From Luteitalea sp. TBR-22 (lineage in GTDB: Bacteria; Acidobacteriota; Vicinamibacteria; Vicinamibacterales; Vicinamibacteraceae): 64,000 bases of DNA. A model generated the notes under the pieces. That model had not been told where the DNA came from and did not search any database. It saw only the letters and a program-made list of their open reading frames with translations. Each line of letters opens with the position of its first letter. The first letter of the stretch is position 1. Below are positions 1 through 64,000 of this stretch, in pieces. The stretch lies in contig NZ_AP024452.1 in assembly GCF_016865485.1 (NCBI RefSeq), forward strand, positions 1,572,501 to 1,636,500. The letters run 5' to 3'. Position numbers and translations under genes: made by a program.

Positions 1-969
1 GCCGCGGTTCGGGTCGTCGGCGGCCAGCTGCGACAGCAGCAGCTCGGCGTAGCCGGTCACGACCGTCATCATGTTGTTGACGTCGTGGGCCACCCCGCCG
101 GCCAGGCGACCCACCGCCTCGAGCTTCTGGGCCTCGCGCAGGCGCGTCTCGGCCTCGCGCGCCGCGTCCTCCTGGCGCCGCCGCAGCGACACGTCGCGGA
201 ACACCACCACGGCGCCGCGCGCGTCGGTGCCATCGGCAATCGGCGCCGCCGACAGCTCCACCACGCGCGGCTCGCCTTCACGCCGCAGGAGCTGGAGGGG
301 CTCGGCGATCACCTGCACCGCCTGCTGCGCGATGGCCTGCCGCGCCGGATCACGGACCGCGGCGCGGTCCTCCTCGCCGACCACCGGGAACACCTCGACG
401 ATGGGCCGCCCCTCGGCCTCCTGCCGCGTCCACCCGGTGATCTGTTCCGCGGCGGGATTGAGGAAGGTCACGGTGCCGTCGGCGTCGGTCGCGATCACCG
501 CATCGCCGATGCTGCTCAGGGTGGTCAGGAACCGCTGCTCGCTGGCCCGCAGATCGCGCTCGAGCCGGCACCGGTGCAGGGCCAGGCTCAGGGTGACGCG
601 CAGCTCGTGCTCCTGCAGCGGCTTGAGGATGTAACCGTAGGGACTGGCCGCCTTGGCGCGCTCCACCGTCATCTGGTCGGAGTGCGCGGTCAGGAACACG
701 ATGGGTGTGCCGAGCGTGCGGCTGATCTGCGTGGCGGCCTCGATGCCGTCCATCTCGCCCTTGAGCCGGATGTCCATCAGCACGAGGTCGGGGCGCGCCT
801 GCTGCGCCGCCACGATCGCCTGCTCGCCGCTGACGACCAGTCCCACGACGGTGGCGCCGATGCTCTCGAGCCGCTCGCGCAGCTCCTCGCCGAGCAGCCG
901 CTCGTCCTCGACGATGAGGATCCGGACGTCGAACCCGGTGGCGGTGGCGGTGGCGTGGGTGATGGGCAT
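1..969 (-). CDS. Hybrid sensor: receiver-PAS-histidine kinase (cut by left window edge)
   Basis: It reads leftward from an ATG at 969 and runs off the window, so about 323 residues are visible. Residues 15-130 form a response-regulator receiver with phospho-acceptor Asp66 ([10 protein letters not shown]) and conserved Lys116 (YILKPL). A PAS domain covers about 145-260. An H-box follows with His295 ([11 protein letters not shown]), the start of a HisKA domain; the ATPase domain must lie beyond the edge. The ATG directly abuts the TAA of the upstream MASE1 kinase gene, so the two are probably co-translated. A receiver placed first suggests this protein takes a phosphoryl group from that kinase and relays it (inference). 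No output DNA-binding domain is visible. Confidence 0.9.
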
Positions 970-3096
970 TTATGCGGGTATCGGCGACGGGAGCGCGCCA
1001 GGGGCGGCCGCCCCCACGACGAGAGGGAAGGTCAGGCTGGTGCGGGTGCCGCGTTCCTGGCGCACGGTCGCGAGGCGGCCCTCGAGTTGCTCGGTGAGGG
1101 CCTGCATGAGGCGCATGCCCAGCGTCTGCGTCCGATCGGGGAGGAGGTCTTCGGGCACGCCGACGCCATTGTCCACGATCTCGATGCGCACCTCGCCGCT
1201 CCTGGCCAGGGCCTGCACGCGGAGCACCGGCGGCGCGCCGTCGACGAACGCGTGCTTGAAGGCGTTGGTCAGCACCTCGTTGAGTAGCAGGCCGCAGGGC
1301 ACCGCCTGGTCCAGCGACAGCCGGATCGGCGCGATCTCGCGCTCGATGCGCAGCCCCGGCAGCGTGCCGCGGTACACGTTGGCCAGGTGATCCACCAGCG
1401 AGTCGAGGTAGCGCGAGAAGTCCACCGCCGACAGGTCGTCGGACCGGTACAGCACCTCGTGGACCATCGCCATGCTGCGCACGCGCGACTCGCTCTCGCG
1501 GAACACCCGCACCGTGTCCGGGTCCTTCGCATACCGTTGCTGCAGGTAGAACAGGCTCGACATGACGGCCATGTTGTTCTTGACGCGGTGGTGGACCTCG
1601 CGCAGCAGCACTTCCTTCTCGCGCAGGTTGGTCGCCATCCGTCGCTCGACGGCCCGTTGCTCGGTCACGTCGCGCACCGTCGCGATGATGCGCAACTGCT
1701 CGCCGAGCCGGTACGGACTCAGCCCCACCTGCGCCGGGAACGTCTTGCCGTCGCTGCGCACCGCGGTCAGGTCGGGCCCGGGACCACGCGTCAGCATCGC
1801 CTGCGGGTCGGCGGCGTAGCGCTCGCGATAGGCCTGCACCGCGCGCCGGTCGGTCTCGGCGACCAGCATGTCGCTCGACTGCCCCAGCAACTGGTTGCGC
1901 GAGTAGCCGAACATCCACTCCAGCGCGCCGTTGACCTCGACGATCAGCCCCTCGTCGTCGACCACGACGATGCCTTCGGGGGTGGCGTCGAGCAGCATGC
2001 GCAGCGACAGCGCGGTCCGCTCACGCTCGCCGATCTCGTGGACGAGCACGCCGTTGGCCTCGGCGAGGGCCTCGTTGAGCAGGCGCGTCTGGAACTCCTG
2101 CCAGCGTCCCTGCTCGATGGCCAGGGCCAGCACCAGCGTCGCCATGCCGATCGTGGCCAGGTACCACTGCGTCACGACGACGCGCGCGTCGAGGTCGGGG
2201 TGGGTGAGCGCGAACGCCGCGCCGCCGGCCCCCGTGCCCGAGACGGCGACCAGCGACAGGCCCACCATGGCGAGCACCGCGCCGCGGACGCCGAAGCGTA
2301 CCGCGATCAGGATCGCGAACGGGATCACCTCGAAGGGCAGCGAGAGCAGCATCGGCGCCCGCACGATCCCGACGCCGTCGAAGAAGACCAGCACCGACAC
2401 GAGGGACATGGCCCCGAACGCGAGGATCGCCTCCGGCGCTCGGCCGGCCCGCTGGGCGCCGGGCGACGTGGGCACGTGGGGGCGCTTCCAGACCAGGGCT
2501 GCCGGGGCGAACAGCATGATGCCGACGGCGTGGCCCGACGACCACACGGTGAACACGTGCCACGCGTCCACCATGGACCCGCCCGCGCCGCGCACGAACA
2601 TCGCCGCGGCCGCCGCCGCCACCATGGAGCTCAGCGTCCCGACGGTGACCAGCGCGAACAGGTCCTGGGGGCTGTCGAACCGGACCAGGGCCGGCCGCAT
2701 CCGCATCAGCGTCCACGTCGCCAGTACGGCCTCGGCCACGCCCAGGCCCGACAAGGGCAGCGCCAGGGTCAACGGCACGCCGAGCAGGTGCTGCAGGAGC
2801 GCGGTCGTGCCCCAGGCCGCCCCGGCCATCGACCACCAGGCCGCCCGGGGCAACAGCAGGAGTGCGCCGACGAGCACGCCGGCGGCCGGCCAGAGGATGG
2901 CGATGGAGCCGGGCACGCTGAACAGCCGGAAGCCGGCCCAAGCGGCGACGCCGTAGATCCCGGTCGCGGTCAGGATCTGCAGCGGCAGGGGCACCGCGAC
3001 GACCCGGGGGCGGGCGGCGGGACCTGACGTGTAGGGCGACTCCTGACGGGCGGGGGGATGGGGCACGGGCGGATGGTATGCCGCGTGCCAATGCAA
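970..3096 (-). CDS. MASE1-PAS sensor histidine kinase of the HisKA_2/HWE type
   Basis: This is a 708-residue inner-membrane sensor kinase. Residues about 35-320 are a run of hydrophobic helices typical of MASE1 sensory domains. A PAS domain (about 355-470) reads TPEGIVVVDDEGLIVEVNGA. The phospho-acceptor region REVHHRVKNNMAVMSSL is the HisKA_2/HWE type rather than classical HisKA. The ATPase domain has the N-box LLLNEVLTNAFKHAF and a DNGVGVP G-box. These kinases often phosphorylate stand-alone or N-terminal receivers, which fits the receiver-first hybrid abutting it downstream. The ligand is unknown; MASE1 is a membrane sensor domain of undefined specificity. The first ATG is used, and no other start in the hydrophilic first 33 residues is clearly better. 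Confidence 0.92.
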   Translation of the reverse strand: MHWHAAYHPPVPHPPARQESPYTSGPAARPRVVAVPLPLQILTATGIYGVAAWAGFRLFSVPGSIAILWPAAGVLVGALLLLPRAAWWSMAGAAWGTTALLQHLLGVPLTLALPLSGLGVAEAVLATWTLMRMRPALVRFDSPQDLFALVTVGTLSSMVAAAAAAMFVRGAGGSMVDAWHVFTVWSSGHAVGIMLFAPAALVWKRPHVPTSPGAQRAGRAPEAILAFGAMSLVSVLVFFDGVGIVRAPMLLSLPFEVIPFAILIAVRFGVRGAVLAMVGLSLVAVSGTGAGGAAFALTHPDLDARVVVTQWYLATIGMATLVLALAIEQGRWQEFQTRLLNEALAEANGVLVHEIGERERTALSLRMLLDATPEGIVVVDDEGLIVEVNGALEWMFGYSRNQLLGQSSDMLVAETDRRAVQAYRERYAADPQAMLTRGPGPDLTAVRSDGKTFPAQVGLSPYRLGEQLRIIATVRDVTEQRAVERRMATNLREKEVLLREVHHRVKNNMAVMSSLFYLQQRYAKDPDTVRVFRESESRVRSMAMVHEVLYRSDDLSAVDFSRYLDSLVDHLANVYRGTLPGLRIEREIAPIRLSLDQAVPCGLLLNEVLTNAFKHAFVDGAPPVLRVQALARSGEVRIEIVDNGVGVPEDLLPDRTQTLGMRLMQALTEQLEGRLATVRQERGTRTSLTFPLVVGAAAPGALPSPIPA

Positions 3097-3226
3097 GAGG
3101 AACTCCAGCCATGGGCGGGCCGGAGCGGGCCACCTGCTCGGGAAAAGTGGCCGCAGGAGGCGAAGGCGACCCGGCCGGCGGGCGACAGGTGTCGGCCCGT
3201 CGATGCCGCGGTCGGCCGGCCGGCCG

Positions 3227-5350
<2,124 letters not shown>

Positions 5351-5354
<4 letters not shown>

Positions 5355-6349
5355 CCGGCGGCCTGCCCCCGGCCCTGCTCGAGGCCGTCGAGCGGGAGGT
5401 CGATGCGCGCCCGGCGGCGCGGGTCGCTGCCGCCGCTGCCGCGCTCAGCGAGGACTACGCGGGTGGGCGCCCGTCGGCCATCGACGACGATGCGTGGCAC
5501 GCCGCGTACCTTGCGGTGCGCCTGCCCGCCACGTATGCGGCCGTCGCGGCGACCCTCGGCATGGTGCCGCCGGAGATGCGGGCCGGCGTGCGGGATCTGC
5601 TGGATCTCGGCGCGGGGCCAGGCACCGCCACGTGGGCGGCCCTGGCCGCGTGCGCGGACCTGAAGGCCGTGACGCAGGTCGACCGCAGCGCCGCGCTGCT
5701 GGCCATCGGGACGCGCCTCGCACCGGCGGCGGTCGAGGGCCGCGACGTTGCGCTGGCCTCGCGCGTCGCCGACATCGGGGCGTCGACCGCGTGGCCGGCG
5801 GCCGACCTCGTGGTCAGCGCGTTCACGCAGGGCGAACTGGCGGGCCCGGCGCGGGCCCGCCTCGTGCTCGGCGCCTGGGCAGCATCACGCCACCTGCTGG
5901 TGCTCGTGGAGCCGGGGACCCCGGTCGGCTTCGCGCACCTGGCGGAGGCGCGGACGACGCTGCTGGGCGCGGGGGCGCAGATGGTGGCGCCGTGCCCGCA
6001 TGCGGGCCCCTGCCCGGTGCGCGAGGCGGCCGGCCGCGACTGGTGTCACTTCAGCGTGCGGCTGCCGCGGACGCGGCGGCATCGACAGCTGAAGGGCGGG
6101 ACGCTGGGGTACGAGGACGAGAAGTTCGCGTGCCTGGCCGTGGCACGGACGGCGGCGGCGCCGGCAGCTGCCCGGGTGCTGCGGCACCCGCGGGTCTCGA
6201 AGGGGCAGATCAGCCTCGACCTGTGCACGGCCGACGGCCTGCGCCGCGAGGTGGTGACGCGCCGCGACGCGTGGTGGCGCGCGGCGCGCAAGGCGACGTG
6301 GGGCGATGCCTGGGACCGGGACACCGCCCCTGCCGATACCGACGACTAG
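5351..6349 (+). CDS. Rsm22/METTL17-family small-ribosomal-subunit methyltransferase-like protein
   Basis: About 332 residues. A class I SAM-binding fold is visible as LLDLGAGPGTATWAAL, followed by VTQVDRSAALLAIG and DLVVSAFTQGEL. The C-terminal half has the family's Cys pattern: C-x5-C (CPHAGPC), a third Cys in DWCHFSVRLPR and a fourth in EKFACLAVAR. In mitochondrial METTL17/Rsm22 four equivalent cysteines bind a 4Fe-4S cluster. The conserved ending RVSKGQISLDLC is also present. The family assists small-subunit ribosome assembly. No ATG, GTG or TTG lies at the expected N-terminus; CTG at 5351, 10 nt after a GGAGG, overlaps the preceding stop by 4 nt and fits the family length. The next GTG (5516) would remove about 55 residues. 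The start is therefore tentative. Confidence 0.8.
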
Positions 6350-6867
6350 CGGCCCTCGCTCGAGGGCGGCACGATGCCCTTGAGGCGCATGTAGGTCACC
6401 ATGTTGCCGTAGTGCTCCATGTTGTGCGAGTTGTTGAAGGCGAACACGGCGAGGCGCGGCGTCGGGCCGGTGAAGAACTTGATCTCCTCGTGCACGTTGG
6501 CCGCGGTCAGCTTGCCGATGGCGGTCTCGCAATAGGCGAGCGACTCGCCGAGCGCCTTCTCGAGCGCGGCCTTGCCGGTGACGGTCTTCTCGATGTTGCC
6601 GGGCGCCGGGCTCTTCTCGCCGATCGCCGTCGAACAGATCATGTAGTTGGCGTTGGCCACGTGCCCCACCAACTCGCCGAAGCTGCGCACCTCGGGGGTG
6701 GGCTTGAAGGCGTAGTCGGCCTCGGCCACCTTGGCGGCCGACTTCACGAGGTTTCCCTTCACCATGGCGTGCTGGGCCTTGATTGCGGCCACCATGGGGT
6801 TGTCCTGGGCCGCCGCGAGCGCCGCAGTGCCGAGCACGATCGCCATCGCCATCGCCGTACGCATCAT
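6346..6867 (-). CDS. Exported DinB-family protein
   Basis: This 173-residue protein starts with a clear signal peptide (MMRTAMAMAIVLGTAALAAA, cleavage before QDNPM). The mature part is a four-helix DinB/YfiT-like bundle with conserved segments FGELVGHVANANYMICS and FAFNNSHNMEHYGNMVTYMR. Two of the usual metal-binding histidines (HVANANY, HNMEHYGNM) are visible. DinB proteins are thiol-transferase or hydrolase-like metalloproteins; exported versions are common in acidobacteria and their substrates are unknown. The gene converges with the Rsm22-like gene and the two stop codons share one CTAG: TAG read from either strand ends each gene. Confidence 0.85.
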   Translation of the reverse strand: MMRTAMAMAIVLGTAALAAAQDNPMVAAIKAQHAMVKGNLVKSAAKVAEADYAFKPTPEVRSFGELVGHVANANYMICSTAIGEKSPAPGNIEKTVTGKAALEKALGESLAYCETAIGKLTAANVHEEIKFFTGPTPRLAVFAFNNSHNMEHYGNMVTYMRLKGIVPPSSEGR

Positions 6868-6996
6868 GTGTGTCCGTCCTCCCGATCGCCCGACATGGAC
6901 GAGCCGGAGGCATTGTACCGAAGCCTCCAAGCACGTCCGTTGACGTCTGCTAGGATTGACGAACCTGTGAGCAATCCCTTCCGAAAGGATTCGTGC

Positions 6997-7575
6997 ATGA
7001 CCGGTGGGTTCAGGGCAGTCCTCCTCGGCGCGGCCATCGTGACCGCGCTGTCGTGCTCGACCGGCGCCGCGGCGCTCGACGGGATGCAGGCGCCGAGCTC
7101 GCCCCTGCAGACCGAGCGCCGTCCCGACGTGATCTTCGTGCCCACCCGCGAAGTGGTGATCGACGCCATGCTGAAGGCGGCCAAGGTGACGCCGGCCGAC
7201 GTGGTGTACGACCTCGGCTGCGGCGACGGGCGCATCGTCGTCGCGGCAGCCAAGCTCGGGGCCCGCGCCGTCGGCATCGACATCGACCCGCAGCGCATCA
7301 AGGAAGCCAACGAGAACGCCGCCAAGCATGGCGTGACGGGCAAGGCGACCTTCCGCCAGGAAGACCTGTTCGAGGCCGACATCCGGGAGGCGACGGTGGT
7401 CACGCTCTACCTGCTGCCGAGCCTCAACGTGAAGCTCCGGCCGCGCCTGCTCGAACAGCTCAAGCCGGGGACCCGCATCGTCTCGCACGACTTCGACATG
7501 GGCGACTGGGCGCCCGAGGAGACCATCGAGGTCGACGGCAAGACCGTCTACCTCTGGACGGTGCCGAAGAAGTAG
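6997..7575 (+). CDS. Exported SAM-dependent methyltransferase
   Basis: This 192-residue protein starts at ATG 6997, preceded at a good distance by AAAGGA. Residues 1-24 look like a signal peptide (GFRAVLLGAAIVTALSCSTG). The rest is a class I methyltransferase: motif I VVYDLGCGDGRIVVAAA, the acidic loop AVGIDIDPQRI, then FRQEDLF and VVTLYLLPSLNVKLRP. The VPTREVVIDAMLKAAKVTP lead-in is typical of small stand-alone methyltransferases close to the ATPSc-KMT/FAM173 type. That family methylates lysine in ATP-synthase c-subunits in mitochondria. The predicted export of an enzyme needing SAM is odd; the hydrophobic N-terminus may instead be a membrane anchor. Confidence 0.85.
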   Translation: MTGGFRAVLLGAAIVTALSCSTGAAALDGMQAPSSPLQTERRPDVIFVPTREVVIDAMLKAAKVTPADVVYDLGCGDGRIVVAAAKLGARAVGIDIDPQRIKEANENAAKHGVTGKATFRQEDLFEADIREATVVTLYLLPSLNVKLRPRLLEQLKPGTRIVSHDFDMGDWAPEETIEVDGKTVYLWTVPKK

Positions 7576-7588
7576 CGTCGCTGGCGAG

Positions 7589-9904
7589 TCAGGGCCGGCT
7601 GGCCGGGGCCGCGAGCTGGCCGTCAGCCAACCGCACCAGCGTCTCCACCAGCAGGCCGGGCTCGACCGGCTTGGCCAGGTGCGCCAGGAAGCCCGCCTCG
7701 AGCGCGCGCTGCCGGTCGTCGGCGCGCGCCAGGCCGCTCAGCGCGATCGCCGGCACCGCGCCGCCGCCGATCGCGGCCAGCAGCGCGAACCCGTCGCGGG
7801 TCGGCATGCTGAGGTCGCTCACCAGGATGCGCGCCGGACGTTCCGCCCACAGCGCTTCCGCTTCCCGCGCCGAGCGCGCCGTGCGCACCAGGGCGCCCTC
7901 GCGCTCGAGCACGAACGCGATCAGCTCCACCGTGTCGGCGTGATCGTCGACGACGAGGATGTCGACGCCGGCCAAACGCTTGTGCAGGCGCGCCTGGCGG
8001 GCCACGTCGGCGCGCGGCGCCGGGGCGTCGGCCCGACGCTCGTGCGCCAGCGGCAGTCGCGCCACGAAGCTGGAGCCCCTGCCCCGGCCCTCGGAGCTGG
8101 CCGAGATGCTGCCGCCGAGGTGCTCCACGATGTACCGGGTGATGGACAGGCCGAGCCCGAGCCCTTCGTGCTCGCGGGTGGAGCTGGTGTCGGCCTGCTG
8201 GAAGCGCTCGAAGATCGACGGCAGCAGTGAAGGGTCGATGCCCTCGCCCGTGTCGCAGACCTCGAGTCTGGCCTGCCCCTGATCCAACCCGCACGCCACG
8301 TGCACCGAGCCGCCCGCCGGCGTGAACTTCACCGCATTGGTGAACAGGTTGGAGATCACCTGGCGCACGCGTTCCCGATCGGCGACGACGAAGGGATCCC
8401 CACTCACCTCCAGCGACACCTCGAGCCCCTTGTCGGCAGCCAGCGGGCGCAACTCGTCGACGGTCTCGCGGACGACGCTGGCCAGCGGCAGGGTGCTCAG
8501 GTGGAAGACCAGCTTGCCGGAGACGATGCGGGAGACGTCCAGCATGTCGTTGATCAGCTGCGTCTGCTGACGGAGGTTGCGCTCGATCGTGTCGAGCGCG
8601 CGCCCGACGTGGGTCGCGTCCAGGGGCCCGGTCCGCAGCACCTGCACCCAGCCGAGCACCGACTGCATCGGCGACCGGAGCTCGTGCGACAGCACCGCGA
8701 GGAACTCGTCCTTGGCGCGGCTGGACCGCTCGGCGGCCTCGCGCGACGCCTCGGCGGCCTCGAGCAGCAGCTGCCGCTCGGCGATGCGCTCGCGCAGGTC
8801 CTGGTTCAGCGCCCGGATGCGCTCCTCGGTGGCGCGCTGGGGCGTGACGTCCTGCATCACGCCCTGCACCAGCACGAGCTCGCCCACGGCGTCGAAGAGC
8901 AGACGGCCGCGGTCCTCGATCCACACGGGACCCTCGCGGCCCTGCAGGAACGCCTCCGACAGGCGGTACTGCGACTGGTACTGCCCGTCGGCCGAGCGCG
9001 ACGCCTCGCGGATGCGGGCGACGTGGGCCGGCCGATCGTCGGGGTGGATCAGCGCCGTGCCTTCCTCGCGATTGGTGGGCAACTGGTCGGCCGGGATGCC
9101 GAGCACGTCACTGGCCGACGCGCCGTAGCGCACCCGATCGGCGCGCGGGTCGTACTCCCATGCGGCCATGCGCGCCGAGGCCAGCGCCCGGTGCAGCCGC
9201 TCCTGGTGGCTCAGCGCCTGTTCGCGCAGTTGCCGGGCCTCGGTGACGTCGCGGAACACCACCGAGATGCCCTCGGCGGTCGGCGACACATGGAGCTGCG
9301 ACCACCCGCCCGGGCGCAACACGGTGGGCAGTTCGACCGTCACCGGCACGCGCTGCTCCATGACTTCGCGGTAGTAGTGCTCGAGCGGTGTCCCGAGCGC
9401 CTGGGGGAACACGTCCCAGCAGACGCGCCCGATCAGCTCGTCCTCGCGGCGGCCGAAGTAGCGCTGCGCTGCGTCGTTGACGTAGGTGTACCGCCACGAG
9501 AAGTCGACGGCCACGAAGCCGTCGGTGATGCTGTCGAGCACCGTCTGGACGCGGTGCTCGGCGCGTTCGGCCCGCAGGCGCGCCTGTCCGGTGAGATGGG
9601 TGAGCCAGACAATCGACCCGCCGACGATCAGGAAGACGAGGAAGGGCAGGAGCGCGAGCGGAGCGTGGGCGGCGCCGGGCACCCAGAGCCAGGCGCTGGC
9701 CGCGGCCGACAGCATGAGGGCGACGATGCCCGGGCCGAGCCCGCCGACCAGCGCCGCGAGGACGATCGCGCCATAGAAGGGGCCGAACGTCGTGCTGCGC
9801 GGCTCGGCGCCGAGGGCGAGCAGGCCCAGGCGACAGAGCACCGCGCCCGCGACGAACAGCACGGCGATGCCATATCGGCCGACGGGAGACGCGAGGCGCA
9901 CCAT
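7589..9904 (-). CDS. Membrane hybrid histidine kinase with two PAS domains and a C-terminal receiver
   Basis: About 771 residues from ATG 9904; a TTG at 9982 would add 26 low-complexity residues and sit 6 nt after the upstream stop. An N-terminal DUF4118/KdpD-like membrane region is followed by two PAS/PAC units (FVAVDFSWRYTYVNDAAQRY; VRYGASASDVLGIPADQLPT). HisKA has the H-box FLAVLSHELRSPMQ. HATPase has NLFTNAVKFTP and GLGLGLSITRYIVEH. A receiver ends the protein (LVVDDHADTVEL, VSDLSMPTRDG, LAKPVEPG). It probably passes phosphate through its own receiver to an unlinked regulator. It lies downstream of the EamA transporter gene in the same orientation. Confidence 0.9.
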   Translation of the reverse strand: MVRLASPVGRYGIAVLFVAGAVLCRLGLLALGAEPRSTTFGPFYGAIVLAALVGGLGPGIVALMLSAAASAWLWVPGAAHAPLALLPFLVFLIVGGSIVWLTHLTGQARLRAERAEHRVQTVLDSITDGFVAVDFSWRYTYVNDAAQRYFGRREDELIGRVCWDVFPQALGTPLEHYYREVMEQRVPVTVELPTVLRPGGWSQLHVSPTAEGISVVFRDVTEARQLREQALSHQERLHRALASARMAAWEYDPRADRVRYGASASDVLGIPADQLPTNREEGTALIHPDDRPAHVARIREASRSADGQYQSQYRLSEAFLQGREGPVWIEDRGRLLFDAVGELVLVQGVMQDVTPQRATEERIRALNQDLRERIAERQLLLEAAEASREAAERSSRAKDEFLAVLSHELRSPMQSVLGWVQVLRTGPLDATHVGRALDTIERNLRQQTQLINDMLDVSRIVSGKLVFHLSTLPLASVVRETVDELRPLAADKGLEVSLEVSGDPFVVADRERVRQVISNLFTNAVKFTPAGGSVHVACGLDQGQARLEVCDTGEGIDPSLLPSIFERFQQADTSSTREHEGLGLGLSITRYIVEHLGGSISASSEGRGRGSSFVARLPLAHERRADAPAPRADVARQARLHKRLAGVDILVVDDHADTVELIAFVLEREGALVRTARSAREAEALWAERPARILVSDLSMPTRDGFALLAAIGGGAVPAIALSGLARADDRQRALEAGFLAHLAKPVEPGLLVETLVRLADGQLAAPASRP

Positions 9905-9988
9905 GCGTGACGGGGGCCGGGTGGCGGCGGGAGGCGCTCCCGGGAGTTCATCCGACGCGACCGGGGGAGTCAAGCTCAGCAAGAAGGA

Positions 9989-10840
9989 TCAGCCGTGCGC
10001 AGCAACCGGCGCGGGCCGCCAGGCACGCGCCGTGGTGGCCACCAGCACGAGGCCGCCGCCGAGGCTGCCCAGCAGCCCGGGAGTTTCGCCGTGGACCAGG
10101 AACGTCCACAACGGATTGAGCGCCGGCTCGAGGAGCAACAGCAGCGACGCCTCGAGGGCCGGGAGCTTGCCGATGCCCCGCGTGAGCAGCACGTACGACA
10201 GCCCGAGCTGGAAGCACCCGAGATACCCGATGACCGCCCAGTCCACGGGGCGTGCGCCCACCACGGGGAACGCCAGCGGCGCGCAGAGCAGGAACGCCAA
10301 GACGTTGCCGTAGAAGGTCGCCGTCATGGCGCCGCGGAGGCCTTCGTCGCGGGAGATGTGCCGGACGCCGACCAGGACCAGGGCCCACGTGACGCCGCTC
10401 GCCGTGGCGATCACGTTGCCGAGCACGGGATTGGGGGCCGTGGTCGAGGGCGCGACCGAGCCGGCGAACAGCAGCACGAGCCCGATGCCGACGACCACCA
10501 GGAACGGGAGGTCGCTGGCGTGCATCCGCTCGCCGAGCAGCCATGGTCCCAGCAACACGAGGTACAGGGGGGCGGCGGCCTGCAGGAACACGGCATGTGC
10601 CGACGTCGTGAGCTTGTTGGCGACGATGAACGTGATGAAGGTGACCGCGATGATCAGGCCGACGCCCAGCGTGCGCCAGGTCGGGCGGAGATGGATGCGG
10701 GCCACCAGCAGCAGGAACACGGCCGCGACCGCCGAACGGAAGCCGGCCACCTGCCAGGAAGTCAGTGTCGTCGCCTTCACGACCATGCCCGCGGTGGAGA
10801 AGAGCACGGCGGCGATCAGCACTTGCAGGCGTCCACTCAT
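9989..10840 (-). CDS. EamA-family (DMT superfamily) transporter
   Basis: This 283-residue protein is almost wholly hydrophobic, with about ten membrane helices in two repeats of the EamA fold. Recognisable pieces are RLQVLIAAVLFSTAGMVVKA at the N-terminus, AAAPLYLVLLGPWLLGERM at the end of the first half and LLLLEPALNPLWTFLVHGE near the end of the second. The DMT superfamily exports or imports small metabolites; the RhtA/YdcZ-like size suggests amino-acid or metabolite efflux, but the substrate cannot be read from sequence. The start ATG is at 10840. Confidence 0.9.
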   Translation of the reverse strand: MSGRLQVLIAAVLFSTAGMVVKATTLTSWQVAGFRSAVAAVFLLLVARIHLRPTWRTLGVGLIIAVTFITFIVANKLTTSAHAVFLQAAAPLYLVLLGPWLLGERMHASDLPFLVVVGIGLVLLFAGSVAPSTTAPNPVLGNVIATASGVTWALVLVGVRHISRDEGLRGAMTATFYGNVLAFLLCAPLAFPVVGARPVDWAVIGYLGCFQLGLSYVLLTRGIGKLPALEASLLLLLEPALNPLWTFLVHGETPGLLGSLGGGLVLVATTARAWRPAPVAAHG

Positions 10841-10979
10841 CGGGGCGGGATCGTATCAGGGTCACGTGAACGTCGGCCGCGCCCAGCCACTAGCCCCCAG
10901 CCTCTATCCCCCCGCTTCATTCACATGAGCCGATGATCGGTCGCTCCCGCCGGCCACGCGGGTGTGGTGAAATGCGCGC

Positions 10980-12332
10980 ATGTCGCTGTCCTCATCCTCG
11001 TCCCGACTCTCGCGCCGCGCCTTCGTCGCGCGGACGCTCGGCACCACCGGCGCCCTCGGCCTTGCGCCCCTCACCGGCCTGGCGCGCGGCGCCGGGATCC
11101 AGGGCGCCAACGACGCCGTGGGAGTGGGCGTGATCGGGGCCGGCATCCGCGGCGAGATCCTGATTCGCGCCACGAAATCCATTCCCGGGACGCGCATCGT
11201 GGGCGTCGCCGACGTCTACGACGGGCACTTCGCGCGCAGCAAGGAAATTCTGGGCGACGCCATCGTCACGACGCGCGACTACCGGCGACTGCTCGACAAC
11301 AAGGACGTCCAGGCGGTCGTCATCGTCACGCCCGACCACTGGCACAAGCAGATGGCGATCGAGGCGATGGCCGCCGGCAAGGACGTGTACATCGAGAAAC
11401 CGATGACGCACGCCTGGGAGGAAGGCGAGGCGATCGTCGCGGCGGCGCGCACGCACAAGCGCATCGTGCAGGCGGGCAGCCAGTGGGCCAGCATGCCGGG
11501 CAACCCGAAGGCGATCGAGATCATCAAGAGCGGCCGGCTCGGCAAGATCACGCAAATCAACGGCGCGTTCAACCGCAACACGGCGACCGGCGCCTGGTAC
11601 TACCCCGTCCCGCCCGACGCGTCGCCCGAGACCATCGACTGGCCGCGCTTCCTCGGCTCGGCGAAGAAGGTACCCTTCGATGCCGAGCGCTTCTTCCGGT
11701 GGCGCCTGTACTGGGACTACTCGGGCGGGCTGCCCACCGACCTGTTCGTGCACCTGATCACCGCGACACACACGCTCATGGGCGTGAGCATGCCGAGCGA
11801 GGTGTTCGGGATGGGCGGCATCTACCGCTGGAAGGACCGCGAGGTACCCGACCAGATGGCGGCGGTGATCGACTACCCCGAGGGCTTCACCCTGAATCTC
11901 GCGGCGACGGCCAACAACGGCCACCCGTATCCGCCGCTGACGATCCTGGGCACCGAAGGCGCGCTGGAGTACTACGCGAATCGGCTCGTGGTCTACGACG
12001 AGCCGATGCTCGAGAACTACACCTACTCGACCAACCACTTCTCCGCGGCGCAGAAGGACGCGTTCGCCGCGAAGCAGGATCTCGACCGCGCGTCGATGCG
12101 GCCGAAGGCGACGGCGACCACCAAGGCCGCGCCTGCCGAGGAGATCAAGGTGGAGGGCGGCGACGCGACGGTGCCGCACATGGCCGCGTTCTACGACAGC
12201 GTCCGCACGCGCAAGGAGCCGTTCGAGAACGCGGCGATGGGCCATCGGTGCGCGACCGTCGGCCACATGGTCAACCTCAGCTACCAGAAGGGCGCGCTCG
12301 CGAAGTGGGATGGCAAGCGGGTGGTGGTGTGA
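10980..12332 (+). CDS. Tat-exported Gfo/Idh/MocA family oxidoreductase
   Basis: This 450-residue protein carries a Tat-type leader (SRLSRRAFVARTLGTTGALG). The Rossmann nucleotide-binding part reads VGVGVIGAGIRGEIL and the conserved dinucleotide/catalytic segment reads DVYIEKPMTHAWEEGEAIV. VTPDHWHKQMAIEAM is diagnostic of the branch found in acidobacteria, planctomycetes and Bacteroidetes. Substrates in this family are sugars, inositols or their derivatives; exported members often use tightly bound NAD(P) in glycoside or uronate oxidation. The specific substrate is unknown. It stands 51 bp before the ankyrin/haem fusion gene, possibly in one transcript. Confidence 0.9.
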   Translation: MSLSSSSSRLSRRAFVARTLGTTGALGLAPLTGLARGAGIQGANDAVGVGVIGAGIRGEILIRATKSIPGTRIVGVADVYDGHFARSKEILGDAIVTTRDYRRLLDNKDVQAVVIVTPDHWHKQMAIEAMAAGKDVYIEKPMTHAWEEGEAIVAAARTHKRIVQAGSQWASMPGNPKAIEIIKSGRLGKITQINGAFNRNTATGAWYYPVPPDASPETIDWPRFLGSAKKVPFDAERFFRWRLYWDYSGGLPTDLFVHLITATHTLMGVSMPSEVFGMGGIYRWKDREVPDQMAAVIDYPEGFTLNLAATANNGHPYPPLTILGTEGALEYYANRLVVYDEPMLENYTYSTNHFSAAQKDAFAAKQDLDRASMRPKATATTKAAPAEEIKVEGGDATVPHMAAFYDSVRTRKEPFENAAMGHRCATVGHMVNLSYQKGALAKWDGKRVVV

Positions 12333-12383
12333 GAATGCCGGGACTGCCTGTTCTCCGAACGGGCCTTCAGCGTTCTGGACAGC

Positions 12384-14174
12384 ATGCGCCGTCGTGTTGG
12401 CTTCCTTCTGCTCCTGTGTCTCGCGATGCCGGCGACGGTGTCGGGTGGGCCGGCGCCCACGGCGCGGGCCGCGGCGCTTCGGGCGATCCCGCAGCTGCAG
12501 TCGTCTGCCGAGACCTGGTTCGAGAAGCGCAAGTGCGCGTCGTGCCATCACCAGGGGCTCGGCATGCTGACGATGGCGGTGGCGCGCGAGCGTGGCGTGC
12601 CGATCGACGAGCGACTCCTGTCACGGCAGCTCGATCGGACCCTGCCGCTGCCGCGGTACTGGCTCGAGTCCTTCGTCCTCGGTGAAGTCAGCATCAACGA
12701 GCCGGTCGGACAGAGCTACCGGGCGATCGCCGTCGGGGTGCTCGGCGCCACCCGAACGCCCCTCACCGACGCCATGGGGCACCTGCTGCTGGGGCAGCAG
12801 CACGTGTCGGGCGCGTGGCGGTCGTACTCGCATCGGCCGCCGCTCGAGGACACCGCGTTCACGGCCACGGCCCTCACCATCCGCGCCCTCAGCCTGTATC
12901 CGCCGCCCGGTCGCGAGGCCGACGTCGCGCGTCGCGTCGCGCGGGCGCGCGCCTGGCTGGCTGCCGCGACCCCGCGCGACACCGAGGACCGCGCCATGCA
13001 GATCCTCGGGCTGGCCTGGGCCGGGGCGCCGGCGTCGTCGCTGGCCGCCCACCGCCGCGCGTTGCTGGCACAGCAACGGCCGGACGGCGGCTGGGCGCAG
13101 ATCCCCACGCGCGCCAGCGACGCCTACGCGACCGGGCAGGTGCTCGTGGCGCTCTCGCAGGCGGCGGGTCTGTCGGTGCGCCACCCGTCGTTCCGTCGCG
13201 GCATCGAGTTCCTCCGCACCACGCAGCACGACGATGGGTCGTGGCTCGTCGAGACGCGCCGGACATGGCGACCCGGGCTGGAGCACGTCGAGACCGGCTA
13301 CCCGCACGGCAAGCACCAGTTCATCTCGTACGCCGGTGCGGGGTGGGCGACGCTGGCCCTGCTGCTGTCGGACCGCGACGCGCGGTCGCCGGCGATCGTC
13401 GGTCGCCCCCGTGCCGGGCGGCCGGCCACGGGGCCGAGCACGGAGCCCGACGGCCTGACGCCACTCATGCGCGCCGCGTACCTCGGGTCGCTCGCCGACG
13501 TCGAGGCGCGCCTCGCGGCGGGCGACGACGTCGATGCGAGCAGCCCGCGCGGGCTCACGGCGCTGATGTGCGCCGTGGCCGACCCGGCGAAGGTCGAGCG
13601 CCTGCTGCGCGCTGGCGCCGATCCCGCGAAGGCCACAGAGACGGGGCACACGGCATTGCTGTTGGCTGCCGGCACGAGCGGTGCCATGGACTCGGTGCGA
13701 CTCCTGCTGGCGCGGGGTGTCGCGACCGATGCGAGGACGACGCGCGGCACGTTCTCCGACCAGACGCCCTTGATGCGGGCCCTCCTGCGCGGCGATCTCG
13801 CCATCGCCGCGCGCCTGCTCGATGCCGGGGCGAGGATCGACGGCCCGGCGGGCACGGAACTCCCACCCGTGCTCGTGCCCGTCTTCCAGCAGGACGCCGA
13901 GACGCTGCGGTGGATGATCGCCCGCGGCGTCAACCTGGACGTGCACTTCTCCGACGAGTTCGTGCAGGGCGCCACGCCACTGATGATCGCGGCCGAGGAA
14001 GGCTCGCCAGAAACGGTGCGAGTGCTGCTCGAGGCCGGCGCCGACCCGACGCGGCGCGACTCCCTGGGGCACACCGCCCGCGACCTCGTGGACAAGGGCA
14101 TCGACTACGGGCCGACGGGCATCCGCGCCCTGCTCGTGACCGCGGAAGGCGCGCGCGACGCGGCCCGTCCGTGA
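12384..14174 (+). CDS. Exported haem-binding, alpha/alpha-toroid, ankyrin-repeat fusion protein
   Basis: This 596-residue protein has an unusual domain order. Residues 1-22 are a signal peptide. CASCHH at 51-56 is a single c-type haem site (CxxCH). Residues about 110-330 contain repeats like those of squalene-cyclase/prenyltransferase alpha toroids: DTAFTATALTIRALSLYPPP, RRALLAQQRPDGGWAQIP, IEFLRTTQHDDGSWLVETR. Residues about 350-580 are at least five ankyrin repeats, for example DGLTPLMRAAYLGSLADVEA and GATPLMIAAEEGSPETVRVL. The haem suggests a periplasmic electron-transfer or sensing role, and the ankyrin part protein binding. Related PVC/acidobacterial proteins pair a CxxCH segment with the same toroid; the ankyrin tail is the extra part. 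No function can be assigned. Confidence 0.8.
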   Translation: MRRRVGFLLLLCLAMPATVSGGPAPTARAAALRAIPQLQSSAETWFEKRKCASCHHQGLGMLTMAVARERGVPIDERLLSRQLDRTLPLPRYWLESFVLGEVSINEPVGQSYRAIAVGVLGATRTPLTDAMGHLLLGQQHVSGAWRSYSHRPPLEDTAFTATALTIRALSLYPPPGREADVARRVARARAWLAAATPRDTEDRAMQILGLAWAGAPASSLAAHRRALLAQQRPDGGWAQIPTRASDAYATGQVLVALSQAAGLSVRHPSFRRGIEFLRTTQHDDGSWLVETRRTWRPGLEHVETGYPHGKHQFISYAGAGWATLALLLSDRDARSPAIVGRPRAGRPATGPSTEPDGLTPLMRAAYLGSLADVEARLAAGDDVDASSPRGLTALMCAVADPAKVERLLRAGADPAKATETGHTALLLAAGTSGAMDSVRLLLARGVATDARTTRGTFSDQTPLMRALLRGDLAIAARLLDAGARIDGPAGTELPPVLVPVFQQDAETLRWMIARGVNLDVHFSDEFVQGATPLMIAAEEGSPETVRVLLEAGADPTRRDSLGHTARDLVDKGIDYGPTGIRALLVTAEGARDAARP

Positions 14175-14252
14175 TGAGATGATGTCGACCTAGCTGGCTC
14201 CGCCGCGCCCCGTGGCGCCTGCGGGGGCCGTGCTCCCGGGAGGGACGACACA

Positions 14253-14897
14253 GTGCGAATGCTGACGAGACTGACGATGACCGCGGCGAGCCTGGTGCTT
14301 GCCGCGACGGCAAGTGCGCAATCGGTGCCGGAGGTGAAGCTGCCGCCCTCCCCGATGGGGCAGGCTGCGGTACAACTGGGCGGCTCATGGAGCAAGACCG
14401 CCGACGGCGAGCGCTACCAGGGCGGCAAGTGGATCGTCGTCGATTACAGCCGGCCGCTGCTGCGCGGGCGGAAGAACATCTTCGGCAGCGGCGCCGAGTA
14501 CGGCAAGGCGGTGATGGCTGGCGCGCCCCTCTGGCGCGCCGGCGCCAACGCGACCACCACGCTGACCACGCAGCTCCCGCTGATGGTTGGAGACAAGCGC
14601 CTGGAGCCGGGGGTCTACAACGTGTTCGTCGACCTGAAGCCGGGGAACTGGACGCTGGTGATCAGCAACCAGCCGCGGCAGCCGAAGTACGACCCGAAGG
14701 ACAAGGTCAACCTGTACGGCACCTACAACTACGACCCGAAGTTCGACGTCGTCCGTGTGCCGATGCTGGTGGACTCGGTCGAGTACTCGGTCGAGCAGTT
14801 CATGATCACGTTCATCAACGCCACCGACACGTCGGTGGTCATGGCGATGGCGTGGGAGAACACCGCGGCGCTCGCCGAGCTCACGGTCGCGAAGTAG
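14253..14897 (+). CDS. Exported DUF2911-family protein
   Basis: The gene starts at GTG 14253, with GGGAGG about 10 nt upstream; an ATG two codons later is an alternative. The 214-residue product has a signal peptide (MTAASLVLAATASAQS). The mature protein matches the DUF2911 pattern: LPPSPMGQAAVQLGGSW, VDYSRPLLRGRKNIFG, GAPLWRAGANATTTLTT, and LEPGVYNVFVDLKPGNWTLV. The family is common in acidobacteria and Bacteroidetes and looks like an exported beta-rich protein; no activity is established. It converges with the SMP-30 gene across a heptamer repeat. Confidence 0.85.
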   Translation: MRMLTRLTMTAASLVLAATASAQSVPEVKLPPSPMGQAAVQLGGSWSKTADGERYQGGKWIVVDYSRPLLRGRKNIFGSGAEYGKAVMAGAPLWRAGANATTTLTTQLPLMVGDKRLEPGVYNVFVDLKPGNWTLVISNQPRQPKYDPKDKVNLYGTYNYDPKFDVVRVPMLVDSVEYSVEQFMITFINATDTSVVMAMAWENTAALAELTVAK

Positions 14898-14912
14898 GCA
14901 GGGAACGGCTCG

Positions 14913-14961
14913 AGGCTTCAGGCTCAAGGCTGAGCCCTGAGCCCTGAACCCTCAGCCCTCA
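14913..14961. repeat. Heptanucleotide array (7 degenerate units), convergent intergenic region
   Basis: Seven consecutive 7-bp units of the type aggctga/gccctga/gccctca fill the gap between two converging genes. The last unit includes the stop codon of the SMP-30 gene (14959-14961). GGCTGAG (14928-14934) and CTCAGCC (14951-14957) could pair as a 7-bp stem, so the array may also act as a terminator for both genes. Confidence 0.7.
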
Positions 14962-15966
14962 GCGGGCGCCGGTCGTCTCCACGAACATGCTGTAGATCGA
15001 CTGGCTGGCGGTCATGAAGAGGCGATTGCCCTTGGCGCCGCCGAAGCACAGGTTGCTGCACACCTCGGGCAGGTCGATCTGGCCGATGTGCGTGCCGTCG
15101 GGCGCGATGATGCGCACGCCGTCGTAGCCGGCCCCGGCCCAGCCGGCGCTCGCCCAGACGTTGCCGTCGGCATCGCAGCGGATGCCGTCGGCGCCGCCCT
15201 TGCCCATGTCGTGGAACAGGCGACGGTTGGCCAGCGCCTTGCCGCCGACCACGTCGAACACGTGGATGCCGCGGGGCCACGACGGCGACGGGTTCTCCGT
15301 GTCGGCCACGTACAGCTTCGAGTAGTCCGGCGAGAAGCAGAGGCCGTTGGGCCGCTTGATCGCCTCGGTCATCGGCGTCGCGACCCGGGTGGCCGGGTCC
15401 CAGCGATAGACGCGTGTCGGCAGCTTGAACTCCTCGGGCACGCCCTCGTAGCGCGAGAGCAGGCCGTAGCCGGGGTCGGTGAACCAGAGCGATCCGTCGG
15501 GATGCGCGACCACGTCATTGGGAGAGTTGAGGGGCTGGCCGTCGACGCGGTCCACCAGCACGGTGATCGCGCCGTTGGTCTCGGTACGGACCACGCGCCG
15601 CCGCTCGCAGGTGATCAGGCGCCCCTGGAGATCACGGGTGTTGCCGTTGCAGTTGTTCGACGGACTGCGGAACACGCTGACCTCGCCGGTCTCCTCGGTC
15701 CAGCGCAGCATCCGGTCGTTGGGGATGTCGCTCCAGATCAGGCAGCGCAGGTCGCCGAACCACACCGGCCCCTCGGCCCAGCGGCAGCCGGTGTACAGGC
15801 GTTCCACGACGGCGTTGCCGACGCGATACTTGTCGAAGCGCGGGTCCAGCGATCGCACCGCGGGGTCGGGGTACCGCGTCACGGGGGGCAGTTGGCCGGC
15901 TTCGGCCCTGGCAAGGGGGGCCAACGCGCCGATGGCCGACAACGAGAGAAATGCACGACGATCCAC
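14959..15966 (-). CDS. Exported SMP-30/gluconolactonase-like beta-propeller protein
   Basis: GTG at 15966 is chosen because AGGAGG lies 6 nt before it and the product then begins VDRRAFLSLSAIGALAPLAR, a Tat-like leader; an upstream ATG (16014) would add 16 residues. The 335-residue product has SMP-30/gluconolactonase/LRE family motifs: RWAEGPVWFGDLRCLIWSDI, NSPNDVVAHPDGSLWFTDPG, RPNGLCFSPDYSKLYVADT and GADGIRCDADGNVWASAGW. The Glu, Asn and Asp residues in these motifs bind the catalytic metal in the family. Members hydrolyse sugar lactones or related esters. The gene is divergent from the cytochrome c gene, with 60 bp between the starts. Confidence 0.9.
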   Translation of the reverse strand: MDRRAFLSLSAIGALAPLARAEAGQLPPVTRYPDPAVRSLDPRFDKYRVGNAVVERLYTGCRWAEGPVWFGDLRCLIWSDIPNDRMLRWTEETGEVSVFRSPSNNCNGNTRDLQGRLITCERRRVVRTETNGAITVLVDRVDGQPLNSPNDVVAHPDGSLWFTDPGYGLLSRYEGVPEEFKLPTRVYRWDPATRVATPMTEAIKRPNGLCFSPDYSKLYVADTENPSPSWPRGIHVFDVVGGKALANRRLFHDMGKGGADGIRCDADGNVWASAGWAGAGYDGVRIIAPDGTHIGQIDLPEVCSNLCFGGAKGNRLFMTASQSIYSMFVETTGAR

Positions 15967-16026
15967 TGGTCGCCTCCTGGGGCGTGATCCTGCGTGTGTG
16001 CGCAGACGATACATGAGCTGCCGCGC

Positions 16027-16869
16027 ATGACACCACTCCGCCACTGGCTGACCAGGACCGCGGCCGCCGGGGCCGTGCTCGCCGGCCTCGCGTGGGGCAG
16101 CACGTACCTGCTGACCGAGCGTCGCCTGCACGCGACCTCGGCATGGCCCGTGCTCCCGGTGGGCCGGGTGCCCGCCGACGAGGCCGCGAGGCGCGACGGC
16201 GCGCGCCTCGGGCGCGTGCTCGGCTGCGCGAGCTGCCACGGCGAGGGCCTGTCGGGCGCCCGCCACGAGGACGCGCGTACCGGCGTCGACCTCGTGGCGC
16301 CCAACCTCACGCGCCTCGTGCCTGCCTACGGCGACGACGCCCTCGCGCGGGCCATCCGGGCAGGCGTGGGACGGGACGGGCGGGCGCTCTACGGCATGCC
16401 GGCGCGCAGCTTCCGGCACCTCACCGACGAGGACGTGCGTCGCCTGATCGCCTGGCTGCGGACCCTGCCCGCCCGGGCCGACGCGGTCGGCGCACGACGA
16501 CTGCGCCTGATCGACCGCCTGCGACTGCTGGCGGGGGTGGGCATGCCCGACGCGCTCACCATGGCCCCGGCTGCGCCGATCCGGCCTTCGGCCAGCGACG
16601 CGACGACGCGCGGGCGCTATCTCGCGCACGTCGCGTGCGGCGAGTGTCACGGCGCGACCCTGGAGGGCGACGGCGCACGCGTGCCGCCGCTGACGGTCGC
16701 GGTCGCGTACACCGAGGACGCCTTCCGGCACCTGATGCGCACGGGCGAGACGCCGGGCGGCCGCGATCTCTGGCTGATGGACGACACCGCCCGCGCCCGC
16801 TTCGCGCATCTCACCGACGAGGAGATTGCGGACCTGTACGCCTACCTGCGGTCGCGCGCCGGACAGTAG
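16027..16869 (+). CDS. Dihaem c-type cytochrome, membrane-anchored
   Basis: About 280 residues from ATG 16027; a GTG at 15994 would add 11 residues without improving the signal sequence. An N-terminal hydrophobic anchor (TAAAGAVLAGLAWGSTYLL) is followed by two cytochrome c domains. Each has a CxxCH haem site (LGCASCHGEGLSG; VACGECHGATLEG) and a downstream candidate Met axial ligand (YGMPARSFRHLTDEDV in the first, LWLMDDTARARFAHLTDEE in the second). The fold resembles cytochromes that hand electrons from periplasmic dehydrogenases to the respiratory chain. The divergent SMP-30 lactonase gene could belong to the same sugar-oxidation route (inference). Confidence 0.88.
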   Translation: MTPLRHWLTRTAAAGAVLAGLAWGSTYLLTERRLHATSAWPVLPVGRVPADEAARRDGARLGRVLGCASCHGEGLSGARHEDARTGVDLVAPNLTRLVPAYGDDALARAIRAGVGRDGRALYGMPARSFRHLTDEDVRRLIAWLRTLPARADAVGARRLRLIDRLRLLAGVGMPDALTMAPAAPIRPSASDATTRGRYLAHVACGECHGATLEGDGARVPPLTVAVAYTEDAFRHLMRTGETPGGRDLWLMDDTARARFAHLTDEEIADLYAYLRSRAGQ

Positions 16870-16883
16870 CTCGCCGTCCTGCG

Positions 16884-17453
16884 TCAGCGCCGCAGCGCAC
16901 CGGCGTGGACCAGCGTGTAGCGGCCGACCGGACGCGGCGTCTCGCCGACATGGGCGGAGAGTTCGAGGTCCACGCGCACGACCGGGAGTTCACGGATCCA
17001 GGCGGCCGGGTCCATGAACAGGATCTCGCCTGGCGTCTCGCGCGAGACGGGACCCGTGACCTGCACGGCAGCACCGCCGGCGACGCGGCGCGTCAGCGTC
17101 ACCTCGGTCGCCTCTCCCACGTCGGCCCGCAACCGCAACACCATGAGGTCGTCGTCGTCCCACACCGCGCAGGGCACGACGGCGCCCGGCGCGAGCGTGT
17201 ACGAGCGCACGCGGAGCCCCTCGCGCGCCAGCCGGTTCAGGACCGCGTCGGTCACGAAGCCGCCCACCTGCGAGGTCCGTACGGCAGCCCCGATGGCGCG
17301 GACCAGCGCCTCGGCCGCGGCCGCACGCGTGCCGCACGCCCCGCACGAGAACAGGTGGTCCTCGAGGGCCATGCCCTCGTCGGGTGACAGATCGCCGGAC
17401 GCATAGTCCAGCAGGGCGGCGAAGGTGAGACGGGTGCAGCCCGGGCTGGTCAT
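16884..17453 (-). CDS. Soluble zinc-finger anti-sigma factor
   Basis: This 189-residue protein starts at ATG 17453, which overlaps the sigma gene's TGA (ATGA). The N-terminal part has the anti-sigma zinc motif His-x3-Cys-x2-Cys (HLFSCGACG) preceded by LLDYASGDLSPDEGMALE. There is no membrane helix. The C-terminal half (about 85-189) is beta-rich, perhaps cupin-like as in ChrR. A soluble zinc anti-sigma factor senses a cytoplasmic signal such as oxidants, and would release its ECF sigma when the zinc site or the C-terminal domain changes. The partner is evidently the overlapped upstream sigma factor. Confidence 0.82.
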   Translation of the reverse strand: MTSPGCTRLTFAALLDYASGDLSPDEGMALEDHLFSCGACGTRAAAAEALVRAIGAAVRTSQVGGFVTDAVLNRLAREGLRVRSYTLAPGAVVPCAVWDDDDLMVLRLRADVGEATEVTLTRRVAGGAAVQVTGPVSRETPGEILFMDPAAWIRELPVVRVDLELSAHVGETPRPVGRYTLVHAGALRR

Positions 17454-18046
17454 GCCTGCGCCCCTCCCAGCACGCAGTCGCGCAGGCGGGCCATGGCGCG
17501 ATGACGGATCACGCGGACGGCGCCGGCCGACAGGCCGAGGTCGGCGGCGATGCGTGGCGCGTCCTGCTCGGCGTACCAGGTGAGCAGGACGACGAGCCGG
17601 TCGCGCGCGTCGAGCGCCCGCAGGCACGACGCGAGCCGGGGCGCGTCGAGCGTCGCCTCGGTGGGGTGGGCGGCGACGGGAGACGGCGCGAGGTAGCGGG
17701 CCGCGAGGTCCTCGCGCCGCTGCCGGCGTCGTCGTTCGCCGGCCGCCAGTCGGCGGCTGACGCCGAGGATGTACGAGCCGATCTCGCCGGGGCTGCGGAC
17801 GTCGCCAGCACGGAGCTTGTCGAACACGAGCAGCAGGACCTCCTGCGCGAGATCCTCGGCCGCGGCCTCGTCCCGGAGGTGGCGCCGGCCGTACAGGCGC
17901 ACGCGCGGCGCGTAGCGGCGGTACAACTCGGCCTCCTCGTCGACGGTGGCCGCGGGCGGGCCCGCTGCGATGCGGCGCGCCAGCACGTCGTCGGCCAGCG
18001 CGCCCGTCGTGGCATCCGCCTCCGGCATGCGCCGGACGGTACTCAC
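17450..18046 (-). CDS. ECF-type RNA polymerase sigma factor
   Basis: This 198-residue sigma-70 family protein starts at GTG 18046, overlapping the TGA of the MBL gene (GTGA); ATG 18028 is an alternative. Region 2 shows [20 protein letters not shown] and [17 protein letters not shown]. Region 4 shows [17 protein letters not shown] and [20 protein letters not shown], a helix-turn-helix for the -35 element. It directs transcription of a small stress regulon and is held by the anti-sigma factor encoded next. The four-base overlaps on both sides mark a tightly coupled three-gene unit. Confidence 0.9.
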
Positions 18047-18795
18047 CCCACCGGGGCGACGTCAACCGGCACGGCGCCGAGGCGGCGTTCCAGCATGCCG
18101 GCAGCCGCGCGCAGTGCGCCGCCACCGTCACCGACGAACGTCGAGCCGTGCATCGCGGCCAGCACGCGAGGCTGCAGGTCGGCCAGTTCGTCGAGGCGTC
18201 GTCGCGTCGCTGGCGTCAGCGGCACGTAGTCCATGAGCACCGGGTGCTCCTGGTAGGCGGCGATGGCCGTGTCCCAGCGGCCGAGGATGTCGCTGGAGGT
18301 GACGGGCTCGACGTCGCCGAGCTGGTGGAACAGATCGGAGCAGAGAAGCACGCCCGAGGTCTCCTCGAACAGCAGGCCGGCGTCCCAGCCGTGCGGCAGG
18401 TGCGGTGTCGGCACGAAGCGATACCGGTGCCGTCCGGTGTCGATCACCTCGTCGCGCCGCAGGCCGCGGGCCGGCCGATCCGAGAAGTCGGCGAGGTTGA
18501 CCATCGCCCCGACCTCGCTGCACACCGGCTGCGCGCGCGGGGCGACGGCGAGCCACTCGTTGAGGGCGCCACACTCGTCCACCTCGAAGTGGCTCCAGCT
18601 GATCCAGCGGAGCGTGGACGGGTCGATCACCTGCGCCAGCGCGTCGCGCACCTCGGGGAACATCCGGCGCATGCCGGTGTGGAACAGCAGCGGCTCCTCG
18701 TCGCGGATGAGGAAGTGGTTGAACTGCAGGTCGATCTGCGGCACGTGGATCGAGATGCGGTACAGGTCAGGGGCAACTTCGTCGATGCGGGCCAT
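18043..18795 (-). CDS. MBL-fold protein of the di-iron (flavodiiron-like) type
   Basis: The start is ATG 18795 with GGGAGG five bases upstream; a longer reading adds eight residues. The 250-residue product resembles the oxygen/NO-binding metallo-beta-lactamase domain of flavodiiron proteins. SHFEVDECG stands where those enzymes have HxExDH, and later ligand candidates are THLPHGWD-like [15 protein letters not shown] and AAMHGSTF. The position usually held by the second His of the first motif is Glu-Cys here. No flavodoxin domain is attached, so it may sense or bind O2, NO or peroxide rather than reduce it. Its stop overlaps the sigma factor start, which argues that it belongs to the signal pathway of that sigma factor (inference). 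Confidence 0.8.
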
Positions 18796-18898
18796 GGACA
18801 CCTCCCGGACGCGGCGCACTCGCGCGTCCCGTCGAGGAAGTGCCGCCAGCCGGCCAGGTGTTACATCCGCATCGGCGAGTGCCGACCGGCGCCATCGC

Positions 18899-19219
18899 TC
18901 ACATCCTGAAGACCTCGCGCAGCGGCACCTGCACCGGCGATGCGTCGGGGTTGGTGTCCATGATGTCGGCCATCATCGCCCACCAGCGGCGCATCACCGG
19001 GTGATCGGGCAGGGCGTCGAGCGTGTGGTCCGTGCGGCGCGTCAGCACGGCGAACAGCGCGCGCGTCTCCTCGTCGAGGAAGATGCGGTACTCCACCACC
19101 CCCGACGCCCGCAGCAGGTCGGCCAGCTCTGGCCAGATCTCGTCGTGGCGACGCTTGTACTCGTCGGCTCGACCCTCGTGCAGGCGCATGCGGAAGGCGA
19201 CGGTCTCGGTGTGGGCCAT
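18899..19219 (-). CDS. rhaM: L-rhamnose mutarotase
   Basis: This 106-residue protein matches the RhaM family along its whole length: [20 protein letters not shown] with the catalytic His region, [34 protein letters not shown] and the ending [12 protein letters not shown]. It interconverts alpha and beta anomers of L-rhamnose in the cytoplasm. L-fucose mutarotases share the fold, and the divergent GH95 gene nearby makes L-fucose a possible substrate. It follows the VOC gene in the same direction after 41 bp, and a GAGG-containing ribosome site precedes the ATG. Confidence 0.85.
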
Positions 19220-19260
19220 GGCGAGGTCCTCGCGGATCGGGGATCGGGGATCGCGGCGCT

Positions 19261-19653
19261 CTACATCATCGGCACGGCACGCCTGGCCAACTGGATCGGC
19301 AGACCCCAGGGATCGCGCAGCATGACCAGGTGCGACCCATCGGGGTGACGCTGGTGTTCGACCAGCACGGCGCCCGCGGCGACCAGCCGCTCGGTGTCGG
19401 CGTCGGGATCGGCCGACGTGAAGGCCACGTGCAGCTGCACGGGGTGCAGGTCGCGGTACAGGTCGGCGCGCGCGACCGGGTTGTTGTAGATCTCGATCAT
19501 CGCCCGACGCGACGCGTCGGCGAGGAAGTGCATGTGCGCGGGGGCGTCGCCGCGCCGGACGACCGTCATGCCGAGGTGAGTGACGTACCACTCGGCGACG
19601 GCCACCGGGTCGCCGACGTTGACCGCGAGGTGCTCGAAAGCCAGGCCTGCCAT
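19261..19653 (-). CDS. VOC (glyoxalase/dioxygenase) superfamily protein
   Basis: This 130-residue protein has the paired beta-alpha-beta-beta-beta units of the vicinal-oxygen-chelate fold: FEHLAVNVGDPVAVAEWYVT, MHFLADASRRAMIEIYNN, VQLHVAFTSADPDADTERL and SHLVMLRDPWGLPIQLARR. Candidate metal ligands are the His in FEHLAVNV, the Glu in IEIYNN and the His in QLHVAF. The reaction is unknown. It sits between the STAS-like gene (14 bp upstream) and rhaM and is probably in the same transcript. Confidence 0.85.
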   Translation of the reverse strand: MAGLAFEHLAVNVGDPVAVAEWYVTHLGMTVVRRGDAPAHMHFLADASRRAMIEIYNNPVARADLYRDLHPVQLHVAFTSADPDADTERLVAAGAVLVEHQRHPDGSHLVMLRDPWGLPIQLARRAVPMM

Positions 19654-19667
19654 GACGGCAGGTTGTA

Positions 19668-20084
19668 TCACGCCGAGGCCGTCGGGACGACCTCCGCGGT
19701 CGGGTCTTCGCGCAGCCAGGCCTGCGCGTCCTCGAGCGACCTGAACACGCTGAAGGTCACCGGGCTCTCGTGGGCGAGGATCTCGGCCATGCGCCCGAGG
19801 CCGTACATCGCCGCATGGTCCCCGCCGACGACCATGGCCCACCGCGCGCCCGCCAGTCGGTCGGCGCGGAGCTGGAACAGGCCGACCATCGCGCGCATGC
19901 AGTCGGTGGGCGGCGGCACCTCGAGGTCGCGGACGTCTTCCAGCACCGGCATGCCCGGCGCGTACGCGGCATCGTCGATCATCGCGCTGACGAGGGAGAC
20001 GAAGTCCGGCCACGAGAGCGGCTGGCCCGAGATGGTCAGCACGGCGCAGGCGCTTGGGGTGTCGATGCGGTAGTGTGCGGCCAC
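19668..20084 (-). CDS. STAS/SpoIIAA-like protein
   Basis: The gene starts at GTG 20084 with AGGAGG nine bases upstream. The 138-residue product resembles SpoIIAA-like/STAS-fold proteins: [57 protein letters not shown] and [18 protein letters not shown], the last being typical of acidobacterial and myxobacterial members. The function is unknown; some STAS proteins regulate anti-sigma factors, but no kinase partner is present here. It is the first gene of the leftward cluster and is divergent from the fucosidase gene. Confidence 0.75.
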
Positions 20085-20179
20085 GTCGCGATTCCTCCTG
20101 CCACGGCGGGCGAGATGCAATGGCGCCCCATCCCGGGTGGCGGGTGGGGCGTGGGTGCGGGCAGCCCACCTGGCGTAGG

Positions 20180-22783
20180 ATGCGACGCGTGAATCGCCGG
20201 AATCGAACACCCTCGGGGGTGCCCCTCCGGACGTCCGGCCGCCGGACGTTCCTCGAGTCGTTGCTCGCGCTTGGGGCCCTGCCGCTCCTGCGCGGCGGGC
20301 TGCTCGCCCAGTCAATCGGCGATGGCGCGTCACTGCTGCAATTGGCCTATGCGCGTCCGGCTCGCCAGTGGGTCGAGGCGCTGCCGCTCGGCAACGGGCG
20401 CCTCGGCGCGATGGTGTTCGGCGGCGTCCAGACCGAGCGGCTGCAGCTGAACGAGGACACGCTGTGGTCGGGCGGGCCCTCCGACTGGAACAACCCCGGA
20501 GCGCGCGCCGCGCTGACCGACGTCCGGGCGCTGGTGGCGGCCGGGCGTTTCGCCGAGGCCGATCAGGCTGCCAGGCGGATGATGGGCCCCTACACCCAGT
20601 CCTACCTGCCGCTCGGCGACCTGCACGTCGTGCACGACCACGGCGACCTCGCGCGACGCTACACGCGGACGCTCGACCTCGCGACCGGCGAGGCCGTCGT
20701 GTCGTACCGGCAGGGGAAGGCGACCTTCACGCGCCGCGTCATCGCCAGTCATCCGGACCAGGTGATCGCGATGGACCTGTCGTGCGACACGCCGGGCCTG
20801 CTCGCCTGCGTGGCGCGCCTCTCCAGCCCGCTCCACGCGTCGGTCCGCGTCGACGGCGATGCGCTGGTGCTTCGGGGGCGGGCCCCCTCGCACGTCGAGC
20901 CGAACTACGAGGACGTGACCGACCCGGTGCGCTACGCCGACGATCGCGGCATGCACTTCGAGGCGCGGCTGGTGGTCCGCACCGACGGCCGCGCCGACGT
21001 GACGCCGGAGGGCATCCGCATCGACGGCGCCTCGCGCGCGACGCTCCTGCTCGCCATGGCCACCAGCTTTGCCGGCCCCGACCGCGCCGCGGTCGTCGAC
21101 GGGCGCGACCCGGCCGCGATCACGTCGGCGCAGATCGCCGCGGCTCGGACGCGTGACTGGGACGCGCTGCGCGTCCGGCAGCGTGAGGATCACGCCGGGC
21201 TGATGTCGCGCGTCACGCTCGATCTCGGGTCGGCGCCGGAGACGCTGACGGCCCGCCCGCTCGACGTGCGCCTCGCCGAGGGGCCGGCCGACGATCCGTC
21301 GCTGGCCACGCTGCTGTTCCAGTACGGTCGCTACCTGCTCGTGTCGTGCAGCCGCCCCGGCACCCAACCGGCGAACCTACAGGGCCTGTGGAACGAACAG
21401 GTGCGCGCGCCGTGGAGCAGCAACTACACGGTCAACATCAACACCGAGATGAACTACTGGCCGGCCGAGCCGGCCAACCTGGCCGAATGCCATGCGCCGC
21501 TGCTGGCGATGGTCGGCGATCTGGCAGGCAAGGGCGCCGAGACCGCCCGCGTCAACTACGGCGCCCGAGGGTGGACGACCCACCACAACACCGACCTGTG
21601 GCGGCAGACGGCGCCGGTGGGCCGCTTCGGGGAGGGCGACCCGGTGTGGGCGTCGTGGCCGATGGGCGGCGCGTGGCTGTCGCAGCACCTGTGGGAGCAC
21701 TACGCGTTCGGCGGCGATGCCGCGTGGCTGCGCGGCACGGCGTATCCGCTGATGCGAGGCGCCGCGGAGTTCTGCCTCGACCTGCTGGTGCCCGACGCCG
21801 ACGGGTTCCTGGCGACCTCGCCCTCGACCTCGCCCGAGCACAAGTTCCGGCTCCCCGACGGTCGGCAGGCGGCGGTGAATGCCGGGAGCGCCATGGACCT
21901 CGGCCTCACGTGGGACGCCTGCACGAACGTGCTGCAGGCGGCATCGGTGCTCGGCGTGTCCGATGCCGTCACGGCGCGCATCGGGGAGGTCCTGCCGAAG
22001 CTCCGGCCCTACCGGATCGACGCCAACGGGGCCCTGCAGGAGTGGGGCGTGGACCTGCCGCCCGAGGATCCGCACCACCGTCATTTCTCGCACCTGTTCG
22101 CGTTGCATCCGGGGCGACAGATCACGCCGTTCGCGTCGCCGGCGCTCTTCATGGCCGCCCGCAAGGCACTCGAGCTGCGCGGCGACGACGGCACCGGGTG
22201 GTCGCTGGCGTGGAAGGTGAACGCGTGGGCGCGGTTGCGCGATGGCGATCGCGCGCACCGGCTCCTGGTGCGCCTGCTGCGGCTGGTGGACGAACTCGGC
22301 ACGCGGATGAGCGGTGGCGGCGGCGTGTACGCGAACCTGTTCGACGCGCATCCGCCGTTCCAGATCGACGGCAACTTCGGCGCGACCGCCGGCATCTGCG
22401 AGATGCTGCTCCAGAGTCATGCCGGCGCGCTGGACCTGCTGCCGGCGCTGCCGTCGGCGTGGCCACGCGGTCGGGTCACCGGGCTGCGGGCGCGCGGCGG
22501 GTTCGAGGTCGATCTCGCCTGGGAGTCAGGCCGGCTGGTCAGCGGGCAGGTGCGATCGCGCCTGGGCGGCGTGTGCCGGCTGCGGGCCGCCACGCCCCTC
22601 CGCGTCAAGGGCGCGCCGGCGCGCGAGGCATCGGGGCCGTGCGCCAACCCGCTGCTGGCCACGCACTCAGTCGCCGCGCCCCTGGTGGCTCCCGGCGTGA
22701 CCCCTGCGCCGCTGCCGACGATGACGTCCTACACGATCGACGTGGAGACCCGCGCCGGCGAGGCGTTCAGCGTCGGCGTCTAG
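20180..22783 (+). CDS. Exported glycoside hydrolase family 95 alpha-L-fucosidase
   Basis: This 867-residue protein starts at ATG 20180; GTG 20189, eight bases after GTAGGA, is an equally good start. The Tat-like leader reads [22 protein letters not shown]95 marks run throughout: [65 protein letters not shown] and [18 protein letters not shown]. From the family structure, the Glu in STSPEH is the general acid and the Asp in QIDGNFG belongs to the inverting base system. The enzyme would release terminal L-fucose (or L-galactose) from plant or host glycans. The divergent rhaM-containing cluster may handle the freed deoxysugar. Confidence 0.93.
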
Positions 22784-22825
22784 CCGACGACAGCCGGCCG
22801 GTGGGCCGCGTCCCGGAACCCAGGA

Positions 22826-24334
22826 TCAGCTCGTCGCCGCGAGCAGGGCCTCGATTTGCGCGACGTCGACCGGCTTGACGTGGTGGTGGTCGAAGCCGGC
22901 CTCGCGGGCCTTGCGGTGGTCTTCGGGCTGGCCCCAGCCGGTCACGGCCACCAACAGGACGTGGGCGTGCGCGGGATCGGCGCGCAGCGCGCGGGCGACG
23001 TCGTAGCCGCTCATGCCGGGCAGGCCGATGTCCAGCAGCAGGGCATCGGGCAGGAAGGTCTTCGCGAGGTCGAGGGCGGCGCCGCCGCTGGCCGCCGTGC
23101 GCACCTCATGGCCGCCCATCCGCAGCGCCACGGCCAGCGCCTCGGCCGCGTCGAGGTTGTCGTCGACCACGAGCACGCGGCGGCGAGCCCCGGGCGGCGG
23201 GGCCGCCAGGGCCGGGATGCCGGCCACCGGCGTCACCGGGGACGTGGCGACCGGCAGCCGAACCACGAACACCGCACCCCTGCCCGGCCCCTCGCTCTCG
23301 ACCTCGATGGTGCCGCCGTGCCGGTGCACCAGCTCGCGCGCCACCGTGAGGCCGACGCCCAGCCCCCCGTAGCCGTGGGCCCGATCGATCTGCGTGAAGA
23401 GGTCGAAGATGCGCTCGCGATCCTCGGCAGCCAGTCCCTGGCCGTTGTCGCGCACGGCGATGACGACGGTGTCGCCGTCGCGGGTCGCCATCACGTCGAT
23501 CTCGCCGCCCTCGGGCGTGTACTTCGCGGCGTTGTGGAACAGGTTGGAGAGCACTTGCGCGAGCCGTGCCGGGTCGGCGTCGACCGGCAGGGCCGTGTCG
23601 CCGAGGCGCCGCGTCACGCGATGACGGCGCGCCTCGATGATGGGCAGCGTCGATTCGAGCGCCTGCTCGATGATGGCCGAGACGTCCACGGTGCGCCGGC
23701 GCAGGTCGACCTGTCCGCGCGTGATGCGCGAGACGTCGAGGAGGTCGTCCACCAGCCGGGTCAACTGCTCGACCTGCCGCTCGATGATGTCCACGGCGCG
23801 GCTGGCCGAGCCATCGGTCGGTTCGAGGCGCCGCAGCACCTGCGCGGCGGTGCGGATCGGCGCGAGCGGGTTGCGCAGTTCGTGGCCGAGGGTGGCGAGG
23901 AACTCGTCCTTGCGACGGTCGGCGACCAGCAGGGCCGCCTCGGCCCGCTTGCGGGCATCGATGTCGCGCGACAGCACGGCGATGCCCTCGCCGGCGGGGA
24001 ACACGTTGGACTCGAACCAGCGGCCGGAGCGCGCCGAGGGCGTCTCGAACAACTCGGCCTCGCGGGTGGCCATCACCCGCCGCAACCCGGTGGCGAAGGC
24101 CGAGCCCACCGCAAAGGGGAACACGTCCCAGAAGTTGCGACCGATGACGTCGTGCAGGGTCAGGCCGGCCCAGGTCAGGCCGGTCCGATTCATGTAGGTG
24201 ATGGTCCAGTCGCCGCTGATCTCGGTGAAGCTGTCGGCCAGGTGCTCGACCGTGTCCACGAAGCGGCGATAGCCCTGCGCGAGGTCGTCCGCACCCGTCG
24301 CGTGTTCTCCCGCGTGGCGTGGACCGTTGTGCAT
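22826..24334 (-). CDS. Cytosolic PAS hybrid histidine kinase with C-terminal receiver
   Basis: This 502-residue protein starts at ATG 24334 and has no membrane segment. A PAS domain covers about 25-130 (WTITYMNRTGLTWAGLTLHD). HisKA follows with H-box FLATLGHELRNPLAPIR. HATPase shows NLFHNAAKYTPEG, VRDNGQGL and GGLGVGLTVARELVHRHGG. A receiver ends the protein (LVVDDNLDAAEALA, LLLDIGLPGMSGYDVA, HHVKPVDVAQIE). This order is common for kinases that signal through their own receiver to an unlinked output. It diverges from the exported kinase-like gene with 70 bp between the starts. Confidence 0.9.
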   Translation of the reverse strand: MHNGPRHAGEHATGADDLAQGYRRFVDTVEHLADSFTEISGDWTITYMNRTGLTWAGLTLHDVIGRNFWDVFPFAVGSAFATGLRRVMATREAELFETPSARSGRWFESNVFPAGEGIAVLSRDIDARKRAEAALLVADRRKDEFLATLGHELRNPLAPIRTAAQVLRRLEPTDGSASRAVDIIERQVEQLTRLVDDLLDVSRITRGQVDLRRRTVDVSAIIEQALESTLPIIEARRHRVTRRLGDTALPVDADPARLAQVLSNLFHNAAKYTPEGGEIDVMATRDGDTVVIAVRDNGQGLAAEDRERIFDLFTQIDRAHGYGGLGVGLTVARELVHRHGGTIEVESEGPGRGAVFVVRLPVATSPVTPVAGIPALAAPPPGARRRVLVVDDNLDAAEALAVALRMGGHEVRTAASGGAALDLAKTFLPDALLLDIGLPGMSGYDVARALRADPAHAHVLLVAVTGWGQPEDHRKAREAGFDHHHVKPVDVAQIEALLAATS

Positions 24335-24404
24335 GGTGCGGTCCGCAGTGTACCCGGAACTGCAGCGCGCGCCCCTCGTATCTGATGGGGACGGAGAGCG
24401 ACAG

Positions 24405-25292
24405 ATGAGGCGACCTGACCTGACGCGGGCGCGTGGCGCATGGATGACGGCGAGTATGTGCGTCGGACTGCTGGTGCTGGGGGCGCCTGGCGCGCGGGCC
24501 CAGGATCCGGTCGGCGCCGTCGTCCCGGTGGCGGCGTCCTCGTCGATGGCCGTGTCGGTACCGGCGCTCGAAGCCCGGCCGTATGCCTGGCGCGGGCATG
24601 AAGCCGAGGTGGAGGAGTTCCTGCGGACGGCGGTGGTCGAGCGCTTCACGGACATCCCGGTGGGCGTCACCAAGCCGCGCCGCGGCTACTTCGCGCCCGG
24701 CGGGCCGGTGCGCAGCATGGCGTGGAAGCCGTTGCCCGAGTGGCTCCTGAACGGCAAGCAGGAAAGCTACCGAGCAGAGATCGCCGCTTATCAGCTCAGC
24801 CGCTACCTCGGGCTCGACGTCGTGCCACCGGTGGTGGAGCGCCAGGAGAAGGGCGTACGTGGGGCGGCGGTCTACTGGATCGATGGCGTGCGCCCATGGA
24901 ACCCCGCCGAGCCGCCCAAGGTCACCGGACCCACCTGGGCGATGCAGCTCAGCCGGATGATGATGTTCGACCAGTTGGTGGCCAACACCGATCGCAACCA
25001 GGGCAACCTGCTGCACGACGACGCAGGACACCTGTACCTGATCGACCACTCGCGGGCGTTCACCACGAAGCGGGACCTGGCCGGCCTCAAGGCGCCGCAG
25101 CAGTACGACCGCGCACTGTGGGAGCGCATGACCGCCCTCACGCGCGAGGACCTGACGGCCGCGCTGGGACAGGTGCTCGACGCCTCGCGCATTGAGGCCA
25201 TCCTCGTCCGTCGCGACCAGATGGCGCGCCAGATCGCGCGTCGGGTCGCCGACAAGGGCGAGTCGGTCACGTTCTTCCCGTCGATCTCCTGA
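24405..25292 (+). CDS. Exported Fam20C/HipA-like (PI3/4K-fold) kinase-like protein
   Basis: The start is ATG 24405, preceded by GGAGAG. The 295-residue product has a signal peptide (MTASMCVGLLVLGAPGARAQ). The rest carries kinase-like motifs of the atypical HipA/PI4K/Fam20C group: a Lys in MAWKPLPEW, an Arg/Glu helix YRAEIAAYQLSRYLG, a catalytic loop FDQLVANTDRNQGNLL (Asp, Asn, Asp-Arg, Asn) and a metal-binding Asp in LYLIDHSRAF. In Fam20C the matching elements bind ATP and metal. A secreted kinase is plausible but unproven. The function, target and ATP source outside the cytoplasm are unknown. Confidence 0.72.
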   Translation: MRRPDLTRARGAWMTASMCVGLLVLGAPGARAQDPVGAVVPVAASSSMAVSVPALEARPYAWRGHEAEVEEFLRTAVVERFTDIPVGVTKPRRGYFAPGGPVRSMAWKPLPEWLLNGKQESYRAEIAAYQLSRYLGLDVVPPVVERQEKGVRGAAVYWIDGVRPWNPAEPPKVTGPTWAMQLSRMMMFDQLVANTDRNQGNLLHDDAGHLYLIDHSRAFTTKRDLAGLKAPQQYDRALWERMTALTREDLTAALGQVLDASRIEAILVRRDQMARQIARRVADKGESVTFFPSIS

Positions 25293-25365
25293 ACGGCCGG
25301 GGCAGCTCCCCCCACCGCGTGGCGTTCCCTCCACGCTTCGCGTCCGCACGAAGACCGGCGGCCGA

Positions 25366-25394
25366 ATGACGCTGGGCGGTTTTTGGCGTATCCT
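25366..25394 (+). promoter_or_regulatory. Candidate sigma-70 promoter for the first TonB receptor
   Basis: ATGACG (25366-25371) and TATCCT (25389-25394) are separated by 17 bp, giving a plausible -35/-10 pair in the 264-bp gap upstream of the receptor gene. The predicted leader would be about 155 nt. This is a pattern match only. Confidence 0.4.
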
Positions 25395-25556
25395 CGCCGC
25401 ACTTCTACCGTCGCGGTCTTCCGTCGTGCCCGGCAGCGCGCGCGTGCCCCGCTCGTGTCGTTCGTCACGCGCCCGTTGCACGGCGATGGTACCGTTCGTG
25501 TCCTCACGTCCCGGCTCGCCGCAGCCAGCCGGCGTCTCCGTGCCCATCTCCACACC

Positions 25557-28500
25557 ATGACCAGATTCCTCCGATCCCTCGTGCACGCCGCCGCCTTGCT
25601 GTGCGTGCTCGCACCGGCGGCCCGCGCGCAATTCGACAGCGCGACCGTCCTCGGCTTCATCAGCGACCAATCCGGCGCCGCGATCCCCGGCGTGACCGTC
25701 ACGCTGACCAACCCTGCCACCGGCATCTCGACGACGGCGGTGACCGACGAGCGTGGTCAGTACCAGCTCCTCAACGTCCGGCCGGGGACGTACACGGTGA
25801 AGGCCGAGCTGCAGGGCTTCACGACGGCGATTGCCGAAAACGTGGTGGTCACGGTCAACGCGCGCCAGCGCGTCGATCTCGGGCTCTCGGTCGGCGGCAT
25901 CGGCGAGACGGTGCAGGTCACCGGGGCGGCGCGGTTGCTCGAGAGCGAGTCCAGCGATCGCGGCACGGTCATCGGCCGCGAGCAGATCGTCAACCTGCCG
26001 CTGAACGGGCGGGCCTACGCCGACCTCGCGCTGCTCAGCCCGGGCGTCCGTCGGTCGTCGATCTCGAACTCGCGTGACGCGTCGTTCAACGTCAACGGCC
26101 TGCGCAGCGCGCTGAACAACTTCATCCTCGACGGCGTCGACAACAACTCCTACGGCACCAGCAACCAGGGCTTCTCCAACCAGGTGGTGCAGGTGTCGCC
26201 CGACGCAGTGGAGGAATTCAAGGTCCAGACCAACAACTTCAGCGCCGAGTTCGGCCGGGCCGGCGGCGCGGTGATCAACGCCTCGTTCCGCAGCGGCACC
26301 AACCAGTTCCGCGGTGCGGCCTGGGAGTACAACCGCAACACGAAGCTGAACGCGACCGGCTTCTTCAAGCCCTCGTCAGGCGTCAAGCCGGAGATGAACC
26401 GGAACCAGTTCGGCGGCGTGCTCGGCGGGCCGATCGTCAGGGACCGGGCGTTCTTCTTCTTCAACTACGAGGGGTTCCGCGAGGTCTCCAGGCAGCTCAC
26501 GTTCGCCAGCATCCCGACGATGGCGCAGCGGCAGGGCAACCTGGGCGTGCCGATCCGCAACCCGATCACCGGCGAGGTGTACGCCGATGGCGTGGTGCCG
26601 CAGTCGGCGATCACGTCGTTCGCCAAGCAGGTGCTGGCCGGGTTGCCCGAGCCGACGCGGCCGGGGCTGTCCAACAACTTCGACTCGATGCCGCGCCGCG
26701 AGGATTTCAACGACAAGTTCGACATCAAGTTCGACCAGAAGCTCGACGCCAAGACCACGATGTTCTTCCGGTACAGCCACCGCGACGTGACCAACTTCGA
26801 GCCGGGGCCGATTCCGGGCGACATCGGGTCGCCGGCCAACAACTTCGTGGACGTCCTCAACAAGCAGTACGCGGGCGGGCTGACGCGCACCCTCACCGGC
26901 AACTCCTTGCTCGAGCTCCGTGTCGGCGTGTCGCAGACCGACGCCGGCAAGTCGGCGCTCGGCACGGGGACGCCGAACATGCTCGAGGCCTACGGGATCA
27001 CGGGCCTGCCCACCGACACGTACTTCTCGGGTGGTCTCACCCAGCAGTCGGTGGGCGGGTGGACGGCCTGGGGGCGGCAGAGCAGCAACCCGCAGTTCCA
27101 GAACCCGACGGTCATCAACCTGCGCGCCAACTACTCGTGGATCAAGGGCGCGCACACGCTCAAGACCGGCTACGAGTACCAGTCCATCAACACCGAAGTC
27201 GACGACGTGAACCCGAAGTACGGGGCCGACTCGTACTCGGGCCAGTTCAGCCGCCCGACGGGCGCGGCGGCCAACGCGCCGATCTTCAACCTGGCCGACT
27301 TCATGTTCGGCGCGCGCAACTCGTACGACCTCGTCAACCCGTACGTGTTCAACCTGCGCCAGCGGATGCACTTCGGCTACCTGCAGGACGACTGGAAGGC
27401 CGCGCCCAACCTCACGGTGAACCTGGGCGTGCGATACGAGTTCGGCACGCCGCAGTGGGAGGAGGACAACTACCTCACCAACTTCGACCCGGCCACCAAC
27501 ACGCTGATCCAGGCCCGCGACGGCTCGATCTACGACCGGGCGCTGGTCAACCCGGATCGCAACAACTGGGCGCCGCGCGTCGGCGCCGCCTGGAGCCTCA
27601 CGCCGAAGACGGTGCTGCGCTCGGCCTACGGCCTCAGCTACATCCACTTCAACCGCCTCGGCGGCGAGAACCTGCTGTCGTTCAACGGCCCGCACGTCGT
27701 GCCGGTGTCGATCACGCAGCAGCCGTCGCAGGGCCTGTGCACGGCCACCCAGGCGCCGACCACCTGCTTCCGCACCACGCAGCAGGGCTACCCGGAGGGG
27801 CTGAACGTGCCGGCCAACTTCAACCCGCTGAACGGCCGCGTGAACTACATCCCGAAGGACCTGCAGAGCGGCTACGTCCAGAGCTGGCACGTGACGCTGC
27901 AGCGCGAGCTGTTCTCGAACGTGATGGTCGACATCGCCTACATCGGCAACAAGAGCGACCACCTCATGATCCTGGGTGACCTGAACCAGGCGCGCCCGAA
28001 CGCGCCCGGCGAGAACACGCTGCTGCAGGCGCGCCGGCCGATCCAGGGGTACCAGTTCATCCAGTCGGCCTTCGACGGCGGCCGCGCCGAGTACCGCGCG
28101 CTGCAGGTGAAGGTCGAGCGCCGCTGGTCGGACGGCCTGTACCTGCTCAACTCCTTCACGTGGTCGCGCGCCAAGGACAACGCCTCGGGGCACCTCGAGA
28201 CGGCCAACGGCGACAACAGCCGCGTGAACATGGCCAACCTCGAGGGCGAGTACGGCCTCTCGGGCTACAACCAGCCGCTCAACAACACGACCTCGGTGGT
28301 GTGGGAACTGCCGTTCGGGCGTGATCGCCGCTTCGGCAACGACTGGAACGCGATCCTCGACGGCATCGCGGGTGGCTGGCGCCTCACGGCGATCAACGCC
28401 ATCACGAGCGGCCTGCCGGTGAACCTCACCTACAACCCGTCGGCGCAGTTCTCGGTGAGCGGGGCGCCGACCTACCGGCCCAACATCTCGGGCGAGATCT

Positions 28501-28829
28501 ACGCGGCCGAGGGCAGCCAGACGATCGACAACTGGTTCAACCGAGACGCCGTCACGGTGCCGACCGATCCGTCGCAGCCCTTCGGCAACGCGCCGCGCAA
28601 CGTGGCCGCCGGGCCAGCCATCTGGACGCTCGACCTCGGCCTCCACAAGGGCTTCGGCCTCGGCGTCGGCCAGGCCCGCCTCGAGGTCCGCATCGAGGCC
28701 TTCAACGTGCTGAACCGGACCAACTTCGGTGCGCCCAACGGCAATCGCTCGTCGACCGACTTCGGGACGATCCGGTCATTGGCGACCACGCCGCGACAAA
28801 TCCAACTCGGCGCGCGCATCAGCTTCTAG
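25557..28829 (+). CDS. Oar-like TonB-dependent outer-membrane receptor with carboxypeptidase-regulatory domain
   Basis: This 1090-residue protein has a signal peptide ending ARAQF. Residues about 28-110 are a carboxypeptidase-regulatory-like domain ([39 protein letters not shown]). A plug domain follows ([52 protein letters not shown]). The remaining 800 residues are a beta-barrel with aromatic-rich strands, ending [10 protein letters not shown] with the C-terminal Phe needed for outer-membrane insertion. Relatives import oligosaccharides, peptides or siderophores or serve adhesion (Oar); the ligand is unknown. It is one of two such receptors in the window. Confidence 0.92.
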
Positions 28830-28995
28830 CAGAAGAGTAGAAGAGCAGAAGAGCAGAAGAGTAGAAGGCAGGGCGGAAAGGGCCAAGGACGGCAAGCGGT
28901 AAGCTCCTTGAAGACTTCAAGGCGCTTCGCACTTGCGGTCCTTCCTCCTTCCCGCCCTGCCTTTTTACCTTCTACTCTTCTACTCTTCTTACCTT
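28830..28995. repeat. 166-bp imperfect palindrome with period-8 ends, convergent intergenic region
   Basis: The gap between the converging receptor and alcohol dehydrogenase genes is one long inverted repeat centred on A28914. The core is CCTTGAAG-A-CTTCAAGG (28906-28922). Further arms pair CAAGG/GGACGGCAAG-type segments with ACTTGCGGTCCTT. The outer arms are GAAGAGTAGAAG units repeated every 8 bp on the left and TCTACTCTTC units on the right, plus GCAGGGCGG/CCGCCCTGC. RNA from either strand would fold into a long hairpin, so it could terminate both genes. Confidence 0.75.
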
Positions 28996-30054
28996 CTACT
29001 TCATGCTGCTGATGTCGATCACGAAGCGGTACTTCACGTCGCTCTTCAGCATGCGCTCGTAGGCCTCGTTGATCTGCTGCGCCTTGATCAGCTCGATGTC
29101 GCAGACGATGTCGTGCTTGCCGCAGAAGTCGAGCATCTCCTGCGTCTCGGGCAGACCGCCGATGAGCGAGCCGGCGATGCTGCGGCGCCCGAAGATCATC
29201 CCCATCACGCTCGGCGACGGGTGCGCGTGCTCGGGCGCGCCGACCAGCACCATGGTGCCGTCGCGCTTGAGCAGGTTCACGAACGGGTCGAGGTCGTGCG
29301 AGGCCGCGACCGTGTTGATGATCAGGTCGAAGCTCCGCATGTGCTGCTGCATCGCCTCGGGGTCCTTCGAGATCACGACCTGATGGGCGCCGAGGCGCTT
29401 GCCGTCCTCGACCTTGCTGGCCGAGGTCGTGAACAGGACGGTCTCGGCGCCGAACGCGCGCGAGAACTTCACGCCCATGTGGCCGAGGCCACCGAGGCCG
29501 ACGATGCCGACCTTCTTGCCGGGGCCCGCGCCCCAGTGGCGCAGCGGCGAGTAGGTGGTGATGCCGGCGCAGAGCAGCGGCGCGGCTGCCGCCGGGTCGA
29601 GGTTGGCCGGCACCTTCAGCACGAAGTCCTCGGTGACCGTGATGCTGGTGGAATAGCCGCCGTAGGTCATCTGCCCCGGCAGGTGCTTGTCGGGGCTGTT
29701 GTAGGTCATCACGAAGCCGAAGACGTCGCAGTACTGCTCGAGGCCGGCCTTGCAGCTCTCGCAGGTGCGGCAGGAGTCGACCAGGCAGCCGACGGCGGCC
29801 GTGTCGCCGACCTTGAACTTCGTGACGGCGTCGCCGACCGCGCGGACCGTGCCGAGGATCTCGTGCCCGGGCACGCAGGGGTAGACGGTGCCGGGCCACT
29901 CGCTGCGCGCGGTGTGCAGGTCGGAGTGGCAGACGCCGCAGTACTGGATGTCGATCTGGACGTCGGTGGGACCCGGGTCGCGGCGGGTGATCGTCGTCGG
30001 CCCGAGGGGCGTGGTCTTGTCGAAGGCGGCGTAGGCGTTGGCTGAGTGAGGCAT
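28996..30054 (-). CDS. Zinc-dependent NAD(P) alcohol dehydrogenase, cinnamyl-alcohol-dehydrogenase/YahK type
   Basis: This 352-residue medium-chain dehydrogenase shows the catalytic zinc site IQYCGVCHSDLHTARSEW and VPGHEI, and the structural zinc cysteines in CRTCESCKAGLEQYC. The Rossmann motif is GIVGLGGLGHMGVKFSRAFG. Full-length similarity to E. coli YahK and plant CAD-like enzymes (VFGFVMTYNSPDKHLPGQMT; GGYSTSITVTEDFV) predicts NADPH-dependent aldehyde reduction in the cytoplasm. It appears to be a single-gene unit. Confidence 0.93.
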   Translation of the reverse strand: MPHSANAYAAFDKTTPLGPTTITRRDPGPTDVQIDIQYCGVCHSDLHTARSEWPGTVYPCVPGHEILGTVRAVGDAVTKFKVGDTAAVGCLVDSCRTCESCKAGLEQYCDVFGFVMTYNSPDKHLPGQMTYGGYSTSITVTEDFVLKVPANLDPAAAAPLLCAGITTYSPLRHWGAGPGKKVGIVGLGGLGHMGVKFSRAFGAETVLFTTSASKVEDGKRLGAHQVVISKDPEAMQQHMRSFDLIINTVAASHDLDPFVNLLKRDGTMVLVGAPEHAHPSPSVMGMIFGRRSIAGSLIGGLPETQEMLDFCGKHDIVCDIELIKAQQINEAYERMLKSDVKYRFVIDISSMK

Positions 30055-30159
30055 ACGCCCATCAGACTACGCCAGACGGTCCCCGGTGCCACTAGCCGTG
30101 CTGGCGGCCAACTCCCTTCTTGGGGTGGCCTCCCGGAGCCTGTACCATGCGGCCACTCC

Positions 30160-32118
30160 ATGACCCGACCGTCGCGCAAGGTCGTGGCCTACGCGCTGGC
30201 GATCGCCGTGCCGACCCTGGTGCTGCTGGCGCTTGGTCTGCAGTCGGTGCGCCGGCAGCAGCAGGCCATCGCGCAGCTCGAGCAGGCCAACCGACGCCTG
30301 CAGGCCGAGCGCACGGCGGCGTCGCTGGCCGCTCGTGTCGCCTCGGCGGCCGCGGTGGCGCTGCGCGATCCGGCCTGGTCGTCGGGCACGGCCGGTGGAC
30401 AGGTGACCGCCTCGGCGATCCGGGACATCGCGCGACGGCACCCCGTGGCGCGCCAACTGGTACTCGTCGATGACCGCGAGGTGCGCCACCCCCGACTCCA
30501 CACGCCGCTCGAGGGCGACCAACCGCTCGAAGGACCGTCCTGTCGTCCCTCGGTCGCCGAGGCCGAGGCCGCCGAGTTCGCCGGCCGGCCGAACGTGGCG
30601 CTCGGTGCCTATCGCTCGTGCCTGGCGAGGACGACGGCGCCGGGACCCCGGGCCCGGCTCCTGGCCAGGATCGCGCGTGCGGAGCGACGCAGCGGCGACG
30701 TGGCCCGCTCGGTGGAGGTCTACGCGACCCTGGCCCGGCAGCACGGCGACGAGACGGATCGGTTCGGGCGGCCGTTCGGGCTCGTGGCCGCGCTCGAACT
30801 GCACGATCTCGAGGGCAGCCGGCACGCCGACCTGCTGCGGCAGGCCCGTGGCGATCTCGTCGCCGGTCGGTGGGACGTGAGTGACGAGCAGGCCCGGTAC
30901 TTCCTCGAGGAACTGCGCGGCCGGCTCGGCTCCTCGCTTCCGTCGTCGGCGCCCGCGCCCTTCCTCGATGCGCTGGCGGTGGCGCGCGCGGTGCAGGCGT
31001 CGCTGCCGCTGCAGGCCACGGGCGGTCCTGGCGACGTCGCCGGCGACGACGTGCTGCTCGAGGGGCGCCGCACGCGCGTGTACCACGCGCCGGTGGCCGG
31101 TCCTGACGGGCTGCGCGCGGTCCTGGTGCCCGACGCGCGATGGGTCGAGGCCGAGGCCCTGCCGGCCGTGCTGCGCGAGACCGGCGTGGCAGGACCGGCG
31201 CGCCTGCTCGGCGACCTCCGCGCCGTGCCTGCCGTGGGCGTGACCGCGTCGGCCGAGGGCCTGGCGCCGTGGCGGCTGTGGCTCGCCCCGGTTGCCGATG
31301 GCGCCGCGTCGCGGCTGCCGGTGGTGCTGCAGGGCGTGATCACGCTGCTCGTGTCGGGCGTGCTCGGGCTCGGCGTCCTGCTGCTCGTGCGCGACGTGCG
31401 GCGCGAACGATCGCTGGCGCAGATGCGGTCGCAGTTCGTGAGCGCGGCGTCGCACGAGCTGCGGACCCCGCTGGCGATGATCCTGCTCTATGCGCAGACC
31501 CTGCTCGAGGACGTCGACGCCGATCGCGAGGAGCGTCGCGGGTCGTACGAGATCATCGCGCAGGAGAGCGAGCGACTGCGGCACCTCCTCGACAAGGTGC
31601 TCGACTTCTCGCGCATCGACGCGGGGCGACGCAGCTACCGGTTCGAGGTGCGCGATCTCGACGAGAGCGTCGAGGCCGCGGTGCGGCTGATCGAGCCACA
31701 GCTGTCGCGGCGGGGGTTCACGCTGGAACGCGACCTCGCGCCCGTGCCGGGCGTCCGGCACGACACCGAAGCCATCACCGGCGCCGTCCTCAACCTCGTC
31801 GACAACGCGGCCAAGTACTCGGGTACGTCACGCCGCATCGAGCTGCGCCTGAGCGCCGACCTGGACGAGGCGCGCATCGCCGTACGCGACCACGGCATCG
31901 GCATCCCGGCCGAGGACCTGCCGCGCATCGGCGAGCGCTTCTTCCGCACCGCCCTTTCCTCGTCGATCGGCGGATACGGCCTCGGGCTGTTCCTGGTCGG
32001 TCATGCCATGTCTGCCCATGGCGGGCGCCTCGAGGTGACGAGTGCGCCAGGGGCGGGCAGCACGTTCACCCTCGTGATGCCGCGTCGCGGCGCCCCGCAA
32101 GCAAAGGAGCCAGCGTGA
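30160..32118 (+). CDS. Transmembrane sensor histidine kinase with TPR-like periplasmic region
   Basis: This 652-residue kinase has a helix at about 9-27 (YALAIAVPTLVLLALGL) and another at about 390-410 (GVITLLVSGVLGLGVLLLV). Between them lie about 360 periplasmic residues that include TPR-like helices (FAGRPNVALGAYRSCLA; RAERRSGDVARSVEVYATL). The cytoplasmic part has the H-box FVSAASHELRTPLAMILLY, N-box NLVDNAAKYSG and G-box GGYGLGLFLVGHAMSAHGG. Its stop overlaps the regulator's GTG, so the pair is a two-component system. The two cassettes downstream, also encoding TPR proteins, are its most likely local targets (inference). Confidence 0.9.
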   Translation: MTRPSRKVVAYALAIAVPTLVLLALGLQSVRRQQQAIAQLEQANRRLQAERTAASLAARVASAAAVALRDPAWSSGTAGGQVTASAIRDIARRHPVARQLVLVDDREVRHPRLHTPLEGDQPLEGPSCRPSVAEAEAAEFAGRPNVALGAYRSCLARTTAPGPRARLLARIARAERRSGDVARSVEVYATLARQHGDETDRFGRPFGLVAALELHDLEGSRHADLLRQARGDLVAGRWDVSDEQARYFLEELRGRLGSSLPSSAPAPFLDALAVARAVQASLPLQATGGPGDVAGDDVLLEGRRTRVYHAPVAGPDGLRAVLVPDARWVEAEALPAVLRETGVAGPARLLGDLRAVPAVGVTASAEGLAPWRLWLAPVADGAASRLPVVLQGVITLLVSGVLGLGVLLLVRDVRRERSLAQMRSQFVSAASHELRTPLAMILLYAQTLLEDVDADREERRGSYEIIAQESERLRHLLDKVLDFSRIDAGRRSYRFEVRDLDESVEAAVRLIEPQLSRRGFTLERDLAPVPGVRHDTEAITGAVLNLVDNAAKYSGTSRRIELRLSADLDEARIAVRDHGIGIPAEDLPRIGERFFRTALSSSIGGYGLGLFLVGHAMSAHGGRLEVTSAPGAGSTFTLVMPRRGAPQAKEPA

Positions 32119-32816
32119 CCATGACTGTGCCGACGGCGTCCACCGTGCTGGTGGTCGAGGACGAACCCGGGCTGTCGCGTGGACTCGAGATCAACCTGAA
32201 GCGCGAAGGGTATCGGGTGGTCGTGGCCGCCACCGGCGAGGCCGGCCTCGACCTGGCCATCCGGCACCAGCCGCAGCTGATCCTGCTCGACGTGACCCTC
32301 CCCGGCATGAACGGCTTCGACGTGTGCCGCGAGGTCCGCGCCCGTGGCATGGACGTGCCGATCATCTTCCTCACGGCGCGTACCGAGGAGCTCGATCGCG
32401 TGCTGGGCCTCGAACTCGGCGCCGACGACTACGTGGTCAAGCCGTTCATGCTGCGCGAGCTGCTCGCCCGGGTGCGGACCCGCCTGCGCCGCCACTCGCC
32501 GAAGCCGGCGGCGCTGCAGCGCTACCGGCTCGGCGAGGTGGACATCGACTTCGACGCGCAGGTGGCGCGGCGTGGCAGCGAGCCCGTGGAGTTCACGGCG
32601 CGCGAATTCGACCTGCTCAGGCTGTTCATCGCGTGCCGCGGCCAGGTGGTGACGCGCGACCGCATCCTCGACGAGGTGTGGGGCTACGAGGCGGGCACGA
32701 CGACGCGGACGGTGGACAACTTCGTGCTTCGATTGCGGCAGAAGCTCGAGCCCGTGCCGTCGGAGCCGCGATACTTCCTGACCGTGTACGGGAGCGGCTA
32801 CAAGTTCGTGGGCTGA
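32115..32816 (+). CDS. OmpR/PhoB-family response regulator
   Basis: The gene starts at GTG 32115, overlapping the kinase stop, with AGGAG five bases upstream; ATG 32121 is an alternative. The 233-residue product has a receiver with Asp59 (LILLDVTLPGMNGFDV) and Lys109 (DDYVVKPFMLREL). A winged-helix DNA-binding domain follows (FTAREFDLLRLFIACRGQVV; TRTVDNFVLRLRQKLEP; GSGYKFVG). This family binds short direct repeats spaced about one helical turn, and exactly such repeats occur 284 bp and 3.35 kb downstream, before each copy of the duplicated cassette. Confidence 0.93.
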   Translation: MTMTVPTASTVLVVEDEPGLSRGLEINLKREGYRVVVAATGEAGLDLAIRHQPQLILLDVTLPGMNGFDVCREVRARGMDVPIIFLTARTEELDRVLGLELGADDYVVKPFMLRELLARVRTRLRRHSPKPAALQRYRLGEVDIDFDAQVARRGSEPVEFTAREFDLLRLFIACRGQVVTRDRILDEVWGYEAGTTTRTVDNFVLRLRQKLEPVPSEPRYFLTVYGSGYKFVG

Positions 32817-32899
32817 ACGCCGAACGCCGAACGGCTGCAGCCGGTCTGCGGCTGCCGACGCCCGACTCCCGACTCCCGGCTCCCGACTCTCGCTCCCGG
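32815..32899. repeat. Two heptanucleotide arrays after the response regulator gene
   Basis: From inside the regulator's stop codon, gaacgcc repeats 2.9 times (32815-32834). After 26 bp, cccgact-type units follow (32861, 32868, 32875, 32882), then a 6-nt slip and a partial unit to 32899. Both arrays are period 7 although their units are unrelated. The second array runs directly into the 70-bp repeats. Confidence 0.7.
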
Positions 32900-33073
32900 A
32901 CGTCGCCGCCGCCCTTCTGGGCGACGGTCAGCGCCGAGGGCAGGTGGGGGGCAGCACGGCTTCTCCGGACGTAGCCGTCGCCCTTCAGGTCGACGGTCAG
33001 CGCCGAGAGCAGGTGTGGGGGCAGCACGGCTTCTCCGGACGTAGCCGTCGACCTTCAGGTCGACGGTCAGTGG
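32892..33073. repeat. Tandem repeat of about 70 bp (2.6 units) with internal hairpins
   Basis: Units begin near 32892, 32961 and 33031 (69- and 70-bp periods); the last is partial. Each contains a hairpin. The third is perfect (CCGTCGACCT, two bases, AGGTCGACGG), while the first and second have one mismatch each. No gene fits here: the six-frame readings are repeat translations. The 413-bp gap 32817-33229 thus holds heptamer arrays, this repeat, the phased operator repeats and the leader of the next gene. Confidence 0.75.
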
Positions 33074-33099
33074 CAGGGCAGGACGCACAGGTTCCGCGG

Positions 33100-33137
33100 T
33101 GACAAACTTTGACGACTCCTGACGACCACGATGACGA
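33100..33137 (+). promoter_or_regulatory. Phased TGACRA direct repeats upstream of cassette 1 (candidate OmpR-family operator)
   Basis: TGACAA at 33100, then TGACGA at 33110, 33120 and 33132, give spacings of 10, 10 and 12 bp. The same motif with the same spacing precedes cassette 2. A weak -10-like TAGGCT begins 25 bp after the start of the fourth repeat. The ATG is 92 bp after the last repeat. Direct hexamer repeats in helical phase are the known binding mode of OmpR/PhoB regulators, and such a regulator is encoded just upstream. Confidence 0.6.
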
Positions 33138-33229
33138 TCGGCACGCTGCGCATCGGTAGGCTCCTCGACATCCGGACGTTGTCGTCCATTGCCGGGTCCG
33201 CGCGTGGCGCGGTCCCCGAGGAACGCGCC

Positions 33230-33919
33230 ATGTCATCTGCCCGTCGCTCGCTGCTCGCCCTGTCACCGTGTGTCACCCTCGTGCTCACGCTCGCCGTCGC
33301 CTCGCCGGCCGCCGCGCAGAAGGCCGTGAAGTTCTACCCGGCGTCGATCACGTTCACCGACAGCCCGGCGTCCTCGTCACTGGTCGACGAGGTGCGGCTG
33401 ACCGACGACGGTTACGGCAAGACGTACGAGGGCGCGACGATCGTCACGGCAGACTCGGCGAACCTCAACATCGACCTGTCGCGCAGTCCGCGGAGGTTCA
33501 GCGTGACGCTGAAGGATGGCACGGCCTACACGGGCCCGCTGCCGGCGGGCACTGGCCCCGGGCAGGCCGGCGTGACGTACATCACCGGAACCCAGCTGAA
33601 CGTGTACGGCGTTCGTTCCCTGCTCGTGGGTGCGTCTGCCGTCCGCGACATGGGCATCACGGTGGACGAGATCAAGCGCGGGTATCGCCTGCGCTTCTGG
33701 CCCAACGCCGGCATCGGCACTCGCGTCTGCGTGACGCGCACCAGCCAGCAGACGTGGACTGTCTCGTCGCTGAAGGCCCTCGATGCGTGCGGCACGAGTG
33801 GCGACACGAGTGGCGGCGAGACCACCCGGCTGATCGACTCGAGCAGGTCGACCAACCCCTTGATTGGCACCTACGTCATGCCGTTCTCTTTCACGGTGGA
33901 TTGCCCGACCTGCCAGTAG
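33230..33919 (+). CDS. Secreted protein of unknown function, cassette 1 (paralogue of 36299-36961)
   Basis: The start is ATG 33230 after GAGGAA. The 229-residue product has a signal peptide (LVLTLAVASPAAAQ) and is otherwise beta-rich (AVKFYPASITFTD, KTYEGATIVTADSANLNIDL, GTQLNVYGVRSLLVGAS). The end YVMPFSFTVDCPTCQ matches the YAVPFAFTVACTANCPQ end of the cassette 2 protein, with two conserved terminal cysteines that could form a disulphide. Two further cysteines lie in GTRVCVTRTS and LDACGTSG. I recognise no family. The TPR/propeller gene starts about 11 bp downstream, so the two are surely co-expressed. Confidence 0.75.
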   Translation: MSSARRSLLALSPCVTLVLTLAVASPAAAQKAVKFYPASITFTDSPASSSLVDEVRLTDDGYGKTYEGATIVTADSANLNIDLSRSPRRFSVTLKDGTAYTGPLPAGTGPGQAGVTYITGTQLNVYGVRSLLVGASAVRDMGITVDEIKRGYRLRFWPNAGIGTRVCVTRTSQQTWTVSSLKALDACGTSGDTSGGETTRLIDSSRSTNPLIGTYVMPFSFTVDCPTCQ

Positions 33920-33930
33920 GAGCCGGCATC

Positions 33931-36072
33931 CTGGTTCGACACGGGTTTCTTCTCGTGGCCCTTGCGGGGGCGCTGGTGCTCGGGCGGGAGGGTCCGCGCA
34001 CCGCGCCGCTGCAGGCGCAGGCGCCGTCGGCGCCGACGGAACAGGGGCCGTCGGCGTCGGCGGTCCTTCAGCGCGGCATCACGCTGATGGAGACGCGGGG
34101 CGACTGCGCAGGAGCCGTCCCGTTGTTCACGCAGGCCGCGCGATCCAGGGAGCCCGTGGTCGCGGCACGGGCCCTGCTCCTGCGCGGGCAGTGCGAGGAG
34201 CGTCTCGGCCGCGCCGAGGCGGCGCGCGGCTCCTACGAGCGCCTCCTCCGTGACTTCCCGGGCTCCGACATCGTCATCGAGGCACGACGACGCCTCGACC
34301 GCCTCGTCGCGGCGGCCGCCGAGGGCGCCTTCCCGGGACTCGCCTCGCGACGACTGCCGCTGCCCAGCCAGGTGCCGTCGGGCTCGGTGTCGCGAGACGG
34401 TCGTTTCCTCGCCTATCACGACGAGGACGGCGTCGCGCGTCGCATGGCGACCGCCACGGGCCGGGCCGAAGCGCTGGTGTTCGGGTCCGACCCGGTGGAC
34501 GGCAGTCGTGCCGTGCCGCTCCTCCTCTCGCCCGACGGCCAGCGCGTTGCCTACACGTGGCACGCGCGCGCCACCCGGGCTCCGGGCGGAGGACCCGCGG
34601 CGCCGACGATGGAACTGCGGGTCATGGCCCTGCCGGCAGGCCCGCAGGAGACGCTCGTGCCGCAGGGCGACGCGCGCTCTGTACGCCCGGTCGCGTGGTC
34701 GGCCGACGGGCGCCAGGTGTTCGCCCTGGCGACCGACCCGGCGTACCGCGTCCGGCTGATCGTCGTCGACCTTGACACGCACGACGTCCAGAGGCTGGCC
34801 GACTTCGCGTTCTTCGAGCCCTTCCGGGTCTCGCCCCATCCGGATGGGGCGTCGGTGGCCTACGACGCGCCGACGGCCGGCGCGGCGCGCGACATCTTCC
34901 TGCTCGACGTGAAGACCCGGACGCCCGTCCCGCTGGTCCGGCATCCTGCCAACGACGTGCTGCCGGAGTTCATGCCCGACGGGCGCGGCGTGCTCTTCGT
35001 GAGCGACCGGCTCGGGCCGCTGTCGCTGTGGCTGCAGCGCATCAAGGACGGCCGGCCGGTCGGTGAACCGCAGATCGTCAGGCGCGACGTCGGCCGATTC
35101 TGGCCGATCGGCCTGACGACCACCGGGAGCTTCGTCCATGCGCTGCAGGTCGACCTGCCGGACATCCGCCTTGCGCGGCTCGACGCGACCGGACGCTTCG
35201 AGGAAGCCGCCCTCTCGCTGACGACGCAGTTCGCCGGAGCCAACACCGGTCCCGAGTGGTCGCCAGACGGGACATCGATGGCCTACCTCTCGTCGCGCGG
35301 TGCGATGAGCACCGGCCCCGGCTCGACGCTGCTCGTGGTGCGCGACCGGACGACCGGCGTCGAGCGGACGCTGCAGCCCGACCTGATCCACTTCCAGGGG
35401 CCGCGCTGGTCGCCCGACGGGACCCGCCTGCTCGTGCGCGGGCAGGGCACCAACGACCGGTACGGGTTCTTCCTCGTCGATGCCCGGACGGGTGCGGTGC
35501 AACCCGTGTTCGCGATGGAGGATGTGGAGCGGGAGACCGACCTCGGCGCCTACCAGTGGGTGCCGGGACGCGAGGCCGTCACCTACGCCCTGAACAACAC
35601 GGCGATCCGGACGCTCGACCTGCGGACGGAGACGTCCACCGACGTCGTGCCGCTGCGGCCTGGTCTTCGAATCACGGCCGGCCGCGGACTGGCGTGGGAC
35701 GCCGACGCGAGGCGTCTCGCGTACTCGACGTTCGAGGGCAACGCCAGGGCCTGGACGAACGTGTTGTACCTGCGCGAGGCCGGCGGCGAGACCCGCGAAC
35801 TGCTGCGGGCGGAGGGCCGAGACGACCTGCGTCTGATGGGCTGGATGCCCGACGGGCGATCGCTGCTGGTGCTGCGCGGCTTCGAGCGCCGCGACGGCCC
35901 CGAGGGCAAGACCGAGTTGTGGCGGGTGCCGGTCGATGGCACGGCGCCGGTGTTCACCGGCATCGCGCAGCCAGGGCTCCGCAACGTCACGATGCACCCG
36001 GAGGGGAAGGAGGTGGCTTACGTGTACGGCGGGAGCGCCTGGGCGACGTGGGCGCTGGACGGCCTGCGGTGA
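33931..36072 (+). CDS. Exported TPR plus WD40-like (PD40) beta-propeller protein, cassette 1
   Basis: About 713 residues. The start is inferred as CTG 33931: AGGAG lies eight bases upstream, and the product LVRHGFLLVALAGALVLGRE then aligns with the start of the cassette 2 paralogue (SVRRGRIALGLVCALLAGRE). TTG 33901 is an alternative. A signal peptide is followed by TPR helices (LMETRGDCAGAVPLFTQAAR; RGQCEERLGRAEAARGSYER) and then TolB-like propeller blades (FLAYHDEDGV; PDGQRVAYTWH; EWSPDGTSMAYLSSRG; RWSPDGTRLLVRGQG). It is probably a periplasmic protein-binding scaffold. It is presumably the partner of the small secreted protein encoded just before it. Confidence 0.8.
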   Translation: MVRHGFLLVALAGALVLGREGPRTAPLQAQAPSAPTEQGPSASAVLQRGITLMETRGDCAGAVPLFTQAARSREPVVAARALLLRGQCEERLGRAEAARGSYERLLRDFPGSDIVIEARRRLDRLVAAAAEGAFPGLASRRLPLPSQVPSGSVSRDGRFLAYHDEDGVARRMATATGRAEALVFGSDPVDGSRAVPLLLSPDGQRVAYTWHARATRAPGGGPAAPTMELRVMALPAGPQETLVPQGDARSVRPVAWSADGRQVFALATDPAYRVRLIVVDLDTHDVQRLADFAFFEPFRVSPHPDGASVAYDAPTAGAARDIFLLDVKTRTPVPLVRHPANDVLPEFMPDGRGVLFVSDRLGPLSLWLQRIKDGRPVGEPQIVRRDVGRFWPIGLTTTGSFVHALQVDLPDIRLARLDATGRFEEAALSLTTQFAGANTGPEWSPDGTSMAYLSSRGAMSTGPGSTLLVVRDRTTGVERTLQPDLIHFQGPRWSPDGTRLLVRGQGTNDRYGFFLVDARTGAVQPVFAMEDVERETDLGAYQWVPGREAVTYALNNTAIRTLDLRTETSTDVVPLRPGLRITAGRGLAWDADARRLAYSTFEGNARAWTNVLYLREAGGETRELLRAEGRDDLRLMGWMPDGRSLLVLRGFERRDGPEGKTELWRVPVDGTAPVFTGIAQPGLRNVTMHPEGKEVAYVYGGSAWATWALDGLR

Positions 36073-36102
36073 TGCCGCGACGCCGGGATGCCTGATGCGA
36101 GC

Positions 36103-36163
36103 CCCGACTCCCGACTCCCGACTCCCGTCTCCCGACTCCCGTCTCCCGTCTCCCGTCTCCCGT
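36103..36163. repeat. Heptanucleotide array (8 units of cccgact/cccgtct)
   Basis: Eight uninterrupted 7-bp units run from 36103 to 36158, plus a partial unit that merges with the first TGACAA operator repeat at 36163. It lies between cassette 1 and the promoter region of cassette 2. The unit matches the array at 32861, which stands in the equivalent position upstream of cassette 1, so it may have been copied with the cassette. Confidence 0.8.
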
Positions 36164-36210
36164 GACAATCGATGACAATCTTCGACGTTCACCGTGACGA
36201 TCGGTGACGA
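36163..36210 (+). promoter_or_regulatory. Phased TGACRA direct repeats upstream of cassette 2
   Basis: TGACAA at 36163 and 36173, a degenerate CGACGT at 36183, then TGACGA at 36195 and 36205: spacings 10, 10, 12 and 10 bp. The first four match the cassette 1 array in order and spacing. A -10-like TATCCT at 36220 starts 25 bp after the fourth repeat, the same distance as TAGGCT in cassette 1. The GTG start lies 88 bp beyond the last repeat. Confidence 0.6.
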
Positions 36211-36298
36211 CTGTCTTTCTATCCTTCGAAGCGTCCCGAGTCCCCTCCCGGCGTTGGTCCGCTCGACGGCTGTCGAGTCGTGTCGAAGGAGTCGAAAA

Positions 36299-36961
36299 GT
36301 GCTGCGAACCCCTGTCGTCCGTTCCATCCTCCGTGCCGGCGCCGTGGCGCTGGTCATCGGCGCGCTCGTGCCCGCCTCGCCCGCCTTTGCTCAGAAAGGC
36401 AAGCCGGTCCCGAACTCGACGGTGTCGGTGACCTTCGCCGACCGTCTCGGCGACGCGCTCACCAGCGACAACGGCACCCCGTATCCCGGAGGTGTGCTGT
36501 TCTCGGCGGCTGAAGGCGACCTGCGTCTCGACATCGGTGCCGCGGGTCGGCTGGTGAAGGTGGAACTGGGAACGCCCATCACTGCGCCGGTCGGCGAGGC
36601 GCCCCCTACGGGCACCTACTGGACCGATGCGGTGTTGTTCATCGAGAACCTCCGCGGCGTCGCAGTCGGCAGTACGGTGACGAGGCTGGGACGGATCGGC
36701 CTGGGCTCGGCCTATCCCAACCACGCCCTTGGCTTCCGCCAGACGACCATCGGGGGCGTGGAGATATACGGCACGCCGGTGTGCGTCTCGCGGCCGACCG
36801 CCGCCGAGTGGGTCGTGGCGTCGTCGGGATGCGTCGGCGAAACCAGCGACACTGCCGGCCTCTTCGAGGAGAACATCAAGCGGGTTGGGCAGCGGTTCAA
36901 GGCGACCTACGCCGTGCCGTTCGCATTCACGGTGGCCTGCACCGCCAACTGCCCGCAGTAA
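36299..36961 (+). CDS. Secreted protein of unknown function, cassette 2
   Basis: The start is GTG 36299, seven bases after AAGGAG. The 220-residue product has a signal peptide (AGAVALVIGALVPASPAFAQ). The mature part is beta-rich: TVSVTFADRLGDALT, LRLDIGAAGRLVKVELG, YWTDAVLFIENLRGVAVGS, GVEIYGTPVCVSRPTAAEW. The C-terminus FAFTVACTANCPQ is shared with the cassette 1 paralogue; overall identity is low, so the duplication is old. I recognise no family. The next gene starts 9 bp after its stop. Confidence 0.75.
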   Translation: MLRTPVVRSILRAGAVALVIGALVPASPAFAQKGKPVPNSTVSVTFADRLGDALTSDNGTPYPGGVLFSAAEGDLRLDIGAAGRLVKVELGTPITAPVGEAPPTGTYWTDAVLFIENLRGVAVGSTVTRLGRIGLGSAYPNHALGFRQTTIGGVEIYGTPVCVSRPTAAEWVVASSGCVGETSDTAGLFEENIKRVGQRFKATYAVPFAFTVACTANCPQ

Positions 36962-36970
36962 GCTCTGTCC

Positions 36971-39073
36971 ATGCCATCCGTCCGGCGGGGCCGCATCGCC
37001 CTCGGCCTCGTGTGTGCGCTGCTGGCCGGGAGGGAGGGCCCGGCCAGCAGGGCTCAGGCGCCCTCGACGTCGTCTCCGGCGTCGGGGGCGCTGCAGCGTG
37101 CCATCACGCTGGTCGAGACGCGCGGTGACTGCCGCGGTGCCCTGCCCGAGCTCGACATTGCGGCACGCAGTACGGACGCCGCCGTTGCGCCGCGGGCGCT
37201 CCTGCTGCGCGGCCAGTGCCTCGAACGGCTGGGGCGACCGGCCGACGCGCGCGCGGCCTACGACGGCCTCGTCACGCGCTTTCCGACTCACCCGCTGACC
37301 CGCCAGGCCCGCCGGCGTGCGCAGGTCCTCGCCGCACCGACCAAGGGCGCGATCGCCGCGCCGTCGCTCACGCTGCGCCGCCTTGATGTCGGCGACGCGG
37401 TGCACTCGGGTTCGCTTTCGGGCGATGGACGATACGTGGCCTTCCACGACTCCGATTCGGTGCCGTTCCGTCGCGACCTGCTCACCGGTCGCGCCGAGAA
37501 GCTGACGCTCGGCGGCGAAACGGACGGCACTCGCGCGGAAGTCCTCCTGCTGTCCCGCGACGGGCAGCAATTGGCCTTCATGTGGGAGGTCGATGGACGC
37601 AGCGAACTGCGACTTGCCCCTGCGGTCAATGGTGGCGCAGCGGTCACGCTGGTACCCGCGGGGGCGTGGCAGGCCATCCGTCCGGTAGCCTGGACCCCCG
37701 ACGGCTCGACGATCCTGGTCATCACGACCGACTTCGAGTTCCGCCTGGCCCTGCAGGCAGTCGCGGTGCGTGCCCGGCGCCTCGACCGCCTGGCTGGCCT
37801 CGGCTTTGTCGATCCCTTTCATGTGTCCCTGTCACCAGACGGACGTCAGGTGCTGTTCGATCACGCGAACGGCTCTGGTCCCCGCGACATCGTGTTGCTC
37901 GACCTGGCCTCGCGGCGACTGACGCCGCTGGTCACGCACGCGGCCAATGACGTGATGCCGGTCTTCCTGCCCGACGGCCGGTCGTTCCTGTTCGCCTCCG
38001 ACCGCCTCGGCCCCTTGTCGCTCTGGCGTCACCCCCTGGGCGAGGACTCGGCGAATGAGTCGACGCTGGTCCGGCGAGACATCGGCCGTATCTGGGCGGT
38101 GGGCATGACCCCGGCCGGCGTTTTCGTGCACGGCCTGCAGACGGGCATGGTCGACGTGCACACGGTTCGACTTGGCGACGATGGACGACTCGCCGAGCAA
38201 GCCAGGCCCGTATCTGCCACGTTCGCGGGGTACAACCAGGCGCCCGACTGGTCACCCGACGGAGAGTCCCTCGTGTACGCGTCGACGCGGGGGGCGACAA
38301 TCGGGGGCGTTGGCTCGCGGGCTCTGGTGATTCGTGACCGCTCTACTGGACATGAGCGGCTGTTGTACCCCGACATGCTGTTCTTCAATGCGCCACGCTG
38401 GTCACCCGACGGGACGCGCATTCTCGTGAAGGGACGGCTCGCGTCCACGAACAAGTGGGGCGAGTACATCGTCGACGCCCGTACGGGCGCCGTCACCCCG
38501 GTGGTTGTTGCCAGCCAACTCATGGACGAGACCGAACTGGGCCCTCACCAATGGGTGCCAGGTCGTGAGGCGATCCTGCTGGCCCGGTACGGCAAGGGAC
38601 TCGTCGAAGTCGATCTCGCGACGGGGGCGGAGAAGACGCTCGTGCCCCTGGAGCCTGGCGTCAACATCACGGCACCACGGGGGTGTGCCTACGCGCCTGA
38701 CGGCCGCACGCTGGCTTGGTCAACAGTCGAACGCTCGGCTGGTCGTGGCAACGAGACGGTTCTGCGTGTGCGCGAACCCGGCGGCTCGGTGCGCGAGTTG
38801 CTGCGGTCCGTCGGGCCGGAGTGGCTGATGCTCATGGACTGGGCACCGGATGGACAAGCGGTGTACGTGGTGCGGCATTTTGCCGCGCGTTCCGGTGCGC
38901 TCCCTGCGCGGGCCGAACTGTGGCGCGTGCCCATCGATGGGAGTGCGCCGAGCGACATGGGACTGTCGGCGCCGTCGCTTCGCGCTGTGTCAGTGCATCC
39001 CGATGGCCGCAGGATTGCGTACGTCACCGGTTTCCCGACGTGGGAGATCTGGGCGTTGGAGGGGCTCAAGTAA
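36971..39073 (+). CDS. Exported TPR plus WD40-like (PD40) beta-propeller protein, cassette 2
   Basis: This 700-residue protein starts at ATG 36971 and is a full-length paralogue of the cassette 1 propeller protein. A signal peptide (RIALGLVCALLAG) is followed by TPR helices (LVETRGDCRGALPELDIAAR; RGQCLERLGRPADARAAYDG) and propeller blades with SPDG-type turns (VSLSPDGRQVLFDHANGSG; DWSPDGESLVYASTRGA; RWSPDGTRILVKGRL). It ends VTGFPTWEIWALEGLK. The strongest local similarity to cassette 1 is ANDVMPVFLPDGRSFLFASD against ANDVLPEFMPDGRGVLFVSD. The role is unknown; periplasmic protein-protein contact is likely. Confidence 0.82.
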   Translation: MPSVRRGRIALGLVCALLAGREGPASRAQAPSTSSPASGALQRAITLVETRGDCRGALPELDIAARSTDAAVAPRALLLRGQCLERLGRPADARAAYDGLVTRFPTHPLTRQARRRAQVLAAPTKGAIAAPSLTLRRLDVGDAVHSGSLSGDGRYVAFHDSDSVPFRRDLLTGRAEKLTLGGETDGTRAEVLLLSRDGQQLAFMWEVDGRSELRLAPAVNGGAAVTLVPAGAWQAIRPVAWTPDGSTILVITTDFEFRLALQAVAVRARRLDRLAGLGFVDPFHVSLSPDGRQVLFDHANGSGPRDIVLLDLASRRLTPLVTHAANDVMPVFLPDGRSFLFASDRLGPLSLWRHPLGEDSANESTLVRRDIGRIWAVGMTPAGVFVHGLQTGMVDVHTVRLGDDGRLAEQARPVSATFAGYNQAPDWSPDGESLVYASTRGATIGGVGSRALVIRDRSTGHERLLYPDMLFFNAPRWSPDGTRILVKGRLASTNKWGEYIVDARTGAVTPVVVASQLMDETELGPHQWVPGREAILLARYGKGLVEVDLATGAEKTLVPLEPGVNITAPRGCAYAPDGRTLAWSTVERSAGRGNETVLRVREPGGSVRELLRSVGPEWLMLMDWAPDGQAVYVVRHFAARSGALPARAELWRVPIDGSAPSDMGLSAPSLRAVSVHPDGRRIAYVTGFPTWEIWALEGLK

Positions 39074-39104
39074 TTCCGGAATGCTGGAATTCCGGGAATG
39101 CCGG

Positions 39105-39173
39105 AAGGCCCAAGGCCCAAGGCCCAAGGCCCAAGGCCCAAGGCCCAAGGCCCAAGGCCAAGGCCCAAGGCCC
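39105..39173. repeat. Heptanucleotide array (aaggccc, 10 units)
   Basis: Ten head-to-tail units start at 39105: seven perfect, one of 6 nt at 39154, then two perfect. The array lies in the 133-bp gap between the converging propeller and GH43 genes. The flank 39073-39104 is itself a short palindromic stretch rich in ggaat/attcc. This is the longest and cleanest heptamer array in the window. Confidence 0.85.
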
Positions 39174-39206
39174 AGGGCCGCCACGGCACAGGCGCCGAGC
39201 ACGCAC

Positions 39207-40784
39207 CTACTGCCGGGGCGGTAGCGGGTCGGCCAGCCCGAAGACGGTGAACTGGGCGATTCCCGGCGTGATGCCCTTCGGCGCGCCGACCACGACCACA
39301 CGCACGCGGGTGACCGACGTCGCCGGTAGCTCCCGGTAGTCGATCAGCAGGTCCGTCGTGCTCGCGCTGCGATCGAGCAGCACCTGCCACTTGCCCGGTG
39401 CGGTCTCGCCCTCGATGCGATAGCGGAAGGGGCCGGGGACGACGCCACGCCGCGTGTCGAGTCCGACGTCGCGCCACGCGAGCCGCACCGCCCGCACCGT
39501 CGAGCGCGTGCTGAGGCGGCTGGTCACGGTCGGCTGCGTGTCGCCAGTCGCCGGTTCCCACCACGTGCGCAGGTCCTCGTCGACGGTCTGGCGCGCCGGA
39601 GCCTGCGGCGTCGTGCTCGATGCCACCGTCTGCACGCCGACGTTCAGCGGCAGCCAGCCCGTGTCCGCCGTCGTCGCTCCCGCAGGCTCGCGGCCGGGCA
39701 GCCACTGCGGCGTGCTGGTGGCCTGTCGCACGAACAACTCCCCGTCCGCGTCGACCTCCACGCGGTCCATCCCGAGGCGACGCTCGAAGCCGTGCGTGAC
39801 CGTCGCACGCAGCGTGTAGAACGCCCACAGGTGGCCGCCGGGGCCGCGCGAGATACTGCCGTGCGCCGTGCCGGTCAGCAGGCCGTGCACGTTGCGCATG
39901 AACGGATTGCGCCGCTGCGGCGTGAACGGCCCCAGCGGCGAGTCGCTGACGTACGCGCCCATCGCGTAGGTGCGGTTCTCGGTGCCGGCCGCGCCGTACG
40001 TGAGGTAGTAGCGCGAGCCGATCCGCAGCACCCACGCACCCTCCACCCAGCCGATGTGCGGGTTCTGGTTGTAGTCGCCGACGCGCTCCCACCGATGCTG
40101 CTCCGACTGGAATCGCAGCAGCTCGATCGGCGTGCCCTTGATGCGCGTCGGGTCCTCGGCGTCGAGCTCGACACCCCAGAGGCCCGCGCTCGGCGAGTTG
40201 CCCCAGTAGTAGTACAGCCGCCCGTCCTCGTCAGAGAACAGCGCCGGGTCGATGAGCGACGGCCACCCGCCGCGCGCCGGCAGCCCGATTCGACCGAGTC
40301 GTTCGAAGGGCCCGAGCGGCGAGGCCGACGCGTACAGGTCGGAATCGGAGGCCATCAACAGGAACCGCCCGCGGTGCTTCACGACGGTCGGCGCGTACCC
40401 GATGTCGCGCACGTTCAACGGGTGATGCGTCCACGTGGCGCCCGCGTCGCGACTGACCCACGCCATGTCGACCGACGGATACAGGTACCACGCGCCCTCG
40501 TGCCAGAGCGCGGTGGGGTCGGCGAGTTCGCGGTACTGCGCCGCGCGATCGACGAGCCAGAGATGCGACGGGTCGACGGGCGAGCCGACGTCGATGCCGC
40601 GCACCAGGCGCCCGATGGGGTAGTCCGGGATCGGGAGCGGATTGCACCAGGTCGACGGCGCACCCGCCGCTGGCTGCGCGCGCAGCGGCACGAGGGTGGT
40701 CGGCACCGTCAGCCAGGCACCCGCGGCCACGCACGCCGCGACGAGGCGGGTCACACTCTTCACCTGCAGCATGGGGCGCATCAT
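39207..40784 (-). CDS. Exported GH43-like glycosidase with C-terminal discoidin (F5/8C) domain
   Basis: About 525 residues from ATG 40784, nine bases after GAGG; ATGs at 40790 and 40772 are alternatives. A signal peptide ends near PLRAQPAAG. A five-bladed GH43 propeller follows: NPLPIPDYPIG with the likely base Asp, LIDPALFSDEDGRLYYYWGN, and GWVEGAWVLRIGSRYYLTYG with the likely acid Glu. From about residue 385 the domain resembles a coagulation-factor 5/8 C carbohydrate-binding module (ARQTVDEDLRTWWEPATGD; TVRAVRLAWRDVGLD). The enzyme would cleave arabinose- or xylose-type side chains; the specificity is unknown. Confidence 0.87.
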   Translation of the reverse strand: MMRPMLQVKSVTRLVAACVAAGAWLTVPTTLVPLRAQPAAGAPSTWCNPLPIPDYPIGRLVRGIDVGSPVDPSHLWLVDRAAQYRELADPTALWHEGAWYLYPSVDMAWVSRDAGATWTHHPLNVRDIGYAPTVVKHRGRFLLMASDSDLYASASPLGPFERLGRIGLPARGGWPSLIDPALFSDEDGRLYYYWGNSPSAGLWGVELDAEDPTRIKGTPIELLRFQSEQHRWERVGDYNQNPHIGWVEGAWVLRIGSRYYLTYGAAGTENRTYAMGAYVSDSPLGPFTPQRRNPFMRNVHGLLTGTAHGSISRGPGGHLWAFYTLRATVTHGFERRLGMDRVEVDADGELFVRQATSTPQWLPGREPAGATTADTGWLPLNVGVQTVASSTTPQAPARQTVDEDLRTWWEPATGDTQPTVTSRLSTRSTVRAVRLAWRDVGLDTRRGVVPGPFRYRIEGETAPGKWQVLLDRSASTTDLLIDYRELPATSVTRVRVVVVGAPKGITPGIAQFTVFGLADPLPPRQ

Positions 40785-40832
40785 AGCCATCCGCCTCGGC
40801 CCACGACAAACCTGCGAAGCTTGCTGGCCTTG

Positions 40833-40866
40833 CTTGTCCGCCGTAGCCTTGGCGAAGGCGGAAGCC
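40833..40866. repeat. Dispersed palindromic element upstream of the Gfo/Idh gene
   Basis: A stretch reading gtccgccgtagccttggcg and then aaggcggaag contains nested complementary arms (TCCGCC with GGCGGA; GCCTT with AAGGC). Spurious translations of it (AFAKATADK on one strand, RLRQGYGGQ in another frame) are phrases I recall as recurrent in acidobacterial and related genomes. It is the only copy I see here. It lies in the 205-bp gap between the divergent GH43 and Gfo/Idh genes. Confidence 0.55.
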
Positions 40867-40989
40867 CTGAGCCCGATCGTGCCCTTGTCCTGCGTCGCAT
40901 GGTGTGTCACGCTCCGCCCACACGATCACACCGCTGTTGACCCACGTGCCGAGCCCGGCCGTGCGACTTTGCTGCGGGGGACGCAGGAC

Positions 40990-42312
40990 ATGGCGAATCG
41001 ACGGACCTTCCTGAAGGCCGTGGCCATCGGCGCGGCCGCGTCGCGGGTGGCTGCCAGCGACCGCGTGCGCGTCGCCTTCATCGGCGCAGGCCTCATCGGC
41101 ACGCGGCACCTGATCGACTTCGCCGCGCAGCCCGACGTCGACGTCGTCGCCATCGCCGACGTCTCGCCGCCCCGACTGACCGCCGCCGTGAAGCGCACCG
41201 GCGGGCGCGCCGAACCCGTCACCGACTTCCGGCGCCTGCTCGACCGCAAGGACATCGACGCCATCGTCGTCTCGACGCCGGACCACTGGCACGCGTTGAT
41301 GACGATCATGGCGTGCGCCGCAGGCAAGGACGTGTACGTCGAGAAGCCGCTGACGCACGTCGTGCGCGAGGGCGACTGGATGATCGACGCCGCGACGCGC
41401 CACCGCCGCATCGTGCAGGTGGGCACGCAGCAGCGGTCGGGGAAGCACTACCGACGAGCCGCCGAGCTCGTGCGGAACGGGCACATCGGGGTGGTGCGGC
41501 ACGTCCACATCCGTGCCACCCGCAACATCTCGCCAGGCTTCATGCGTCCCGTCGCCGAGCCGATGCTCGACGCGGCCGCGTGGGACATGTGGCTCGGCCC
41601 GGCGCCCCTGGTGCCCTTCGACGCAAGGCGTGGCCTCTACCACTTCCGCTGGTTCTGGGACTACTCGGGCGGCCAGACCACCAACCTGCTGGCGCACGAC
41701 CTCGACATCGTGCAGTGGATGACCGGCGCGATGCCGCGGCGGGTGTCGGCGTTCGCCCGCCGCTCGCTCGAGGGCTTCGGCGAGACCCCCGATGCGTGCG
41801 AGGCGATTTACGAGTTCCCCGAGTTCCTGCTGACGTGGACCAGCTCCGAGGTGTCGGCGGGGCGCTGGCGGGGGCTCGAGATCGGCGGCACGAAGGGCAC
41901 GCTCACGATCAACAGGGCAGGCCTGCAGGTCGTGCCCGACCGCGAGATTCCTGCCGACGACCAGATTCCGACCCCCGAGTTCGCGGCCGGGACACCCCGT
42001 GAGTATCCGCTGCGGACCGAGGCCTTGACCGACGAAGGCTACCAGCAGGTGCGCGACCAGTTCGTGCCGCACGTGCGCGACTTCCTCGAGAGCATCCGCA
42101 CCCGTCGTCCTCCGGTGTCGGACCTGCGCAGCTCGCAGGCCACCAACGTCGGGTGTCACCTGGCCAACATCGCGCTGCGCGTCGGGCGCGTCGTCACCTG
42201 GGACGCGGCGGCCAACACCATCGCCGGCGACCGCGAGGCCGAGGCGCTGCTCACCAAGACGTACCGAGCCCCGTGGGACCGCGAGCTGCGCGCCGTGGTC
42301 GGAGGCGCGTGA
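40990..42312 (+). CDS. Exported Gfo/Idh/MocA family oxidoreductase (first gene of a sugar operon)
   Basis: This 440-residue protein starts at ATG 40990 and begins with a Tat-like leader (MANRRTFLKAVAIGAAASRV). The Rossmann motif is VRVAFIGAGLIGTRHLIDF. The family segments are VSTPDHWHALMTIMACAAG and DVYVEKPLTHVVREGDW. LYHFRWFWDYSGGQTTNLLAHDLD contributes the His/Asp active-site region. It overlaps the next gene by one base and forms an operon with a TIM-barrel isomerase/epimerase and an SDR. Together they suggest oxidation and rearrangement of a sugar or inositol (inference). Confidence 0.9.
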   Translation: MANRRTFLKAVAIGAAASRVAASDRVRVAFIGAGLIGTRHLIDFAAQPDVDVVAIADVSPPRLTAAVKRTGGRAEPVTDFRRLLDRKDIDAIVVSTPDHWHALMTIMACAAGKDVYVEKPLTHVVREGDWMIDAATRHRRIVQVGTQQRSGKHYRRAAELVRNGHIGVVRHVHIRATRNISPGFMRPVAEPMLDAAAWDMWLGPAPLVPFDARRGLYHFRWFWDYSGGQTTNLLAHDLDIVQWMTGAMPRRVSAFARRSLEGFGETPDACEAIYEFPEFLLTWTSSEVSAGRWRGLEIGGTKGTLTINRAGLQVVPDREIPADDQIPTPEFAAGTPREYPLRTEALTDEGYQQVRDQFVPHVRDFLESIRTRRPPVSDLRSSQATNVGCHLANIALRVGRVVTWDAAANTIAGDREAEALLTKTYRAPWDRELRAVVGGA

Positions 42313-43385
42313 TGGACAGACGCCGGTTCTTCGGCGCCCTGGGCGCCGCGCTCGCCCTGCCGCGAGATGTCGCGCTCGGCGCCGCGCCGCGCTCGTCGCT
42401 GTGGCTGGCCTACACCAGCTTCGCCGTCCGCCTGCGATACGGCCGCGACACGAAGGGAACCACGCCGCCGTTCGGCCCCGAGGCGCTTGCGGAGATGTGC
42501 CGTCGCGTCGGATCGACAGGAGCCCAACTGGATTTCGGGCAGCTGCAGGCCGGGAGTGACGCGATTGACCGCGCGGCGGCGGCGTACCGGGACCGGCAGC
42601 TCGGGCTGGAAGTGTCCATGCCGTCGCGCGCGCTCGAGTCCCCCGAGGCGTATGCCGAGGCGGTGGCCATCGCCCGGGCGCTCGGCGCAAGGTGCGCGCG
42701 GGTGGCGTTGCTCTCGGGTCGGCGCTACGAGACGTTCGAGACGGCCGCGGCCTGGCAGGGGTTCGCCAGCCGGTGGCGGGAGATGCTGCTGCGGATGCGG
42801 CCCGAGTTCGAGCGGCACCGCTTCCATGTCGGCATCGAGAACCACAAGGACTGGCTGGCGCCGGAACTGGTGTCGCTGCTGCGCGCGATCGACAGCCCGT
42901 ACGTCGGCGCCTGCGTGGACTTCGGCAACAACCTCGCCCTGCTCGAGGACCCTGATGACACGATCGCGCAGCTGGCGCCCTTCGCCGTGACGACACACGT
43001 CAAGGACATGGCCGTGCGCGTGACGCGCGAGGGCTTCGAGCTGTCGGAGGTCCCGCTGGGGCAGGGGCTCCTGCCGCTCGCGCGCTATGTCGGGATGATT
43101 GGCAAGGCTCGGCCGGACGCCCGCTTCTGCCTCGAGATGATGACGCGCGACCCGCTGGTCGTGCCCTTCCGCACCGACCGCTACTGGGCCCCGTTCGAGG
43201 CCGCATCGCGCGCGCCGGCGCGGCTGCGGGCGTTCGAGGACCGCGTCCTGGCGCGGGCGACGCGCGACCTGCCGCGCGTGACCGGCCTCGCGCCGGAGCG
43301 GCAGCTTGCGCTGGAGGTGGACAACGTAGCAGCCTGTGTCGCGCACGCACGCGACGTGCTGCACCTGGAGGCCCCTGACGCATGA
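42312..43385 (+). CDS. Exported sugar phosphate isomerase/epimerase-like TIM-barrel protein
   Basis: The start is ATG 42312 with GGAGG upstream, overlapping the preceding TGA. The 357-residue protein has a leader ([20 protein letters not shown]) and an AP-endonuclease-2/xylose-isomerase-like barrel. Metal-ligand candidates are the Glu in VGIENHKDW, the Asp in [11 protein letters not shown], the His in [10 protein letters not shown] and the Glu in CLEMMTRDP. Relatives epimerise or isomerise keto sugars and inositols. It is the middle gene of the operon. Confidence 0.85.
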
Positions 43386-44167
43386 GCGAGCATCCGCCGC
43401 ACGCCCTCGACTTGTTCAAGCTGGACGGCCGTTCCGCGCTGGTGACCGGCGGCGCGCGCGGACTCGGGCGCGTGATGGCCGAGGCGCTGGCCGAGGCCGG
43501 CGCCGACGTCTGCCTCACGAGCCGCTCGGCGGCGTCGGCAGCCGAGGCGGCCGCGCAGATGGCTGCCGCGACCGGACGGCGCGTGGTCGGCGTCGAGGGC
43601 GAGGTCTCGACCGCCGACGGCGTGCAGCGCCTGGCAACGGCCGTGCGCGACGCGTTCGGGCACGTGGACATCCTGGTGAACAACGCGGGCGTGAACATCC
43701 GCGGCAACGCGGGCGACCTGTCGGAGGCCGACTGGGACACGGTGCTCGACACGAACCTCAAGGGCCCGTTCCTGGTCGCCCGCGCCTTCGGGCCGGCGAT
43801 GTGCGAGCGCGGCTGGGGCCGCGTGATCATGCTGTCGTCGATGCTGGCGACGATCGCGCTGCCGGGGCGCGCGCCCTACGCCTCGTCGAAGGCCGGCATC
43901 AACGGGCTCACGCGCGTGCTCGCCCTCGAGTGGGCGAGCGCCGGCGTGACAGTGAACGCGATCTGTCCCGGGCCGTTCGGCACGGAGATGAACCGGCAGC
44001 TGATGAACGACCCCGAGAAGTACCAGGCCTTCATCCAGAAGCTGCCGGTCGGGCGCTGGGGACACCTGTACGAGATCAAGGGCAGCGTGCTGTTCCTCGC
44101 CTCGGACGCCTCGTCGTTCATGACCGGTGCGTCGCTCGCGCTCGACGGCGGCTGGACGGCGCAGTAG
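43382..44167 (+). CDS. Short-chain dehydrogenase/reductase
   Basis: This 261-residue SDR starts at an ATG that overlaps the previous stop (ATGA). It has cofactor motif [13 protein letters not shown], catalytic Ser in [15 protein letters not shown] with the Tyr-x3-Lys pair, and the C-terminal ALDGGWTAQ. It resembles gluconate-5-dehydrogenase or 3-ketoacyl-reductase type SDRs; with its operon partners a sugar or polyol substrate is more likely. Two decayed pieces of a closely similar gene lie 7 and 9 kb downstream. Confidence 0.92.
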
Positions 44168-44224
44168 GCGAGGGGCTGGTCGGGGCGCCGGCCCTGGCAC
44201 CCTTCCCCCTCCGCCTCCCGCCCT

Positions 44225-44230
44225 TATACT
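44225..44230 (+). promoter_or_regulatory. -10 box of a probably leaderless promoter for kinase 1
   Basis: TATACT lies exactly 10 nt before the TTG start at 44241. Transcription would begin about at the start codon, and no ribosome-binding site is visible between. The second kinase gene has the same arrangement (GATAAT, 10 nt, TTG), with similar cgcgc-acc spacer sequence. No clear -35 is present. Confidence 0.55.
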
Positions 44231-44240
44231 CGCGCCACCG

Positions 44241-46898
44241 TTGACTTTGACTCCAGGTACCCGAATCGGCGTCTACGACCTCACTGCGCAAATCGGCGAA
44301 GGCGGAATGGGGCAGGTCTATCTCGCCACCGACACAAGGCTGAAGCGCCGGGTCGCCATCAAGATCCTGCCGCCGTCGGTCGCGGCCGATCACAATCGGC
44401 TGGCGCGGTTCCAGCGCGAAGCCGAAGTCCTCGCATCGCTGAACCATCCCAACATCGCGGGAATCTACGGACTCGAAGAGGGCAACGACGTCACCGCCCT
44501 CGTCATGGAACTGGTCGAGGGGGAGGACCTGTCGACGATCATCGCGCGCGGTCCGATTCCCGCCGCCGACGCCCTGCCGATCGCCAGACAGATCGCCGAG
44601 GCGCTCGAAGCGGCGCACGGGCAGGGCATCATTCATCGCGATCTGAAGCCCGCGAACATCAAGGTCCGCGCCGACGGCACGGTGAAGGTGCTGGACTTCG
44701 GCCTGGCCAAGGCCATGGACCCGGCCGGCGCATCGAGCGCCTCGGCGAGCGCGTTGGCCAACTCTCCCACCCTCACGTCGCCGGCGATGACGCAGATGGG
44801 CATGATCCTCGGCACGGCCGCCTACATGGCGCCCGAGCAAGCGAGGGGCCGTGCCGTCGACAGGCGGGCGGACATCTGGGCGTTTGGCGCCGTGCTGTTC
44901 GAGATGCTGACAGGCACCCGCGCGTTTGCTGGCGACGACATCACCGATACGCTGGCGGCCGTCGTCCGCGCCGAGCCGGACTGGACGCTCCTGCCGGCCG
45001 GGTTGTCGCCGACGCTGCTCGTGTTCCTGAAGCGCTGCCTCCAGAAGGATCCGAAGCAGCGCGTCGGTGACATCCACGACGTGCGCCTCGCGCTCGACGG
45101 CGCGTTCGACACGGCCGCGCCCCAGGCGACGCCCGCATCCTCGTCACGGGGACCCGGTGGACGCGTGGCGTGGGTGGTCGCGACCGCAGCCGTCCTTTCG
45201 GCGGCCTTGCTCGTCGTGCCGGCGGTCCGGCACCTCCGCGAGGCGGGGCCGGACCGGCGGAGCTATCGCTTCCAGCTCGTACCGCCTGCCGGCGCCCGCT
45301 TCTCGACGTTCCGGCTCTCGCCCGATGGGCGCCATGTGGCCTACATCATGGCAAACGGAGAGACAGGCTCAGGGGCGCGGACGCTGTGGATTCGTGCGCT
45401 CGAATCGCTCGAATCACGCCAGATTGCAGGATCAGAAGGCTCCTTGTATCCATTCTGGTCTCCCGATAGCGCCGTCGTCGGATTCTTCCAGGCCGGCAAG
45501 TTGAAGAAGGTGGCGGTGACCGGCGGCCCCGTGCAGGCGATCTGCGACGTGGCGGATGCGCGCGGCGGCACGTGGGGGCCGGATGGCACGATTCTCTTCG
45601 TGGATGGTCCCGGGAGACCGATCTTCAGAGTGCCTTCGTCGGGCGGCACGCCGGTGCAAGTCACCACGCTCGCCAGCGGCGATCCGGGCCTGGGCCATCG
45701 GTCGCCCGAGTTCCTGCCGGACGGTCGACACTTCTTGTTCACCGCGACCGCGAGCAGTCCGGACCACGCGGGGATTCTGCTGGGGGCGTTGGACGGGAGT
45801 GCCCCGACACGTCTGCTCCCGGACGAATCCAACGGTGTGTTCGCGCAAGGCCATGTCTTCTTCCTGCGCGCCGGGACGCTGATGGCGCTTCCGTTCGATC
45901 CGGCGGCGCGGAAGGCCACCGGTGAGGCCGTTCCCGTCGCGGACAACGTGGCGATGGCGGCCAACAACCGCTACGGCGCGTTCTCTCTGGCCGCCAACGG
46001 CACGCTCGCCTACTGGAGCGGCGGTGCCGCGGACGATCGCGAGTTGGTCTGGATGGACCGATCCGGCAGGCGTGTGCGCACGCTCGGCGAACCCAAGGGG
46101 TTCGGCGGGCTCGCGCTGTCCCCGGATGAGAAGACCGTGGCCACCGCGATCGGCACACGGCCTCAGACCGACGTCTGGCTGGTGGATACGGCCAGCGGGC
46201 TCCTCACCAGGTTCACCTTTGGTTCGACCGGACACTCCCCGGTCTGGTCTGCCGATGGGCGAGCGATGTTCTATGCGCGCCGGAGCGGCGCCACCAGTGA
46301 CATCGTCCGCAGGCCGATCACCGGCGGTGCGGAGGACGTGCTCCTGGAGCAGGCCATCAACCCGCTCCCGACAGATGTGTCGCCCGACGGGAAGACCGTC
46401 GTTCACACCATGAGCGTTGCGAACGCGGCCTTCGACATCGGGTTGCTGATGGCCGATGGCGATCGCCGGATGTCCGCCTATCTCAGTTCGCCAGCGTTTG
46501 AATCCGAGGCCCGGTTCTCGCCGGACGGGAAATGGATGGCCTACCAGTCCAATGAGTCCGGCCAGTCTCAGGTGTACGTCCAGACGATTCCCATCGGCGG
46601 AGGGAAGTTCCAGATTTCGACCGCGGGTGGAGCCCGCCCGATGTGGAGGCGCGACGGGAAGGAGCTCTACTACCTGGATCCCGATCGGAAGCTCATGGCC
46701 GTGCCTGTGAAGATCGACGGGACGTCGTTCGAGTCCGGCGCCCCGCAGGCATTGTTCACGGCCACGGGAGCCTCGGGCTTCGTCGTCACCCGCGATGGGC
46801 AGCGGTTCCTCGTGAACGTTCCCGCCGGAGGTGAATCCGCCGCTGCCGGACCGCCGCTGACGGTCGTGACCGACTGGCAGGCGGGCTTGAAGAAGTGA
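44241..46898 (+). CDS. Membrane Ser/Thr protein kinase with extracytoplasmic beta-propeller (kinase 1)
   Basis: The start is TTG 44241, giving MTLTPGTRIGVYDLTAQIGE and 885 residues; it aligns with the paralogue. The kinase domain (about 10-275) is complete: GEGGMGQVY, VAIKILPP, HRDLKPANIKV, VLDFGLAKAMD, AAYMAPEQARG. A membrane helix at about 310-332 (VAWVVATAAVLSAALLVV) leads to PD40/TolB-like propeller repeats (LSPDGRHVAYIMANGE; LSPDEKTVATAIGT; FSPDGKWMAYQSNESG). The propeller probably senses an extracytoplasmic ligand and signals through Ser/Thr phosphorylation. A nearly identical kinase domain follows in the next gene, evidence of recent tandem duplication. Confidence 0.9.
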   Translation: MTLTPGTRIGVYDLTAQIGEGGMGQVYLATDTRLKRRVAIKILPPSVAADHNRLARFQREAEVLASLNHPNIAGIYGLEEGNDVTALVMELVEGEDLSTIIARGPIPAADALPIARQIAEALEAAHGQGIIHRDLKPANIKVRADGTVKVLDFGLAKAMDPAGASSASASALANSPTLTSPAMTQMGMILGTAAYMAPEQARGRAVDRRADIWAFGAVLFEMLTGTRAFAGDDITDTLAAVVRAEPDWTLLPAGLSPTLLVFLKRCLQKDPKQRVGDIHDVRLALDGAFDTAAPQATPASSSRGPGGRVAWVVATAAVLSAALLVVPAVRHLREAGPDRRSYRFQLVPPAGARFSTFRLSPDGRHVAYIMANGETGSGARTLWIRALESLESRQIAGSEGSLYPFWSPDSAVVGFFQAGKLKKVAVTGGPVQAICDVADARGGTWGPDGTILFVDGPGRPIFRVPSSGGTPVQVTTLASGDPGLGHRSPEFLPDGRHFLFTATASSPDHAGILLGALDGSAPTRLLPDESNGVFAQGHVFFLRAGTLMALPFDPAARKATGEAVPVADNVAMAANNRYGAFSLAANGTLAYWSGGAADDRELVWMDRSGRRVRTLGEPKGFGGLALSPDEKTVATAIGTRPQTDVWLVDTASGLLTRFTFGSTGHSPVWSADGRAMFYARRSGATSDIVRRPITGGAEDVLLEQAINPLPTDVSPDGKTVVHTMSVANAAFDIGLLMADGDRRMSAYLSSPAFESEARFSPDGKWMAYQSNESGQSQVYVQTIPIGGGKFQISTAGGARPMWRRDGKELYYLDPDRKLMAVPVKIDGTSFESGAPQALFTATGASGFVVTRDGQRFLVNVPAGGESAAAGPPLTVVTDWQAGLKK

Positions 46899-46902
46899 TA
46901 AT
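46897..46902 (+). promoter_or_regulatory. -10 box of a probably leaderless promoter for kinase 2
   Basis: GATAAT overlaps the stop codon of kinase 1 and lies 10 nt before TTG 46913. The 10-nt spacer cgcgcgaccc resembles cgcgccaccg in front of kinase 1. The hexamer sits inside the alternative GTG start reading frame. Confidence 0.5.
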
Positions 46903-46912
46903 CGCGCGACCC

Positions 46913-49654
46913 TTGGCTCTCACACCCGGCACCCGCCTCGGCCCCTATGAGATCGTCAGTCCCATCGGCGCTGGCGGCATGGGCGAGGTCTATCGCGCGA
47001 CCGACACGAAGCTGAAGCGGCAGGTCGCGATCAAGATCCTCCCGCCGTCGGTCGCTGCCGATCATGACCGGCTCGCGCGCTTCCAGCGCGAGGCCGAAGT
47101 CCTCGCGTCGCTGAATCATCCGAACATCGCGGGCATCTACGGACTCGAAGAGGGCAACGACATCACCGCCCTCGTCATGGAACTGGTCGAGGGGGAGGAC
47201 CTGTCGACGATCATCGCGCGCGGCCCGATTCCCGTCACCGACGCCTTGCCGATCGCCAGACAGATCGCGGACGCGCTCGAAGCCGCGCACGAGCAGGGCA
47301 TCGTTCATCGCGATTTGAAGCCCGCGAACATCAAGGTCCGCGTCGACGGGACGGTGAAGGTGCTCGACTTTGGCCTCGCCAAGGCGATGGATCCCGCCGG
47401 CGCGTCGAGCACCTCCGCGAGCGCGCTCGCCAACTCCCCGACGATGACCTCGCCCGCGATGACGCAGATGGGCATGATCCTCGGCACGGCCGCCTACATG
47501 AGTCCCGAGCAGGCGAAGGGCCGCGCGGTGGACAAGCGCGCGGACATCTGGGCCTTCGGCGTGGTGGTGTACGAGATGCTCACGGGCCGCCGCCTGTTCG
47601 AGGCCGAAGACATCTCCGAGACGCTGGCCGCGGTGCTCACGCGCGACGTGAGTCTCACCGCCATGCCCGAGGCCGTGCCGCCGCGCCTCCGCACGCTCAT
47701 CCGCGATTGCCTCATCCGCGATCCGAAGCAACGCCTGCGCGACATCGGCGATGCGCGCCTCGTGCTCGACAGAATCATCGCCGGCGCGCCCGACGATGCG
47801 GTCGTGCCGACAACAGCCTCCACGGCGGTCGCCCCGACGTGGCATCGTCTGCTGCCATGGGCCGTCGCGGGCGCACTCGGCGTGGTGGCGCTGCTGCTCT
47901 GGGCGCCATGGCGCTCGGAGACACCGGCCGATCGGCCGCTGGTACGCCTGGATGTCGATCTGGGCGCGGACGCGCCTTTCCCACCCGTCGGCAACGGCAG
48001 CAGTGTCGCCATCTCGCCCGATGGCACGCGGCTGGTCTACGTCGCCGGAAGTCCCGTCAGACTGTTCACTCGCCGACTGGATCAACCGAAAGCGACCGAG
48101 CTTCCGGGCACGCAGGGAGCCGGTCGGCCGTTTTTCTCCCCAGACGGGCAGTGGGTCGGCTTCGCCGTCGGCGCCACGTTCAAGAAGATCTCCGTGGACG
48201 GCGGCGCCGTGGTCCCGCTGGGAACGCTCGACGGCAACTTCGCCGGGGCGAGTTGGGCAGAGGACGGCGCCATCTTCGTGGGTGTCTCGGGAGCGAAGGG
48301 TCTGCTGCAGTTTCCCGCTGCGGGAGGTGCCCCACAAGTCGTGGCGAAGTCGGCCAACGTGACCCTCGCCAACCCGAAACTTCTGCCCGGTGGGAAGGCG
48401 ATCCTGTTTTCAGCGGGCCTTGCCGGCACCGGCGTGGACACCGTCGCCATCGAAGTCATGACACTGGCGGATGGCCACCGAAAGACCCTGGTCCGCGGCG
48501 GCGCATCGCCCCACTTTCTGCCGTCCTCGGATGGCACCGGTCACCTGCTCTATGTCAACAAGGCCACCCTGTTCGCGATCCCCTTCGACCTGGACACGCT
48601 GGAGACGCGGGGCACGGCGGTGCCCGTGCTGGACGACGTCGCCTACAGCGCCGTGACTGGTGGCGGTCAATTTGCCGTCTCGCGCACGGGGACCCTGATC
48701 TATCGCCGATCCACCGGAGTCGCGGCGGCCATGACGACGGTGCAATGGCTTGATGCGGCCGGAAAGAAGGAACCACTGCGGGCCACCCCCGGCGCCTATG
48801 AGAGCCTGCGACTGTCCCCGGACGGCACGCGGATCGCGCTTGTCATTGACGACGGTTCCAATCGCGACGTCTGGGTCCACGATGCACGGCGCGATGCCAC
48901 CACGCGGCTGACGTTCGGTGGCATCAATGAGGTGCCGGCGTGGAGCCCGGACGGCCAATACATCGTCTTCAGCAAAGTCACTCAAGGCATCTTCCAGGCG
49001 CGAGCCGACGGCGCCAGTACGCCGCAAGCGTTGATGGGAAGCAGGGTGGACCTGTATCCGCGGTCGTTCACGCCCGATGGCAAGCGGTTGTCCTACCGCC
49101 GTGCGGAGGGGATTGCCCAGATCTGGACCGTGCCGCTGGACGACCAGGGCGGCCAGTTGAAACCCGGGACGCCGGAACGGTTTCTCACGAGCACGTTCAG
49201 CGACCAGGATCCGTCGTTCTCGCCCGACGGCCGCTGGCTGGCGTACAGCTCGAACGAATCGGGACGAAGAGAGGTGTATGTCCGCGCGTTTCCGCCGCCG
49301 TCGTCCGGCCAGGGCGGCCCTTCGACTTCGCTCAGCGCAGGCAAGTGGCAGATCTCCAATAGTGGCGGCGCCAATCCACACTGGTCGCGCACTGGCCGCG
49401 AACTGGTGTACGAATCCGGCAACCAACTGATGACCGTCAGCTACGCCGTGAACGGCACCGCCTTCGTCGCTGACAAGCCCCGCGTGTGGATCGCCGCACT
49501 CGGCGGCACGGATTGGGATCTTGCCCCCGACGGCAAGCGCGTCGCGGTGCTGATCCCCGAAGGGACCGCCCAGGCCCCCCGGGCAGAGCATGTGATCGTC
49601 ATGCTCCAGAACTTCGCCGACGAGTTGCGGCGGAAGGTGCCGGTGAAGAAGTGA
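46913..49654 (+). CDS. Membrane Ser/Thr protein kinase with extracytoplasmic beta-propeller (kinase 2)
   Basis: TTG 46913 is preferred because it matches the kinase 1 start in sequence and promoter distance; GTG 46895, overlapping the previous stop, would add six residues. The 913-residue product has GAGGMGEVYRATD, VAIKILPPSVAADHDRLARF, HRDLKPANIKVRVDG, DFGLAKAMD and AAYMSPEQAKGRAVD. A membrane helix (LLPWAVAGALGVVALLLW) and a propeller follow, divergent from kinase 1. Compared with the paralogue, the blade near 49310-49345 has an in-frame insertion of about 12 residues (GQGGPSTSLSAG) encoded by a dispersed repeat. The ligand and substrate proteins are unknown. Confidence 0.9.
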   Translation: MALTPGTRLGPYEIVSPIGAGGMGEVYRATDTKLKRQVAIKILPPSVAADHDRLARFQREAEVLASLNHPNIAGIYGLEEGNDITALVMELVEGEDLSTIIARGPIPVTDALPIARQIADALEAAHEQGIVHRDLKPANIKVRVDGTVKVLDFGLAKAMDPAGASSTSASALANSPTMTSPAMTQMGMILGTAAYMSPEQAKGRAVDKRADIWAFGVVVYEMLTGRRLFEAEDISETLAAVLTRDVSLTAMPEAVPPRLRTLIRDCLIRDPKQRLRDIGDARLVLDRIIAGAPDDAVVPTTASTAVAPTWHRLLPWAVAGALGVVALLLWAPWRSETPADRPLVRLDVDLGADAPFPPVGNGSSVAISPDGTRLVYVAGSPVRLFTRRLDQPKATELPGTQGAGRPFFSPDGQWVGFAVGATFKKISVDGGAVVPLGTLDGNFAGASWAEDGAIFVGVSGAKGLLQFPAAGGAPQVVAKSANVTLANPKLLPGGKAILFSAGLAGTGVDTVAIEVMTLADGHRKTLVRGGASPHFLPSSDGTGHLLYVNKATLFAIPFDLDTLETRGTAVPVLDDVAYSAVTGGGQFAVSRTGTLIYRRSTGVAAAMTTVQWLDAAGKKEPLRATPGAYESLRLSPDGTRIALVIDDGSNRDVWVHDARRDATTRLTFGGINEVPAWSPDGQYIVFSKVTQGIFQARADGASTPQALMGSRVDLYPRSFTPDGKRLSYRRAEGIAQIWTVPLDDQGGQLKPGTPERFLTSTFSDQDPSFSPDGRWLAYSSNESGRREVYVRAFPPPSSGQGGPSTSLSAGKWQISNSGGANPHWSRTGRELVYESGNQLMTVSYAVNGTAFVADKPRVWIAALGGTDWDLAPDGKRVAVLIPEGTAQAPRAEHVIVMLQNFADELRRKVPVKK
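49318..49342. repeat. Dispersed repeat inserted in frame within kinase 2
   Basis: The sequence cccttcgacttcgctcagcg followed by cagg resembles a short dispersed element whose antisense translation gives the ALSEVEG phrase seen in many deltaproteobacterial and acidobacterial annotations (from memory). Here it encodes PSTSLSAG in the propeller. Kinase 1 goes directly from IPIGGGK to FQIS at this point. Confidence 0.5.
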
Positions 49655-49659
49655 GTCGG

Positions 49660-49719
49660 GCGCCCGGCACTCGTCTCGGCGTCCACGAAGTCACCGCGTG
49701 AATTGGCGAAGGGGGGATG
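49660..49719 (+). pseudogene. 5' fossil of a third tandem Ser/Thr kinase gene
   Basis: Six bases after the kinase 2 stop, the sequence translates as APGTRLGVHEVTA, stop, IGEGGMA. This matches residues 5-24 of kinase 1 (PGTRIGVYDLTAQIGEGGMG), with TGA replacing the Gln codon. Similarity ends after the glycine loop. A third kinase copy was therefore present or partly copied and has been lost. Beyond it (49720-49812) I see nothing else. Confidence 0.75.
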
Positions 49720-49812
49720 GCCTCGCATTCACCCGCATGACCTGTCCCCCCTCGTGTCCTGTCGATTCGCGCGCTTGACGCGCGTCGAGCGTGATCGGGT
49801 CGTCGCCGTCCC

Positions 49813-51189
49813 TCACTGGCCGCTGGCCGGCGCCCGCGCGAGGATGTTGTACCCGGAGCCGATGTCGAGCCGCAGGCGCACGGCTTTGCCGTCCTGCTTC
49901 TCGAAGACGACCAGGGTGTCCTTGAACGCGAAGGTCTCGCCGCCGCGATAGATCAAGGTCTCCGGCGGACCGGCCGCGTCGGCGGTGTTGGTCAGCGTCA
50001 GACCGCGTCCGCTGGCGGCAATCGTCACGGTGGTGGCGCCGCGGCGGCCACGCCCCGTGAACGTGCCGGCATAGGCAGACGCGTCGCCGGTGAACGGACG
50101 GCTGCGATCGGGCGGCGGAGGCAGCACCACGTCGGCAATCTGCCGGGCCAGGTCGCGCGGGTTGACCGGACCGGCGGTGTTCTGCAGCACGACGATGATG
50201 AGATCGTCGTCCGGGTAGTACTGGGATTCCGCCTGGAAGCCGTTGATGCCGCCGCCATGGGCGATGGCGGGGCGTCCACCGATGTCGCGCAGCCCGATGC
50301 CCATGCCGTAGCGCACCGTCGTGCCGTCGTTCAGCACGCCCGGGGTGGTCATCTCCGTGTAAGACGCCGGCGACAGCAGTTTGCCTCCGTGCAGGGCACG
50401 GTTCCACGCCGCCAGATCCTCGGCGTTCGAGCACAGCGATCCGGCCGCGTAGGGCCAGGTGTGATCGACATAGCCCTTGTGCACGAGCACACCCTTTGCG
50501 GTGTCGTAGCCGTGCGCGTGGTTCCTGCGCACCGTGCGCTCGCTGCAGTAGTACGAGTTCGGCATCCCCACGCGGTCGAACAGGCGCTGCTGCACGAACG
50601 TCTCGTAGGGCATCCCCGACACCTTCTCGATCACCAGGCCGAGCAAAAAGAACCCGGAGTTGCTGTAGATCTGCTCCTCGCCGGGCGCGAAGGTGAAGGG
50701 CTGCGCGGCAAACAGCGCCACGAGATCCTGGCGCGGCCGCTTCAGCTTCGAGAAGTCGCCGAACTCACGCATCTCGGTGTAGCCCATGATGCCCGACGTG
50801 TGGTTCAGCAGGCGGCGCAGCGTGATCCGGTGACCCTGCGTCGGGTAGTCGGGCAGGAACGTCGTGATCTCGTCGTCGAGCGACAGCGCACCCTGCTCCT
50901 TCAGCAGCAGGATCGCGGCGGCCGTGAACTGCTTGGTCACCGAGCCAATCTCGTAGGTGGCGCCCGGCGGCGTCGGCACATTCAGTTCGAGGTCGGCCAG
51001 GCCGTAGCCCTTGCTGACGAGCGTCTTGCCGCCCTTCATCACGGCAACCGACGCGCCGGCGATCGTGCCGGCCTTGATCGGAGCCTCGACGATCGCGTCG
51101 ATGCGGGTCACGAGATCCGGCTGCGCGGCCGCGGACCTTCCGGCCAGCGTGGCCAGGGCGACGAACACGACGAGTTGATGGCGAATCAT
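49813..51189 (-). CDS. Exported serine hydrolase of the class C beta-lactamase family
   Basis: This 458-residue protein starts at ATG 51189 after GAGG. A signal peptide (LVVFVALATLAGRSAAAQ) precedes a serine beta-lactamase/DD-peptidase fold: catalytic SVTK (YEIGSVTKQFTAA), YSN (QIYSNSGFFLLG) and HGG (AIAHGGGINGFQ) in place of KTG. A C-terminal domain of about 90 beta-rich residues (AYAGTFTGRGRRGATTVTIA) is added, as in many esterase-like members. The HGG third motif suggests an esterase or D-aminopeptidase rather than a drug-hydrolysing lactamase. It is a single gene, flanked by fossils of the kinase and SDR genes. Confidence 0.9.
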   Translation of the reverse strand: MIRHQLVVFVALATLAGRSAAAQPDLVTRIDAIVEAPIKAGTIAGASVAVMKGGKTLVSKGYGLADLELNVPTPPGATYEIGSVTKQFTAAAILLLKEQGALSLDDEITTFLPDYPTQGHRITLRRLLNHTSGIMGYTEMREFGDFSKLKRPRQDLVALFAAQPFTFAPGEEQIYSNSGFFLLGLVIEKVSGMPYETFVQQRLFDRVGMPNSYYCSERTVRRNHAHGYDTAKGVLVHKGYVDHTWPYAAGSLCSNAEDLAAWNRALHGGKLLSPASYTEMTTPGVLNDGTTVRYGMGIGLRDIGGRPAIAHGGGINGFQAESQYYPDDDLIIVVLQNTAGPVNPRDLARQIADVVLPPPPDRSRPFTGDASAYAGTFTGRGRRGATTVTIAASGRGLTLTNTADAAGPPETLIYRGGETFAFKDTLVVFEKQDGKAVRLRLDIGSGYNILARAPASGQ

Positions 51190-51365
51190 CGGGGCCTCTG
51201 TTCCCGGCGGCGGCCGCCAGGTCTCGACTGACTCTGTGGGCGATACGTCCGTTGACGCCAATCCAATGCACGCCGCAGCGTCCGTCGCGGATGAACTCGT
51301 GACGATAGCAGACAGCAGTGGGGTCTGGGGGTGACAACATCCCCGTTCGCAGACCGTTCGCATCG

Positions 51366-51439
51366 AATGAACCGGCAGCTCCTGAACGACTTGGAGAAGT
51401 ACGTCGCTGGCACTCGACGGCGGCTGGACGGCACAGTAG
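51366..51439 (+). pseudogene. Fossil of the 3' end of an SDR gene
   Basis: This piece first reads MNRQLLNDLEKY (against [12 protein letters not shown] in the intact SDR at 43382-44167). After an internal deletion with a frame change it reads [11 protein letters not shown] and TAG (against [12 protein letters not shown]). Even the bases after the stop (cgagg) resemble those after the intact gene. The 366-bp gap 51190-51555 holds this remnant and no other recognisable gene. Confidence 0.7.
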
Positions 51440-51555
51440 CGAGGCACAGCGCCGACCTGACGCGACAGTCCGTGCCGCTCTGACGGGCCCGGCGCGCCAG
51501 AACAGCACCCCGGGCTCGTGGAGACGTAAGCTGTAGCTTCAGGGAGGGTCGTACC

Positions 51556-53262
51556 TCAGGGTTCGATGACGACCGGACAGGCCACCGGACCAGAGGACGT
51601 GCAGGTGATCCGACCCTGCCTCGTGGGCGACAGTGGGGAAGACGCGCTGACGTGGTCAGCCAGCACCTCGTCCATCAGGTCGCGCGTGACCGCCCTCGAG
51701 ATCACCGTGGGATAGCCGTCGCCGCCGGTCGCCATGAAGTCGTTGGTGGCCAGGGAATACCAGGCCGCGGCGGTGAAGTCGATGGACGCACCCGTGCACG
51801 TGCCATCGGCCGCCTGGCGAACCGCCGAGACCACGCGGTTCCCCGCCGGGGCCGCGACGTCGTACGTGAAGCACAGCCCGGACAGCTGCGGGAAACGGCC
51901 ATTGGCGCCGGGCATCGCCGACACGCCGTTTTCCAGGAACGTCAGTAGTTCGGTGCCAGAAATTGCGACGGTCACCACCTCATTGCCGAATGGCAGCACC
52001 GTCAGCACCTGCCCTCGCGTGATGGGATAGGGCGGCGGCACGTACGCCGGGCAGAAATCACTCGCGTTGTCGGTCGTGGGGCAGGTGAGGCTGGCCCGGA
52101 TTCCACCGGCGTTCGTGATGGCGATGTCGGTGCCGTAGCGCACCCGCATCGCGTCGGCGATGACGTTGCCGACCAGCGATTCGCAGAGACGCCCGTCGGC
52201 ACGGCCGCAGACATCCGAGCGCGGAATCACGCGGGTCGCGTTGCCGATCTGCGTGTTGAGAATCGGCACCAGCTGGGCCCGGTACGAATCGACCAGGGCT
52301 GCCACCGCCGGGTCGGGCGTCACGGCACTTGCGAGGGGGGTGACGAATGTCACCGAGTCGCTGATCCGCCGTCCGTTGCGAGGGTCGACCGTGAGTTGCA
52401 CCCGCGCATAGGTGGCGCCGCGGCTGAGGTTCTCGACGACCACCGCGCCGTTGTGCACGCCCGCGTACTGCTGGTCGGTGTGGTCGCCCACGATGAGGTC
52501 GAACCCGCCGACCGCATTGGCGAAGTCCACCAGTGGCCCGACAGCCGCGCCGCTCGCGTCCCGGCCCGTGATGCCGGCATGAATCAACACCACGAACACC
52601 TTCGCGCCGGCCCGTCGTGCTCGCGCCCGTGCCTTGTTGGCGGCCTGCACGGGGTCGGTCACGCTCATGGTCCCGAACGCGCCAGGCGCGACCAGGGTCG
52701 GCGCCTCAGGGTTGGTGAGCCCAATCACGGCGACCTTCACGCCGCCGACCTCGAAGATCTCGAAGTCCTTCACGCCACTGAGATTGGCGTCGCGGTTGGC
52801 CAGGTTGGCCGACACGTACTGGAACCTCGCGCCGACCTGTCCCGAGGAGGCGCTCGCGACGTCGATCAGTTGCTGCAGGTGCGCGATGCCGCGGTCGAAA
52901 TTGTGATTGCCCAGCGCGTCTGCCGAAAACCCCATCAGGCGCATCGCTTCGATGGTCGGCACGTCACCGAAGAACGACGAGATCGGGGGAGAGGCACCGA
53001 CCGCGTCGCCTGCCGTCATCGTCAGGCTGTTCGGGTTGGTGGCCCGCTCCTGCTGGAAATACGTCGACAGCACGGCGGCTCCACCGACCGCACCGACGCC
53101 AGCCACGTTCAGCGGATCGAGCTGCCCGTGCCAGTCCGAGATGGTGAGGAACTGCAAGGTGACAGGCTCGGGAGGTTGGGCAGCGACGGGGGTCGCCAGC
53201 AGTGCGCTCGCAAGCGCCAGCAGGCGAAGCGGGACGAGGAACCGGCGAGACGTTGAGCTCAT
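51556..53262 (-). CDS. Exported 5'-nucleotidase / UshA-family metallophosphatase
   Basis: This 568-residue protein starts at ATG 53262; the ribosome site is weak. A signal peptide (LLALASALLATPVAAQ) is followed by a calcineurin-like phosphatase domain: FLTISDWHGQLDPL, MTAGDAVGASPP, ALGNHNFDRG, VVLIHAGITG and VGDHTDQQY provide the di-metal ligands. The C-terminal 5'-nucleotidase domain follows (ITNAGGIRASLTC; FGNEVVTVAISGTELLTFLE; NDFMATGGDGYP). It hydrolyses nucleotides in the periplasm for phosphate and nucleoside salvage. DWHGQLDP replaces the usual NDxHG with Ser-Asp, still keeping Asp and His. Confidence 0.92.
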   Translation of the reverse strand: MSSTSRRFLVPLRLLALASALLATPVAAQPPEPVTLQFLTISDWHGQLDPLNVAGVGAVGGAAVLSTYFQQERATNPNSLTMTAGDAVGASPPISSFFGDVPTIEAMRLMGFSADALGNHNFDRGIAHLQQLIDVASASSGQVGARFQYVSANLANRDANLSGVKDFEIFEVGGVKVAVIGLTNPEAPTLVAPGAFGTMSVTDPVQAANKARARARRAGAKVFVVLIHAGITGRDASGAAVGPLVDFANAVGGFDLIVGDHTDQQYAGVHNGAVVVENLSRGATYARVQLTVDPRNGRRISDSVTFVTPLASAVTPDPAVAALVDSYRAQLVPILNTQIGNATRVIPRSDVCGRADGRLCESLVGNVIADAMRVRYGTDIAITNAGGIRASLTCPTTDNASDFCPAYVPPPYPITRGQVLTVLPFGNEVVTVAISGTELLTFLENGVSAMPGANGRFPQLSGLCFTYDVAAPAGNRVVSAVRQAADGTCTGASIDFTAAAWYSLATNDFMATGGDGYPTVISRAVTRDLMDEVLADHVSASSPLSPTRQGRITCTSSGPVACPVVIEP

Positions 53263-53413
53263 GCGTGCTCTAACGTTCGCGAAAGGCCGGGCGAACATCC
53301 GACACACATCGGCCTTTCCTGCACGCGATCGAGGACAGCGTCCTGGCCTCGGACGCCTCGTCATCGCGCAGAGGCGTCGCCCACGGTCGATGACCTCAAA
53401 TGGGACACGGAAA

Positions 53414-53452
53414 TCACGAAACTTGTTTCGTGAATACAAAGCCTGCTATTCT
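53414..53452 (+). promoter_or_regulatory. Palindromic operator overlapping a candidate promoter for the second TonB receptor
   Basis: TCACGAAAC (53414-53422), two bases, then GTTTCGTGA (53425-53433) is a perfect 9-bp inverted repeat. TTGTTT inside it (53423-53428) could be the -35, with TATTCT at 53447-53452 as -10 and an 18-bp spacer. A repressor bound there would block the promoter. The leader to the ATG is about 165 nt. The 361-bp gap 53263-53623 otherwise holds a possible SDR fragment (53331-53372). Confidence 0.5.
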
Positions 53453-53623
53453 CGCCCGTCCGGAGCAAGCTCGGCCATGGAGAGGCAGAACGCCCCACGA
53501 GGTCTCGGGGGCGGTGCCGCGGCGCGACTGCCAGCAGCGCCGCATCCGGGCCCTGTTCGCTGCCGGTTCCTGTTCTCGGACATGTGTCGGCCCGCCGCGC
53601 GCGGGTCGTGTGGAGGAGGTCGT

Positions 53624-56812
<3,189 letters not shown>

Positions 56813-56835
56813 CCGACCACCCGCTCAGGGCCACG

Positions 56836-56869
56836 CGAGGGGCGCTCGCCATCGGGGCGGCGCCCCTCG
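56836..56869 (+). terminator. GC-rich hairpin after the second TonB receptor gene
   Basis: CGAGGGGCGC (56836-56845) pairs perfectly with GCGCCCCTCG (56860-56869), and the stem can extend three further pairs with one G-U. It begins 24 bp after the receptor stop. No strong T-run follows, so termination efficiency is uncertain. Confidence 0.5.
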
Positions 56870-56971
56870 TGTCGTGTTCGGGGATGAGGCGCCAGAATCC
56901 GGCTCATCCGGGACCCTCGTCGGTGGTCCGGCCGTCTAACCGCTACCAATCCCGGTAAGCCAGGAGGACGC

Positions 56972-57790
56972 GTGCGGCGCTCGAAGGTGTTGTTGGCCAT
57001 GGTTGTCATGACGGTGTGCGCCCTGACGGCGCCGGCGGGGGCGACGCCGATCCTCGGCCAGGTGGACACGTTCGAGGACGGCAGCACGGCAGGGTGGGGC
57101 GCCGGCGGAGGCCCGATGCAGGCGGCGCCGCCGGTGCCGCCGGGCAACGTCACCGACGGCGGCCCGGGGGGAGCTGGTGACAACTACCTGCAGCTGACAT
57201 CGATCGGACTCGCCGGCCCGGGCAGCCGCCTCACCGCCTTCAACGACGCGCAGTGGGCGGGTGACTACGTGGCGGCCGGGATTACCGGCATCAGCATGGA
57301 CATCCGGAACCTCGGCAACGCGGACGTCGTGCTACGGCTCGCCCTGGTGACCCTCGGCAGCGTCGGGCCGACTGACGTCGCGGTCACGTTCGATGGCGCC
57401 ACGGTGCCCACCGGCGCCGGCTGGACGCGGTACACGTTCTCCCTGTCCCCCGGGGCCCTGAACGCCACCCTCGGCAGCGCGGCGGGCGCGTTGAGCGAGG
57501 TGAGTGCGCTCCGCCTGTTCCACAATCCGGCGCCGCTCTTCGGGCCGTCAGGGCAGTCTGTCCCGCCCATCGCGGCGAGCGTGGGCATCGACAACATCCA
57601 CGCCCTCGGCGCCAACGGCGGCAACGGTGGAAATGGTGGCAACGGTGGAAACGGGGGGAACGGCGGCAACGGCGGCAACGGCGGCAATGGCGGCAATGGC
57701 GGCACCGTGCCGGAGCCGTCGACGCTGGCGCTGCTCGGCGGTGCGCTGGCCGTCGGCGCCACGCGACGGCGGCACACGACCCGCCGGTAG
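56972..57790 (+). CDS. PEP-CTERM exported protein with Asn-Gly-Gly repeat linker
   Basis: The start is GTG 56972 with AGGAGG five bases upstream. The 272-residue product has a signal peptide (MVVMTVCALTAPAGA). A beta-rich domain covers about 25-205 (VDTFEDGSTAGWGAGGG; DYVAAGITGISMDIRNLGNA; GWTRYTFSLSPG), resembling exported carbohydrate-binding-like domains. Ten NGG tripeptides (residues 215-244) form a flexible linker. The C-terminal sorting signal follows: VPEPSTLALLGGALAVGATR and an Arg/His-rich end. Such proteins are cleaved at the PEP motif by an exosortase, encoded elsewhere, and go to the outer surface or matrix. Confidence 0.88.
   Translation: MRRSKVLLAMVVMTVCALTAPAGATPILGQVDTFEDGSTAGWGAGGGPMQAAPPVPPGNVTDGGPGGAGDNYLQLTSIGLAGPGSRLTAFNDAQWAGDYVAAGITGISMDIRNLGNADVVLRLALVTLGSVGPTDVAVTFDGATVPTGAGWTRYTFSLSPGALNATLGSAAGALSEVSALRLFHNPAPLFGPSGQSVPPIAASVGIDNIHALGANGGNGGNGGNGGNGGNGGNGGNGGNGGNGGTVPEPSTLALLGGALAVGATRRRHTTRR
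57614..57703 (+). repeat. Ten 9-bp codon repeats (Asn-Gly-Gly) in the PEP-CTERM gene
   Basis: Ten consecutive 9-nt units encode NGG. Codons vary between units (AAC/AAT, GGC/GGT/GGA/GGG) in the first five and are nearly uniform in the last five, so the right half looks recently expanded. Unit number could change by slippage, altering only linker length. Confidence 0.85.
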
Positions 57791-57824
57791 GGCGTCGTGT
57801 CGCCACGCGCCGCCCGTGGATGAG

Positions 57825-57850
57825 GGCAGGGTGGCCCACCCCGCCCTGCC
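57825..57850. terminator. Weak hairpin between converging PEP-CTERM and Gfo/Idh genes
   Basis: GGCAGGG (57825-57831) and CCCTGCC (57844-57850) can form a 7-bp stem with a 12-nt loop in the 75-bp gap between converging genes. TTCGTT follows on the plus strand. It is a possible bidirectional terminator. Confidence 0.35.
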
Positions 57851-57865
57851 TTCGTTCGAGCTGGC

Positions 57866-59212
<1,347 letters not shown>

Positions 59213-59265
59213 GGGCACGACTCCGGGAAGTGGGGGAGTTGACGCGGCCATTGTAGCCGTCCGCC

Positions 59266-59296
59266 CGTAAGCCGTAAGCCCTGAGCCCTGAGCCTG
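59266..59296. repeat. Heptanucleotide array (cgtaagc x2, cctgagc x2, partial)
   Basis: Two cgtaagc and two cctgagc units run head to tail between the start of the Gfo/Idh gene and the stop of the small NHLP-clan gene. The period is again 7, and cctgagc is nearly the unit at 14934-14947. Confidence 0.65.
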
Positions 59297-59298
59297 CT

Positions 59299-59529
59299 TC
59301 ACTCCGTCCGGAGGCTGCACCGCCGCAGACACGACGGCACGCGACTCGCGAGGTCGCGCCACATGGCGGGGTCGGCCGCCACGAGCGCATCGACCTCGCC
59401 ACGCGTGAGATCCAGTCCCTGCTGCTGCAGGGTCAGGAGCGTCTCGCGCGGGCGGCCGAGGAAGGCGGTACGCAGGTCCTCGTCGGTGAGCAGGCGGCCG
59501 AGGAACCACTCCACGTTGCGTTGTGACAT
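59299..59529 (-). CDS. Small NHLP-clan (Os1348/Franean1_4349-like) putative RiPP-precursor protein
   Basis: This 76-residue protein reads [20 protein letters not shown], then [40 protein letters not shown] and a Cys-containing end ([12 protein letters not shown]). The pattern [22 protein letters not shown]...GLxLTxxEVxAL is that of the Os1348/Franean1_4349 group of nitrile-hydratase-like leader peptides, which includes precursors of modified peptides. No modifying enzyme is visible in the window. It starts 10 bp after the stop of the outer-membrane efflux gene, so it is the last gene of the efflux operon. The family call is from memory of the pattern. Confidence 0.7.
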
Positions 59530-59539
59530 CGAGGCTTCC

Positions 59540-60946
59540 TCAGGACGTCCAGCCGCCGCCGAGGGCCCGGTAGACCTCGACGTAGGCGGTGAGTTCGGCC
59601 AGCCGCGCCTGGACCAGGCCGAGCTCGGCGACGTAGAGGCGCGTTTCGCTGTCGAGCACCTCGAGATAGCTGGTGGCGCCGCCGCGATAGCGGAGGTCGG
59701 CGAGCCGGCGCGCGTCGGCGGCCGCGACCACGAGCGCCTCCTGGGTGGTGCGCACCTCGCGTTGCCGCGCGTATCCGACCAGCGCGTCCGAGGTCTCGCG
59801 GAGCGCCTGCAACACGGCGCGCTGCCACACGAGAGCCGCCTCCGAGGCCTCCGCTTCGGCCAGGGCCACCCGGTTGCGGTTGCGGCCCGCGTTGAAGATC
59901 GGCTGCACGAGGTTGGTGCCGATCGACCACGTGCCCGACGACAGCAGGTTGGCCAACGAGGTGCTGGCGACGCCGCCCGAGCCGGTGAGACCGATCTGCG
60001 GATATCTGAACGACTCGGCCACGCCGATGCGGGCCGTGGCGGCCACCAACTGCTGCTCGGCCTGCCGCACGTCGGGGCGTCGCTCCAGCAGCGCGGCCGG
60101 CAGGCCGGCCGGCAGCACCGGCGGCCGCGGCTGGTCGATCAACGCCTGGCCGCGGGCGATCGGGCCAGGCACGCGACCGAGCAGGAGGCTCAGCGCGTGT
60201 TCGACCTGGGCGATGCTGCCCTGCACGTCGGACATCTGGGCGCGCGCCCCGAGCACGAGCTGCTCGGCCTGGCGCACGTCGACGAGCGGCGTCGCGCCGC
60301 CGCGTTCGCGCAGCTCGGTGAGCCGCAGCGATTCCTGGCGCGAGGCCAGGGTGCGCGTCGCGATCTCCAGTTGCAGGTCGAGCGCCCGCAGCACGAAGTA
60401 CTGCGACGCCACTTCGCTCACCAGGCTGGTGACGATCGCGCGCTGCCCCCATTCGGTGCGGGCGAGATCGGCCTGTGCGGCCTCGGTGGCGCGGCGATAC
60501 CTGCCCCAGAAGTCGATCTCCCACGACAGCCCGACGCTGGCCTGGGCGACGCCGATCGTCGGGACCCGCGTGCCACCGAAGATCGCACCGCGCTGCCCCT
60601 GGGCGCCGAGCTGCCCGGTGACCGTCGGCAACTGATCGGCGCGGGTGACCCCGAGTTGTGCCGCGGCCTGCAGGATGCGCGTCGCCGCGATCCTGGCATC
60701 GAGGTTGTTGGCGAGCGCTTCGGCAATCAGTTGCCGCAGGACGTCGTCCGGGAAGACCGCCGCCCAGGACTCCTCGCCGATCGAGCGGCCGACCGCCGTG
60801 GGGTCGGCACCGCGAAAGCTGTCCGGTGTCGATGTCGCCGGCCGCGTGTAGTCGGGCCCCACCGTCTTGCAGCCCGCCAGCGTCACCGCCAGGGCCGCGG
60901 CGGCCAGCAGTTGCGGGCGCCTCAGCGCGTCGAGGCTGCGGGTCAT
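59540..60946 (-). CDS. Outer-membrane efflux lipoprotein (NodT/OprM family)
   Basis: This 468-residue protein starts at an ATG overlapping the pump gene's TGA. A lipobox (AVTLAGC) gives a lipid anchor. Two OEP repeats follow: LRQLIAEALANNLDARIAAT, VGLSWEIDFWGRYRRATEAA, LLERRPDVRQAEQQLVAATA and NLVQPIFNAGRNRNRVALAE. Members form the TolC-like channel of RND and related efflux systems. It works with the pump encoded immediately upstream; the membrane-fusion protein is presumably further upstream, outside the window. Confidence 0.93.
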   Translation of the reverse strand: MTRSLDALRRPQLLAAAALAVTLAGCKTVGPDYTRPATSTPDSFRGADPTAVGRSIGEESWAAVFPDDVLRQLIAEALANNLDARIAATRILQAAAQLGVTRADQLPTVTGQLGAQGQRGAIFGGTRVPTIGVAQASVGLSWEIDFWGRYRRATEAAQADLARTEWGQRAIVTSLVSEVASQYFVLRALDLQLEIATRTLASRQESLRLTELRERGGATPLVDVRQAEQLVLGARAQMSDVQGSIAQVEHALSLLLGRVPGPIARGQALIDQPRPPVLPAGLPAALLERRPDVRQAEQQLVAATARIGVAESFRYPQIGLTGSGGVASTSLANLLSSGTWSIGTNLVQPIFNAGRNRNRVALAEAEASEAALVWQRAVLQALRETSDALVGYARQREVRTTQEALVVAAADARRLADLRYRGGATSYLEVLDSETRLYVAELGLVQARLAELTAYVEVYRALGGGWTS

Positions 60947-63900
60947 GATGCGAACTCCGCGCGCTCCTGGGTACTGGCCCGGCCCTTGAACCTGAGGGCG
61001 AGCCGCTCGCACAGGACGAACAGCACCGGGATCAGGAAGACGGCGATCAGCGTGGCGACCAGCATGCCGCTGATCACCACCGTGCCGAGGATGCGCCGAG
61101 CCGCCGCCCCCGATCCCTGCGCCGCCCAGAGCGGCACACAGCCCAGGATGAAGGCAAAGGAGGTCATCAGGATCGGCCGCAGCCGCAGCCGCGCGCCCTC
61201 GAGCGCCGCCTCCACCATCGACATCCCCTCCTCGAGGCGGTACTTGGCGAACTCGACGATGAGGATCGCGTTCTTGGCCGACAGGCCGATCAGCATGACC
61301 ACGCCAATCTGCCCGTAGATGTCGAGATCGAACTTGCGCATCAGGAGGCCGAGGAAGGCCCCGAAGACCGCCACCGGTACCGTCAGCAGCACCGAGAACG
61401 GCAGCGACCAGCTCTCGTACAAGGCCGCCAGGATCAGGAACACGAAGACCAGGGAGAGCAGGAACGTGGTGCTCGTGCTGCCGGCGGCCCGCCGCTCCTG
61501 GAACGACAGGTCGGCCCAGTCGTACCCGAACGTCGCGGGCAACGTCGCGCGGGCCACCTCCTCGAGCGCCTGCATCGCCTCACCCGAGCTGTAGCCGGGC
61601 GCCGCGGCGCCGGTGACCTGCACCGCCCGATAGACGTTGAACCGGTTGGTGAACTGCGGCCCGAACGTCGGCGTCATCGACTGCACCGTCGACAGCGGCA
61701 CCATCGTGCCGGCGTCGTTGCGCACGTAGAACTGCCCGACCTGATCGGGACTGGCGCGGGTGTCGCCCTCGGCCTGCAGGAAGACGCGCCACTGCCGGCC
61801 GAAGCGGTTGAACTGGTTCACGTAGAGGCCGCCCAGGTAGGCCTGCATGGTCTGGTACACGTCGCCGAGCGCGACGCCCTGCCGCAGCACCTTCTCGCGG
61901 TCGACGTCGGCAAACACCTGCGGGACGCTGGCGCTGAACGGCGAGGTCACGCCGGCCAGCTCGGGACGCTTGCGGGCCGCGGCCAGGAAGCGCTGCAGCT
62001 GCTGGTCCACCTCGGCGATCGACGAGCCGCCACGATCCTGCAGCCACAGGGAGAACCCGCCCTGCGAGCCGAGGCCCGGGATCGCCGGCGGCATCACCGC
62101 GAAGGCCACCGCCTCCGGCGCCGTCGTGCGGAGGGCGCCGTTGACCCGGTTGACGATCGACCGCGCGTCCATGCCGTCGTGCTCCCGCTCCGCCCACGGC
62201 GCGAGCTGCACGAAGTAGAAGGCGTTGTTGGAGGCGGTGACGCGGGTCAGCAGGCTGAAGCCGACGATCGTGTTGTAGTTGACCACGCCCGGCGTCTTCT
62301 GCAGCATCGCGTCGATCTTGCGGGCCACGGCGTCGGTCCGATCGAGGGCGGCGGCAGGCGGCAACTGGACGTTGAGCAGGAAGTAGCCGTAGTCCTCCTC
62401 GGGCAGGAAGCTGGCCGGCAGTCGTTTCCCGAGTCCGGCCGTCGCCAGCGCGAAGAGCGCCAGGATCGCCACCGCGATCAGCGGCTTGCGGATCAGGCCG
62501 TGGCTCAGGCTGACGTACCCGCGCGTTGTCCGTTCGAGGCCGCGGTTGACCGCGCCGAACACCCGCGCCATCACCCCCGTCGACGGCGTGCGCGGCCGCA
62601 GCAGCATGGCCGACAGGGCCGGCGACAAGGTCAGCGCGTTGAAGGCCGAGATCAGCACCGAGACGGCGATGGTGATCGCGAACTGCTGATTCAGCCGTCC
62701 CTGGATGCCGCCCATCAGGCCGACCGGGATGAACACCGCCGCGAGGATCAGGGCGATGCCGATCACCGGGCCAGACACTTCGTGCATCGCCTTGATCGTC
62801 GCGTCGCGCGGGCTCATCCCGTGCTCGATGTGCTGTTCCACCGCCTCGACGACGACGATCGCATCGTCGACGACCAGGCCGATCGCGAGCACCAGCCCGA
62901 ACAGGGACAGCGTGTTGACCGAGAAGCCGAGCAGCGGGAAGACGGCGAAGGTGCCGATCAGCGAGACCGGCACCGCGAGCATCGGGATCAGCGTGGCGCG
63001 CCAGTTCTGGAGGAAGAGGAAGACGACGAGGATGACCAGCACCATCGCCTCGCCGAGGGTCTTGAGGATCTCCTTGATGCCCTCCGAGACCGGTGCCGTC
63101 GTGTCGAGGGTGTACCGGTAGTCGACGCCCTTCGGGAAGCGGTCGCGCAGCGTCGCCATCACCTCGCGCACACCGCGGGCGACCTCCAGCGAGTTCGACC
63201 CGGGCGCCTGGAAGACGGCGATGCCGACCCCTGGCTGCCCGTTCGACCGCCCGATCTGCTGGTAGTTCAGGGCGCCCAGTTCGACGCGCGCGACGTCACG
63301 CAGCCGCACGGTCGACCCGTCGGGCTCCGAGCGCAGGACGATGTTGCCGAACTCCTCGGCCGTGCGCAGTCGCCCGGCGGCGCGCACCGTGTAGGTCATC
63401 TCCTGGCCGGCCGGGGCCGGCCGGCCGCCGATCTGCCCGGCCGGATTGACCGTGCTCTGCTGACGCACCGCCTGCGCGATCTCGGGCACCGTCATCGACA
63501 TCGCCGCGAGTCGATCCGGCTGCAGCCAGATCCGCATCGCGTACTCGCCGGCGCCGAAGATCCGCACGTCGCCGACGCCGTTGACGCGGTAGAGCGCATC
63601 GACGACGTTGATGTTGGCGTAGTTGGCCAGGTACAGCGCGTCGTAACTGTTGGACGGCGAGTAGAGCGACACCAGCATCATCGGCAGGCCGGTGGACTTG
63701 CGCAGGGTGAAGCCGAACTGCGTCACCTCGGTGGGGAGGTTGGGCTGCGCCTGGGCCAGCCGGTTCTGCACGTTGACCTGGTCGATGTTCGGGTCGGTCT
63801 CGATGTCGAAGGTGACCGTCAGCTGCATCGAGCCGTCGTTGCCGTTGGTCGACTGCATGTACAGCATGTCGTCGACGCCGTTCATCTGCTGTTCGAGCGG

Positions 63901-64000
63901 CGTCGCCACCGACTGCTCGATGGTCTCGGCGTCGGCGCCGGTGTAGGTGCCGGTGACGATGATCTGGGGCGGCACGATGTCGGGGAACTGCGCCACCGGC
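60943..64000 (-). CDS. RND efflux pump inner-membrane protein, HAE1/AcrB type (N-terminus beyond window)
   Basis: About 1018 residues are visible; by comparison with AcrB some 35 N-terminal residues are missing at the right edge. Porter-domain motifs include GTYTGADAETIEQSVATPLE and MNGVDDMLYMQS. The proton-relay aspartates are in GLVLAIGLVVDDAIVVVEAV and the relay Lys is in GLSAKNAILIVEFAKYRLEE. SFAFILGCVPLWAAQGSGAA is the classic HAE1 signature. It exports hydrophobic or amphiphilic compounds from the periplasm or inner membrane using proton motive force. It is the upstream partner of the OprM-type gene and the small NHLP-clan gene. Confidence 0.95.
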   Translation of the reverse strand, partial: PVAQFPDIVPPQIIVTGTYTGADAETIEQSVATPLEQQMNGVDDMLYMQSTNGNDGSMQLTVTFDIETDPNIDQVNVQNRLAQAQPNLPTEVTQFGFTLRKSTGLPMMLVSLYSPSNSYDALYLANYANINVVDALYRVNGVGDVRIFGAGEYAMRIWLQPDRLAAMSMTVPEIAQAVRQQSTVNPAGQIGGRPAPAGQEMTYTVRAAGRLRTAEEFGNIVLRSEPDGSTVRLRDVARVELGALNYQQIGRSNGQPGVGIAVFQAPGSNSLEVARGVREVMATLRDRFPKGVDYRYTLDTTAPVSEGIKEILKTLGEAMVLVILVVFLFLQNWRATLIPMLAVPVSLIGTFAVFPLLGFSVNTLSLFGLVLAIGLVVDDAIVVVEAVEQHIEHGMSPRDATIKAMHEVSGPVIGIALILAAVFIPVGLMGGIQGRLNQQFAITIAVSVLISAFNALTLSPALSAMLLRPRTPSTGVMARVFGAVNRGLERTTRGYVSLSHGLIRKPLIAVAILALFALATAGLGKRLPASFLPEEDYGYFLLNVQLPPAAALDRTDAVARKIDAMLQKTPGVVNYNTIVGFSLLTRVTASNNAFYFVQLAPWAEREHDGMDARSIVNRVNGALRTTAPEAVAFAVMPPAIPGLGSQGGFSLWLQDRGGSSIAEVDQQLQRFLAAARKRPELAGVTSPFSASVPQVFADVDREKVLRQGVALGDVYQTMQAYLGGLYVNQFNRFGRQWRVFLQAEGDTRASPDQVGQFYVRNDAGTMVPLSTVQSMTPTFGPQFTNRFNVYRAVQVTGAAAPGYSSGEAMQALEEVARATLPATFGYDWADLSFQERRAAGSTSTTFLLSLVFVFLILAALYESWSLPFSVLLTVPVAVFGAFLGLLMRKFDLDIYGQIGVVMLIGLSAKNAILIVEFAKYRLEEGMSMVEAALEGARLRLRPILMTSFAFILGCVPLWAAQGSGAAARRILGTVVISGMLVATLIAVFLIPVLFVLCERLALRFKGRASTQERAEFAS

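Follow-up and report, generated by a model that had tools for sequence, protein, structure and literature searches.

The window (the whole 64,000-nucleotide stretch of the Luteitalea sp. TBR-22 genome analysed here) encodes a sensor histidine kinase, an OmpR/PhoB-type response regulator and two tandemly duplicated cassettes, each comprising a small secreted protein and a secreted TPR/PD40 propeller protein (Table 1). The regulator has the OmpR/PhoB architecture, its receiver (100.7 bits) and winged-helix Trans_reg_C domain (86.8 bits) both scoring above the Pfam cut-off, and we take its recognition helix, placed according to the OmpR-family structure, to be TTRTVDNFVLRLRQKLE. The extracytoplasmic part of the kinase is long and TPR-like by eye, with no Pfam TPR match at E<=0.1. 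Neither Pfam nor NCBIfam has a model that matches copy 1 of the small secreted protein at E<=0.1, and the mean pLDDT of the predicted small-protein structure (35.6) is too low for use. The REP-like palindromic repeat has 58 copies genome-wide at up to three mismatches (control 0).

A recurrent gene module of the class joins a kinase with an OmpR-type regulator and a secreted TPR/PD40 propeller. The three genes occur in this order on one strand in the window and in 11 of 20 regions selected for holding a kinase, propeller or small-protein match. In 20 of 32 loci, among them all four other full-length paralogues of the source genome, a regulator gene lies at most 1 kb upstream of the propeller gene. 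In the window, the propeller gene does not directly follow the regulator gene, as repeats, array and small-protein gene intervene.

Table 1. Features of the locus, in window coordinates
Feature	Position	Strand	Remarks
Sensor histidine kinase	30160..32118	+	Pfam HisKA, HATPase_c; start codon picked by eye
OmpR/PhoB-type response regulator	32115..32816	+	Pfam Response_reg + Trans_reg_C
Dispersed REP-like palindromic repeats	32895..33070	.	Between regulator and array 1
Array 1	33100..33137	+	A TGACAA 33100, B TGACGA 33110, C TGACGA 33120, D TGACGA 33132; spacing 10-10-12
Candidate -10 hexamer TAGGCT	33157..33162	+	D+25 of array 1
Small secreted protein, copy 1	33230..33919	+	Signal peptide by eye
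Secreted TPR + PD40 beta-propeller protein, copy 1	33955..36072	+	Pfam PD40, TPR_16; start codon uncertain
Array 2	36163..36210	+	A TGACAA 36163, B TGACAA 36173, C CGACGT 36183, D TGACGA 36195, E TGACGA 36205; spacing 10-10-12-10
Candidate -10 hexamer TATCCT	36220..36225	+	D+25 of array 2
Small secreted protein, copy 2	36299..36961	+	33% identical to copy 1
Secreted TPR + PD40 propeller protein, copy 2	36971..39073	+	49% identical to copy 1

Two repeat arrays in a common register

The first-pass annotation described TGACRA repeats ahead of both cassettes, spaced 10-10-12 bp in each and with a degenerate third box in copy 2. Direct reading confirms the boxes and their spacing, array 2 repeating array 1 box for box at an offset of exactly 3063 bp. 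A fifth box (E) is present only in array 2, 10 bp past D, where array 1 has CACGCT. The start codons chosen by eye, ATG 33230 and GTG 36299, have good ribosome sites and lie about 90 bp beyond the last box, as that annotation had it, and the regulator gene ends 283 bp before array 1. Its view that the leaders diverged while the repeats were kept is likewise borne out: when the two leaders are compared without gaps, their top match coincides exactly with the array (30 of 43 positions identical; score 17 vs at most 14 among 300 dinucleotide shuffles), whereas 20-bp blocks outside it, at the same offset, keep 3–9 identities within the leader and no more than 11 within coding sequence. No array was found 5' of the window's kinase gene.

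In both window arrays, a -10-like hexamer begins exactly 25 bp downstream of where box D starts. TANNNW was present at D+25 in 7 of the 10 relatives with a third step of 11 bp (the exceptions being L119, L171 and L106) and in none of the 7 with a third step of 10 bp. A sigma-70 scan of positions 32800–37000 gave no match, a result of little meaning given that shuffles average 0.1.

Within the 6.47 Mb genome, the four-hexamer 10-10-12 pattern has one exact match, and the genome-wide search proposed in the first-pass annotation, run at up to three mismatches, recovered only the window's two arrays (control 0). Six matches to the shorter TGACRA-N4-TGACRA were found (control 0), four of them in the two arrays. 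A chance origin of the arrays is rejected by the genome scan together with the shuffles. The other two TGACRA-N4-TGACRA matches fall outside the window, within duplicated coding sequence that looks toxin-antitoxin-like.

A search of 193 genomes of the class for the strict 10-10-12 pattern recovered the source genome, with two chance-like three-mismatch matches in the 192 others (control 1), and because these others give only chance-like matches, the exact spacing looks private to the source genome. Loss of the motif where the genes are kept had been named beforehand as a refutation of the local-regulon reading; the strict pattern is indeed absent beyond chance from the 192 other genomes, but the genes are hardly retained there either, with weak small-protein matches in 4 of these 192 genomes and weak matches to the kinase sensor in 3 of 161 further genomes from the order. 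A looser pattern, TGACAW-N4-TGACAW-N4-TTAC, has two matches in 396 genomes of the phylum (control 0), one directly behind a related regulator gene (G464) and the other (G438) seen within a 400-bp stretch around the match. Three TGAC at 10–12 bp steps gave only one chance-like case (L030) in 39 related loci, in a scan that would also miss array 2 with its CGAC in the third box. No array was read at the third small-protein paralogue (C1:407922, L027).

Arrays behind related regulator genes

The same array design recurs behind related regulators across several phyla. Behind 113 related regulator genes, 17 forward arrays and 1 reverse array scored at least 14, against 0–3 per shuffle (20 shuffles); the array-positive loci are partly related, so these counts are not independent events. 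TGAC pairs behind the regulators peak at 10 bp (13 pairs, 12 loci) and 11 bp (6 pairs), with 0–3 at each other spacing from 6 to 16 bp and none on the reverse strand at either 10 or 11 bp. The array lies within 45 bp of the regulator in 14 of 17 relatives, and array 1 of the window at 283 bp. Those relatives' arrays that were read are intergenic, and box D is degenerate in L151, L126, L165 and L172. Before kinase genes (118 tested), 4 forward and 2 reverse arrays are little above the noise of 0–2 in shuffles; L068 has just two boxes ahead of its kinase gene.

Arrays are linked with a regulator clade. They were found behind 13 of 37 regulators with Leu at helix position 9 and 4 of 76 with another residue (Fisher 8e-5; the residue was picked after looking), and 24 of the 37 have no array behind the gene at threshold. 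A held-out set of 74 regulators, 73 of them testable, was scored at a preset array threshold. The outcome was weak: one array (L218), against 0–1 in shuffles, behind a regulator with Met rather than Leu in the helix. TGAC pairs in these 73 numbered one at 10 bp and five at 11 bp. Of the three Leu-helix regulators in this set, two (L202 and L205) fall just below the threshold and match only a three-box rule that was drawn up later.

One relative, L119 from an acidobacterial MAG, has a regulator 63% identical to that of the window, with the helix TTRTVDNHILRLRQKLE. Its array, CGACAATTGT TGACAAAGAA TTACTTCCATT TGACAACCGG, is of the TGACAA type and sits between the regulator and propeller genes, and TGACGATTGG TGACAT boxes precede the kinase gene. 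At L118 (regulator 60% identical), no array was seen on a contig that ends 100 bp beyond.

Predicted regulation by the neighbouring two-component system

Direct repeats of 10–11 bp period that recur with a regulator clade predict binding of the OmpR/PhoB type, and the arrays are very probably docking sites of the regulator encoded next door. We infer the binding itself, phosphorylation in response to a signal, and activation rather than repression: the arrays are probably operators of two activator-dependent promoters driven by the neighbouring two-component system. The kinase would phosphorylate the regulator, whose phosphorylated dimers would line up head to tail on the TGACRA direct repeats along one DNA face, each dimer covering two boxes. 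Bound regulator would then recruit polymerase to the -10 element past box D, replacing a -35 element, and both small-protein/propeller cassettes would be switched on together. The local two-component regulon suggested in the first-pass annotation is supported, as a prediction from DNA sequence, by the unique arrays, the nearly forward-only design behind related regulators, L119 and the -10 position, and it can be widened to related regulators elsewhere.

It is unlikely that the operators belong to another regulator sharing the neighbourhood by chance. The link to the neighbouring regulator is a predicted one and the genome holds many candidates of this type (197 at first look, 7 scored), but in several phyla related regulator genes are directly followed by arrays of the same design (17 forward vs 1 reverse), these arrays go with the recognition helix (a post hoc association), and in L119 boxes precede the kinase gene as well as follow the regulator gene. 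The sigma-70 scan and the placement of the -10-like hexamer lend activation limited support. OmpR-type regulators can repress, and the scan is too weak to establish that a -35 element is missing; however, the boxes are upstream of the -10-like hexamer and occupy the -35 place, and we consider repression by the neighbouring regulator improbable.

That the boxes are functionless relics of the duplication would fit the tandem cassettes, but is very improbable given how much less the flanking leader blocks have kept (3–9/20 vs 30/43) and the recurrence of the same boxes in other phyla. Also very improbable is that the shared TGACGATCGG is coding, with the D boxes forming an in-frame N-terminus (ATG/GTG ACG ATC GG, at 33131 and 36194). 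Both frames are open through to the genes, but the signal peptides recognized by eye start at 33230 and 36299, each preceded by a good ribosome site, conservation of the extension stops at MTIG, boxes A to C fall outside it, and arrays read in relatives are intergenic.

Among known systems, RpaB/HLR1 of cyanobacteria shares the OmpR-type regulator and, in several relatives, a TTAC box C. It differs in that the window has TGACR rather than TTACA, four to five boxes and a site behind the regulator gene, and the regulator scores below the RpaB equivalog model (202.5 bits; cut-off 330). PhoB and the Pho box offer a regulator of the same type and direct repeats that replace the -35 element, and TGTCA of the Pho box is the complement of TGACA; Pho boxes, however, have an 11-bp period, unlike the 10-10-12 of the window, and the PhoB model gives 198.1 bits (cut-off 296.2). 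VicR/WalR (YycF) has direct half-sites. KdpE is reported to bind two 6-bp direct-repeat half-sites (PMC3264566). Half-site sequences of both differ from the window boxes, and the regulator falls below the YycF (222.5 bits; cut-off 340) and KdpE models (164.5 bits; cut-off 325). The propellers carry PD40 repeats like TolB but have TPR in front, and score 84.6 and 86.7 bits against the TolB equivalog model (cut-off 343.15). In the open-licence literature, no paper on the subject was found that connects two-component regulators or kinases with TGACA, PD40 or WD40/TolB.

A broader reading, which we put forward tentatively and hold to be doubtful, is of a self-contained two-component module over several phyla, in which kinase and regulator would go together with a multi-box operator and -10 element in a fixed arrangement and with a propeller or sugar-binding-like protein as secreted output. 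The recognition helix may dictate how far apart the boxes lie, a TRTVDN type giving 10 bp and a DRVVD type 11 bp, and the TPR output may feed back on the TPR-like kinase sensor. This reading is given lower odds because 5 of 87 regulators that lack a DR-type helix are also followed by 11-bp TGAC pairs.

Acidobacteria possess many two-component systems, few of which, to our knowledge, have known targets. If the proposed regulation holds, an operator that adjoins its own regulator gene in a recurring geometry would make targets and helix-to-DNA rules readable from sequence in a large unstudied clade, and secreted TPR/PD40 propellers would gain a regulatory context.

Box arrays ahead of the duplicated cassette

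On the plus strand of this closed genome (6,468,984 bp), a sensor kinase gene is followed by an OmpR/PhoB-type response regulator gene and then by two copies of a cassette, each with a small protein gene before a TPR/PD40 propeller gene. Both products appear to be secreted, judging by eye from their N-termini, and the small proteins had no Pfam or NCBIfam match at E≤0.1. Between copies, the small proteins share 33% identity and the propeller proteins 49%. A row of TGACRA boxes precedes each copy, and all box coordinates in the first-pass annotation were correct on direct reading of the sequence. The same applied to the common 10-10-12 spacing, array 2 being array 1 displaced by 3063 bp with identical steps. 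That the repeats were kept while the leaders diverged was also borne out: the top ungapped leader-leader match coincides exactly with the array (30 of 43 positions identical), and it outscored all 300 dinucleotide shuffles.

Features of the kinase-regulator-cassette region
Feature	Window position	Strand	Detail
Sensor kinase gene	30160-32118	+	
Regulator gene	32115-32816	+	OmpR/PhoB type
REP-like palindrome	32895-33070		CCGTCGACCTTCAGGTCGACGG, in tandem; inserted element
Array 1	33100-33137		Boxes A-D
Start codon, copy 1	33230	+	GAGGAA upstream
Tandem repeat, 14 bp	36103-36158		CCCGACTCCCGTCT, directly 5' of array 2
Array 2	36163-36210		Boxes A-E; third degenerate, fifth extra
Start codon, copy 2	36299	+	AAGGAG upstream

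A local regulon had been proposed, and a genome-wide search for the spaced four-box motif (at most three mismatches) matched at these two arrays only, the control giving 0. The two-box pattern had six genome matches, four inside the arrays; the remaining two, the only ones outside, came from one duplicated coding stretch, a gene pair present twice about 10.6 kb apart outside the window (L038, ~2658-3157 and 13281-13780), which in our own reading may be toxin-antitoxin-like (HigB/HigA). A 31-mer of the REP-like palindrome has 58 dispersed genome copies at ≤3 mismatches (control 0). The genome's third small-protein paralogue (L027 1456-2148, C1:407922) sits behind a gene that is TPR-like by eye, with neither an array nor a propeller gene within the 3.6 kb read.

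The module and its arrays in relatives

Among 20 regions fetched from genomes of the class, selected for kinase, propeller or small-protein matches, 11 had, in this order, kinase and regulator genes of the window's families and the propeller gene. A same-strand regulator gene lay ≤1 kb upstream of the propeller gene at 20 of 32 loci (28 from the class and 4 from this genome), 29 of the 32 having enough upstream sequence for a decision; the 20 include every one of this genome's four other full-length propeller paralogues. Compared with this recurrent form, the window's module adds the inserted repeats, the small-protein gene and the duplication. Literature searches of an open-licence library turned up no description of the module or operator among the matches listed. 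Weak similarity to the kinase sensor turned up in 3 of the 161 other genomes searched in the order, and to the small protein in 4 of the 192 others searched in the class; the window's array yielded nothing but two chance-like matches in other class genomes.

A kinase search over 84,980 species genomes, of which the best 80 of at least 570 relatives were kept, supplied part of the regulator sample. The regulator nearest among the matches listed (63% identical) is in L119, the Acidobacteria MAG LacPavin_0920_SED5_MAG_65_11, where the entire module is present, with an array (CGACAATTGT TGACAAAGAA TTACTTCCATT TGACAACCGG) between regulator and propeller genes and further boxes 5' of the kinase gene (TGACATCCACCCG TGACGATTGG TGACAT, near the window's CGACGTTCACCG TGACGATCGG TGACGA). 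L068 (regulator 59% identical) has TGACAATTCG TGACTT 5' of its kinase gene; L118 (60%) has no such boxes in the stretch read, its contig ending 100 bp on.

In all, 122 regulator genes were read; leaving out repeated entries and that of the window itself gave 119, and for 113 of these the sequence ran on for ≥60 bases past the gene. These 113 were searched within 250 bp for arrays with a fixed four-box score (steps 10-10-10/11/12, cut-off ≥14) that was drawn up with L119 already known. Seventeen had a forward array and one a reverse array, against 0-3 in each of 20 shuffles; at ≥15 the counts were 14 and 1, and 0 in 20 shuffles. The region 5' of the kinase gene gave 4 forward and 2 reverse hits among 118 (score ≥14; shuffles 0-2), little above noise. 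Independently of this score, TGAC pairs behind the regulators numbered 13 (12 loci) at 10 bp, 6 at 11 bp and 0-3 at each other spacing from 6 to 16 bp; the reverse strand had 0 at 10 and 11 bp. Judged by record title, the positives, several closely related to each other, come from Acidobacteria, Aminicenantes, Ignavibacteria, Chlorobi, KSB1, Bacteroidales, Labilibaculum and Cyclobacteriaceae, among others; a further positive, L193, titled Mollicutes, nearly repeats the sequence of the Bacteroidales record L192. The L106 array among the 17 (AGACAA AGACAA) appears to be a chance hit. Among 26 regulators with DR-type helices (DRVVD, DRVID, DRAVD), five (L084, L073, L075, L191, L178; shuffles 0) have pairs of CTGAC, TTGAC or CTCAC spaced 11 bp apart in the same place behind the regulator gene; of the other 87, five show pairs of this kind with 11-bp spacing and six with 10-bp spacing.

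Candidate promoter geometry and recognition helix

Exactly 25 bp past the start of box D (D+25), both copies have TANNNW, with T or A as last base (TAGGCT in copy 1, TATCCT in copy 2). So do 7 of 10 relatives scoring ≥14 with a third step (box C to box D) of 11, namely L137, L127, L196, L151, L126, L165 and L172, box D itself being degenerate in the last four of these. At D+25 the hexamer is absent from L119, L171 and L106 (third step 11) and from all seven relatives with a third step of 10, four of which are Bacteroidales-like records with TGTAAATTG or GGTAAATTG after box D instead. A sigma-70 scan of 32800-37000 gave 0 matches, as did most shuffles. The D+25 geometry is consistent with, without proving, an activator in place of a -35 contact.

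Arrays were found with 13 of 37 regulators having Leu at residue nine of the helix stretch (TRTVDNFVL in the window) and with 4 of 76 having other residues (Fisher 8e-5, kinship ignored, residue chosen after the data were seen). For the broader class of VDN plus F/H/Y, pre-kinase arrays included, the counts were 12 of 38 versus 8 of 81 (p 0.007, kinship ignored).

A held-out set of 74 lower-ranked regulators was fetched later, 73 being testable by the same score. One forward (L218, Met at position nine) and 0 reverse reached 14 (shuffles 0-1), and none of the three Leu-helix regulators did; 57 of the 74 have Ala at position nine, where arrays are not expected. The 10-bp spacing had one TGAC pair, the 11-bp spacing five, and other spacings 0-2 each. 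The Leu-helix loci L202 and L205, of one genome family, read TGACAATCTT TTACAC..CT TGACAA, with TATATT at D+25. A three-box rule matched 8 of 186 in the forward direction and none in reverse (30 shuffles: 0-1); TANNNW stood at offset 25 in four of the matches and at any other offset in at most one. Because this rule was written after L202 and L205 had been seen, the held-out set supports the geometry only post hoc.

Outputs and a working model

By eye, the array-associated outputs in relatives look exported. Behind the array, L119, L196 and L190 have a TPR/PD40 or PD40 propeller gene, and L126 and L127 a small protein and then a protein with sugar-binding-like GH2 N-terminal domains; the L112 output gave a weak DUF5122 propeller match and that of L120 has a PEP-CTERM motif. 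Six records from Ignavibacteria, KSB1, Chlorobi and Labilibaculum (L126, L127, L137, L151, L162 and L172) have the array 5' of genes whose products begin, by eye, with a common GH2-N/jelly-roll-like stretch (Pfam was run for the domain on L126 and L127), and at several a small protein gene comes first.

Direct repeats of 10-bp period (HLR1) are known for the OmpR-type regulator RpaB (PMC9241938), a likeness to the regulator and boxes described here. In our working model, a signal reaching the kinase would yield phosphorylated regulator dimers, these would occupy the boxes, and both cassettes would then be transcribed together.
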